A stretch of 37,727 nt of DNA from an uncultured Veillonellaceae bacterium (GTDB lineage Bacteria > Bacillota > Negativicutes > Selenomonadales > Selenomonadaceae), in NCBI GenBank assembly GCA_900316275.1, contig ONCF01000053.1, positions 1 to 37,727 on the forward strand, given 5' to 3'. The notes under the pieces are model-generated. The model was given only the letters and a program-made list of their open reading frames with translations, searched no databases and was not told the origin of the DNA. Positions 1-37,727 of this stretch are shown one piece after another; positions within the stretch are counted from its first letter, which is position 1, and each line of letters opens with the position of its first letter. Made by a program: the position numbers and the translations under genes.

Positions 1-165
1 CTGATTAATAAGTTGGTCCAGATTGTCGTAGATTTTTCGTCTAGGCTAGGAAGGGACTCGCAGGCATAGCGGTGGCTATGCCGAGAGAACCTGACGACGC
101 ATAGGCGGAAAAGGTACGGCAAGATGGGCTGACGATTTAATCAGCGTTTCCTTAAGCAAAACGAC
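1..165 (-). repeat. Dispersed MITE-like repeat, copy 1
   Basis: The reverse complement of this segment aligns over about 150 bases with 20611-20774. Shared blocks include the CTTAAGGAAAC edge, GATTAAATCGTCAGCCCATC, TTTTCCGCCTA, an internal CATAGC...GCTATG hairpin (here at 64-83) and TAGACGAAAAATCT. CTGATTAA at 1-8 and TTAATCAG at 137-144 form perfect terminal inverted repeats. No protein is encoded. It may be a non-autonomous mobile element or a family of intergenic repeats. Because the window starts here, the left edge may extend further. Confidence 0.75.
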
Positions 166-186
166 CTTTTTATGGAGGTGCGCAGA

Positions 187-1080
187 ATGAAAACACGTAT
201 CGGACGCTTCACTATGCTCAGCTGCCTGTTCGTGCTGGCGGCGCTCGTACAGCTCGTGCAGCTGCCCGTGGCGCAGGCGGACAGCTGGTACTGGCTTTCC
301 TCGGACAGCAAGTACAGCAAATTTTTCGACCCGACGTCCGTCTACACGGAGGAGTCGGCGAAGACGAGCCACGGCAATGTCCCCATCGCCATCCGCGCCT
401 GGACGCGCACGAACTACAGCTATGGCGGCGCGCAGGAGACGCTCGCGGCCTACAAGCTCACGAAGCTCATCCCCGACGCGACACAGCTCAGCTACAGCTA
501 TGCGCAGGTGCTCATCAACCCGCAGAACCGCACGCTGCAGTACCTGGAGGAAGCGTTCTACGACGCTAAAGGCACGCGCCTCTGGCATACGACGGCGCCA
601 GGGCGGCTGAAGGAAATCAACAGCCAGGAGTTCGACGAGGCTTTCTACACGGCCATCGTCGACGAGACGTTCCGCACGGAGCAGGAGACGGAGCGCGCCA
701 AGGCCAAGGACCGCTGGCTCTCCCTCTGGGAGGAGGCCACGCTGGACGGGCACCGCACGTCGGTCATGGTCGACACCTCGACGCTGCGTCTGCGCGACAA
801 GAACGTCATCGGCTGGTTCTGGCAGGAGACGAAGGACAGCAACGGCGCCGTGCTGGAAATCAAGTTCCTCAAACGCGCCATCAACCTGCCGCAGGGCTCG
901 GAGAAAGTCGTGAGCGGCAAATACTGGAGCGCGAAGACGGGCTGGCAGCCCATGCGCGACATGGACGGCATCTACCGCGCCATCCGCACGGGCACGGCGA
1001 AATATACGGGCCTGCAGGCGCTGCGCAACTACGCGAAGACGCACCAGGACTGGCTCACGCGCTACCAGATTAGCAAGTAA
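187..1080 (+). CDS. Secreted protein of unknown function with two related halves
   Basis: The 297-residue protein begins at ATG 187, which follows a GGAGGTG ribosome binding site at 174-180; the upstream ATG at 172 lies before that site and is rejected. Residues 1-30 are a clear signal peptide ending in a VAQA-type cleavage site, so it is exported to the periplasm or envelope. Two similar halves follow, each starting near a tryptophan-rich stretch (WYWLSSD near 33, WLSLWEE near 180) and ending in an FY/IYRAI-type helix. Its C-terminal YAKTHQDWLTR resembles YASAHREELIAR in the secreted protein at 2288, suggesting a shared fold. I do not recognise the family. It ends just before a strong terminator and appears monocistronic. 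Confidence 0.75.
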   Translation: MKTRIGRFTMLSCLFVLAALVQLVQLPVAQADSWYWLSSDSKYSKFFDPTSVYTEESAKTSHGNVPIAIRAWTRTNYSYGGAQETLAAYKLTKLIPDATQLSYSYAQVLINPQNRTLQYLEEAFYDAKGTRLWHTTAPGRLKEINSQEFDEAFYTAIVDETFRTEQETERAKAKDRWLSLWEEATLDGHRTSVMVDTSTLRLRDKNVIGWFWQETKDSNGAVLEIKFLKRAINLPQGSEKVVSGKYWSAKTGWQPMRDMDGIYRAIRTGTAKYTGLQALRNYAKTHQDWLTRYQISK

Positions 1081-1098
1081 ACCATAAAATTCGGCAGA

Positions 1099-1134
1099 AA
1101 TGGCCGTGCTTTTTGAAAGGCACGGCCATTTTTG
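1099..1134 (+). terminator. Rho-independent terminator overlapping the metA promoter
   Basis: AATGGCCGTGC (1099-1109) pairs with GCACGGCCATT (1120-1130), followed by TTT. It ends the transcript of the secreted-protein gene. Its loop and 3' flank contain the promoter of metA. Confidence 0.85.
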
Positions 1135-1141
1135 CTATAAT
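1113..1141 (+). promoter_or_regulatory. metA promoter nested in the preceding terminator
   Basis: TTGAAA (1113-1118), 17 bases, TATAAT (1136-1141) preceded by TGC (a possible extended -10). The -35 box lies in the terminator loop. No SAM riboswitch or T-box is visible in the 60 bases between promoter and start codon. Confidence 0.75.
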
Positions 1142-1203
1142 AGATGGGAAACGTAACGCAAACACGCGCCATTGGGCGCTGAACCGATAAAGGAAGTGCC
1201 GCT

Positions 1204-2136
1204 ATGCCTATCAAGCTGCCGAATAATCTGCCGGCCACCCATATCCTCGAGAGCGAGAACGTCTTCGTCATGGACGCGGACCGCGCCTACAGCCAGGACA
1301 TCCGCCCGCTGCATATCCTCATCCTGAACCTCATGCCTATCAAGTACGTGACGGAGACGCAGCTGCTGCGCCTGCTCGGCAATACGCCGCTGCAGGTCGA
1401 GGTCGACTTTATCTACACGAAGTCCTACGTGCCCACGCACACGCCGCAGGAGTACCTGTCCGAGTTCTACGGCACGTTCGCCGACGTCAAGGACAAGAAA
1501 TACGATGGCATGATTATCACGGGCGCGCCCGTGGAGGAGATGCCTTTTGAGGAGGTTGCCTACTGGGACGAGGTCGCGGAGATTATGGAGTGGAGCAAGA
1601 CGCACGTCTACTCGACGTTCCATATCTGCTGGGGTGCGCAGGCGGGTCTCTACTACCACTACGGCGTGCCGAAATACGTCGTGCCGGAGAAAATCTTCGG
1701 CGTGTACAAACACCACCTCTGCGTGCAGCACGAAAAGCTGTTCCGCGGCTTTGACGATGAGTTCTACGTGCCGCAGTCGCGCCATACGACGGAGCACCGC
1801 GAGGATATAGAGAAAGTGCCGCAGCTGACCATTCTCGCCGAGGCCGAGGGCGACGCGGGCGTCTACGCCATCGCGAACCTGAAAAAGCGCCAGTTCTTTA
1901 TCACGGGGCATGCGGAGTACGACCCGCTGACGCTCAAGGCTGAGTACGACCGCGACCTGCAGGCGGGCCTGAACCCGCGCATCCCGCAGAACTACTATCC
2001 GGACGACGACCCGACGCAGAAGCCTGTGGTGCGCTGGCGCAGCGTCGCGCACCTGCTGTTCGCCAACTGGCTGAACTACTACGTCTATCAGGAGACGCCG
2101 TACGAAATCGAGCGCATCACGGGCGCGCAGGACTGA
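1204..2136 (+). CDS. metA: Homoserine O-acyltransferase (probably acetyl-CoA specific)
   Basis: This 310-residue protein is full length for MetA, which acylates the hydroxyl of L-homoserine at the first committed step of methionine synthesis in the cytoplasm. The nucleophile region [10 protein letters not shown] places the catalytic cysteine at residue 142, and the histidine/glutamate of the triad lie in GHAEYDP near 234-240. Residue 111 is glutamate (GAPVEEM). In characterised MetA proteins a glutamate here goes with acetyl-CoA use, while E. coli has glycine and uses succinyl-CoA, so an O-acetyltransferase is inferred. ATG 1204 follows AGGAAG. No other methionine gene is adjacent, and the gene has its own promoter. 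Confidence 0.95.
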
Positions 2137-2287
2137 GGTGGCCGTGGGCGCAGTGGGCACGGTGTTGTGGGAATTTCGTCGTGTCAAGGCGTGTTTCATA
2201 GGCTTTTCAGTATACCATGCCATAATGGTGCTTGGTGTTCAAAAGATAAACTAGGACTTTAGACATATAGACTATAGGGGGACTTCG

Positions 2288-2920
2288 ATGAGAAAATGGC
2301 GGCTGGTTCTGACACTGGCAGCGGCTCTGTGCCTGCCCGTGGCGGGCGCACAGCCTGCAGAGGCCGCAGACGTGACCGTGCCCGAGGACGTGTTCCAGTG
2401 GGTGCAGTCGACGTCGCGCCAGAACTACTATTTCAATAAACAGCAAATCAAATACGCCATCGGCGCGGACGGGCATGTCGACCTCAATACGCTCATCGTG
2501 CCGACGCTGCGCACGTATGATGACGTGCAGATTCGCGACGTCGTGACGAAGCGCCGTTGGAAAATGCTGCCCATGGACGGCTACGACCGCCTCATCGGCG
2601 CGGCAGAATACCTGAAAATCAACCTCAAGGCCAGCACGGTGACGGTCGTGGAGCACGATGACCTCGACGACACATTCACGGTCATCACGCAGGATACGAG
2701 CAGCATCCCGCCCGAGAACTACGCGACGCTCTCGGAAAAGGACGTGGACGGCTGCTTTTACCGCGCCATCATCGCCTACGCCTCGGCGCACCGCGAGGAA
2801 CTCATAGCGCGCACAGGCGCGACGCTGAGCCCGGCAGACGAAAAGGCACTCAAAGGCGAGAATACATCGGCACCCAAGGAGCAGAAGTCGGGCCGCCACA
2901 AGCACAAGAAGGGGAAATAA
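2288..2920 (+). CDS. Secreted protein of unknown function with a basic tail
   Basis: The 210-residue protein starts at ATG 2288 behind AGGGGGA. It has a signal peptide of about 27 residues (hydrophobic LVLTLAAALCLPVAG, cleavage near AEAA). The mature part has no motif I can name. Residues near 155-180 (CFYRAI...YASAHREELIAR) resemble the C terminus of the secreted protein encoded at 187-1080, so the two may belong to one lineage-specific envelope family. The last 15 residues are rich in lysine, arginine and histidine. It ends two bases before hydE and supplies the hydE ribosome binding site, so the two are probably cotranscribed; a functional link to hydrogenase is not shown. Confidence 0.7.
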   Translation: MRKWRLVLTLAAALCLPVAGAQPAEAADVTVPEDVFQWVQSTSRQNYYFNKQQIKYAIGADGHVDLNTLIVPTLRTYDDVQIRDVVTKRRWKMLPMDGYDRLIGAAEYLKINLKASTVTVVEHDDLDDTFTVITQDTSSIPPENYATLSEKDVDGCFYRAIIAYASAHREELIARTGATLSPADEKALKGENTSAPKEQKSGRHKHKKGK

Positions 2921-2922
2921 GC

Positions 2923-3978
2923 ATGGCAGAGCAGGAGGAGAGCGCGGCGCTCATCGCGCGGGCGGCGGCGACGCACCGGCTGACAGAGGCGGAGCTCGTG
3001 CAGCTGCTCGGTGACGCGGCGGCCACGGAGCAGCTGGCGGCGGCTGCTGACCGCGTGCGTCACGACTATGTGGGCGACGGCGTGCACCTGCGCGGCCTCA
3101 TCGAGTTCTCGAATATCTGCCGCCAGAACTGCATGTACTGCGGCCTGCGCCGTGACAATGGCAAAACGGAGCGCTACCGCCTCGATGCGGCGACTATCGT
3201 TGAGCTCGCGCGCAAGGCGAAGGGCTACGGCTATCACACGGTCGTGTTGCAGTCGGGCGAGGACGCGTATTTCACCGTGCCGCGTCTCTGCGCCATCATC
3301 CGCGACATCAAAAAACTGGACATGGCCATTACGCTTTCGCTGGGGGAGCGGCCGCGCGAGGAATACGCGGCGTTCCGCGCCGCGGGAGCGGACCGCTATC
3401 TGCTGCGCATCGAGACGACGGACCGCGACCTGTACGAAAAATATGACCCGGGCATGAGCTGGGCGAACCGCGACCGCTGCCTGCGCGACCTGCGCGAGCT
3501 CGGCTACGAGGTGGGCACGGGCACGCTCGTCGGCCTGCCGGGGCAGACGCTCGCCATGCTCGCGCGCGATATCCTCTACTATCAGGCACTCGACGCCGAC
3601 ATGCTCGGCATCGGCCCCCTCATCCCGAACGGCGACACGCCGCTCGGCACGGCGAAGCCGGGCGACTTCGCACTCACGCGGCGCATGGTCTCGCTGCTGC
3701 GCCTGCTGCTCCCCGAGGCGAATATCCCCGCGACCACGGCCATGGAGACTATGGTCCCGCGCGGCCGTGAGCTCATCCTCGCCTCCGGCGCGAACGTCGT
3801 CATGCCGAACGTCACCGAGGGCGACTACCGCCGCAAATACGCTCTCTACCCCGGCAAAATCTGCGTAGCCGACACCCCGGCCGACTGCCGCCATTGCATG
3901 GGTGGCCGTATCAAAGCCATGGGGCGGTACGTAGCGGAGGACAAAGGCTTCCGGCGGCACCGCCTGTGTCAAGGGTGA
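2923..3978 (+). CDS. hydE: [FeFe]-hydrogenase maturation radical SAM protein HydE
   Basis: The 351-residue protein carries the radical-SAM triad CRQNCMYC (C66, C70, C73) preceded by LIEFSNI and followed by GLRRDN and RYRL, a pattern characteristic of HydE rather than biotin synthase. A C-terminal set, C-x7-C-x2-C (ICVADTPADCRHC), has the spacing of the second, non-essential cluster site of Thermotoga HydE. HydE acts with HydF and HydG to build the 2Fe subcluster of the H-cluster, implying that the organism makes an [FeFe] hydrogenase. Neither hydF nor hydG is in the window. ATG 2923 uses the AAGGGGA inside the end of the upstream gene. A terminator follows. Confidence 0.93.
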   Translation: MAEQEESAALIARAAATHRLTEAELVQLLGDAAATEQLAAAADRVRHDYVGDGVHLRGLIEFSNICRQNCMYCGLRRDNGKTERYRLDAATIVELARKAKGYGYHTVVLQSGEDAYFTVPRLCAIIRDIKKLDMAITLSLGERPREEYAAFRAAGADRYLLRIETTDRDLYEKYDPGMSWANRDRCLRDLRELGYEVGTGTLVGLPGQTLAMLARDILYYQALDADMLGIGPLIPNGDTPLGTAKPGDFALTRRMVSLLRLLLPEANIPATTAMETMVPRGRELILASGANVVMPNVTEGDYRRKYALYPGKICVADTPADCRHCMGGRIKAMGRYVAEDKGFRRHRLCQG

Positions 3979-3996
3979 ACCACAAAACTTTATATG

Positions 3997-4017
3997 GCCC
4001 CCGTAAGGGGCTTTTTT
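3997..4017 (+). terminator. Terminator after hydE
   Basis: GCCCC (3997-4001) pairs with GGGGC (4007-4011) around CGTAA, followed by six T residues. Confidence 0.85.
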
Positions 4018-4037
4018 AGAGTAAATTTGGTTTTAAA

Positions 4038-4151
4038 AACTGGCTGATAAGCAGGCTATATCGACAGGGTGAGGTCGTCCTCGATGCGGCTGATTATGTG
4101 GGGACGCGGATAGATTTGTTTACTTCACAGGGAAATGACAATATTGTATAA
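4038..4151 (+). pseudogene. Gene tail, possibly the C terminus of an HflX-like GTPase
   Basis: An open frame of 37 codons without a start codon ends in TAA at 4149-4151. Its product includes RLYRQGEVVLDAADYVGTRIDLF. The pattern LY..GEV...Y..GTRID resembles the C-terminal domain of HflX GTPases, but this is a weak memory-based match. A remnant here, right before an AT-rich toxin-antitoxin pair, suggests that insertion or deletion removed the rest of the gene. The MNT promoter overlaps its last codons. Confidence 0.35.
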
Positions 4152-4152
4152 T
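4124..4152 (+). promoter_or_regulatory. Promoter of the MNT/HEPN operon
   Basis: TTCACA (4124-4129), 17 bases, TATAAT (4147-4152), located 36 bases before the MNT start. Confidence 0.65.
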
Positions 4153-4187
4153 ATGATAAAGGGTTCGGCGGAAAGGTGGTGCTCTTT

Positions 4188-4550
4188 ATGGCTGTTGAGC
4201 GGAAGGGGCTGGAGCGCATCCAGCCTATGTTGGAAGTATTCATCAATAAAGTGAAACCAATTTATGGGCAGGCGCTGAAAAATATCATTGTGTTTGGTTC
4301 ATATGCCAGAGGCGAGGAGCATGATGGCTCGGATGTCGATATCTTACTGCTGGTTGATATGACGGATGACGATATCAGGAGTAAGGAGCACGCGCTTAGC
4401 AAGGTACAGTTCCAGATGGCTTGCATAGCTCCCATGCTTGATTTGCAGCCGGTCACTGTATCGTGGTCACGTTTCTGTCGCTGGCAGACAGTGCATCCGT
4501 TTTACGCCAACGTTATGGCAGAGGGGGTTTCGCTTTATGAAGCTGCCTGA
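4188..4550 (+). CDS. MNT-type nucleotidyltransferase, antitoxin of a HEPN/MNT pair
   Basis: The 120-residue protein has the minimal nucleotidyltransferase signature GSYARG (37-42) with D49 and D51, matching GS-x10-DxD of the MNT/MntA family. Proteins of this family, paired with HEPN proteins, can neutralise the partner toxin by adding AMP to it. ATG 4188 is preferred over GTG 4176 because GGAAAGG at 4170-4176 is well placed for it. The gene overlaps the HEPN gene by 14 bases, so translation is probably coupled. Codon use is more AT-rich than in the neighbours (metA, nagA), consistent with horizontal acquisition. Confidence 0.85.
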   Translation: MAVERKGLERIQPMLEVFINKVKPIYGQALKNIIVFGSYARGEEHDGSDVDILLLVDMTDDDIRSKEHALSKVQFQMACIAPMLDLQPVTVSWSRFCRWQTVHPFYANVMAEGVSLYEAA

Positions 4551-4965
4551 TCATCCGGATGTGGGCACGATGCAAGACTTTGCGCGGGAGAAATTCCGTA
4601 TAGCCAGACAGTTTTTGGCGGACGCTAAGGAAGCGTACAGCAGGGAGTCAAACAATACGGCGGTCAACCGCGCCTATTATGCGTTGTTTAAAGTAGTGAC
4701 GGCAGTACAGACTTTGGATGGCAAGAAATTCCGTAGCCATGGACAGGCTATTGGGGATTTCAATTATGAGTATATCCACCTTAAGGGAATTTTCCCAGAA
4801 GAATATGGAGAGAGGATATACGATGTGATGCGCTTGCGCCATAAGAGTGATTACGAGGAGTTCGATACACCTACGGATGCGCAAACACAAGAGGCCATTG
4901 CCTTTGCAGAGCAGTTCATTGAATCAGCGCAAAAATATTGCAATGAACGCATGTCGCAAAAATGA
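4537..4965 (+). CDS. HEPN-domain protein, probable toxin of the MNT/HEPN pair
   Basis: The 142-residue protein matches the HEPN family (UPF0332-like): REKFRIARQFLADA near 17-30, NRAYYALFK at 44-52 and RHKSDYEEF at 101-109. Many HEPN toxins are RNases using an R-x4-6-H motif; here the equivalent segment reads R101-HKSD-Y106, like the R-x4-Y variants in which the tyrosine is modified by the partner transferase. Whether it is a nuclease cannot be told from sequence. ATG 4537 follows GAGGGGG at 4521-4527 and lies inside the end of the MNT gene. A terminator follows 10 bases after the stop. Confidence 0.82.
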   Translation: MKLPDHPDVGTMQDFAREKFRIARQFLADAKEAYSRESNNTAVNRAYYALFKVVTAVQTLDGKKFRSHGQAIGDFNYEYIHLKGIFPEEYGERIYDVMRLRHKSDYEEFDTPTDAQTQEAIAFAEQFIESAQKYCNERMSQK

Positions 4966-4974
4966 GAATGTCGG

Positions 4975-5012
4975 CTCGTGCTATACCAGACTATAGATAG
5001 CACGAGTTTTTT
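4975..5012 (+). terminator. Terminator after the MNT/HEPN operon
   Basis: CTCGTGCTAT (4975-4984) pairs with ATAGCACGAG (4997-5006), followed by six T residues. Confidence 0.9.
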
Positions 5013-5070
5013 GTTTGCAGCGCTGGTGGCTTGGACGTGTCAGGCGCGGTATAAAGGAGCGGGTTACGGA

Positions 5071-6246
5071 ATGAAGGCTGTTGTCAATGCCCAGGCGGTT
5101 TTGCCGGGGGCGGCGGGGTTCGTGGCGCGGGAGGATATGGCTATTCTCTATGACGCACGGATTGAGAAAATCATGACGATGCAGGCGTTTGCGCACCTGC
5201 CTTTTACGGGGGAGGTGTACGACGCGGCGGGGGCCTATGTGGCACCGGGGTTCCTCAATCTGCATATCCACGGCTGTGCGGGCTGGGATACGATGGATGC
5301 GGATGCGCGGGCGCTGCCGGCGATGGCGGCGATGCAGGCCAGCCACGGCGTGACGGGGTTCCTGCCCACGACGATGACCTACGATATGCCGACTATCCAC
5401 GCGGCGCTGGGGCGCGTGCGTACGGCCATGCAGGCACCGCCGTCCGGGGCACGCGTGCTGGGCGCGAATATGGAGGGGCCGTTCATCAGTCCTGCGTACA
5501 AGGGCTCGCAAAAGGAGAGCAATATCCAGCGGGCGGATTTCGCGGCCATCGCGGACGATGCGGATGTGGTGAAAATCATCACGATTGCGCCCGAGGAGCT
5601 GCACGGTGACTACAGCTTCGTCGAGGCGTGCCGGGCGGCGGGTATCCGCGTGTCCATGGGACACACGGCGGCGGACTATGCGACGGCGCGGGAGGCCATC
5701 GCGCACGGCGTGCAGCACGTCACGCATCTCTTTAACGCGCAAACGGGGCTGCATCACCGCGAGCCGGGTGTTGTGGGTGCGGCGCTGGACAGCGATGTCC
5801 TCTGCGAGCTCATTACCGACAACGTGCACGTGCATCCGGCGGCGCAGTGCATTGTCTGGCGGGCGAAGGGGGGGCAGGGCATCGTGCTCGTGACGGACTC
5901 CCTGCGCGCCTGTGGCCTCGGCGACGGCGAGTCGGAGCTCGGCGGCCAGCGCGTTTTCGTAAAAGGGCGGCGAGCCACGTTAGCAGACGGCACCATCGCG
6001 GCCTCCGTGCTCGCGCTCAACGACGGCGTGCGCATCTTCCGCGACAACGTGGGTATTCCGACGGCGCAGGCCGTGGAGCTCGTGACGCGTGTCCCCGCCA
6101 CGGCGCTTGGCCTCGAGGACCGTTGCGGCACGCTGGAGGTCGGCAAGCAGGCTGACATGACCATTTTTGACGAGCAGTTGCAGATCCGCCGCACTATCAT
6201 AGGCGGTGAGACATGCTATGAGCAGGAGGCAAAGGCAAATGCATAA
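5071..6246 (+). CDS. nagA: N-acetylglucosamine-6-phosphate deacetylase
   Basis: This 391-residue amidohydrolase converts GlcNAc-6-phosphate to glucosamine-6-phosphate and acetate. Visible family motifs are HIHG (65-68), NMEGPFIS, MGHTAADY, HLFNAQTGLHHREPG and LVTDSL, which supply the metal-binding Glu and His residues and the catalytic Asp. The frame is open further upstream, but ATG 5071 follows AAAGGAG at 5053-5059 and begins at the usual N terminus. The ROK kinase gene starts inside its last codons, indicating one operon for amino-sugar or peptidoglycan-sugar salvage. No nagB is present here. Confidence 0.95.
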   Translation: MKAVVNAQAVLPGAAGFVAREDMAILYDARIEKIMTMQAFAHLPFTGEVYDAAGAYVAPGFLNLHIHGCAGWDTMDADARALPAMAAMQASHGVTGFLPTTMTYDMPTIHAALGRVRTAMQAPPSGARVLGANMEGPFISPAYKGSQKESNIQRADFAAIADDADVVKIITIAPEELHGDYSFVEACRAAGIRVSMGHTAADYATAREAIAHGVQHVTHLFNAQTGLHHREPGVVGAALDSDVLCELITDNVHVHPAAQCIVWRAKGGQGIVLVTDSLRACGLGDGESELGGQRVFVKGRRATLADGTIAASVLALNDGVRIFRDNVGIPTAQAVELVTRVPATALGLEDRCGTLEVGKQADMTIFDEQLQIRRTIIGGETCYEQEAKANA

Positions 6247-7135
6247 CATCGTAGCTATCGACATCGGCGGCACGGCTATCAAATACGCGCTTATCGACGC
6301 GGCGGGCAAGGTCGTCGCGCAGGACAGCCAGCCCACGCGGGCGCGCGAGGACAGTGGTGCGGGCATTGTGGCGAAGGCCATTGCTATCGTGCAGGCGTAT
6401 CAGGAGCATTTCTATGTGGATGCCGTGGGCATCGATACGGCGGGCATCGTGGCGCCGGGCGAGGCAGGCGAAATCGTCTTTGCGGGCGAGGCCAGTTTCC
6501 CCGGCTACAGCGGTACGCAGCTCGGTGCGGCCGTGCGCGAGGCCACAGGCCTGCCCTGCGTTGTGGAGAATGACGTCAACGCGGCGGCGCTTGGCGAGTA
6601 CCTCGAGGGCGCGGCGCGTGGGGCGCACTCCGCTTTCATGGTGACCGTGGGCACGGGGGTGGGCGGCTGCTTTATCGTGGATGGCCACATCTGGCACGGT
6701 GCGAGCTGCAGCGCGGGCGAGCTGGGCTTTTTGCGCGTGCACGGTGAGCAGCGTATTTTCGAGGAAATTGCCTCGACGCGCGCCCTCGTGCAGGCGGCGG
6801 CCTATTCGCATCATGTGAGCCCCGCTGAGCTGACGGGCGAGCAGGTGTTCCGCTGGGCGCGGACGGGCGATGCCGACGCGATGGCGGCCATCCTGCAATG
6901 GTGCGACAACCTCACGGAGGGACTCGCCGCCGTGGCCTGCCTGCTCAATCCCGAGGTCATCGTGCTGGGCGGCGGCGTCATGGCCCAGCGTCAGTTGCTC
7001 GCGCCGCTGCTCACGCAGCGTTTCGAGGCGCGCGTCCCCGCCGCCATGCGCAGCCACACGCGCCTGGCCTTCGCCACGCTCGGCAACGCCGCCGGCCTGC
7101 GCGGTGCCTGGCACCTGGCCAAGGCGAAGCTTTGA
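6239..7135 (+). CDS. ROK-family sugar kinase (probable amino-sugar or glucoside kinase)
   Basis: The 298-residue protein has the ROK/ASKHA ATP-binding motif DIGGTAIKYALID near the N terminus, VENDVNAAALGEY and VTVGTGVGGC. The usual ROK zinc motif (CxCGxxGC) and the histidine of GELGH are absent; the site reads GELGFLRVHGEQ. This is seen in some zinc-free ROK kinases such as BglK-like proteins. Next to nagA it probably phosphorylates GlcNAc, ManNAc or a glucoside, but the substrate is inferred. ATG 6239 follows AGGAGG at 6224-6229 and overlaps the nagA stop by eight bases. Confidence 0.88.
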   Translation: MHNIVAIDIGGTAIKYALIDAAGKVVAQDSQPTRAREDSGAGIVAKAIAIVQAYQEHFYVDAVGIDTAGIVAPGEAGEIVFAGEASFPGYSGTQLGAAVREATGLPCVVENDVNAAALGEYLEGAARGAHSAFMVTVGTGVGGCFIVDGHIWHGASCSAGELGFLRVHGEQRIFEEIASTRALVQAAAYSHHVSPAELTGEQVFRWARTGDADAMAAILQWCDNLTEGLAAVACLLNPEVIVLGGGVMAQRQLLAPLLTQRFEARVPAAMRSHTRLAFATLGNAAGLRGAWHLAKAKL

Positions 7136-7138
7136 GCA

Positions 7139-7177
7139 AAAAAAATACCAGCCCGCGTTGTCAGGCTGGTATTTTTT
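7139..7177. terminator. Bidirectional terminator between the ROK kinase and TSUP genes
   Basis: AAAAATACCAGCC (7141-7153) pairs with GGCTGGTATTTTT (7164-7176). A and T runs on the two flanks let it work for both converging genes. Confidence 0.9.
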
Positions 7178-7934
7178 AGTGGTTGAGGAACATCGTGAGC
7201 GCGCCGGTGGTGGGGAGGGCGACGATGAAGAATTTCAGTACGGGGCGCGGGGCGAGGTGCGTCCATTTCGCGCCAATCCAGGCACCTATCATCAGGCCGA
7301 GCAGTGTCTGGACGAAGATGGTGAAGTCGAGGTGGCCGTTGAAGAGGTAGCCGAGGCCGCCGGCGGCCGAGATGGGCAGCACGATCATCATGCAGGTGCC
7401 GATGGTCTGCAGCAGCGGCACGCCGAACACGCAGAGCAGTGTGAGCTGGATAAAGGCGGCCGCACCGATGCCGAACGCACCGGAGAGGAAGCCGTTGATG
7501 ATGCCGGCGATGATGCCGTAGACCCACAATTTACGTCCCGTGAGCAGTGTCTCGCGCACGGGGAAGTGGCGCTTCAGCCAGTCGCCCTGATAGACCTTGA
7601 TGTAGAGCAGGATGGCGCTCGTGAACAACATGAGTGCGGTCATGGTCGTGAGCAGCGGCCCCGCCATGCGGTCGGAGACCGCCGCACCGACGAACGCGCC
7701 GAAGATGCCGCCGAGGCCGATGATGGCGCCCGTCCGGACGAGCACCTCGCGCTGGCGGAAATGGCTGATGGTGCCGGAAATCATCGTGAAGACCATGGCC
7801 GCGAGTGCGACGCCCAGCGCCGTGTGGATGGGCACGCCGAAGCCGACGGTCAGCAGTGCGATGGTGACGCCGGCGCCGCCCGCGCCGACGAAGCCGATGA
7901 TGGCGCCGAGCACCAGCATGGAGGCAAAAAGCAT
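7176..7934 (-). CDS. TSUP (TauE/SafE) family membrane exporter
   Basis: This 252-residue protein is almost entirely transmembrane, with about seven to eight hydrophobic helices and glycine-rich turns such as GFVGAGGAG near the N terminus and a repeated FGIGAAAFI/GFLSGAFGI pattern, as in TSUP proteins. Members export or import sulfite, sulfoacetate, taurine-related compounds or other organic anions; the substrate here is unknown. ATG at 7934 follows AAAGGGGGA (7941-7949 on the minus strand). It lies downstream of gltX and tRNA-Glu on the same strand but is separated from them by a terminator. Confidence 0.85.
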   Translation of the reverse strand: MLFASMLVLGAIIGFVGAGGAGVTIALLTVGFGVPIHTALGVALAAMVFTMISGTISHFRQREVLVRTGAIIGLGGIFGAFVGAAVSDRMAGPLLTTMTALMLFTSAILLYIKVYQGDWLKRHFPVRETLLTGRKLWVYGIIAGIINGFLSGAFGIGAAAFIQLTLLCVFGVPLLQTIGTCMMIVLPISAAGGLGYLFNGHLDFTIFVQTLLGLMIGAWIGAKWTHLAPRPVLKFFIVALPTTGALTMFLNH

Positions 7935-7951
7935 AAGAATCCCCCTTTTAC

Positions 7952-7981
7952 AAAAAAGCCAAGGCTGTAACCGCCTTGGCT
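7952..7981 (-). terminator. Terminator after tRNA-Glu
   Basis: On the minus strand AGCCAAGGC pairs with GCCTTGGCT (7957-7965 with 7973-7981), followed by T residues. It ends the gltX-tRNA transcript before the TSUP gene. Confidence 0.85.
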
Positions 7982-7992
7982 GTAATTTCCTA

Positions 7993-8067
7993 TGGTGACA
8001 CCTATGGGATTCGAACCCATGAACCCGGCGTGAGAGGCCGGTGTCTTAACCACTTGACGAAGGTGCC
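7993..8067 (-). tRNA. tRNA-Glu, anticodon CTC
   Basis: On the minus strand GGCACCT pairs with AGGTGTC to form the acceptor stem, followed by discriminator A and an encoded CCA. The anticodon arm is CCGGC-CTCTCAC-GCCGG, giving anticodon CTC for glutamate codon GAG. The T arm contains GGTTCGAATCC. All arms fold. It lies 36 bases downstream of gltX, the gene for the enzyme that charges it. Confidence 0.96.
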
Positions 8068-8103
8068 ACATTTCATCCCCTGTTGGAGACGAAAATTATT
8101 ATA

Positions 8104-9564
8104 TTACATTGCGGAGAGATTTGCAAGGCTTTTTTGCAAACGGGCCAAAGAATTTTCTTTGCCCAGCAGTGCGAGGATTTCCGTGGCGCCGCCCGGTGTG
8201 ACTTTCTGGCCCGCGGCCGCGATGCGCACGACCCACATCAGCAGGCCCTTCTTTACGCCCGTGGCCTCGATATGTGCCTCGAGTTTCGCGTAAAGATTGT
8301 CGTTCTGCCACTCGCTCTCTGGGATGCCCTGCAGCAGCTCAAGGACGGCGGGCAGGAGCTCCTTGGCCTTGTCCGGCGTGACCTTGTTGCGCTTGTTCTC
8401 GTAGAGGCTGGCGTCGAATGCCGGATAGTCGATGAGGAAGTTGATCTGCTCGGGAATGTCGCCGAAACGGCTGATGCGCGTCTGCAGCAGTGCCGCGAGC
8501 GCGTCCCAATGAGCCTCGAGGTAGTCGGGCAGCTCACCCGCGAAGTCGTGCGCCGTCTGCGCAAACTCGGCGGCGTCCATGGCCTTGAAGTACTCGCCGT
8601 TCACCCAGCCCAGTTTGTCGTAGTCGAAGACAGCCGGGGACTTCGAGAGACCGTCGAGACTGAAATGCGCGATGAGCTCGGGCATGGAGAAAATCTCCTG
8701 GTTCGTGTCCTTCGGGCTCCAGCCGAGCAGGGCGACGTAGTTCACGATAGCCTGCGGCAGGTAGCCCATTTTCACGAGGTCGTCGAACGAGGTCGCACCG
8801 TGGCGCTTCGAGAGCTTCGAGGTCGAGCCGTCGGCGTTCTTGCCCATGACGGGGGCGAGGTGGATGAACGTCGGCAGCTCCCAGCCGTAGCCCTGATAGA
8901 GCAGCACGTGCTTCGGCGTGGAGGTGATGAACTCCGAGCCGCGGATGATGTGCGTGACGCCCATGAGATGGTCGTCGATGACGTTGGCGAAATTGTATGT
9001 CGGCATGCCGTCGCGCTTCAGCAGTACCTGGTCCTCGAGCTCGGCGTTCTGGATGCTGATGTTGCCGTGCAGCACATCGAAATAGGTCGTCTCGCCCGAG
9101 AGCGGCATCTTCTGGCGGATGACGTACGGGTCACCGTTCTTGAGATGAGCGTCGATGACGTCCTGCGGCAGGTCGCGGCAGGTGCGGTCATAGCCGCCGA
9201 ACTCGCCCGTGGAGTGGTCTTCGTCCGGGTCGCAGAAGCAGTAGTAGGCGTGGCCGAGCTGGACGAGCTTTTCCGCGTACTCTTTGTAGATGTCCATGCG
9301 CTCACTCTGCACGTAGGGTGCGTAGGGGCCGCCGAGTGCCGGGCTTTCGTCGGGGATAATCTGCGCGAGTTTGAGCGTGCGGTTGATGAACTCCACGGCA
9401 TCCGCGACGTAGCGGCTCCGGTCCGTGTCCTCAATGCGCAGGATAAACGTGCCCTTTTCGGCCTTGGCATAGAGATAGGCATAGAGCGCCGTGCGCAGGT
9501 TGCCGATATGCATGTAGCCCGTCGGGCTTGGGGCAAAGCGCGTGCGTACTTTCTGGTCTGTCAA
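8104..9564 (-). CDS. gltX: Glutamyl-tRNA synthetase
   Basis: The 486-residue class I synthetase charges tRNA-Glu with glutamate. The HIGH-type motif is in APSPTGYMHIGNLRTAL (11-27), the KMSKS-type motif reads KLSKRH near 250, and a cysteine-bearing insert (YCFCDP...CRDL) lies near 110-135. Length is normal. ATG 9564 is followed by the expected N terminus. It is transcribed from a good promoter at 9625-9653 and is followed on the same strand by the tRNA-Glu gene and a terminator, so enzyme and substrate tRNA probably share a transcript. Whether it also charges tRNA-Gln cannot be read from the sequence. Confidence 0.97.
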   Translation of the reverse strand: MTDQKVRTRFAPSPTGYMHIGNLRTALYAYLYAKAEKGTFILRIEDTDRSRYVADAVEFINRTLKLAQIIPDESPALGGPYAPYVQSERMDIYKEYAEKLVQLGHAYYCFCDPDEDHSTGEFGGYDRTCRDLPQDVIDAHLKNGDPYVIRQKMPLSGETTYFDVLHGNISIQNAELEDQVLLKRDGMPTYNFANVIDDHLMGVTHIIRGSEFITSTPKHVLLYQGYGWELPTFIHLAPVMGKNADGSTSKLSKRHGATSFDDLVKMGYLPQAIVNYVALLGWSPKDTNQEIFSMPELIAHFSLDGLSKSPAVFDYDKLGWVNGEYFKAMDAAEFAQTAHDFAGELPDYLEAHWDALAALLQTRISRFGDIPEQINFLIDYPAFDASLYENKRNKVTPDKAKELLPAVLELLQGIPESEWQNDNLYAKLEAHIEATGVKKGLLMWVVRIAAAGQKVTPGGATEILALLGKENSLARLQKSLANLSAM

Positions 9565-9624
9565 TGTTCTTCCTCCTCAGCGCCACCGCGCGGCGGCGCG
9601 TATCTGTCAAAATCTTTCTTCCAA

Positions 9625-9653
9625 AGTATACTACATTAATGGTTGCATGACAA
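9625..9653 (-). promoter_or_regulatory. gltX promoter
   Basis: On the minus strand TTGTCA (9653-9648), 17 bases, TATACT (9630-9625), about 60 bases before gltX. Confidence 0.7.
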
Positions 9654-9703
9654 AATAAAAATCCTGCGGGCGGGGCTTTACTATAAAAATACACGCAAAA
9701 ACA

Positions 9704-9732
9704 TTGCCTCTTTTGCGCGAAAAACGTATAAT
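9704..9732 (+). promoter_or_regulatory. Promoter of the LysR-family gene
   Basis: TTGCCT (9704-9709), 17 bases, TATAAT (9727-9732). It is divergent from the gltX promoter, with about 50 bases between the two. Confidence 0.7.
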
Positions 9733-9820
9733 AGAACGCAGTGATATATAATTTTTGTTATAGCAAATATATGACTGCGTACACAGGTGCGGGTCTGGGA
9801 ACATATAGGGGAGCGGGCTT

Positions 9821-10738
9821 ATGAGCACGAAGGAAGACAAGCCGATGGAAATCAAGGATATGCGGGCGTTCTACGCCATCGTGGAGGAGGGCAATATCAG
9901 CCATGCGGCACAGCGCCTCGACCTCGCGCAGCCGGCACTCTCGCGGCAGATGAAGCGGCTGGAGCAGGGCCTGGGCGTGCAGCTGTTTGAGCGCGGCAGC
10001 CGCCGCATCCGCCTCACGGACGCAGGGCGTGTGCTCTACTCGCGCGTCGAGCACATCCTCGGCATGGTGGACGGTACGGTGCGCGAAATCACGGAAATCG
10101 GCTCGGGCGTGGCCGGGGCCGTGCGCCTCGGCACAATCACGACGTCGGGCGCCATGCTGCTGCCGGAGCTCATCACGGAGTTCCACCGTCGCTACCCGAG
10201 CGTCACGTACCAGATTTGGGAGGGCGAGGGTACGCGCATCCTCGAGCTGCTCGACAACCGCGTCATCGAGATTGGCATTACACGCACGCAGGTGGACAGC
10301 AAGGTCTACGAGTCCATCATCCTGCCGAACGAGCCGCTCGTGCTCATCATGAACCGCGAGCACGAAATCGGCGCGCAGAAGGACACCGTGACGCTGCAGG
10401 AGCTCGCGGGGCAGGAGATCATCATCCCGCTGCGCTGGCAGTCCGTCTTTACCACGAACTGCCGCAAGCAGGGCTTCGAGCCGAAAATCATCTGCACGAG
10501 TGACAGTATCGTGCAGGACCTGCTGCTCGCGAAAATGGGCATGGGCATGGCGCTCATGCCCGTCTCCTCGCGCACGCTGCTCACGGACGGCAACCTCATC
10601 TACAAGCGCCTCATCGAGCCGGAGATGAACACGCATACGGTCGTGGCCTGGCTGAAGAACCGCACGCTTTCCTCGGCCAGCAAGCACCTCATCCAGCTGT
10701 TCCGCGAGATGTATCTCGGCGAGATTGCTGACGCGTAG
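9821..10738 (+). CDS. LysR-family transcriptional regulator
   Basis: The 305-residue protein has the typical N-terminal winged helix-turn-helix: MRAFYAIVEEGNISHAAQRLDLAQPALSRQ, then LEQGLGVQLFER and LTDAG, followed by a periplasmic-binding-like effector domain from about residue 95. ATG 9821 is chosen because GGGGAG at 9808-9813 is well placed; an internal ATG at 9845 is a weaker alternative. LysR regulators often control a divergent gene, but here that gene is gltX, which is not an obvious target. The ligand and target cannot be inferred. Confidence 0.9.
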   Translation: MSTKEDKPMEIKDMRAFYAIVEEGNISHAAQRLDLAQPALSRQMKRLEQGLGVQLFERGSRRIRLTDAGRVLYSRVEHILGMVDGTVREITEIGSGVAGAVRLGTITTSGAMLLPELITEFHRRYPSVTYQIWEGEGTRILELLDNRVIEIGITRTQVDSKVYESIILPNEPLVLIMNREHEIGAQKDTVTLQELAGQEIIIPLRWQSVFTTNCRKQGFEPKIICTSDSIVQDLLLAKMGMGMALMPVSSRTLLTDGNLIYKRLIEPEMNTHTVVAWLKNRTLSSASKHLIQLFREMYLGEIADA

Positions 10739-10772
10739 TTGGGCTGCGGACATCGTTGATATTGACAATTTT

Positions 10773-10806
10773 GCGGCGGTGGGCAGGAAAAACGGCCCAC
10801 CGCCGC
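10773..10806. other. Strong GC hairpin without a T tract
   Basis: GCGGCGGTGGGC (10773-10784) pairs perfectly with GCCCACCGCCGC (10795-10806) around a 10-base loop. Neither side has a T run in transcript orientation, so it may be a factor-dependent terminator, an RNA-stabilising end or a protein site after the LysR gene. Confidence 0.5.
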
Positions 10807-10946
10807 GAACTATATGCAACAGAGAAGAATTATAAGAGCAGGATTATAATACAAATCTTGTAAATTTCTTAGATGCTTTTTCTTTCAATTGCTCCATGCC
10901 TGTAATATAGTATAGGTGTGACATATGATATTTTGGAGGGATAATC

Positions 10947-11636
10947 ATGGCTGATTCAACCCGTATTTTTATTGTCGAGGATGAGCGCCGTATCGCGCGT
11001 TTCCTGCAGATTGAGCTCGAGCACGAGGGCTATGAGACGGAGATGGAGGACAACGGCGAGCGTGCGTTGGAGCGTATCGTGCAGGGCAACTACGACCTCG
11101 TGCTGCTCGATGTCATGCTGCCCGGCATGGACGGCATGGAGATCTGCCGCCGTGTGCGTGAGGTCTCGCAGGTACCTATCATCATGCTGACGGCGTGTGA
11201 CGAGGTCGAGGACAAGGTCGCGGGTCTCGATATCGGTGCCGACGACTACATGACGAAGCCGTTCGCCATCCAGGAGCTGCTGGCGCGCATCCGTAATGCG
11301 CTGCGCAAGCACCGCGCGACGGACGAGTCCCCGGAGGGCGAGAAGCTCACGGTCAAAGACCTCATCATGTATCCGAGCCGCTACGAGGTCACGGTGCAGG
11401 GCGAGGACGTGCAGCTCACGAAAAAGGAGTACTCCCTGCTCGAGTACATGCTGCGTAACAAGCGCACGGTGCTCACGCGCGACCAGATTTTGCAGGAAGT
11501 CTGGGGCTACGACTACACGGGCGACACGAACGTGGTCGATGTCTACATCCGCTATCTGCGCGCGAAAATCGATGACCGCTTCAATCAGAAATATATCTGG
11601 ACGGTGCGGGGCGTAGGCTATGTGGTCAAGGATTAA
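10947..11636 (+). CDS. OmpR/PhoB-family response regulator
   Basis: The 229-residue protein has a receiver domain with the acidic pocket ED at 11-12, phospho-acceptor D55 in LVLLDVMLPGMDG, the LTA threonine and TKPF lysine. A C-terminal winged helix follows, with LTKKEYSLLEYML and the VWGYDYTGDTNVVDVYIRYLRAK recognition region. ATG 10947 follows TGGAGGG. The gene overlaps the kinase gene by 17 bases, indicating coupled translation. The pair looks like the ArlRS/CiaRH class of Firmicutes, but the stimulus and regulon are unknown. Confidence 0.93.
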   Translation: MADSTRIFIVEDERRIARFLQIELEHEGYETEMEDNGERALERIVQGNYDLVLLDVMLPGMDGMEICRRVREVSQVPIIMLTACDEVEDKVAGLDIGADDYMTKPFAIQELLARIRNALRKHRATDESPEGEKLTVKDLIMYPSRYEVTVQGEDVQLTKKEYSLLEYMLRNKRTVLTRDQILQEVWGYDYTGDTNVVDVYIRYLRAKIDDRFNQKYIWTVRGVGYVVKD

Positions 11637-13071
11637 AGCCTGGCTCTGTCACACCGCGGCAAATATGGATGGCCGTACAGCCAAATGGCGCATCTCAACG
11701 AAGATTGCCTGCCTGTACGGGGCCATCCTTTTTGTCATGCTCTGCCTCATGAGCTTTGTGACAGGGCTGGGCATCTATTTTTCGTATTACAATCAGGCTG
11801 AGCACGAGATGCAGATCAGTATCCGCAACGTGCTGCATCATCTCGATGAGGGCACGGCCTTTACACGCGAGTTCTGGTTCGATGAGCCCATCCTGCCGGG
11901 CGTCGTGCTGCGCGTGACGGATATGAGCGGGCAGCTGCTCATCGATACGGACTCGCACTATCCGGCCATTGACGACGTGAACGCGAACGTCATCAAACAC
12001 AAGCCGCTCTGGGCCAGCGACCACATGCAGGTCTCGAAAATCCACAACATGGTCATTTACCATGCGAAAATCGACACGGTCTACCACGGCGACGTGCTGC
12101 AGCTGCATTTCTACCGCACGATTACGGCTAACGAGAGCTTTTTGCGCCATTTGCAGCTGCTCGTGCTGCTGGGCACGGTGCTGAGTTTCCTGCTGGCGCT
12201 GCTGGCGGGCTATTTCATGAGCAACCGCATCCTGCGGCCCATTCGCACGCTCACGCAGACGGCACGCAAAATCGAGGTCGAGCGCATGGACCGGCGCATC
12301 CCCGTGCCAGCGTCGCACGACGAGCTCGCGGAGCTCGCAGACACGTTCAACCACATGCTGGACCGCCTGCAGGCGGGCTTCAAGCAGCAGCAACGTTTCG
12401 TCTCCGATGCCTCGCACGAGCTCCGGACGCCGGTGACGGTCATCCTCGGCTACTCCGACCTGCTCTCGCGCTGGGGCCGCACGGATAAAGAGGTGCTAGA
12501 TGAGGGCATCGCCTCCATCCGCTCCGAGGCCGAGGACATGCAGCAGCTCATCGAGAAACTGCTGTTCCTCGCACGTGCCGACCAGAAGCGCCAGGTGCTG
12601 CACAAGGAGAACATTGAGCTCAGTGAGCTCCTGGCCGACGTGATGAAAAAGATGCAGCTCGTGGAGAAAGACCACACGGTCGAGCTGCGGGAGAACGAGC
12701 CCGGCATCATCTATGCCGACCCCGTTACCATGCGCCAGATGGTGCGCATCTTCCTGCAGAACAGTCAGAAATATACGCCCAAGGGCGGCCATATCTGGGC
12801 CAGCTCGCGGCGCGCGCCCGACGGCAGGCACATGCTGCTCGAGCTCGCCGACGACGGCATCGGCATCGCGAAGGAAAATCAGGAAAAAATCTTCGAGCGC
12901 TTCTACCGCGTCGACAGCTCGCGCACGAAGGCCGAGGGCGGTGTCAGCGGCACAGGCCTCGGTCTGTCCATCGCCCAGTGGATTGCCGAGCAGCACGACA
13001 TTCGGATTAGCATTGAGAGCGATTTGGGCAAAGGGACAAAGTTCATTTTGGAAATACCTATAGTGGGGTAA
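11620..13071 (+). CDS. Membrane sensor histidine kinase (HAMP, HisKA, HATPase)
   Basis: The 483-residue kinase has a transmembrane helix near 29-56, an extracytoplasmic sensor region of about 120 residues, a second helix near 177-199, a HAMP linker starting at the RPIRTLTQTA segment, and the phosphorylated H266 in SDASHELRTP. The ATP-binding domain shows NSQKYTP (N box), DDGIGI (G1), FERFYRVD (F box) and GTGLGLSI (G2). ATG 11620 lies within the end of the response-regulator gene. The rfbD-like gene starts four bases after its stop, suggesting a three-gene operon. Confidence 0.93.
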   Translation: MWSRIKAWLCHTAANMDGRTAKWRISTKIACLYGAILFVMLCLMSFVTGLGIYFSYYNQAEHEMQISIRNVLHHLDEGTAFTREFWFDEPILPGVVLRVTDMSGQLLIDTDSHYPAIDDVNANVIKHKPLWASDHMQVSKIHNMVIYHAKIDTVYHGDVLQLHFYRTITANESFLRHLQLLVLLGTVLSFLLALLAGYFMSNRILRPIRTLTQTARKIEVERMDRRIPVPASHDELAELADTFNHMLDRLQAGFKQQQRFVSDASHELRTPVTVILGYSDLLSRWGRTDKEVLDEGIASIRSEAEDMQQLIEKLLFLARADQKRQVLHKENIELSELLADVMKKMQLVEKDHTVELRENEPGIIYADPVTMRQMVRIFLQNSQKYTPKGGHIWASSRRAPDGRHMLLELADDGIGIAKENQEKIFERFYRVDSSRTKAEGGVSGTGLGLSIAQWIAEQHDIRISIESDLGKGTKFILEIPIVG

Positions 13072-13075
13072 GGTT

Positions 13076-13927
13076 ATGAAGATTTTAGTGACCGGTGTTA
13101 CGGGGCAGCTCGGGCATGACTGCGTGGCAGAGCTTGCGCGGCGCGGCATCGAGTGCCAGGGCGTGAGCAGCAAAGATTTTTCCCTGACAGATGCGGCGGC
13201 GGCGCGCGCGTATATCACGGCCTATGCGCCGGATGTCGTCATGCACTGCGCAGCCTGGACGGCTGTCGACCGGGCGGAGGACGAGCAGGCCGCCTGTGAG
13301 GCCGTGAATGCGGACGGGACGCGCTCTATCGCGGAGATATGCCGTGACATCGATGCGAAGCTCATCTATATCAGCACGGACTACGTGTTCCCCGGCACGG
13401 GGACGATGCCGTGGGAGACAGACAGCCCGACGGCGCCCTGCAACGCCTACGGCGCGTCGAAGCTGCACGGTGAGCAGGCCGTGCGGGAGCTGCTCACGCG
13501 TTATTTCATCGTGCGCATTTCCTGGGTGTTTGGCCTTAATGGTAAAAATTTCATCCGCACCATGCTACAGCTCAGTGAGACGCACGATAAACTGACGGTG
13601 GTCGACGATCAGGTCGGCTCGCCCACCTACACGCGCGACCTCGCCGTGCTGCTCGCCGATATGGCCGCCAGTGAAAAATACGGCACGTACCACGCGACGA
13701 ACGAGGGCTATTGCTCCTGGGCCGAGCTCGCGGCCGAGACGTTCCGCCAGGCGGGCCGCAGCACCAGCGTGGAGCCTGTGCCCTCGAGCGCCTACCCGAC
13801 GCGCGCCGTGCGCCCGAAGAACTCCCGTATGAGCAAAGTCAGCCTCGACGCCGCCGGTTTTTCCCGCCTGCCCGCCTGGCAGGATGCGGTGGGCCGTTAC
13901 CTGAGCGAGCTGGGAGCTATACAATAA
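13076..13927 (+). CDS. rfbD: dTDP-4-dehydrorhamnose reductase (RfbD/RmlD-like)
   Basis: This 283-residue short-chain dehydrogenase has the NAD(P)-binding motif VTGVTGQLGHDC at the N terminus, CAAWTAVDRAEDE, YISTDYVFPG and the catalytic YGASKLHGE (YxxxK), all typical of RmlD. It reduces dTDP-4-dehydro-L-rhamnose to dTDP-L-rhamnose for cell-surface polysaccharide. The other rml genes (rmlA, rmlB, rmlC) are not adjacent. It begins directly behind the two-component genes with AAGG as ribosome binding site, so surface-sugar synthesis may be tied to that system. A long hairpin terminator follows. Confidence 0.9.
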   Translation: MKILVTGVTGQLGHDCVAELARRGIECQGVSSKDFSLTDAAAARAYITAYAPDVVMHCAAWTAVDRAEDEQAACEAVNADGTRSIAEICRDIDAKLIYISTDYVFPGTGTMPWETDSPTAPCNAYGASKLHGEQAVRELLTRYFIVRISWVFGLNGKNFIRTMLQLSETHDKLTVVDDQVGSPTYTRDLAVLLADMAASEKYGTYHATNEGYCSWAELAAETFRQAGRSTSVEPVPSSAYPTRAVRPKNSRMSKVSLDAAGFSRLPAWQDAVGRYLSELGAIQ

Positions 13928-13947
13928 AATCCATAACTGTTGTCAGT

Positions 13948-13992
13948 AAAAGACGGTGCCTGTACATGATACGCGTACAAGCACCGTCTTTG
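13948..13992 (+). terminator. Terminator after the rfbD operon
   Basis: AAAGACGGTGC plus TGTAC (from 13949) pairs with GTAC plus GCACCGTCTTT (13975-13991), a long stem with a small bulge ending in T residues. Confidence 0.85.
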
Positions 13993-14055
13993 TCTATTTA
14001 TGTAAAACATTGCCGAAAGAGTCTCCTAAAGAAGCACATTTTAGCTATTTTATGC

Positions 14056-14084
14056 TTGCATTATGTCCGTAGTTAGTGTATACT
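14056..14084 (+). promoter_or_regulatory. sstT promoter
   Basis: TTGCAT (14056-14061), 17 bases, TATACT (14079-14084). Confidence 0.65.
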
Positions 14085-14126
14085 TGCAACTGTTGGGATA
14101 GAGGTGTAAACACTCGTCCCGTTGCA
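14085..14126 (+). promoter_or_regulatory. Inverted repeat in the sstT leader
   Basis: TGCAAC (14085-14090) and GTTGCA (14121-14126) flank GGGA...TCCC (14095-14120) and GAGGTGT/ACACTC, forming nested arms directly after the -10 box and followed by a T-rich stretch. It could be a repressor operator at the transcription start or a 5' hairpin or attenuator. No known riboswitch fold was recognised. Confidence 0.45.
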
Positions 14127-14167
14127 CGTTATTATTTTTATGTTGTTAGTCGAAAGGGGACGTTCCT

Positions 14168-15439
14168 ATGCTCAAACAGTTGGGCAAGAAGTATCAGGAG
14201 ACGGCGCTGATTAAGCTCATCATCGTCGGCCTGATAGTGGGTATTATCATTGCACTCTGCGCGCCAGCGGCCGTGCCAGCCGTGTCGGTGCTTGGCGATT
14301 TGTTCGTCAAGGCCCTGAAGGGCGTGGCGCCGATTCTCGTCTTCGTGCTCGTCATGAACGCGATGGCGCAGAAAAACGCGGATGCCAGCGCGGCCATGAA
14401 GCCGATTGTGCGGCTGTACGTCTTTGCGACGTTCCTGGCCTCGCTCGTGGCCGTGGCCTATTCTTTTGCTTTCCCGACGTCGCTGCAGCTGCAGGTCGCG
14501 GATGCCAAGGTCGCGCCGCCCTCGGGTATCGTCGAGGTGCTGCACAACCTCATCCTCTCGGTCGTGGATAACCCCATTCACGCGCTGGCCTCGGCCAACT
14601 ACATCGGTATCCTCGGCTGGGCCGTGCTCGCGGGCATTGCGCTGCATGCGGCCGGTGACAGCACGAAGGTCTTTATCGCTGACCTCGCAAAGGCCGTGAC
14701 GAAAATCGTGCAGTGGGTCATCCGCTTTGCCCCGTTCGGTATCATGGGCCTCGTGGCGAACGCTATCGGCACGAACGGCCTCGGCGCGCTCATCGGCTAT
14801 GCGCAGATTATCGGCGTGCTGCTGGCGGCATTCTTCTCCGTGGCGCTCATCATGAACCCGCTTATCGTCTATGCGTTTATCCACCGCAACCCGTATCCGC
14901 TCATCTGGACGACGCTCAAGGAAAGCGGCCTCTATGCGTTCTTTACGCGCAGCTCGGCCGCGAATATCCCCGTGAACCTCTCGCTATGCAAGCGCCTGCA
15001 CCTCAACGAGGATACGTACTCCATCTCCATCCCGCTCGGCGCGACCATCAACATGAGCGGCGCGGCCATCACGATTGCCGTGCTCTCGCTGGCGGCGGCG
15101 CATACGCTGGGCAGTGCTATCGACCTGCCGACGGCGCTGCTGCTCTGCCTCGTCTCCACGATCGGTGCCTGCGGCGCCTCGGGCGTGGCGGGCGGCTCGC
15201 TGCTGCTCATCCCCGTGGCCTGCGCCTCGTTCGGTATCGGCAACGACATCGCGATGCAGGTCGTCGGCGTCGGCTTCATCATCGGCGTCATTCAGGACTC
15301 CTGCGAGACGGCACTGAACAGCTCGACGGATGTGCTGTTCACGGCGACGGCCGAGTTCGCGGAGCGCGCCAAGGCGGGCACGCTCAAGGCGGAGGACCTC
15401 GTGGCCGAGCCGGAGGCGGAGGCCCAGACGGAGGGCTGA
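14168..15439 (+). CDS. sstT: Serine/threonine:Na+ symporter SstT
   Basis: The 423-residue protein closely follows E. coli SstT along its length: [66 protein letters not shown], the DAACS signature [15 protein letters not shown] and [17 protein letters not shown], and near the end [25 protein letters not shown]. It imports L-serine and L-threonine with sodium across the cytoplasmic membrane. ATG 14168 follows AAAGGGG. The C-terminal tail is acidic. It is a single-gene unit with its own promoter and terminator. Confidence 0.96.
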
Positions 15440-15474
15440 ATGCTTCCTGGCAAAAAGGCGTTACAAAATTAAAC

Positions 15475-15508
15475 AAATCCCGGGCTGTGCGGTCAGCCCG
15501 GGATTTTT
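15475..15508. terminator. Bidirectional terminator between sstT and the small membrane protein gene
   Basis: AAATCCCGGGCTG (15475-15487) pairs with CAGCCCGGGATTT (15494-15506), followed by TT; the A run on the other side could serve the converging gene. Confidence 0.9.
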
Positions 15509-15608
15509 GCTGCATGTGTTGTTGTCTGCCGGTGCCACGCGGCACTGTCAGTGGCCACGTGCTATGTCGTCGGCGCTGCGGTGCAGGTCACGATGGCGGC
15601 GGTGTGCG

Positions 15609-15944
15609 TCACTCCATGAAGTCCTGAATGAGCACGATGATGAACATGGCGACGGCGAAGCCGATACTCACGAGGCTCGCACGGTCGGCGAAGACGGACT
15701 GCACCTCCGTGAGCTTCGCGTGGCGGCGGATATACGTGAGCAGCAGCGACACGTCGAGCAGTACATACATGACGCGGTTCCAGTTGTTGAGCGACTCCCA
15801 GCCGGCAACGGTGACGACGGCGGTAAAGATGAGTACGCCGAGCAGCAGGTAGTCTTTGCCGACTTTCTCCTGGCGTTTGTGCTTCTGTTTATCGTCATCC
15901 TGGCGGTAGATTTTCTGCTGCAGCTTTTTATATTGTTTTGCCAT
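15609..15944 (-). CDS. Small membrane protein of unknown function
   Basis: The 111-residue protein has a strongly basic N terminus (KQYKKLQQKIYRQDDDKQKHKRQEK) followed by about three hydrophobic helices: DYLLLGVLIFTAVVTVAG, VMYVLLDVSLLLTYI and SLVSIGFAVAMFIIVLI. ATG 15944 follows AAGGGG; an in-frame TTG at 15962 lies before the ribosome binding site and is rejected. I do not recognise the family. It is convergent with sstT. Confidence 0.65.
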   Translation of the reverse strand: MAKQYKKLQQKIYRQDDDKQKHKRQEKVGKDYLLLGVLIFTAVVTVAGWESLNNWNRVMYVLLDVSLLLTYIRRHAKLTEVQSVFADRASLVSIGFAVAMFIIVLIQDFME

Positions 15945-16171
15945 ATGTTTTGACCCCTTCAAAATTTATTTCTTTCATTATAGCATTAAACGGCAGTGCT
16001 TGGCAAAGTTTACGTTTTCTTAGATATCTTTGTACATTTTTGCCGCAGCTTTACAGTTTTTGCACAATTTAGCAGGAATTTACACCCTGCATAGGGAAAT
16101 ATCTCTTAAATGTGCAGGAAAGACCCTCTTTGCCATCACAACATGCACGCTTGTTTATAGGACTGAAGGCC

Positions 16172-16199
16172 TTTACATCTTGTCTCAATATGGTATACT
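16172..16199 (+). promoter_or_regulatory. Sigma-70 type promoter of the AAA+ regulator gene
   Basis: TTTACA (16172-16177), 16 bases, TATACT (16194-16199). A leader of about 110 bases precedes the start codon. The AT-rich stretch 15962-16170 holds no other feature I can support. Confidence 0.55.
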
Positions 16200-16313
16200 T
16201 AAGTGCTTGAGTTATCATACTCAGCCAGTGTATTTTTACCAGTGGCCCAGGGGGACCGTTGGTCAACATATAGTTATGAACTGGGGAATATTTTCTATGG
16301 AGGGGTATGTATC

Positions 16314-18227
16314 ATGATACGCGAACATCGCAGCCGTGAGAAACTGGATTATTATTACCAGCGCTTTACCGAGGACGGGGTCATGGACCCAAATGTGCAT
16401 CCGTTTGTGGCCGAATCCTGGCGCCGCAGCCAGGAACTGCAGGTCGGGCGGGACTTTATGGATACGTCGCACCGTCTGCCGGCGGAGGAGTTCCGCGCGC
16501 TGCAGGAGCAGCACAGTGAGGCTATCAACTATCTGGCCACGCTCGGCGACTCCATCCGCGAGTTTTTCCAGGAGTACAATCTCTCGCTGCTGCTCGTCAA
16601 TGAGGACTGTGTGGTGCTGAAGAGCTACTCGCTGCCGTACTACCAGCTGACGCCGGGCGAAATCGAGGGCGTGCGTGTGGGCATCGAGGAGGTCGGTACC
16701 TCCAGCATCAGTGTGGCCTACGAGCACAAGCAGCCGTTCTGGATGTTTGGCCCCGAGATGTGGGTCAAGGAGTGCCAGCTCGGTGATGCCTGCTCGGCCC
16801 CGGTCTTTATCGGCGGCGAGTTCCGCTACATCATCACGCTCGTGTCGATGGAGCGCATCATCATGCCGCAGGACGCGGTCATCGCGCTGCTGCTGACGCT
16901 CAAGAACTCGCTGGAGCTGCATATCACGGAGCACAATCTGCAGAACGCGCAGGAGGCTATCCTCGATGCGACGCCGTTCGCGGTCTATCATGTGCTGCCG
17001 GGCGGCGAGGTGGCCTATGCGAACACGCTGGGCCACAAGCGCCTCGCGGGTATCGGCATGAAGAAGCCGGACGATGTCCGCCAGCGCGAAAATCTGAACG
17101 ATGTGATTACGAACTACCGTCATACGCCGATTTACAACGGCTTCCGCGGTATCCCGTCCTACAATAAAGAGGTGACGTGGATTACGCCGCGCAAGACGTA
17201 CGAGGATATCACGACGGTCGTGCCGCTGGAGCGCGACAGTGAGCAGGTCGTGAAATCCGTGGCCGTCGTCTCGATGCCTATCGAGGACCTGCGCACGCTC
17301 GTAGCGCATGCGGCCGGTTACACGGCGAAATACAGCCTGAACTCCATGGTGGGCGAGGGTGAGGCGTTCAGCGCCGTCAAGGCCAAGGCGGAGCGTGTGG
17401 CACGCAACAAGCACCATGTGCTCATCCAGGGCGAGGCCGGTACGGGCAAGCAGCGCATGGCGCACGGCATTCATCAGGCCAGCCACCGCGCGGCAGGCCC
17501 CCTCATCACGTTGCGCTGCGGCGATACGACGCCGGAGCTCCTCGAGCAGGAGCTGTTCGGCAGCGTGCAGGGCGAGGTGAGCCATCAGGGCCGTCTCGAG
17601 CTGGCCTCGGGCGGCACGCTGTTCCTCGACGAGATTGAGCGCATGCCGAAAAATATCGCGCAGGAGCTGGCAGCCGTGCTGACGCGCGGCACGTCGCGGC
17701 GCGTCGGCGAGCAGGTCGAGCGCCCCATAGATGTGCGCATCATCGCGGCCTGCGACAGCGATCTCAAGCGCCTCACGGAGCGCGGTCTCTTTGCGCGTGA
17801 GCTCTACGAAATCGTCTCGCGCAGTGTCATCCGCCTGCCGTCGTTGCGTTCACGCCGCGAGGATATCCCGGTGCTGGCGCGCCATATCGTCAATGAGCTC
17901 GCAGAACAGCATCAGATGCCGGTCAAGGAAATCCTGCCGGAGACCATTGAAAAGCTGAACACCTACGACTGGCCGGGCAATATCAAGCAGCTGCAGAGCG
18001 TACTGGAGCAGGCGTTCTTTAACACGCAGGACGAGGTTATCCGCCCGGATGACATCAGTCTCATGGGCGATGTCAAGCCGGACAACCGCTGGAAAGAGGA
18101 CAAGGAAATCTTCGTGCGCGCCTGGCAGGCGGCGGGCGGCAACGTGAGCCGTCTCGCGAACCTGCTCAACGTGAGCCGCGTGACGCTGTACCGTTACCTG
18201 AAGAAGTACAATCTCGAGAAACGATAA
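16314..18227 (+). CDS. AAA+ enhancer-binding-type regulator lacking the GAFTGA motif
   Basis: The 637-residue protein has the AcoR/DhaR layout: an N-terminal GAF-like sensor (about 60-220), a PAS-like segment (about 225-340), an AAA+ domain with Walker A GEAGTGK near 375 and Walker B GGTLFLDEIERM near 440, and a C-terminal Fis-type helix-turn-helix (NVSRLANLLNVSRVTLYRYLK). Where sigma-54 activators carry GAFTGA after ELFG, this protein reads ELFGSVQGEVSHQGRLELASGG, so the sigma-54 contact loop is missing. It may act on sigma-70 promoters, as reported for E. coli DhaR. ATG 16314 follows GGAGGGG at 16299-16305. The trmB gene follows 12 bases later. Confidence 0.88.
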   Translation: MIREHRSREKLDYYYQRFTEDGVMDPNVHPFVAESWRRSQELQVGRDFMDTSHRLPAEEFRALQEQHSEAINYLATLGDSIREFFQEYNLSLLLVNEDCVVLKSYSLPYYQLTPGEIEGVRVGIEEVGTSSISVAYEHKQPFWMFGPEMWVKECQLGDACSAPVFIGGEFRYIITLVSMERIIMPQDAVIALLLTLKNSLELHITEHNLQNAQEAILDATPFAVYHVLPGGEVAYANTLGHKRLAGIGMKKPDDVRQRENLNDVITNYRHTPIYNGFRGIPSYNKEVTWITPRKTYEDITTVVPLERDSEQVVKSVAVVSMPIEDLRTLVAHAAGYTAKYSLNSMVGEGEAFSAVKAKAERVARNKHHVLIQGEAGTGKQRMAHGIHQASHRAAGPLITLRCGDTTPELLEQELFGSVQGEVSHQGRLELASGGTLFLDEIERMPKNIAQELAAVLTRGTSRRVGEQVERPIDVRIIAACDSDLKRLTERGLFARELYEIVSRSVIRLPSLRSRREDIPVLARHIVNELAEQHQMPVKEILPETIEKLNTYDWPGNIKQLQSVLEQAFFNTQDEVIRPDDISLMGDVKPDNRWKEDKEIFVRAWQAAGGNVSRLANLLNVSRVTLYRYLKKYNLEKR

Positions 18228-18239
18228 GGAGCAAGCAGA

Positions 18240-18890
18240 GTGCGTTTACGCAGAAAGCCCTGGGTCGACCAGGCAATCCATGATTTTGACGCGTTCGTCA
18301 TCAGCCGCGACCAGACCATCGGCGAGGAGCGGCAGGGGCATTGGCGCGAGTGGTTCGGCAACGACGCGCCGCTGCATGTGGAGCTCGGCACGGGCAAGGG
18401 CGATTTCATCACCCAGCTGGCGGCGCGCGAGCCGTATGTGGACTTCATCGGCATCGAGATGCAGCAGGATGTGCTGTACTCGGCGGCGAAAAAGGTCGCG
18501 GCGCTGGAGCTCCCGAATGTGCGCCTGCTCGTCTTTGATATCAACAAAATCACGACGATTTTTGCGCCTGGTGAGGTGGACCGCTTCTACATTAACTTCT
18601 GCGACCCGTGGCCGAAAAAGCGCCATGCGAAACGCCGCCTCACGCATGTGGGCTTCCTCGCGCAGTACCGCACGCTGCTGAAAAAGCCGGGCGAGCTGCA
18701 TTTCAAGACCGATAACCGGCCGCTGTTCGATTTTTCGCTCGGGCAGTTCGCCGAGGCGGGGCTCGAGGTGCGCGATATTTCCTACGATTTGCACGCGGAA
18801 AACCGTACCGACAACATCGAGACGGAGTACGAGCGCAAATTCAGCGGCTTCGGCGAAAAAATCAACCGTTGCGAGGTCATCTTCCGTTAA
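18240..18890 (+). CDS. trmB: tRNA (guanine-N7-)-methyltransferase
   Basis: The 216-residue SAM-dependent enzyme makes m7G46 in tRNA variable loops. Motifs seen are HVELGTGKGDFI (SAM site), FIGIEMQ, FCDPWPKKRHAKRRLTHVGFL (the TrmB signature) and KTDNRPLFDFS; the C terminus has TEYERKFSGFGEKINRCEV. It begins with GTG 18240 behind AAGGAG at 18227-18232, just after the regulator gene, and ftsW starts 12 bases after its stop, so the three genes are probably cotranscribed. Confidence 0.95.
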   Translation: MRLRRKPWVDQAIHDFDAFVISRDQTIGEERQGHWREWFGNDAPLHVELGTGKGDFITQLAAREPYVDFIGIEMQQDVLYSAAKKVAALELPNVRLLVFDINKITTIFAPGEVDRFYINFCDPWPKKRHAKRRLTHVGFLAQYRTLLKKPGELHFKTDNRPLFDFSLGQFAEAGLEVRDISYDLHAENRTDNIETEYERKFSGFGEKINRCEVIFR

Positions 18891-18902
18891 GGGGGCAGGA
18901 CG

Positions 18903-20093
18903 GTGCATATCCGCAAAACGCTCTGGGTGAACGACAGTGAGCCCATTATCGTCATCATGGCCATCCTGCTGGTGCTGGGCACCATCAACGTGTTCAGCTC
19001 CAGCTTCGTGCTGGCAGCCACGGAGTACGACGACCCGTTCGTGTTCCTGCGCAAGCACGTGGTCTGGGTCCTTCTCGGGCTCGTGGTGTTCGCTGGTTGC
19101 CGTCGTATCAATTACCGGCACTGGCGGCGCGCCATGCTGCCCATGATTATTGTCCTGATAGCCTGCCTGGGCCTCGTGCTGGTCATCGGTCCGCCGGTGA
19201 ACGGCGCGCGGCGCTGGCTCGGTGTCGGTAGTTTCAGTTTCCAGCCGGCCGAGTTTGCCAAGCTCATCTCGCTCATGCTCATGTCGGCCTTTCTGGCGAA
19301 CTGTTTGCAGCGGCGCCGCTTGTCCGTGATGAATGCGATCATCTCGGTGCAGACGGTCTGCATCTTCGTGATGACGGTGCTGGTCTACCTGGAGCCAGAC
19401 ATGGGCACGGCCGTGATTATCGCCGGCGTGCCGCTGCTGCTGACGATGATTACGCTGATGAGCCGCAAGCAGGTGCTGGGGCTCGTCTGCGTCCTGCCGT
19501 TCCTGCTGCTGGGCGTCGCGGTTTTGCAGCCGTACCGTTTCCACCGGCTGGTCAATACCTGGGACCCCTGGCCGGAGGCGCAGGGCATCGGCTATCAGAC
19601 GGTGCAGTCGCTGGCGACTATCGGCTCGGGCGGGCTGTCCGGCATGGGCTTCGGCGCGGGCGTCAGCAAGTATCAGTATCTGCCGGAGGCGCATACGGAC
19701 TTCGCCTTTGCCATTTTCTGCCAGGAGCACGGCTATCTGGGGGCGCTCATGGTGTTCGCCCTTTACATCGTGCTCATGCTGTACTGCGTGCGCGTGGCCA
19801 ACATGGCGAAGGATATCTACGGCCAGATTCTGGCGACGGGCATCATGCTGCTCATCGTCGGCCAGGCCATCGTCAACATGCTCATGGTCGGTGGCACGTT
19901 CCCCGTCGTGGGTGTACCGCTGCCCTTTATCAGCTACGGCGGCTCGTCACTCGTCGTCACCATGGCGGCCATGGGTATGCTCACGAACATCGCCGATCAC
20001 TGCGTGCACCCCGTACACAAGCCCCAGCCGGCTGCGCCTGAGCAGCCGCCAGGTCCGCAGCTGCGGGTCGTGCAGGGTGGACAGTCAAATTAA
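18903..20093 (+). CDS. ftsW: SEDS-family peptidoglycan glycosyltransferase FtsW
   Basis: The 396-residue protein has about ten transmembrane helices and SEDS motifs: NGARRWLGVGSFSFQPAEFAK, PDMGTAVII, YLPEAHTDFAFAIFCQEHGYLG (the Asp region important for polymerase activity) and GVPLPFISYGGSSL. The HTDF and ISYGGSS pattern fits FtsW/SpoVE rather than RodA, so it probably polymerises septal lipid II. It starts at GTG 18903 after GGGGGCAGG. The tail beyond the last helix is Pro/Gln-rich. The operon ends in an exceptionally strong terminator. Confidence 0.88.
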   Translation: MHIRKTLWVNDSEPIIVIMAILLVLGTINVFSSSFVLAATEYDDPFVFLRKHVVWVLLGLVVFAGCRRINYRHWRRAMLPMIIVLIACLGLVLVIGPPVNGARRWLGVGSFSFQPAEFAKLISLMLMSAFLANCLQRRRLSVMNAIISVQTVCIFVMTVLVYLEPDMGTAVIIAGVPLLLTMITLMSRKQVLGLVCVLPFLLLGVAVLQPYRFHRLVNTWDPWPEAQGIGYQTVQSLATIGSGGLSGMGFGAGVSKYQYLPEAHTDFAFAIFCQEHGYLGALMVFALYIVLMLYCVRVANMAKDIYGQILATGIMLLIVGQAIVNMLMVGGTFPVVGVPLPFISYGGSSLVVTMAAMGMLTNIADHCVHPVHKPQPAAPEQPPGPQLRVVQGGQSN

Positions 20094-20101
20094 TAAATAA
20101 C

Positions 20102-20149
20102 AAAAAGCAAACGACCCGGCGCAGGGAAAACGCCGGGTCGTTTGCTTTT
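20102..20149 (+). terminator. Very strong terminator after ftsW
   Basis: A 19-base perfect stem (20103-20121 with 20131-20149, core ACGACCCGGCG) around a nine-base loop, ending in TTTT. Confidence 0.92.
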
Positions 20150-20159
20150 GGGGATTTTG

Positions 20160-20280
20160 GGGAAAATGGGAAATTCGGGAGTGGGAAAACTCTGTGGATG
20201 TACTATGGGGGAACCGTAGGAAAAAAGGGAATAGGAAAAAAGGAAAATAAGGGAAACAAGGGATAAGGAATATCTGAATG
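20160..20280. other. Purine-rich low-complexity tract
   Basis: The plus strand is almost free of C and strongly purine-biased here, with repeats of GGGAAA, AGGAAAA and GGGAATAGG. It carries no convincing gene and overlaps the decayed peptide locus. Confidence 0.6.
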
Positions 20281-20351
20281 AGTTTCTCCACCTTACGGTG
20301 AGGGGCTCGTTTCATTGAGTGTAGTATAGCAAAAGACAGACTCTATGTAAA
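20200..20351 (-). pseudogene. Decayed copy of the type I toxin-like gene and promoter
   Basis: On the minus strand TTTACA (20351-20346), 17 bases, TATACT (20328-20323) repeats the promoter of the peptide gene at 33174, including the identical 15 bases CTGTCTTTTGCTATA. Downstream, CACC-GTAA-GGTG forms a GNRA-capped hairpin next to AAGGTGGAG, then an open frame from GTG 20291 begins VEKLIQIFLIP, similar to MEQLI at the intact locus, before running into a Phe/Pro-rich low-complexity frame. No ATG and no antisense promoter are visible, so it is read as a degraded relative. The similarity is short and partly inferred. Confidence 0.4.
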
Positions 20352-20362
20352 TTAAAAGATAT

Positions 20363-20601
20363 AACAAAATATTGACAACAAATATCCTTATCAGAACGAT
20401 GCCCATCACAAGCTGTTCCGCCTCAGCTCGGGCACGGAGTCCGATACGAAGGATATGACGGGCAGCCTCTCGGGCGTCGTGGGCATCGATGCGCTCTCGT
20501 TGGCGGGCGACGAAATCATGCGGTCTATCGCGCAGAGCAAGCACAAGGTGCTGGCCATCGCCAAGCAGCCTATAACAACCTATAACAATGTAAATCCATA
20601 A
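20363..20601 (+). pseudogene. Orphan gene tail with no start, identity unknown
   Basis: An open frame runs to TAA at 20599-20601 without a start codon. Its GC-rich core (about 20394-20571) has the base composition of a resident gene and encodes NDAHHKLFRLSSGTESDTKD, then GSLSGVVGIDALSLAGDEIM and SIAQSKHKVLAIAKQP. The flanks are AT-rich and non-coding. It looks like the 3' fragment of a deleted gene. I do not recognise the protein. Confidence 0.5.
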
Positions 20602-20610
20602 ACGCTTAAC

Positions 20611-20774
20611 CTTAAGGAAACACTGATTAAATCGTCAGCCCATCTTGCTGCATCTTTTCCGCCTAGCCGTCGTCAATGGCTCTCGACATAGCACCGCTAT
20701 GCCTTCGAGCCATTTCCTAGTCTAGACGAAAAATCTGCTGCAATCTGGACGCAGCCTGAAACCTTTATAATCAA
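20611..20774 (+). repeat. Dispersed MITE-like repeat, copy 2
   Basis: This matches the reverse complement of 1-165, with CTTAAGGAAAC at the left edge, CTGATTAA at 20623-20630, the CATAGC-ACC-GCTATG hairpin at about 20688-20703, TAGACGAAAAATCTGC and a decayed right end ATAATCAA (20767-20774). It lies between the orphan gene tail and the PemK-like toxin-antitoxin promoter. Confidence 0.75.
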
Positions 20775-20832
20775 GAAACCATGTATCTCTCGTGTTGGGT
20801 ACATGGTTTTTTTTTGATACCAAATAGTTGTC

Positions 20833-20862
20833 TTGACTGTACACTGGCAGTAGGCATATAAT
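20833..20862 (+). promoter_or_regulatory. Promoter of the PemK-like toxin-antitoxin operon
   Basis: TTGACT (20833-20838), 18 bases, TATAAT (20857-20862). Confidence 0.8.
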
Positions 20863-20894
20863 AGAAAGAGAGTAGTTCGAGGAGGTGCTAAGCC

Positions 20895-21095
20895 ATGCAT
20901 ACGTTTGCAGATGTGGTAAAAAAAAATCCGGACGCTGTGAAAGCAGTCATTGCTCAGAACACGTGTACTAATGCGCATGGCGACACTACCATCGCGCGTG
21001 ATGATCCCTGGGCGAGCGAGGATGTGTGGGATGCTGACTATGAGAGGGTGAAGGAAACTGATAGATATAGAGGCGCGTATCGCGCAGCTAATTGA
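20895..21095 (+). CDS. Putative antitoxin of a PemK/MazF-like pair
   Basis: A 66-residue acidic protein starts at ATG 20895 behind a near-perfect GAGGAGGTG site. It begins MHTFADVVKKNPDAV and has an acidic, tryptophan-bearing C-terminal half (DDPWASEDVWDADYERVKETD), as expected for a flexible antitoxin tail that wraps a toxin. No DNA-binding motif is evident. The role is inferred from position: the next gene overlaps its end in the +1 frame and resembles a MazF-fold toxin. Confidence 0.6.
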   Translation: MHTFADVVKKNPDAVKAVIAQNTCTNAHGDTTIARDDPWASEDVWDADYERVKETDRYRGAYRAAN

Positions 21096-21459
21096 ACCAC
21101 ATCAGGTTTGGTTTGCTTGGTTTCCGTTTGAGGATAATCCTGCACAGGGGAAAGTCCGCCCGGTATTGATTTTGGAGGTTGAACAGGAATATGCAACAGT
21201 AGTCGCCATGAAGATTACATCTACGCAGCCTCGACTGCCTTGGGATTTCCGCTTGCAGGACTGGGCGGATATTCCGTTGGATCATGCGTCGACGATTCAG
21301 CCTAGTAGGGTAATGCGTATACGCTTGAGTAACATGAAACATTATGCAGGTCGTATTTCTGATGCCGATTGGGAAAAGGCTCTGCATAGATTTGCACTAT
21401 ATTGTGAAGAAAAAACCGCCCATGAGGGCGGTTTTTTTATGGTGATATGCAGTAATTAG
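21058..21459 (+). CDS. PemK/MazF-like toxin with unresolved non-ATG start
   Basis: The frame encodes EPHQVWFAWFPFEDNPAQGKVRPVLILEVE followed by SRVMRIRLSNMKHYAGRIS. The tryptophan-rich first strand and the GK.RPVLIL motif are typical of PemK/MazF endoribonucleases, which cleave mRNA. The frame is open only after TGA 21049-21051, and no ATG or GTG precedes the conserved N terminus. Possible starts are CTG 21058, ATA 21061 or 21067, or ATT 21091, which overlaps the antitoxin stop. TTG 21166 would cut off the first strands. A strong terminator hairpin lies inside the last codons, before stop TAG 21457-21459. The gene may be degraded or translated at low level. Confidence 0.6.
   Translation: MIDIEARIAQLIEPHQVWFAWFPFEDNPAQGKVRPVLILEVEQEYATVVAMKITSTQPRLPWDFRLQDWADIPLDHASTIQPSRVMRIRLSNMKHYAGRISDADWEKALHRFALYCEEKTAHEGGFFMVICSN
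21410..21438 (+). terminator. Terminator inside the end of the PemK-like toxin frame
   Basis: AAAAAACCGCCC (21410-21421) pairs with GGGCGGTTTTTT (21426-21437) around ATGA, with an uninterrupted T run. The toxin frame stays open through it to 21459. Confidence 0.88.
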
Positions 21460-22045
21460 AAATTTCACGCCAAGGAAGTAAATACCTTCGAGCGTTTCTG
21501 GTTATTGTTCGTAATAGAGTGGCCCTGGAAGAATTTCAGGCTATACTGGCAGTTCTTCATCAGGTTATAGAACATGCCAACTTCGATGCCCTTCTGGCCT
21601 TCGTCGGCACCATCGCCAAAGTTGGATTTAATCAGTGCATCCGGTGCGAGGTAACGATAGCCGAGGTAGGCTGAGAACAGGTGGGCGCGGTCGACGGGAA
21701 TCCAAGGGTTGCCACGGAACTGCAACTCTACGTTCCAAGCGTCGTTGTGGCCACCCTGATTGCCGTGTGCATACATGCCCTCGAGATTGAGGTGCGCATG
21801 AGCTTGTAATTGAGCACGGTAGCACCGATTTGCAGCGCATCGCCGTTGTAGGCATTGGATTTATAGTGGTAATACCCGATGGAACCATTGAATTTTTTCG
21901 AGAAAGTATGATCGTATACGGCACCGTAGGCCCAGTGTTCGGCGGGCACGTCGTCAAACGGATTGCTGCTCGCAGCGAAGCCCACGCTGGCCGTGCTGGA
22001 CACGGCAGCGGCGATGGCCAGAGCCATCAGATGTTTTTTCTGCAT
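21456..22045 (-). pseudogene. Frameshifted SLH-type outer-membrane porin (OmpM-like)
   Basis: The minus-strand gene starts at ATG 22045 after GGGGGAGAG with a signal peptide (MQKKHLMALAIAAAVSS...GFAA) and the beginning of an SLH motif (NPFDDVPAEHWAYGAV), which then jumps directly into beta-barrel sequence; the rest of the SLH domain and coiled coil is missing. Near 21788 the frame shifts: after LNYKL the barrel continues in another frame as AHLNLEGMYAHGNQGG, consistent with loss of one A in CTCAATG. A TGA at 21467-21465 stands where TGG would restore ...SLAWNF and stop at 21456, an outer-membrane-type C terminus. Three lesions make it non-functional. Confidence 0.8.
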
Positions 22046-22331
22046 AACTTCTCTCCCCCTAAGAGTTGTTGATGATAAGAACTAATAGCAAATTATCGTA
22101 AATAATTTTGCTTGACTACGATAATACAATAACAAAAGCGCTTTATCAACAAAAAAATATAACTTCTTAAAATAAAAATATTCTTTGAACCTAACGTTGA
22201 TATGCTTGAATGCAGCCTGACGAGAGACGAAAAAACTGGCCCTATATGGAAGGGAAGATAGGAAACGTGCACGTGTGGGGGCGTTGGGGATGACTTTTGC
22301 ACGATTTTTGCAAATATGTTATATCTTTTTA
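22046..22331. other. AT-rich intergenic stretch
   Basis: AT-rich DNA upstream of the porin remnant. It should contain the old porin promoter, but I see no near-consensus pair I can support, and no gene. Confidence 0.5.
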
Positions 22332-22360
22332 TTGACAAAGCGTAGACTAAAACGTATAAT
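22332..22360 (+). promoter_or_regulatory. Perfect consensus promoter before the degraded PTS/glycosidase operon
   Basis: TTGACA (22332-22337), 17 bases, TATAAT (22355-22360). Downstream, CCGTA near 22365 and TACGG near 22404 form a spaced inverted repeat that may be an operator remnant. Confidence 0.85.
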
Positions 22361-22438
22361 AAAAACCGTAAGAAACAAATAACAAAGAATTACTAAATGT
22401 CATACGGTAATGGTTGTATTATCTAGGAGGTATTTACC

Positions 22439-22552
22439 ATGAAAAACATCTATCTCGTTTGCAATGCCGGTATGTCCACGTCGATTCTGGTCAAGAAAAT
22501 GCAGGATGCCGCGGCTGCCCGGCCACTGTTGATAAATTTTTACGGTTCATAG
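22439..22552 (+). pseudogene. N-terminal fragment of a lactose/cellobiose-type PTS EIIB
   Basis: After AGGAGGTATT, ATG 22439 begins MKNIYLVCNAGMSTSILVKK, the start of a PTS IIB of the lactose/cellobiose family, with phospho-cysteine C8 in the CNAGMSTS loop. The frame stops after 37 codons, while family members have about 100. The sequence after MQDAAA no longer looks like IIB, so a deletion joined it to other DNA. The ribosome binding site and promoter remain intact. Confidence 0.75.
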
Positions 22553-22567
22553 GAGGAATCATTAATC

Positions 22568-23276
22568 ATGGATACCGACCCGCAGGCGTTCTTCAACGGC
22601 GTGGGCCCGAATGTGGCCTCGAATTTCTACAATGACTACGTGCAGGACATCGCGCTGATGAAGGAAATCGGCCTGAACTCCGTGCGCACGTCCATTCAGT
22701 GGACGCGCCTGATGCAGGATTTCGAGGCGGGCACGGTCGACGAGGACGGCGTGCGTTTCTACAACGCGCCGGAGTCCGTTTTCGCGGGGCAGATAGGCGA
22801 CTACAGCAAGCTCAAGGTGCAGGTGGCGCCCGCACTTGCCAGGGACGGTTACCTCACGGCGCCCGGCTCCCTGCAGCGCGGACTTTGCGCTTGGTAAACC
22901 GCATGCAGACGAGGCAGGGCTGGTCTGCACGTACAAGCTCGCGAAGGGCGGCTATGCGGGCATCATCAAGAGCCTGCAGGGCGCTGACTGGTCAGCCTGC
23001 AAGGGCGTGCAGTTCTGGCTCGTGCCCGACGGCAAGGCGCAGAAACTCATCTGCCAGCTGAACAGTAACGGCGAGGACTTCGAAGTCGATTTGACGCAAT
23101 ACGCCGCCAGCACGCAGCCGCAGCTCGTGCAGCTGCCGTTCAGCCAGTTCAAAGGCAAGAACGGCGGCAAACTGGATGCGGGGGCCGTACAGCATTTCGC
23201 ACTGTATTGCAACCAGACGGGCGACAGCGCTGTGACGACGACGCTGGGCTTTGACGATATCGGCGCCTATCGGTAA
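22568..23276 (+). pseudogene. Fused remnants of a GH1 glycosidase and a carbohydrate-binding module
   Basis: From ATG 22568 (AGGAGG upstream) the first 65 codons (ASNFYNDYVQDIALMKEIGLNSVRTSIQWTRL...GVRFYN) match the region near the N terminus of GH1 6-phospho-beta-glucosidases. This joins at about 22767 to SVFAGQIGDYSKLKVQVAP, which belongs to another protein. After a frame change near 22880 the reading continues as GLVCTYKLAKGGYAGIIKSL to TTLGFDDIGAYR, resembling the beta-sandwich carbohydrate-binding region found at the ends of secreted mannanases or cellulases. At least one deletion and one frameshift separate the pieces, so no functional enzyme can be made. Confidence 0.7.
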
Positions 23277-23375
23277 GTGATGGTCAGATCCGCTGGCATG
23301 CAGATGACGTCAACCCTGCCGCTCAGGTTTACAAAAATTTATGCATATCTTTTTGTATGTTGAGTCCTTTCAGCG

Positions 23376-23396
23376 TATAATAGAGCTATACCAATA
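23376..23396 (+). promoter_or_regulatory. -10 box and putative operator of the GntR gene
   Basis: TATAAT (23376-23381) is followed by CTATACCAATA (23386-23396). On the other strand this reads TATTGGTATAG, close to the core of sites bound by NagR/YvoA-type GntR regulators. Placed at the transcription start, it would suit autorepression. The -35 match (TTGTAT near 23353) is weak. Confidence 0.4.
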
Positions 23397-23434
23397 CAAA
23401 AATAATTCATGCTATAGAGGAGATAACATACATT

Positions 23435-24145
23435 ATGCTGAAGTACAAGGCTATAGCTAACAAATTACGCGAGGACATACAAAAAGGTGTCTACACGCCG
23501 GGGCAGCAGCTGGCACTGGAAAAGGAAATGTGTGAGCAGTTTGACGTGAGCCGCATCACCATCAAGCGCGCCGTGGACGAGCTCGTCAAGCAGGGCCTCG
23601 TTGTGAAGCGGCGCGGCTCCGGTACCTTCGTCAAGACGATGGAGGGCGAGGACGTCAAAGAGCTCAGCATGGCGAACCAGTTCCTCGGCTTTGCCGCGAC
23701 GTTTGCGGGGCAGAACGTGGGCACGAAGGTGCTGCGCTTTGACATCGAGCATCCTACGCCGCAGGTGGCGGATAAGCTGCAGATTGCGGCCGATGATTTC
23801 GTCTACCAGATTGAGCGCGTGCGCTCGCTCGACGGGCAGCCTATCGTCATGGAGTATACGCAGATGCCCATCCAGCTCATCCCCGGCATCAAACAGAGCG
23901 TGCTCGAGACGTCTATCTATCGCTACATCGAGCAGGATCTGGGACTGAAAATCCAGTCCGCGCATCGCACGGTGCGTGCGGATATGCCGACGGAGCGCGA
24001 GCGGCAGGAACTGCAGATTACGGGCACGCTGCCTGTTCTCGAGGTCGCGCAGGTTGCATTCCTCGCCGACGGCCGCCCTTTCGAGTATTCCATCGCGCGG
24101 CACCGCGGTGACAAGAGCGATTTCCGCTCTGTGAGTGTGCGCTGA
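23435..24145 (+). CDS. GntR-family (HutC/UTRA) transcriptional regulator
   Basis: The 236-residue protein has an N-terminal winged helix (YKAIANKLREDIQKGVYTPGQQLALEKEMCEQFDVSRITIKRAVDELVKQGLVVKRRGSGTFV, split here as motifs) and a C-terminal UTRA ligand-binding domain from about residue 85 (IERVRSLDGQPIVMEYTQMP, ETSIYRYIEQDLGL, PVLEVAQVAFLADGRPFEYS). Such regulators sense sugar phosphates such as GlcNAc-6-P or disaccharide phosphates. It sits just after the degraded PTS/glycosidase operon and is intact, so it may have lost its original target or control genes elsewhere. ATG 23435 follows GAGGAG with a long spacer. Confidence 0.9.
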   Translation: MLKYKAIANKLREDIQKGVYTPGQQLALEKEMCEQFDVSRITIKRAVDELVKQGLVVKRRGSGTFVKTMEGEDVKELSMANQFLGFAATFAGQNVGTKVLRFDIEHPTPQVADKLQIAADDFVYQIERVRSLDGQPIVMEYTQMPIQLIPGIKQSVLETSIYRYIEQDLGLKIQSAHRTVRADMPTERERQELQITGTLPVLEVAQVAFLADGRPFEYSIARHRGDKSDFRSVSVR

Positions 24146-24157
24146 CAGCTTTTGGGC

Positions 24158-24196
24158 AAAAAAACAGGCCCGCGCCGGGTTGGTGCGGGTCTTTTC
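24158..24196. terminator. Bidirectional terminator between the GntR and YgbA-like genes
   Basis: GGCCCGCGCC (24167-24176) pairs with GGTGCGGGTC (24182-24191), with a T run after it and an A run before it. Confidence 0.85.
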
Positions 24197-24204
24197 GCGT
24201 GTAT

Positions 24205-24666
24205 TTATTTTTTGCTCTTGCGTTCTTTAGCGCGGTTCTTGGCGGCTTCTTCTTTGGCCTTGACCTTGGCCTCGATGTCCTTCTCATGCTTCATGTGGGC
24301 GTAGTCAACGCCCATGCTCATGAGCTTGTGCTTGAACGTCATGACCGGGTGCTTGAGGAACATGCGCTTCTGCGAGTTCTGCATGATATTGAGGAACTCT
24401 TTGGCCTGCTGCGGACCAAAGCACTGGTCCGTGAACTCACAGCGGTCGCAGATGGGCTTCGTGATGCCGTAGCGGCAGCGGTTCATCTTCGTCATGACCG
24501 TCGCGAGGAGCGCCGTGCACTTCGGGCAGAGCTTGTCGCCGTCCGTGCCGTGATGCGCGTGGCAGTAGACGCCGAACGTCTTGCGGATGTTGTTTTTCTC
24601 TTTCGGGATGTTATTTTTGATTTCTACCGGTTTCCGCTTGGGCAGAAAACGCGAGAAGATACTCAT
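24205..24666 (-). CDS. YgbA-like cysteine-rich protein (nitrous oxide-stimulated promoter family)
   Basis: The 153-residue protein resembles E. coli YgbA: NIRKTFGVYCHAHHG, DKLCPKCTALLATVMTKMNRCRYG, KPICDRCEFTDQCF and RMFLKHPVMTFKHKL. The cysteine pattern (C, CxxC, C, CxxC, C) suggests a metal site or redox role, and YgbA is part of the NO-responsive NsrR regulon in enteric bacteria; the biochemical function is not established. A lysine/alanine-rich tail of about 35 residues extends beyond YgbA. ATG 24666 is preferred to GTG 24678, which lies within the AAAGGTGA ribosome binding site. Confidence 0.8.
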   Translation of the reverse strand: MSIFSRFLPKRKPVEIKNNIPKEKNNIRKTFGVYCHAHHGTDGDKLCPKCTALLATVMTKMNRCRYGITKPICDRCEFTDQCFGPQQAKEFLNIMQNSQKRMFLKHPVMTFKHKLMSMGVDYAHMKHEKDIEAKVKAKEEAAKNRAKERKSKK

Positions 24667-24756
24667 AGCTTCGCTCACCTTTCGTCAAATGGAATAATTA
24701 CTCCTACCATTTTATAGGTAAATGCAGGGAAAAGCAAGTCACCGCCAATTTTCTTT

Positions 24757-24797
24757 CGCGCGCAAGTCTTTACCAAAGCGCGCGTTTTATGTAAAAT
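24757..24797 (+). promoter_or_regulatory. Promoter of the DegS-like gene, embedded in a GC hairpin
   Basis: TTTACC (24769-24774), 17 bases, TAAAAT (24792-24797). CGCGCGC (24757-24763) and GCGCGCG (24778-24784) flank the -35 box, followed by TTTT. The inverted repeat could be an operator, since no plus-strand gene upstream needs a terminator here. Confidence 0.55.
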
Positions 24798-24835
24798 AGA
24801 AGTAGTGACTTTAGATAGTAACAGGAGGGAGTGCC

Positions 24836-26257
24836 ATGGCAGGACGGCAGGACGAGGACAAGGCGGCCAGTCAGGAACAGGAGCAGGAAATGTTCAAAAA
24901 CGGCTCCCTGAAGAAAATCCTCAATAGCACCATCCAGACGATAGAGACCAACAAGGACCAGGTCTTTGAAATTTATGAGACGGCGAAGCAGGAGGTCGAG
25001 GCCTGCCGCCGCCAGCTCGCGCGCCTCAAGGAGCAGGTGCGCTACACCATCGAACGTGTCGACCGGCTGACCGTGCAGGAGCAGCAGGAAAAGCAGAAGC
25101 TCGTGCAGGTCTCGGCGAACTTTGCCGACTACTCGGAGGAGCGCATACGCATGTGCTACGAGTCCGTCAAGAACGTGCAGGTCGAGCTCGCGGTGGAGCG
25201 GGACAAGGAAAAGCAGCTGCGCCAGCAGCGCGACGCGATGGAGCAGCGCCTGCGGCGGCTCGGCAACATGCTGGACCAGGCGGAGCACCTCGCGCTGGCC
25301 ATCGGCTCCGTGCTCTCGTATCTCTCGACGCAGTTTTCGGATGTCGTGTGGAAAATCGAGGCCGTGCAGAAGGATAAATTTGTCGGCGCGCGCATTATCA
25401 AGGCGCAGGAGGAGGAACGCTACCGCCTCTCGCGCGAAATCCATGACGGGCCGGCGCAGGACCTCGCGAATTTGATTTTCCAGACGTCGATTGTCGAGAA
25501 ACTCATCGACTACGACCCCGACGAGGCGAAAAACTCGCTACAGGACCTGCGGCAGCAGATTCGCGACTGCCTCACGAGCGTGCGGCAGGTCATCTTCGAT
25601 ATGCGGCCAATGGCGCTCGACGACCTCGGTCTCGAGGCGGCACTGAACCAGCTCGTGCAGAAGCTCGCGCAGCGCGGCATCGTCTACGCGCGTTTCGACG
25701 CCGACGGCAAGCGTTACGACCTGCCGAAACACGTGGAGATTGCCATTTTCCGCATCGTGCAGGAGGCGCTGGCGAACGTGGCGCATCATTCGGGCCAGAC
25801 GAAGGCCACCGTGCGCATGCTTTATGCGCCGGGCGTGCTCTCTGTGCTCATCGAGGACCACGGTCAGGGCTTCGACCCGGAGGCGGATCCGGAGGACGCA
25901 CCGGAGGAGCAGCCGCAGGGGCATTTCGGCCTCATCGGCATGCAGGAACGGGCGCGGCTCATCGGCGCGGACCTGAAAGTACTCTCGAAGCCTGGGCAGG
26001 GCACGCGTGTGCACCTGCGCGTCGAGCGCAACATCACGAAGGCCATGGAGGACGAGCGCAAGGCGGACATGGAGGCCGCCAAGCAGGCCCGCAAGGCCGC
26101 GCAGGCCAAGGCCGAGGCGCGCCGGGCGGAGGCTGTCGCCAAACTGGCGGCCGTACAGGCACAGGCCGAGGATGAGCAGCTGGTAGACGAAATGACCGAC
26201 GACCAGCCCAGCCCGGCCGAGGCAGCCGCCGACGCGGTCGACGGGGACAAAGCGTGA
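24836..26257 (+). CDS. DegS-like cytoplasmic sensor histidine kinase
   Basis: The 473-residue protein has no transmembrane segment. A long coiled coil occupies about residues 20-170, followed by a DegS/HisKA_3 dimerisation region with QEEERYRLSREIHDGPAQDLANL (phospho-His in EIHDG near 203), VRQVIFDMRPMALDDLGLEAAL, and an ATPase domain with FRIVQEALANVAHHS and EDHGQGF...HFGLIGMQERARLIG. It matches DegS, the soluble kinase that phosphorylates DegU. No degU-like regulator is adjacent. It carries an unusual Ala/Lys/Glu-rich C-terminal extension of about 75 residues. Its TGA stop overlaps the GTG start of the next gene. Confidence 0.9.
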   Translation: MAGRQDEDKAASQEQEQEMFKNGSLKKILNSTIQTIETNKDQVFEIYETAKQEVEACRRQLARLKEQVRYTIERVDRLTVQEQQEKQKLVQVSANFADYSEERIRMCYESVKNVQVELAVERDKEKQLRQQRDAMEQRLRRLGNMLDQAEHLALAIGSVLSYLSTQFSDVVWKIEAVQKDKFVGARIIKAQEEERYRLSREIHDGPAQDLANLIFQTSIVEKLIDYDPDEAKNSLQDLRQQIRDCLTSVRQVIFDMRPMALDDLGLEAALNQLVQKLAQRGIVYARFDADGKRYDLPKHVEIAIFRIVQEALANVAHHSGQTKATVRMLYAPGVLSVLIEDHGQGFDPEADPEDAPEEQPQGHFGLIGMQERARLIGADLKVLSKPGQGTRVHLRVERNITKAMEDERKADMEAAKQARKAAQAKAEARRAEAVAKLAAVQAQAEDEQLVDEMTDDQPSPAEAAADAVDGDKA

Positions 26258-27804
26258 GCCGCGCGCGGAAAACGTCGCCTGCGGACAGCGGCGGCACGGC
26301 GGCTGCTCCGTGCACTCCAGCAGCAGGACACACCGCGGCGGCCACTAATGCAGAGGCACAGGCCCCCATCGCGGCGGCCATGCGCGCCTATGCGGCCGAC
26401 GGGGCGCTGGCCATGCACACGCCGGGCCACAAGCAGGGCCTCGGCGCGCATCCGCTGCTGCGCGAGCTCATTACGCCGCAGGGCCTGCGCGAGGAGGTCT
26501 CGCTCATGGCCGAGCTCGACGACCTGCACGAGCCGACGGGCTGCATCCGTGAGGCCCAGGCACTGGCCGCGGAGCTCTACGGTGCGGACGCCGCGTATTT
26601 CATGATCAATGGCACGACGGGCGCGAACCACACGATGCTGCTGGCGGCCCTGCAGCCGGGTGACACCGTGCTCCTCCCGCGCAATGCGCACCGCTCGCTC
26701 GTGGGCGCGCTTGTGCTCACGGGGGCGCGGCCCGTTTGGTTGCAGCCCGAGGTGAGCACGGCGTGGGGTATCGCGCAGGGCGTGCCGCTGGCCACCATCA
26801 AGCAGGCCGTGGCGGCCCATCCCGAGGCGCGGGCCCTCGTGCTCGTTTATCCGACGTACTACGGCGTGACCGTGGATCTCGCGGCTATTGCGGACTACGT
26901 GCACAGCCACGGTATGCTGCTGCTCGTCGACGAGGCACACGGCCCGCATCTGAAGTTCAGCGATGCTTTGCCACGGCAGGCCATTGACTGCGGTGCGGAT
27001 ATGGCGGCGCAGAGCACGCACAAAATCGTGGGGGCGATGACACAGGCCTCCCTGTTGCTCGTTAAAGGGCCGCGCGTGGACTACGAGCGCGTGCGGCAGG
27101 CCGCGAGCCTGTTGCAGTCGACGAGTCCGAACCAGCTGCTGCTGGCCTCGCTCGACATCGCACGCCTGCAGCTCTGGGAGAGCGGGCGGGAGCGCGTAGG
27201 GCACGCTGTGCAGCTCGCAACGGAGCTGCGCGCCGCCATCAACGCGGTGCCGGGACTGCACGCCTTGTGTCCGGAGGAGTTGACGACGCCGGGGGCCAGC
27301 GGCCTCGACGTGACGAAAATCACGGTGAGCGTGCGCGGCCTGGGCATCTCGGGCGCGGAGGCGGAGCATCGCCTGCGCTACGCGCACAAAATCGAGTGTG
27401 AACTCTCGGATGCCTACAACGTGCTCTTCATTATCTCCTATGCGGACACCGAGGCAACCTGTGCCCGGCTGCTGGCAGCGCTCAAGGCGCTGGCGGCCGG
27501 GGCGCAGGGTACGGCGGAGCCCTTTGCGGTGCCCGAGGCACTGCCACCGGTACCGGCGCAGGCGCTGACGCCGCGTGAGGCGTTCTTTGCACCCGTGCGG
27601 TGCGTGCCTCTGGCACAGGCCGTGGGCGAGGTGGCGGCCGAACAGGTCATGTTCTACCCGCCGGGCATCCCGTTGCTCGTACCGGGCGACCGCATCGACG
27701 CGGCCACGCTCGACTATATCCGTGCCATGCAGGCTCTCGGGCTCAAGGTTGTGGGACCGGCCGACAGCAGCCTGCAGACGCTGCAGGTTATCGCGCAGCC
27801 CTGA
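26254..27804 (+). CDS. PLP-dependent Orn/Lys/Arg decarboxylase family protein (YaaO-like)
   Basis: The 516-residue protein starts at GTG 26254, sharing GTGA with the upstream stop codon. After a low-complexity N terminus of about 45 residues come MHTPGHKQG, the PLP-binding fold with NGTTGANHTMLLAAL, VDEAHGPHLKF and the Schiff-base lysine in STHKIVGAMTQAS, then a C-terminal decarboxylase domain (MFYPPGIPLLVPGDRI). It belongs to the short Arg/Lys/Orn decarboxylase group such as B. subtilis YaaO and SpeA, which start polyamine synthesis. The order decarboxylase-tmk matches Bacillus. The amino-acid substrate is unknown. Confidence 0.9.
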   Translation: MSRARKTSPADSGGTAAAPCTPAAGHTAAATNAEAQAPIAAAMRAYAADGALAMHTPGHKQGLGAHPLLRELITPQGLREEVSLMAELDDLHEPTGCIREAQALAAELYGADAAYFMINGTTGANHTMLLAALQPGDTVLLPRNAHRSLVGALVLTGARPVWLQPEVSTAWGIAQGVPLATIKQAVAAHPEARALVLVYPTYYGVTVDLAAIADYVHSHGMLLLVDEAHGPHLKFSDALPRQAIDCGADMAAQSTHKIVGAMTQASLLLVKGPRVDYERVRQAASLLQSTSPNQLLLASLDIARLQLWESGRERVGHAVQLATELRAAINAVPGLHALCPEELTTPGASGLDVTKITVSVRGLGISGAEAEHRLRYAHKIECELSDAYNVLFIISYADTEATCARLLAALKALAAGAQGTAEPFAVPEALPPVPAQALTPREAFFAPVRCVPLAQAVGEVAAEQVMFYPPGIPLLVPGDRIDAATLDYIRAMQALGLKVVGPADSSLQTLQVIAQP

Positions 27805-27878
27805 ACACAGCATTTCCCCGGCAGATTTCACTATACGTCAACGGCGTATATACAGATAGACGACGAAAGGATAGAAGA

Positions 27879-28556
27879 ATGGCAAAAGGAAAACTCATCG
27901 CGCTGGAGGCGGGCGACGGCTCCGGCAAGGCTACGCAGGCGCAGATGCTCTACGAGACCATGAAAAATGCGGGCTACCCCGTACATCTAATCAGCTATCC
28001 CGCCTATGACTCCGAGTCCTCGGCGCTCGTGCGCATGTACCTGCGCGGCGATTTCGGCGACAAGGCGGCGGATGTCAATGCCTATGCGGCGGCCACGTTC
28101 TACGCGGTGGACCGCTTTGCCGCCTATCGCACGCAGTGGCGCAAATGGTACGAGGCGGGCGACATCATCATCGCCGACCGGTATGTCGACTCGAATGCGG
28201 TGCACCAGTACGTCAAGATCGAGGACGAAAAAAAGCAGGACGATTTCATCGTCTGGCTCTGGGACCTCGAGTATGTCAAGCTGGGCCTGCCCATGGCCGA
28301 CCAGGTGATTTTCCTCGATATGGAGCCGGCGGTCGCCGCGCGCCTCGTCACGCAGCGCGCCCGCGCCGAGCAGAAGGATGAGGATATTCACGAGGCGGAT
28401 AACGAATACCAGCGGCGCGTGCACGACGCCTATGCGGACTTTGCGCAGCGCTACGGCTGGGTGCGGGTGCAGTGCAGCGCAAACGGCCAGGTGCGCGACA
28501 TCGACGCCATTCATGCCGACGTCGTCGAGGCCGCGCGCAAGGCTATTAAGCGCTGA
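27879..28556 (+). CDS. tmk: Thymidylate kinase (clostridial-type P-loop)
   Basis: The 225-residue kinase phosphorylates dTMP to dTDP. It starts at ATG 27879 behind GAAAGG. The P loop reads EAGDGSGKATQ; the usual Ser/Thr after Lys is Ala, a variation reminiscent of clostridial TMP kinases that have GSGKQTQ. ADRYVDSNAVHQ is the DR(Y/H) motif, and a basic lid region RARAEQKDEDIHE lies near residue 155. It sits 75 bases after the decarboxylase gene and 18 bases before rnmV, in a conserved Firmicute order. Confidence 0.88.
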   Translation: MAKGKLIALEAGDGSGKATQAQMLYETMKNAGYPVHLISYPAYDSESSALVRMYLRGDFGDKAADVNAYAAATFYAVDRFAAYRTQWRKWYEAGDIIIADRYVDSNAVHQYVKIEDEKKQDDFIVWLWDLEYVKLGLPMADQVIFLDMEPAVAARLVTQRARAEQKDEDIHEADNEYQRRVHDAYADFAQRYGWVRVQCSANGQVRDIDAIHADVVEAARKAIKR

Positions 28557-28574
28557 GGCGGAGGCAGAACAGTT

Positions 28575-29120
28575 TTGATTAAAGAAGTACTGGTCGTTGA
28601 GGGCAAGATGGATGTCGTGGCCATCGACAAAGCCGTGGAAGCCGACTGCATCATCACGGAGGGCTTCAACCTCAAGCCGCAGGCGCTCGCGAACATCGCC
28701 GAGGCCTATAAAAAGCGCGGCATCATCATCCTCACGGACCCCGATGCGGCGGGCGAGCGCATCCGCACCTATCTCACGCGGCGTTTCCCGAAAGCCAAAC
28801 ATGCGTTTATCCCTGTAGAGGACGCGACGGCCAACGACGATATCGGCGTGGAGCAGGCGCAGCCGGAGGCTATCCGCCGCGCGCTGGCCAAGGTGCGCAC
28901 ACTCGACTGGGAGCCGAGCCACGAGTTCAGCAGCACGGACCTCATCGTCAACGGTCTCTCCGGTTCACCGGCGGCCGCACAGCGCCGTGCGCAGGCCGGG
29001 GCGCTTTTAGGCATCGGCTTTGCCAATGCCAAGACGTTTTTGAAACGGCTCAATCACTACGGGGTTACGCGCGTGGAGTTCACGCAGGCGCTGGCACAGC
29101 TGGAGGAGGAAAACACATGA
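28575..29120 (+). CDS. rnmV: Ribonuclease M5
   Basis: The 181-residue TOPRIM nuclease matures 5S rRNA precursors. The TOPRIM glutamate lies in LVVEGKMD and the acidic pair in LTDPDAAGERIR; IDKAVEADCIITEGF is also typical. The C-terminal part (SSTDLIVNGL...LLGIGFANAKTFLKRLNHYGV) matches RNase M5. It begins with TTG 28575 after GGAGG. Its stop overlaps the ksgA start (ATGA), the usual rnmV-ksgA pairing of Firmicutes. Confidence 0.93.
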   Translation: MIKEVLVVEGKMDVVAIDKAVEADCIITEGFNLKPQALANIAEAYKKRGIIILTDPDAAGERIRTYLTRRFPKAKHAFIPVEDATANDDIGVEQAQPEAIRRALAKVRTLDWEPSHEFSSTDLIVNGLSGSPAAAQRRAQAGALLGIGFANAKTFLKRLNHYGVTRVEFTQALAQLEEENT

Positions 29121-29986
29121 ACAAACAGGACGGGCAAATTCTCCAGCCCACGATTGCCAGCCGCGAGGTCACGACGCATATTCTCAAGGCCTTCGGCCTG
29201 CATATGAGCAAAAAGCTGGGGCAGAACTTCCTCATCGATGCGAGTGTCGTGCGCGGTATCGTGGCGGCGGCCGAGGTACAGCCGGGCGACCGCGTGCTGG
29301 AAATAGGCCCCGGCATCGGCACGCTCACGCAGGGCCTCGCCGAGGCGGGCGCGACGGTCAAGGCCGTCGAGCTCGACAAAAAGCTGCCGGCCGTGCTCAA
29401 GGAGACGCTGGCGGCTTATCAGAACGTCGAGATTATCCCCGGTGACATTTTGAAGGTCAACATCCCGGAGATTATGGGCCCAGGTCCGTTCAAGGTTGCG
29501 GCTAACCTGCCGTACTACATCACGACCCCCATCCTCATGACACTGCTAGAGCGCCATCTGCCCATCACGCATCTCGTGACCATGGTGCAGAAAGAGGTGG
29601 CCGAGCGCATGACGGCGCAGCCGGGCTCGCGCATCTACGGCGCGCTCTCCGTGGCCGTGCAGTACTACACGGAGCCGGAGATTGTGCTGAACGTGCCGCC
29701 GCGTTCCTTTATCCCCGCGCCCGAGGTGGACAGCGTCGTCATCGCCTGCCGCGTGCGCGAGACGCCGGCCGTCACCGTGCGGGACGAAAAGCTGTTTTTC
29801 CGCGTGGTCAAGGCCGCGTTCGGCCAGCGCCGCAAGACGCTCGCCAATGCGCTGCGCGGTGGCGGTTTCCCCAAGGAGCAGGTGCGCGACGCCATGAGCG
29901 CGGCCGGTATCGACCTGCTGCGCCGCGGCGAGACGCTTTCGCTCGCCGAGTTCGGCCACCTCGCGGACGCCTTTGCGGCGCTGTGA
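29117..29986 (+). CDS. rsmA: 16S rRNA (adenine-N6,N6)-dimethyltransferase
   Basis: The 289-residue enzyme (RsmA/KsgA) dimethylates two adjacent adenines in helix 45 of 16S rRNA during 30S assembly. Motifs seen are KKLGQNFLID, LEIGPGIGTLTQGLAE (SAM), VELDK, PGDIL and the catalytic NLPYYITTPI, followed by QKEVAERM, PRSFIPAPEVDSVVI and FGQRRKTLANAL. ATG 29117 overlaps the rnmV stop by four bases. A strong terminator lies about 60 bases after the stop. Confidence 0.97.
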   Translation: MNKQDGQILQPTIASREVTTHILKAFGLHMSKKLGQNFLIDASVVRGIVAAAEVQPGDRVLEIGPGIGTLTQGLAEAGATVKAVELDKKLPAVLKETLAAYQNVEIIPGDILKVNIPEIMGPGPFKVAANLPYYITTPILMTLLERHLPITHLVTMVQKEVAERMTAQPGSRIYGALSVAVQYYTEPEIVLNVPPRSFIPAPEVDSVVIACRVRETPAVTVRDEKLFFRVVKAAFGQRRKTLANALRGGGFPKEQVRDAMSAAGIDLLRRGETLSLAEFGHLADAFAAL

Positions 29987-30048
29987 GCCAGCTCTAAGCT
30001 TGGTTTACACGTTGGCCTGGGTAGCCAAAAGTTTATCTGTAAATTGTT

Positions 30049-30094
30049 ATTCCTGTAGCATGTAAAGAAAAACGCATGTATACAGGAATTTTTT
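30049..30094 (+). terminator. Terminator after rsmA
   Basis: ATTCCTGTA plus CATG (30049-30062) pairs with CATG plus TACAGGAAT (30075-30089), followed by T residues. Confidence 0.88.
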
Positions 30095-30215
30095 GTGTCA
30101 ATGTATTGCTACTATGTATTTTCTGTTATACAATAAAGAACGTGGTTGCGGAAAGGCATATCTGCAGAGCCTATTCCAATGACCATAGACATTAAGCAAG
30201 AAAGCAGGAATTTAT

Positions 30216-31751
30216 ATGGCAGCTACAGCCTGGTCGGTGTTGCCACCGGTCATCACGATTATTCTGGCCTTGTGGACGAAGGAAGTCTACATGTCCCTGA
30301 TTATCGGCATCTTCTCGGGCGCGCTCATCTTTACGGGCGGCAGCCCCCTCGAGTCCATCCTCACGATGTTCACCGTCATGAGCGACAAAGTGGGCAAGAA
30401 CGTCAACATCCTCGTGTTCCTCGTCATCCTCGGCATTCTCGTGGCGGCCATTGCGCGCAGCGGGGCCACGCGGGCCTATGGCGAGTGGGCGGCGCGCGTC
30501 ATCAACAGTCGGCGCAAGGCGTCGCTCCTGACGGCGCTCCTCGGCATGGTCATCTTTATCGACGACTATTTCAACTGCCTCACGGTCGGCACGGTCATGC
30601 GCCCCGTGACGGATAAGTTCAAAATCGCGCGCACGAAAATCGCCTACATCATCGATGCAACGGCGGCGCCGGTCTGCATCATCGCGCCGGTCTCCAGCTG
30701 GGCGGCGGCCGTGGGCTCGTCCCTGCCGGAGGGCAGCACGCTCGACGGCTTTGCGCTGTTCCTGCAGACGATACCGTACAACCTCTATGCGTGGCTCACG
30801 CTGCTCTTCATGGTGTTCATCATCTGGACGGGGCGCGATTTCTCCAACATGAAGGAGAGCGTGCTCAAGAACCAGGAGCACTTTGAAATCCCGGACGAGT
30901 ACAAGGATGCCCAGGATGTCGAGAAGGTGTCCGAGGGTCACGGCAGCATCCTCGACCTCGTGTTGCCGCTGCTCGTGCTCATCGCGGCCTGCATTTTCGG
31001 CATGCTCTACACGGGCGGCATCATGGAGGGCAAGGACGTCGCCAAGGCGTTCGCGGACTGCGACTCCGCGCAGTCGCTCGTGTTCGGTTCGTTCATCGCC
31101 TTTGTGTTCACGGGCCTGCTGTACCTGCCGCGCCGTGTCGTGACGTTCAACGCGTTCTGCGACAGCTTCGGCTGGGGCTTCAAGGCCATGACGCCGGCCA
31201 TCTTCATCCTCTGCCTCGCCTGGACGCTCTCGGGCATCTGCAGCGACCAGTATCTCGACCTCGGCGGCTTCGTAGGCGGCATCGTCAACAACAACGCCTC
31301 TGTCATCTCGTTCCTGCCGACTATCTTCTTCCTCGTGGCCGCGGGCCTCGCGTTTGCCACGGGCACGTCCTGGGGCACGTTCGCCATTCTCATTCCTATC
31401 GCCGTAGCCATTCTCGGTACGGGCGACGAGAACATGCTCGTGCTCTGCGTGACGGCGATCCTCTCCGGTGCTGTCTCCGGTGACCACGCGTCGCCTATCT
31501 CCGATACGACCATCCTCGCCTCGGCGGGCGCGCAGTGCCACCACCTCGACCACGTGAACACGCAGATTCCGTACGTGGCCGTCGTCGTCACGTGCTGCCT
31601 GCTCGGCTACATCGTCGACGGCATCACGGCGAACGGCTGGCTCGGCCTGCTCACGGGTCTCGTGAGTATCGGCATCGCCATGCTCATCGTGCGGGCGAAG
31701 TGCCCGTCGCTCGAGCCGCAGGATGCCCCGCTGGAGCAGCAGGACGCCTGA
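30216..31751 (+). CDS. NhaC-family Na+/H+ antiporter
   Basis: The 511-residue protein has about 11-12 membrane helices. LGMVIFIDDYFNCLTVGTVMRPVTDK and AYIIDATAAPVCIIAPVSSWAA near residues 105-160, and FATGTSWGTFAILIP plus GAVSGDHASPISDTTILASAGAQCHHLDH near 380-440 are characteristic of the NhaC superfamily. Members exchange Na+ for H+ or malate for lactate; the ions are inferred from family. ATG 30216 follows AGCAGGA. The leader (about 30130-30215) may hold a promoter near 30105-30140; no known riboswitch fold was recognised. Confidence 0.9.
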   Translation: MAATAWSVLPPVITIILALWTKEVYMSLIIGIFSGALIFTGGSPLESILTMFTVMSDKVGKNVNILVFLVILGILVAAIARSGATRAYGEWAARVINSRRKASLLTALLGMVIFIDDYFNCLTVGTVMRPVTDKFKIARTKIAYIIDATAAPVCIIAPVSSWAAAVGSSLPEGSTLDGFALFLQTIPYNLYAWLTLLFMVFIIWTGRDFSNMKESVLKNQEHFEIPDEYKDAQDVEKVSEGHGSILDLVLPLLVLIAACIFGMLYTGGIMEGKDVAKAFADCDSAQSLVFGSFIAFVFTGLLYLPRRVVTFNAFCDSFGWGFKAMTPAIFILCLAWTLSGICSDQYLDLGGFVGGIVNNNASVISFLPTIFFLVAAGLAFATGTSWGTFAILIPIAVAILGTGDENMLVLCVTAILSGAVSGDHASPISDTTILASAGAQCHHLDHVNTQIPYVAVVVTCCLLGYIVDGITANGWLGLLTGLVSIGIAMLIVRAKCPSLEPQDAPLEQQDA

Positions 31752-31782
31752 AGCTGACTTGGCAATATATTTGCAATAAGAT

Positions 31783-31818
31783 ATCCCGCACCGGGCCGTG
31801 AGGCAGGTGCGGGATTTT
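31783..31818 (+). terminator. Terminator after the nhaC-like gene
   Basis: ATCCCGCACC (31783-31792) pairs with GGTGCGGGAT (31806-31815), followed by TTTT. Confidence 0.9.
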
Positions 31819-31933
31819 GCGTGTGCGGCCGCTTTATCGCTGCGCGCTGGGCAGTCGCTGCCGGTAGGGCGCATTCAGTCTTATATGGCAGTTATTTCGT
31901 TTGAATTTTGCAGAATAAACTAAAAATCTTGTC

Positions 31934-31962
31934 TTACCGTGCGGGAGGGGATTTCCTATAAT
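31934..31962 (+). promoter_or_regulatory. Promoter of the secreted hydrolase gene
   Basis: TTACCG (31934-31939), 17 bases, TATAAT (31957-31962). The 120-base leader that follows has a hairpin of GCAATACTGC (from about 31983) with GCAGTGTTGC and a short open frame that is probably not a gene. Confidence 0.55.
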
Positions 31963-32083
31963 GAAAGGGTAAGGCAATTTATGGCAATACTGCATAGACT
32001 GACGCTGGCAGCAGTGTTGCTACAATCCCGGCATTGCTCCCTGGAGGGAGGGTGCTGCGTGATAAAGGGAGGTTTTTTAGTTT

Positions 32084-33049
32084 ATGCAATGGAGAAAATT
32101 GCTGGCGGCCGGCCTCACAGCCATGCTCGTCGGCGCGGGCAGTCTCGTGAGCGCGGCGCCGCTGCAGGATGGGGAGACAATCCATCTCTGGCCGGGCGCG
32201 GCTCCGGGCACGGAGCAGGTGGATTTTCACAACACGGTCACGGAGCGCAGCGAGGATACGGCGCACCATGACCGCATTATGACGAACATCGACGTGCCGC
32301 ACATGATTGCGCATGTACCGGCGCAGCCGAACGGCACGGCGCTCATCGTCGGCCCGGGCGGTGGTTACGCGCGTGTCGTCATGGACAAAGAGTCCGACGA
32401 GGTCGCCGACTTGCTGAACCCGCAGGGGGTCACGGTCTTTATCCTGCGTTACCGCCTGCCGAGCAACGCGCACAAAAACCGGCAGGACGTTTCGCTCGAG
32501 GACGGCCAGCGCGCCGTGCGCATCGTGCGCGCGCATGCGCAGGAGTGGGGTATCAATCCCGACAAAATCGGCATCATGGGCTTTTCGGCGGGCGGTCACA
32601 TGGCCTCGTCCGTGAGCACGAATTACAACCGCAAGGTCTATGAGCCCGTCGATGCACAGGACCAGGTCTCGGCGCGGCCGGATTTTACCGTGCTCGGCTA
32701 TCCCGTCATCTCCATGTTGTCGCAGTACTGCCACGGGGGCACGAAAAAGCGCCTGTTCGGCGGCCTGAGCGTAGCGAAGAACCTCGAGGAGAAATACTCC
32801 TCCGAGCTGCATGTCACGGGTCAGACGCCGCCGGCGTTCATCGTCTGCGCGGCCGATGATCCCGTCGTGCCGCCGGTCAACAGCGTGCGCTACTTCCAGG
32901 CCCTGCGCGAGCACGGCGTCTCTGCCGAGCTCCACGTTTTCCGCGAGGGCGGCCACGGCTTCGGCCTCGGCCACAGCCTCACGAGCAGCACCAGCGAGTG
33001 GGAGCACGACCTCCTCGGCTGGCTGCGAGACATGGGGTATATCCAGTAA
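32084..33049 (+). CDS. Secreted alpha/beta-hydrolase esterase
   Basis: The 321-residue protein has a signal peptide (about 1-25, ending near SAAP) and a BD-FAE/acetylxylan-esterase-like fold: HLWPGAAPG after the signal, oxyanion-hole segment IVGPGGGYARVV, nucleophile GFSAGG near 170, acidic residue in CAADDPVVPP near 265 and histidine in EGGHGFGLGHS near 300. It probably removes acetyl or other acyl groups from plant polysaccharide in the periplasm or outside the cell. Its position upstream of pectinesterase and polygalacturonase genes suggests pectin or hemicellulose as substrate. ATG 32084 follows GGGAGG. Confidence 0.85.
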   Translation: MQWRKLLAAGLTAMLVGAGSLVSAAPLQDGETIHLWPGAAPGTEQVDFHNTVTERSEDTAHHDRIMTNIDVPHMIAHVPAQPNGTALIVGPGGGYARVVMDKESDEVADLLNPQGVTVFILRYRLPSNAHKNRQDVSLEDGQRAVRIVRAHAQEWGINPDKIGIMGFSAGGHMASSVSTNYNRKVYEPVDAQDQVSARPDFTVLGYPVISMLSQYCHGGTKKRLFGGLSVAKNLEEKYSSELHVTGQTPPAFIVCAADDPVVPPVNSVRYFQALREHGVSAELHVFREGGHGFGLGHSLTSSTSEWEHDLLGWLRDMGYIQ

Positions 33050-33055
33050 GTGGCC

Positions 33056-33084
33056 TTGCATATTCCGTAAATTTATCGTATAAT
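33056..33084 (+). promoter_or_regulatory. Promoter of the candidate antitoxin RNA
   Basis: TTGCAT (33056-33061), 17 bases, TATAAT (33079-33084). The predicted start is near 33091. No open frame follows. Confidence 0.75.
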
Positions 33085-33090
33085 ATACAC

Positions 33091-33183
33091 AAATAGAGGC
33101 ACCGCCTAGCGGTCGCCCTCGTAGAAAATTTCTTCATCAGAAACCGCCTCAAAGGTACCGGCCTAGGAGGCGGTTATTTTTTT
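33091..33183 (+). ncRNA. Candidate antisense antitoxin RNA of a type I toxin-antitoxin locus
   Basis: A transcript from the 33056 promoter would be about 93 nt with no ribosome binding site or gene. It folds into a 5' hairpin (ACCGC-CTA-GCGGT at 33101-33113, extended by GAGG/CCTC) and a 3' terminator, AACCGCCTC (33142-33150) with GAGGCGGTT (33167-33175), then A and seven T residues. It is convergent with the peptide gene and overlaps its stop codon and 3' end. AAACCGCC at 33141-33148 recurs in direct orientation at 33269-33276, so the RNA can pair with the 5' leader of the peptide mRNA as well as with its 3' end. Transcription is predicted, not shown. Confidence 0.6.
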
Positions 33184-33236
33184 GCCGTTATTTGGATTAG
33201 CCAAATGACTACGAGAGCCAATATCAACTGTTCCAT
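33174..33236 (-). CDS. 20-residue hydrophobic peptide, candidate type I toxin
   Basis: ATG 33236 (minus strand) encodes a peptide beginning MEQLILALVV, continuing IWLIQI and ending TAKK: one membrane-spanning helix with a basic tail, as in Fst/Ldr-type toxins. GAGGTG (33249-33244) lies seven bases before the start. The ribosome binding site is inside CCTCA-GAAA-TGAGG (33259-33246), extended by ATGC/GCAT, so the leader can hide it. The stop codon lies within the shared terminator stem. Toxicity is inferred from architecture. A 42-codon frame from 33291 overlaps it but would be nearly leaderless. Confidence 0.6.
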   Translation of the reverse strand: MEQLILALVVIWLIQITAKK

Positions 33237-33298
33237 GGGCATGCACCTCATTTCTGAGGGCATATTCTAAACCGCCAAACGAATGCCTCATGACTTGT

Positions 33299-33327
33299 AT
33301 TATAGCAAAAGACAGGCTTCCTGTAAA
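33299..33327 (-). promoter_or_regulatory. Promoter of the candidate toxin gene
   Basis: On the minus strand TTTACA (33327-33322), 17 bases, TATAAT (33304-33299). The -35 box lies in the loop of the hairpin at 33307-33342. The stretch 33301-33315 is identical to 20325-20339. Confidence 0.8.
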
Positions 33328-33342
33328 GGAAACCTGTCTTTT
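33307..33342. terminator. Hairpin enclosing the toxin -35 box
   Basis: AAAAGACAGG (33307-33316) pairs with CCTGTCTTTT (33333-33342), with TTCC/GGAA inside. A and T runs suit both strands; it could block read-through into the toxin gene from the remnant at 33362. Confidence 0.7.
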
Positions 33343-33361
33343 TAGTGGCTGATTATTGGTG

Positions 33362-33566
33362 TTAATCCAGCACCGTGAGCACCGGCGTGCTGCCGCCGAA
33401 GTTCTTGGTGTTGCTGCTCGTCTGGCCCTGAGTGGCTTTGGTGTCTTTGTCCGCGTTCTTCATGCCCGTGGACTTGTTCTCGGCCGTGGGGGCGGAGGAG
33501 ACCGTGTCACTCGTGCGGAGAATGGTGAGGGCCTGCGGTGCCGCCTCGCCCGGTGTGCTCGTTGTA
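33362..33566 (-). pseudogene. C-terminal gene fragment, identity unknown
   Basis: On the minus strand an open frame without a start encodes GEAAPQALTILRTSDTVSSA, then a Lys/Thr/Asn-rich stretch, and ends FGGSTPVLTVLD before TAA (33364-33362). GC-rich codon use resembles resident genes. The frame is cut at about 33566, where porin sequence of the opposite strand begins. I do not recognise the protein. Confidence 0.5.
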
Positions 33567-33567
33567 G

Positions 33568-34518
33568 AGCCATAATAAGCCGGATACGCTCGATACAGTT
33601 AACGTGCCGTATCGCAGATATTATCAGGTTAAGAGCTATGACTCCGGCACAACTAAGACAACGTATTTTACTACAGATGGTAATGCCCTTACTTCTAGTA
33701 ACTCGCTTGATACTAGCAAGGCGACTCTTTCATATCAGACCATTTCGGCCACGAACGGTTATCAGCCACTTATCTCCAATTCTGACGGCACAATTACGAC
33801 GTCTGTTTCCCGCGGTACAGATGGTGGTGGCTCCTACTCGTCCTACTATGTGCTGAAATATTCGCCGGATGATCCGACAACCTACAAATTCAAGGACTCA
33901 CGCTCTGTGGCTGATACGCATATCAACCCGGCCAATGTCGGCATTACGTTCCAATCTATTGAAGCAAACTATAAGTTCAGCAACAAGTGGTTTATGAACT
34001 TGGGGTACTGGCTGACGCATTCCGATAAGGTTCTGCCAGCCAACAACAGTTTCTATCAGGTTTCTGGTGTTTACCAGCGCACGCGCTTGGGCGAGATTCA
34101 ACTCGGCGTGCAGCCTACTCATAAATGGCGCCTCACCGCTAACCTGGCTAAGTCTGACCGTAATAAGCCAGTCATGCAGAGTGGCTATGAGGACTACCAG
34201 ACAGGCAAGCAGAATACGGCGTGGATGTTTGGCGCGCAGTATGGCCGCTACAGCAAGGATGTGCCCCATACCTGGGCCACGGTGCTGAATATCGGCCGTT
34301 GCGGTAATCAATCCTATATCAAGAGCGGCTATGATATGAAGAACGACAGCTATGGTGGCAAGGGACTTGAGTGGTATTACCTCTATGTGCCCCGTAAAAA
34401 TGTCGTAGCATCGTTCCGTTACATGCTCATCGAGCCATTGGAGGCGCGTATCCACAATGGCGGCCGCGAAGACTATCGTCAGGAAGAGTTCCGCGGCGAA
34501 ATCGATTGGTTCTTCTAA
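33568..34518 (+). pseudogene. Beta-barrel remnant of an outer-membrane porin
   Basis: The plus-strand frame is open from about 33568 to TAA 34518 and encodes tyrosine- and aromatic-rich beta strands (YKFSNKWFMNLGYWL, FYQVSGVYQRTRLGEIQLGV, GLEWYYLYVPRKNVVASFRYML) ending EIDWFF, a typical outer-membrane C-terminal signature. There is no signal peptide, SLH domain or ribosome binding site; GTG 33604 is the first start-like codon. It is the C-terminal half of a Negativicute-type porin, truncated where it meets the fragment on the other strand. Codon use is more AT-rich than in neighbouring genes. Confidence 0.75.
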
Positions 34519-34558
34519 GTCAGCTCTTGGCGCTTCAGCGCTTAGAGATGACTTAGTC

Positions 34559-34576
34559 ATTTGCCGTCAGGCAAAT
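34559..34576 (+). promoter_or_regulatory. Perfect inverted repeat before the pectinesterase gene
   Basis: ATTTGCC (34559-34565) GTCA GGCAAAT (34570-34576). It could be an operator, or a weak terminator stem of the porin remnant with the later CTTTTTA. Confidence 0.45.
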
Positions 34577-34601
34577 AACATCCTTTTTAGGAGGGAAATT
34601 C

Positions 34602-35759
34602 ATGCGTAAATCTTTAGTGCGGCGTATCGCCTGCGCTTTGACCGTGGGCGGCGTGCTGCTGGCGGGCGGCGCGGTGGTGGCGCCTGCTGGCCCCGCGCTC
34701 GCGCCCGTGCAGTGCGAGGCGGCGGTGATGAAGACCGTCACCATGGGCGGCAAGGTGCTGCCCATCACGGCCATCGTCGACCAGGGCGTGGCCTCAGCGG
34801 TGCAGGGCGCGGACGGCATCTGGACCTGTCCGACCATCAAAGAGGCCCTGAACAAAATCAAGCACATGAACCTGGAGTCGGCCACGATTCTCATCCAGCC
34901 GGGCACGTACCGCGAGAAGCTCTACATCAAGCAGCCGAATCTCACGCTGGCGGGCATCACGAGTCCCGAGTACACGACGATTGTCTGGGATGATGCCGAG
35001 GGCACGCCGGTGCGCCCCGAGGATGCGGGCAGTGGTAAGAAGCTCTACGGCCTCTCGGGCTCACCTACCGTAAAAATTCATGAAGACGCGGTAAACTTTC
35101 AGGCAGTGAATATTACGTTCTCGAACGATTTCGTACCCGAGGACCATCCGACGATGAAGAACCGGCAGGCACTCGCCATGAAGAATTCCTCGGACGGCAG
35201 CAGCTTCTGGAACTGTCGTTTCCTCGGCCGGCAGGACACGCTCTATACGGACGACGGGCGGCAGTATTATCACGGCTGCTACCTCGAGGGTGACGTGGAC
35301 TTCATTTTTGGCGCGGCCACGGCCGTGTTTGATGACTGCGATATCGTCTCCGTGGACCGTGGCAGCGATCCGCAGGGCTTCGTGACGGCGCCGAGCACGC
35401 CCGCGAACAAGCCGGGGTATCTGTTCCAGCATTGCCGTCTGCAGGCTGCGTTTGACCAGGGCCAGGCCTACCTGGGCCGTCCGTGGCATCCGTCCTCGGC
35501 CAAGTCTCCCGTGAGCTCGGCCGTCGTGTTCCGTGAGTGCGAAATCGGCGGGCATATTGCCTCCGAGGGCTGGCATGACATGCCGAACAAGGATGGTGTC
35601 TCCGAGCCGAAGCAGAACCGCATGTTTGAGTATCACAACACGGGCGACGGTGCGGTGAAGAACGGCGACCGCCGTCAGCTGACGGATGCGCAGGCCGCGA
35701 ATGCCACTATGGAAAAATATTTCAGCGGCTGGGTGCCCGAGGAAGTCGCGGTGAAGTAA
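34602..35759 (+). CDS. Secreted pectinesterase (CE8)
   Basis: The 385-residue protein has a signal peptide of about 38 residues (basic start, hydrophobic ALTVGGVLLAGGAVVAPAG) and all CE8 landmarks: PGTYREKLYIKQPNLTLAG, QALAMK, GRQDTLYTDDGRQYY (catalytic Asp), GDVDFIFGAATAVF (second Asp) and YLGRPWHP (Arg). It removes methyl esters from homogalacturonan, making pectin accessible to polygalacturonase. ATG 34602 follows AGGAGGG. The polygalacturonase gene starts 70 bases after its stop with no terminator between, so the two are likely one operon. Confidence 0.95.
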   Translation: MRKSLVRRIACALTVGGVLLAGGAVVAPAGPALAPVQCEAAVMKTVTMGGKVLPITAIVDQGVASAVQGADGIWTCPTIKEALNKIKHMNLESATILIQPGTYREKLYIKQPNLTLAGITSPEYTTIVWDDAEGTPVRPEDAGSGKKLYGLSGSPTVKIHEDAVNFQAVNITFSNDFVPEDHPTMKNRQALAMKNSSDGSSFWNCRFLGRQDTLYTDDGRQYYHGCYLEGDVDFIFGAATAVFDDCDIVSVDRGSDPQGFVTAPSTPANKPGYLFQHCRLQAAFDQGQAYLGRPWHPSSAKSPVSSAVVFRECEIGGHIASEGWHDMPNKDGVSEPKQNRMFEYHNTGDGAVKNGDRRQLTDAQAANATMEKYFSGWVPEEVAVK

Positions 35760-35829
35760 GCAGGGAAATGTTGATGCAGCCTGTGTGCTCATCATCATTG
35801 CCCCACAGTTGCACAAGGAGGAAAACAGT

Positions 35830-37509
35830 ATGCAGTTTTTGGCAAAACGCCGTCTGACGCGAGGCCTGCTGGCAGCCGCCTGCACGGCGGGGCTCTGGTG
35901 TATCGGTCTGCCCGCGAGTGCGGCCCCACAGCAGGCCCCGCAGGGCGTGCAGGTCCCAGCGCTGTCCTGTGACCACGACAGTGCACTGCTCGTCTGGCAG
36001 CGCCCCGCCACGGGCGACGACGTAGCTTTCTACAATGTTTATGCGAACGGCCAGCTTATCGGCAACACGCAGGACATGAATGCCACGAAGACGGGCGACA
36101 AGGCGAAAGAATTCATCAATGCGAACCAGGCGCTCGTGGGCGACCTGTTGCTGCGCCACAGTTATGAGGCCAAAGGCCTGACGGCGGGCACGCAGTACAA
36201 CTTTACCGTGCGCGCCGTGGGCCAGGACGGCAAGGAGTCGGCCGACAGCCAGCCTGTGCAGGTGACGACGCTCGCTGCGCCGACCGTGGTGAAACTCACC
36301 GACTTCGGTGGCGTGGGCGATGGCACGACCGTCAACACGGCCGCTTTGCAAAAGGCCATCGATGCGACCCCGGCGGGCGGCGTGCTGGAAATCCCGGCGG
36401 GCACGTTCGTCTCGGGCGCCGTGCAGCTCAAGAGCAACATGACGCTGCAGCTCGACAAGGATGCGGTGCTGCTGGAGTCGGCGAACCCCGCTGACCTCAC
36501 CATGGGCACGAACGGTCGCTATATTGGCATGCTCAACGCCAAGGGCGTGGATAACATCCGCATCGTAGGCGAGGGCATCGTCGACGGCAACGGCTGGCAG
36601 ACCGATGCCAAGGGCTACTATCTCAAGGCCAAGAACAAAGAGAACAAGGGCCTGCGCAACGAAATGCACGTGCTGAACATCGGCATCGGTGCGAAGGAAC
36701 AGACGCAGGCGCAGCTCGACGCGGGCCTCGCGTTCAAGAAAGCCTACAACGCGCGCTCCACGACGGTCATTTTCCAGAAGGGCAAGAATATCTACCTCGA
36801 GGGCGTCACGTTCCGCAACCCGGCTATGCACATGCTGACCATGGACTGCGACAACGTCGTGCTCAACAACGTCAACGTGGAGACCTACAACGCGAACAAC
36901 GGCGATGGTATCGACTACTGTGGCAAAGGCCTGCTCGTGGTCAATTCCTTCTTTAACACCGGTGATGATGCCATCAACTTCAGTGCCGGCATGGGCAAAA
37001 AGGCCGAGAGCCAGCCGCCGGTCAGCGACATCTGGATTTTCAATAACGTGGTCGAGCATGGCCACGGCGGTATTGTGCTGGGCAGTCACACGGGCTCCTG
37101 GATTCAGAACCTGCTCGGCGAGGATAATATCTTCCATCACACCGACATCAGCCTGCGCTGCAAGACGGGCTCTGGCGTGGGCGGCGGCGGCCGCAACGTC
37201 ACGTTCCGCCACAACGTCGCGCAGGATATGAAGAAGCAGGGCTTTATCTTCACGACGGCCTACACCGACGTGAATGCGGTCGGCTCATTCATCCCCGGTG
37301 CGCCCGGTGTGTTCCATGACATCACGGTCGAGGACTGCGTTGTCGACGGCACGAAAAAGGCCGCCATCGAGATTAACGGCGATGCCTCCGCGCACCATCA
37401 CGACATCCACTTCAAGAACGTGAAATTCACAAATACGCACGAGAACATCGAAAACAATTGCGATAACATCACCTATGATGGGGTCACCTATCAGTATGCC
37501 GAAAAGTAA
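35830..37509 (+). CDS. Secreted polygalacturonase (GH28) with an N-terminal FnIII domain
   Basis: The 559-residue protein has a signal peptide (about 1-33, ending SASA/AP-type), then an FnIII domain (about 38-150; ALLVWQRPATGDDVAFYNVY to YNFTVRAVGQDGKES), then a GH28 parallel beta-helix starting VKLTDFGGVGDGTTVNTAALQKAID. Catalytic-site motifs are NNGDGIDYC, NTGDDAINF (the Asp pair), HGHGGIVLGSHTG and SLRCKTG. It hydrolyses alpha-1,4-galacturonan; exo or endo mode is not settled, though FnIII-GH28 proteins are often exo-acting. ATG 35830 follows AAGGAGG; an in-frame ATG at 35785 precedes that site and is rejected. Confidence 0.93.
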   Translation: MQFLAKRRLTRGLLAAACTAGLWCIGLPASAAPQQAPQGVQVPALSCDHDSALLVWQRPATGDDVAFYNVYANGQLIGNTQDMNATKTGDKAKEFINANQALVGDLLLRHSYEAKGLTAGTQYNFTVRAVGQDGKESADSQPVQVTTLAAPTVVKLTDFGGVGDGTTVNTAALQKAIDATPAGGVLEIPAGTFVSGAVQLKSNMTLQLDKDAVLLESANPADLTMGTNGRYIGMLNAKGVDNIRIVGEGIVDGNGWQTDAKGYYLKAKNKENKGLRNEMHVLNIGIGAKEQTQAQLDAGLAFKKAYNARSTTVIFQKGKNIYLEGVTFRNPAMHMLTMDCDNVVLNNVNVETYNANNGDGIDYCGKGLLVVNSFFNTGDDAINFSAGMGKKAESQPPVSDIWIFNNVVEHGHGGIVLGSHTGSWIQNLLGEDNIFHHTDISLRCKTGSGVGGGGRNVTFRHNVAQDMKKQGFIFTTAYTDVNAVGSFIPGAPGVFHDITVEDCVVDGTKKAAIEINGDASAHHHDIHFKNVKFTNTHENIENNCDNITYDGVTYQYAEK

Positions 37510-37553
37510 CACCTCTCTACACAACCTGATTCCTTAACTTAACACATAAAGAG

Positions 37554-37598
37554 CGGCAGCCTGCCCAACCCTCAGGCTGCCGTTTTAAATTTTTTAGC
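37554..37598 (+). terminator. Terminator after the pectin-degradation genes
   Basis: CGGCAGCCTG (37554-37563) pairs with CAGGCTGCCG (37573-37582), followed by TTTTAAATTTTTT. Confidence 0.92.
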
Positions 37599-37606
37599 AA
37601 AAGGTG

Positions 37607-37635
37607 TTGACATGTCCACGACAACGCGTTATACT
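37607..37635 (+). promoter_or_regulatory. Strong promoter, probably of an rRNA operon
   Basis: TTGACA (37607-37612), 17 bases, TATACT (37630-37635). Confidence 0.85.
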
Positions 37636-37641
37636 AACATA

Positions 37642-37727
37642 GTCGCTTGAAGCGATGGAGTTGTTCTCTGAAAACTAAACAATGTAGATTCATGCAAATT
37701 GATTCGATGAATCAACCTGAACATGAA
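37642..37727 (+). other. Probable 5' leader of an rRNA operon
   Basis: Downstream of the promoter are a small hairpin (TCGCTT/AAGCGA) and TCTCTGAAAACTAAACAATG, which closely resembles the leader sequence before 16S rRNA in many Firmicutes. No 16S sequence lies inside the window; the gene is expected shortly beyond the right edge. Confidence 0.65.

Follow-up and report, generated by a model that had tools for sequence, protein, structure and literature searches.

What is the repeat that stands at the very start of this contig and recurs, inverted, farther along it, and why is it kept? The window (the whole 37,727-nucleotide stretch analyzed here) comes from a member of the Selenomonadaceae. 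From the sequence of the window alone, the initial annotation proposed a pair of inverted dispersed repeats, possibly of a MITE family, and suggested that they may mark mobility or recombination.

Repeat copies in the window and their family

BLASTN recovered the inverted pair, matching 1-165 with 20611-20750 on the opposite strand at 86% identity. The outer limit of the second copy, initially placed at 20774, is too far, because the far end of that copy is lost; its described decay was correct, as one end is intact and the other is gone. Copy 1 does possess the reported ends and internal hairpin, but CTGATTAA (1-8) and TTAATCAG (137-144), taken as perfect termini, lie 7 bp inside the true element ends. 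GGAAACR is seen outside CTGATTAA in other copies; in copy 1 these 7 bp are missing, since the contig begins within the element. On the right, copy 1 terminates in GTTTCC (146-151) with TTAA immediately after it, and copy 2 retains the GGAAAC end at 20616-20621. The features are as follows.

1..151, plus strand: MITE copy 1 (BLASTN family in its own genome, alignment A1, end pattern at 137-151)
19..127, plus strand: hairpin core of copy 1, sense strand of the fold (model R1, 108.5 bits)
63..82, plus strand: apical hairpin of copy 1, GGCATAGC-GGTG-GCTATGCC (from the sequence; the best-conserved part)
137..151, minus strand: right terminal inverted repeat of copy 1, GGAAACGCTGATTAA (end-pattern search)
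152..155: TTAA, presumed right half of the 4-bp target duplication of copy 1, the left half being off the contig
188..1080, plus strand: gene directly downstream of copy 1 (start set by GGAGG at 174; the ORF listing begins at 172)
20612..20615: TTAA bordering the intact end of copy 2
20616..20750, minus strand: MITE copy 2 (intact end at 20616-20630; other end lost past ~20750)
20640..20747, minus strand: hairpin core of copy 2 (model R1, 111.8 bits)

The gene downstream of copy 1 had no Pfam match. Copy 2 is adjoined by a gene-poor stretch (20580-21776) with a weak Porin_5 match at 21465-21776 on the minus strand, and a terminator-like hairpin with a T-run lies next to its decayed end.

The pair does not stand alone. 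Besides the pair itself (E-values of 7e-82 and 1e-40), BLASTN found some 20 additional copies or fragments in the same genome (G000), giving a dispersed family of more than 20 rather than two only. The end pattern GGAAACRCTGATTAA, with up to two mismatches allowed, occurs at 74 sites in this genome, compared to 3 for the reversed control. An intact element is about 158 bp long (mostly 157-160 bp) and runs from GGAAACRCTGATTAA to TTAATCAGYGTTTCC. About 11 contig ends of the assembly fall within copies; the copy number is therefore underestimated, and these ends show assembly breakage rather than recombination. The repeat had no match in the plasmid collection searched.

Two kinds of derivatives were observed. 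In a larger subfamily, the 3' arm contains a further stem-loop made of about 50 additional bases (C31:45672-45879 of G000; L018, L021). The same form is present in the genus-mate G001 (L081, L083, L084), and its occurrence in two species indicates that it spreads too. Fused-end mini-derivatives (GGAAACGCTGACGGTTTAATCAGCGTTTCC) of about 30-36 bp are REP-like (C55:9306-9333, C70:32853-32881 and C22:23012-23048 of G000; also L088).

Mobility and partner insertion sequences

Among 49 copies with both ends present, 21 are flanked by identical 4-mers of the YTAR type. The permuted mean is 8.5, and none of 20,000 permutations reached 21. Non-palindromic 4-mers gave nine direct repeats (1.9 when permuted) and no inverted ones, while the other duplication lengths tried showed a weak excess at 2 bp only (3 versus 0.96). 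Some insertions lie at a gene stop codon (L015, L016, L079); as the YTAR target contains TAA or TAG, such an insertion can preserve the protein. Two insertions of G001 have empty counterparts in members of the genus (L076 in G002, G000 and G003; L069 in G003), with flanks too diverged for reading the exact junction.

A full insertion sequence (IS) with the same ends was found in relatives. In genome G005 (L128:1292-2554) it is 1263 bp long, has GGAAAYACTGATTAA ends flanked by TTAA/TTAA, and encodes a 345-aa IS5 transposase (NCBIfam NF033581). IS elements sharing terminal repeats with the MITE are also present in G085, G093, G106 and the IMG/VR locus L168. The latter, on a contig filed as viral, encodes a transposase that shares 96% identity with the G005 enzyme and has an exact TTAG/TTAG duplication. 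Relatives occur in 19 of 101 genomes of the family. None of the four genus members contained a matching IS or transposase, so present-day mobility there is at most putative, and the one other DDE_Tnp_1 protein of the window's own genome has no matching ends. For elements with GGGCGTGTCTGAAAAC ends, no partner IS was detected in the seven genomes searched.

The IS and MITE ends covary by genome, with GATTAA in G005 and GATAAA in both G021 and the genus of G085. Overall, the MITE resembles the IS5-family element (NF033581, transpos_IS5_4) in its GGAAAYACTGATTAA terminal repeats, 4-bp YTAR duplication and end variants specific to genome groups. However, only the terminal ~15-17 bp match: rather than stemming from the IS, the MITE interior holds a conserved folded core that is also found with other ends. 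The terminal repeats, duplications, empty sites and matching full IS identify the element as a MITE, in line with the initial proposal, to which the many copies also lend support.

The short palindromic derivatives of 28-37 bp (L025, L026, L030) recall REP sequences, and one might consider a REP/BIME element mobilized by a RAYT (Y1) transposase. At 158 bp, and with its terminal repeats and target duplications, the element is unlike REP, and we regard the probability of this explanation as negligible. It was rejected as no Y1_Tnp was detected in G000, G001 or G009, all of them copy-rich.

Fold and covariation of the core

The interior forms a single long hairpin on one strand. For copy 1, the computed folding energy is -76.7 kcal/mol (z -10.4) for the plus strand and -44.3 (z -5.1) for the minus strand. 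As scored, the plus strand folds lower in 46 of 49 copies from five genomes. The three exceptions (L112, L116 and L118) are misoriented according to their end sequences, and their polarity reverses when they are turned, making it 49 of 49. The plus strand also folds better in 37 of 38 diverse representatives, the matches being oriented by best model fit, which may favor the better-folding strand.

The apical hairpin (helix 3 of alignment A2) is paired in 98.5% of cells. Across 33 sequences, three places show conserved tandem G.A mismatches, and there are 161 G-U cells versus 56 A-C cells. Conservation across families extends to the unpaired positions of the G.A loops and the apical cap. Out of 40 pairs, 27 change on both sides; none of 500 shuffles scored as high, and slid structures gave 12-17. 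These counts are not equivalent to independent events, copies within one genome being related. In 49 matches from loci outside model building, 91.7% of cells are paired and 38 of the 40 pairs covary, although this alignment (A3) was fitted to the model and its counts lean towards structure.

A match to a known structured RNA, envisaged initially as the outcome that would speak against a MITE, is absent from Rfam 15: there was no hit at the gathering score, and a permissive E-value returned nothing relevant, only a 13-bit sul1 match (E 2.6). The interior nonetheless behaves like a conserved structured RNA, in that distant lineages share its strand-specific folding and show compensatory changes, a property beyond what could be seen in the window itself.

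Strand polarity and compensatory changes together indicate that selection acts on the core in its folded, single-stranded form. We therefore consider it likely that the element is a MITE moved in trans by IS5-family transposases, and that this selected form of its core is most probably RNA. According to this explanation, the transposases would mobilize the non-autonomous element in trans, the transposition event itself being what we infer, and insertion at YTAR sites would create the 4-bp duplication. The core would fold on one strand only, its helices stacking into a rod that contains three tandem G.A internal loops and bears a capped apical hairpin.

It might be argued that this is an ordinary palindromic MITE, whose hairpin is a functionless DNA by-product of long inverted arms (cruciform formation, arm-to-arm conversion). 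MITEs are often near-palindromes, arm conversion can also yield covariation, and the insertions look neutral and intergenic, with no bias in gene orientation (see below). A DNA process is blind to strand, yet the polarity of the fold is nearly uniform in both sets; nor does such a process fit the excess of G-U over A-C or the conservation of unpaired G.A loops and apical cap. We consider this possibility unlikely.

The nature of the single strand is a separate matter. With DNA folding parameters, each of the 44 sequences tried kept this polarity, and energy alone therefore cannot choose RNA over DNA. Tandem G.A and G.T pairs stabilize DNA as well, so the selected form could in principle be a single-stranded DNA hairpin acting in replication or transposition, comparable to integron attC sites or IS200/IS605 ends. 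However, the ends, the 4-bp YTAR duplications and the partner IS belong to the DDE IS5 type, and such elements move as double-stranded DNA; a Y1 transposase is absent from both the window's own genome and G001. A DNA hairpin thus appears quite improbable compared to RNA.

Distribution of the core and proposed exchange of its ends

All class- and phylum-wide scans were performed with R1, a covariance model of the core. Matches were found in 103 of 300 genomes of the class, representing 35 of the 97 genera sampled, with 47 copies in G009 and a maximum of 134 in G126. Outside the class, 10 of ~380 genomes of the phylum, belonging to a few other Bacillota, gave matches (best E-value 3e-15). On 682 kb of unrelated IMG/VR loci, R1 returned nothing up to an E-value of 1.

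The pattern of apical hairpin and loop is present in Selenomonas, Schwartzia and other Selenomonadaceae, and also in Geobacter, Desulfosarcina, Anaeromyxobacter and a Nitrospirae MAG. The best of these pattern matches, the Geobacter-group copies, are scored by R1 with E-values of 5e-10 to 4e-5 and have an extra internal loop. The core is probably shared with Desulfobacterota by descent; because of the extra loop, we grade this as likely rather than established. Alignment A4, which includes the Desulfobacterota copies, is out of register around this loop and was therefore left out as proof of homology.

The same core is found between at least 10 different terminal repeats, including GGAAACRCTGATTAA, GGGCGTGTCTGAAAAC, GGGCGTGTTGGTAAAC, GTGCTGKTGGTAAA and GTACCGTGTCAACTCTAA as well as GTGTCTTGRCAAAGTT, GTGGTCTGTCTACA, GTACATTGACTAGGTT, GGACCGCAGRAGCTCAAT, GGGGCAGTCATGGCAGG and others. 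The various end types mostly have YTAR-like flanks, and in three genomes (G028, G117 and G118) two end types coexist. In G118, a Moco (molybdenum) riboswitch (L304:1667-1788, minus strand) lies near a copy. The presence of one core between many terminal repeats suggests that ends have been acquired repeatedly, the core taking those of whichever IS5-like transposase may be available.

A broader reading can be put forward, albeit tentatively and at somewhat less than even probability. An ancient mobile RNA core, present in Negativicutes, other Bacillota and Desulfobacterota, would swap terminal repeats and ride IS5-type transposases, while selection would maintain the folded RNA, not the transposase, probably via a conserved host protein.

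Genomic context

The orientation of copies relative to neighboring genes, assessed with rough ORF-based gene calls, shows no bias (sense to antisense 25:23 on the left and 21:28 on the right). This argues against a uniform cis-regulatory role and means that transcription would yield the wrong strand for about half of the copies. Several copies do lie immediately before a ribosome-binding site (copy 1; L124, L125) or between a gene and a terminator-like hairpin, as might be expected of a riboswitch- or terminator-like element that spread by helping neighboring genes. Considering the balanced orientation, the lack of any common gene neighbor among the copies seen and the lack of an Rfam match, such an explanation is very improbable.

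For the preferred reading, a MITE with an RNA-like core, the core is most likely a putative RNA transcribed by read-through from neighboring genes. Such an RNA might bind a host protein, making insertions tolerable or keeping transcripts stable; this is a guess, and a doubtful one.

Known relatives and significance

Bacterial MITEs are usually viewed as remnants of a single insertion sequence that are young and species-limited. The closest parallels by description include bcr1 of the Bacillus cereus group, a mobile repeat of similar length for which a conserved RNA secondary structure has been proposed and which to our knowledge is confined to one species group. Correia/NEMIS of Neisseria and ERIC of enterobacteria are likewise MITE-like intergenic repeats, and their transcripts form hairpins; as far as we know, these repeats are restricted to narrow groups, and we know of no swapped ends in them. 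Our literature search found nothing on repeats of Negativicutes.

The Geobacter metallireducens genome paper describes 24 'predicted short RNA elements' with the central palindrome GRCGTAGCGCTGCTACGCC (PMC2700814). Read as its reverse complement, GGCGTAGCAGCGCTACGYC, this palindrome forms the apical hairpin in the Geobacter copies L398, L333 and L365. In the available text of that paper, the elements are reported for Geobacter and Desulfotalea only, as predicted RNA without an assigned role, and are not linked to transposable-element ends, target duplications or Negativicutes. They apparently represent one branch of the present core family.

The conserved fold thus outreaches its ends: it is class-wide, probably extends to more than one phylum, reaches 134 copies per genome and is absent from Rfam 15. 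A covariance model of the core would annotate much unexplained intergenic sequence. If the fold acts as single-stranded DNA, the mode of IS5-type movement would be called into question. If it acts as RNA, it would be a widespread mobile RNA with a putative binding partner.
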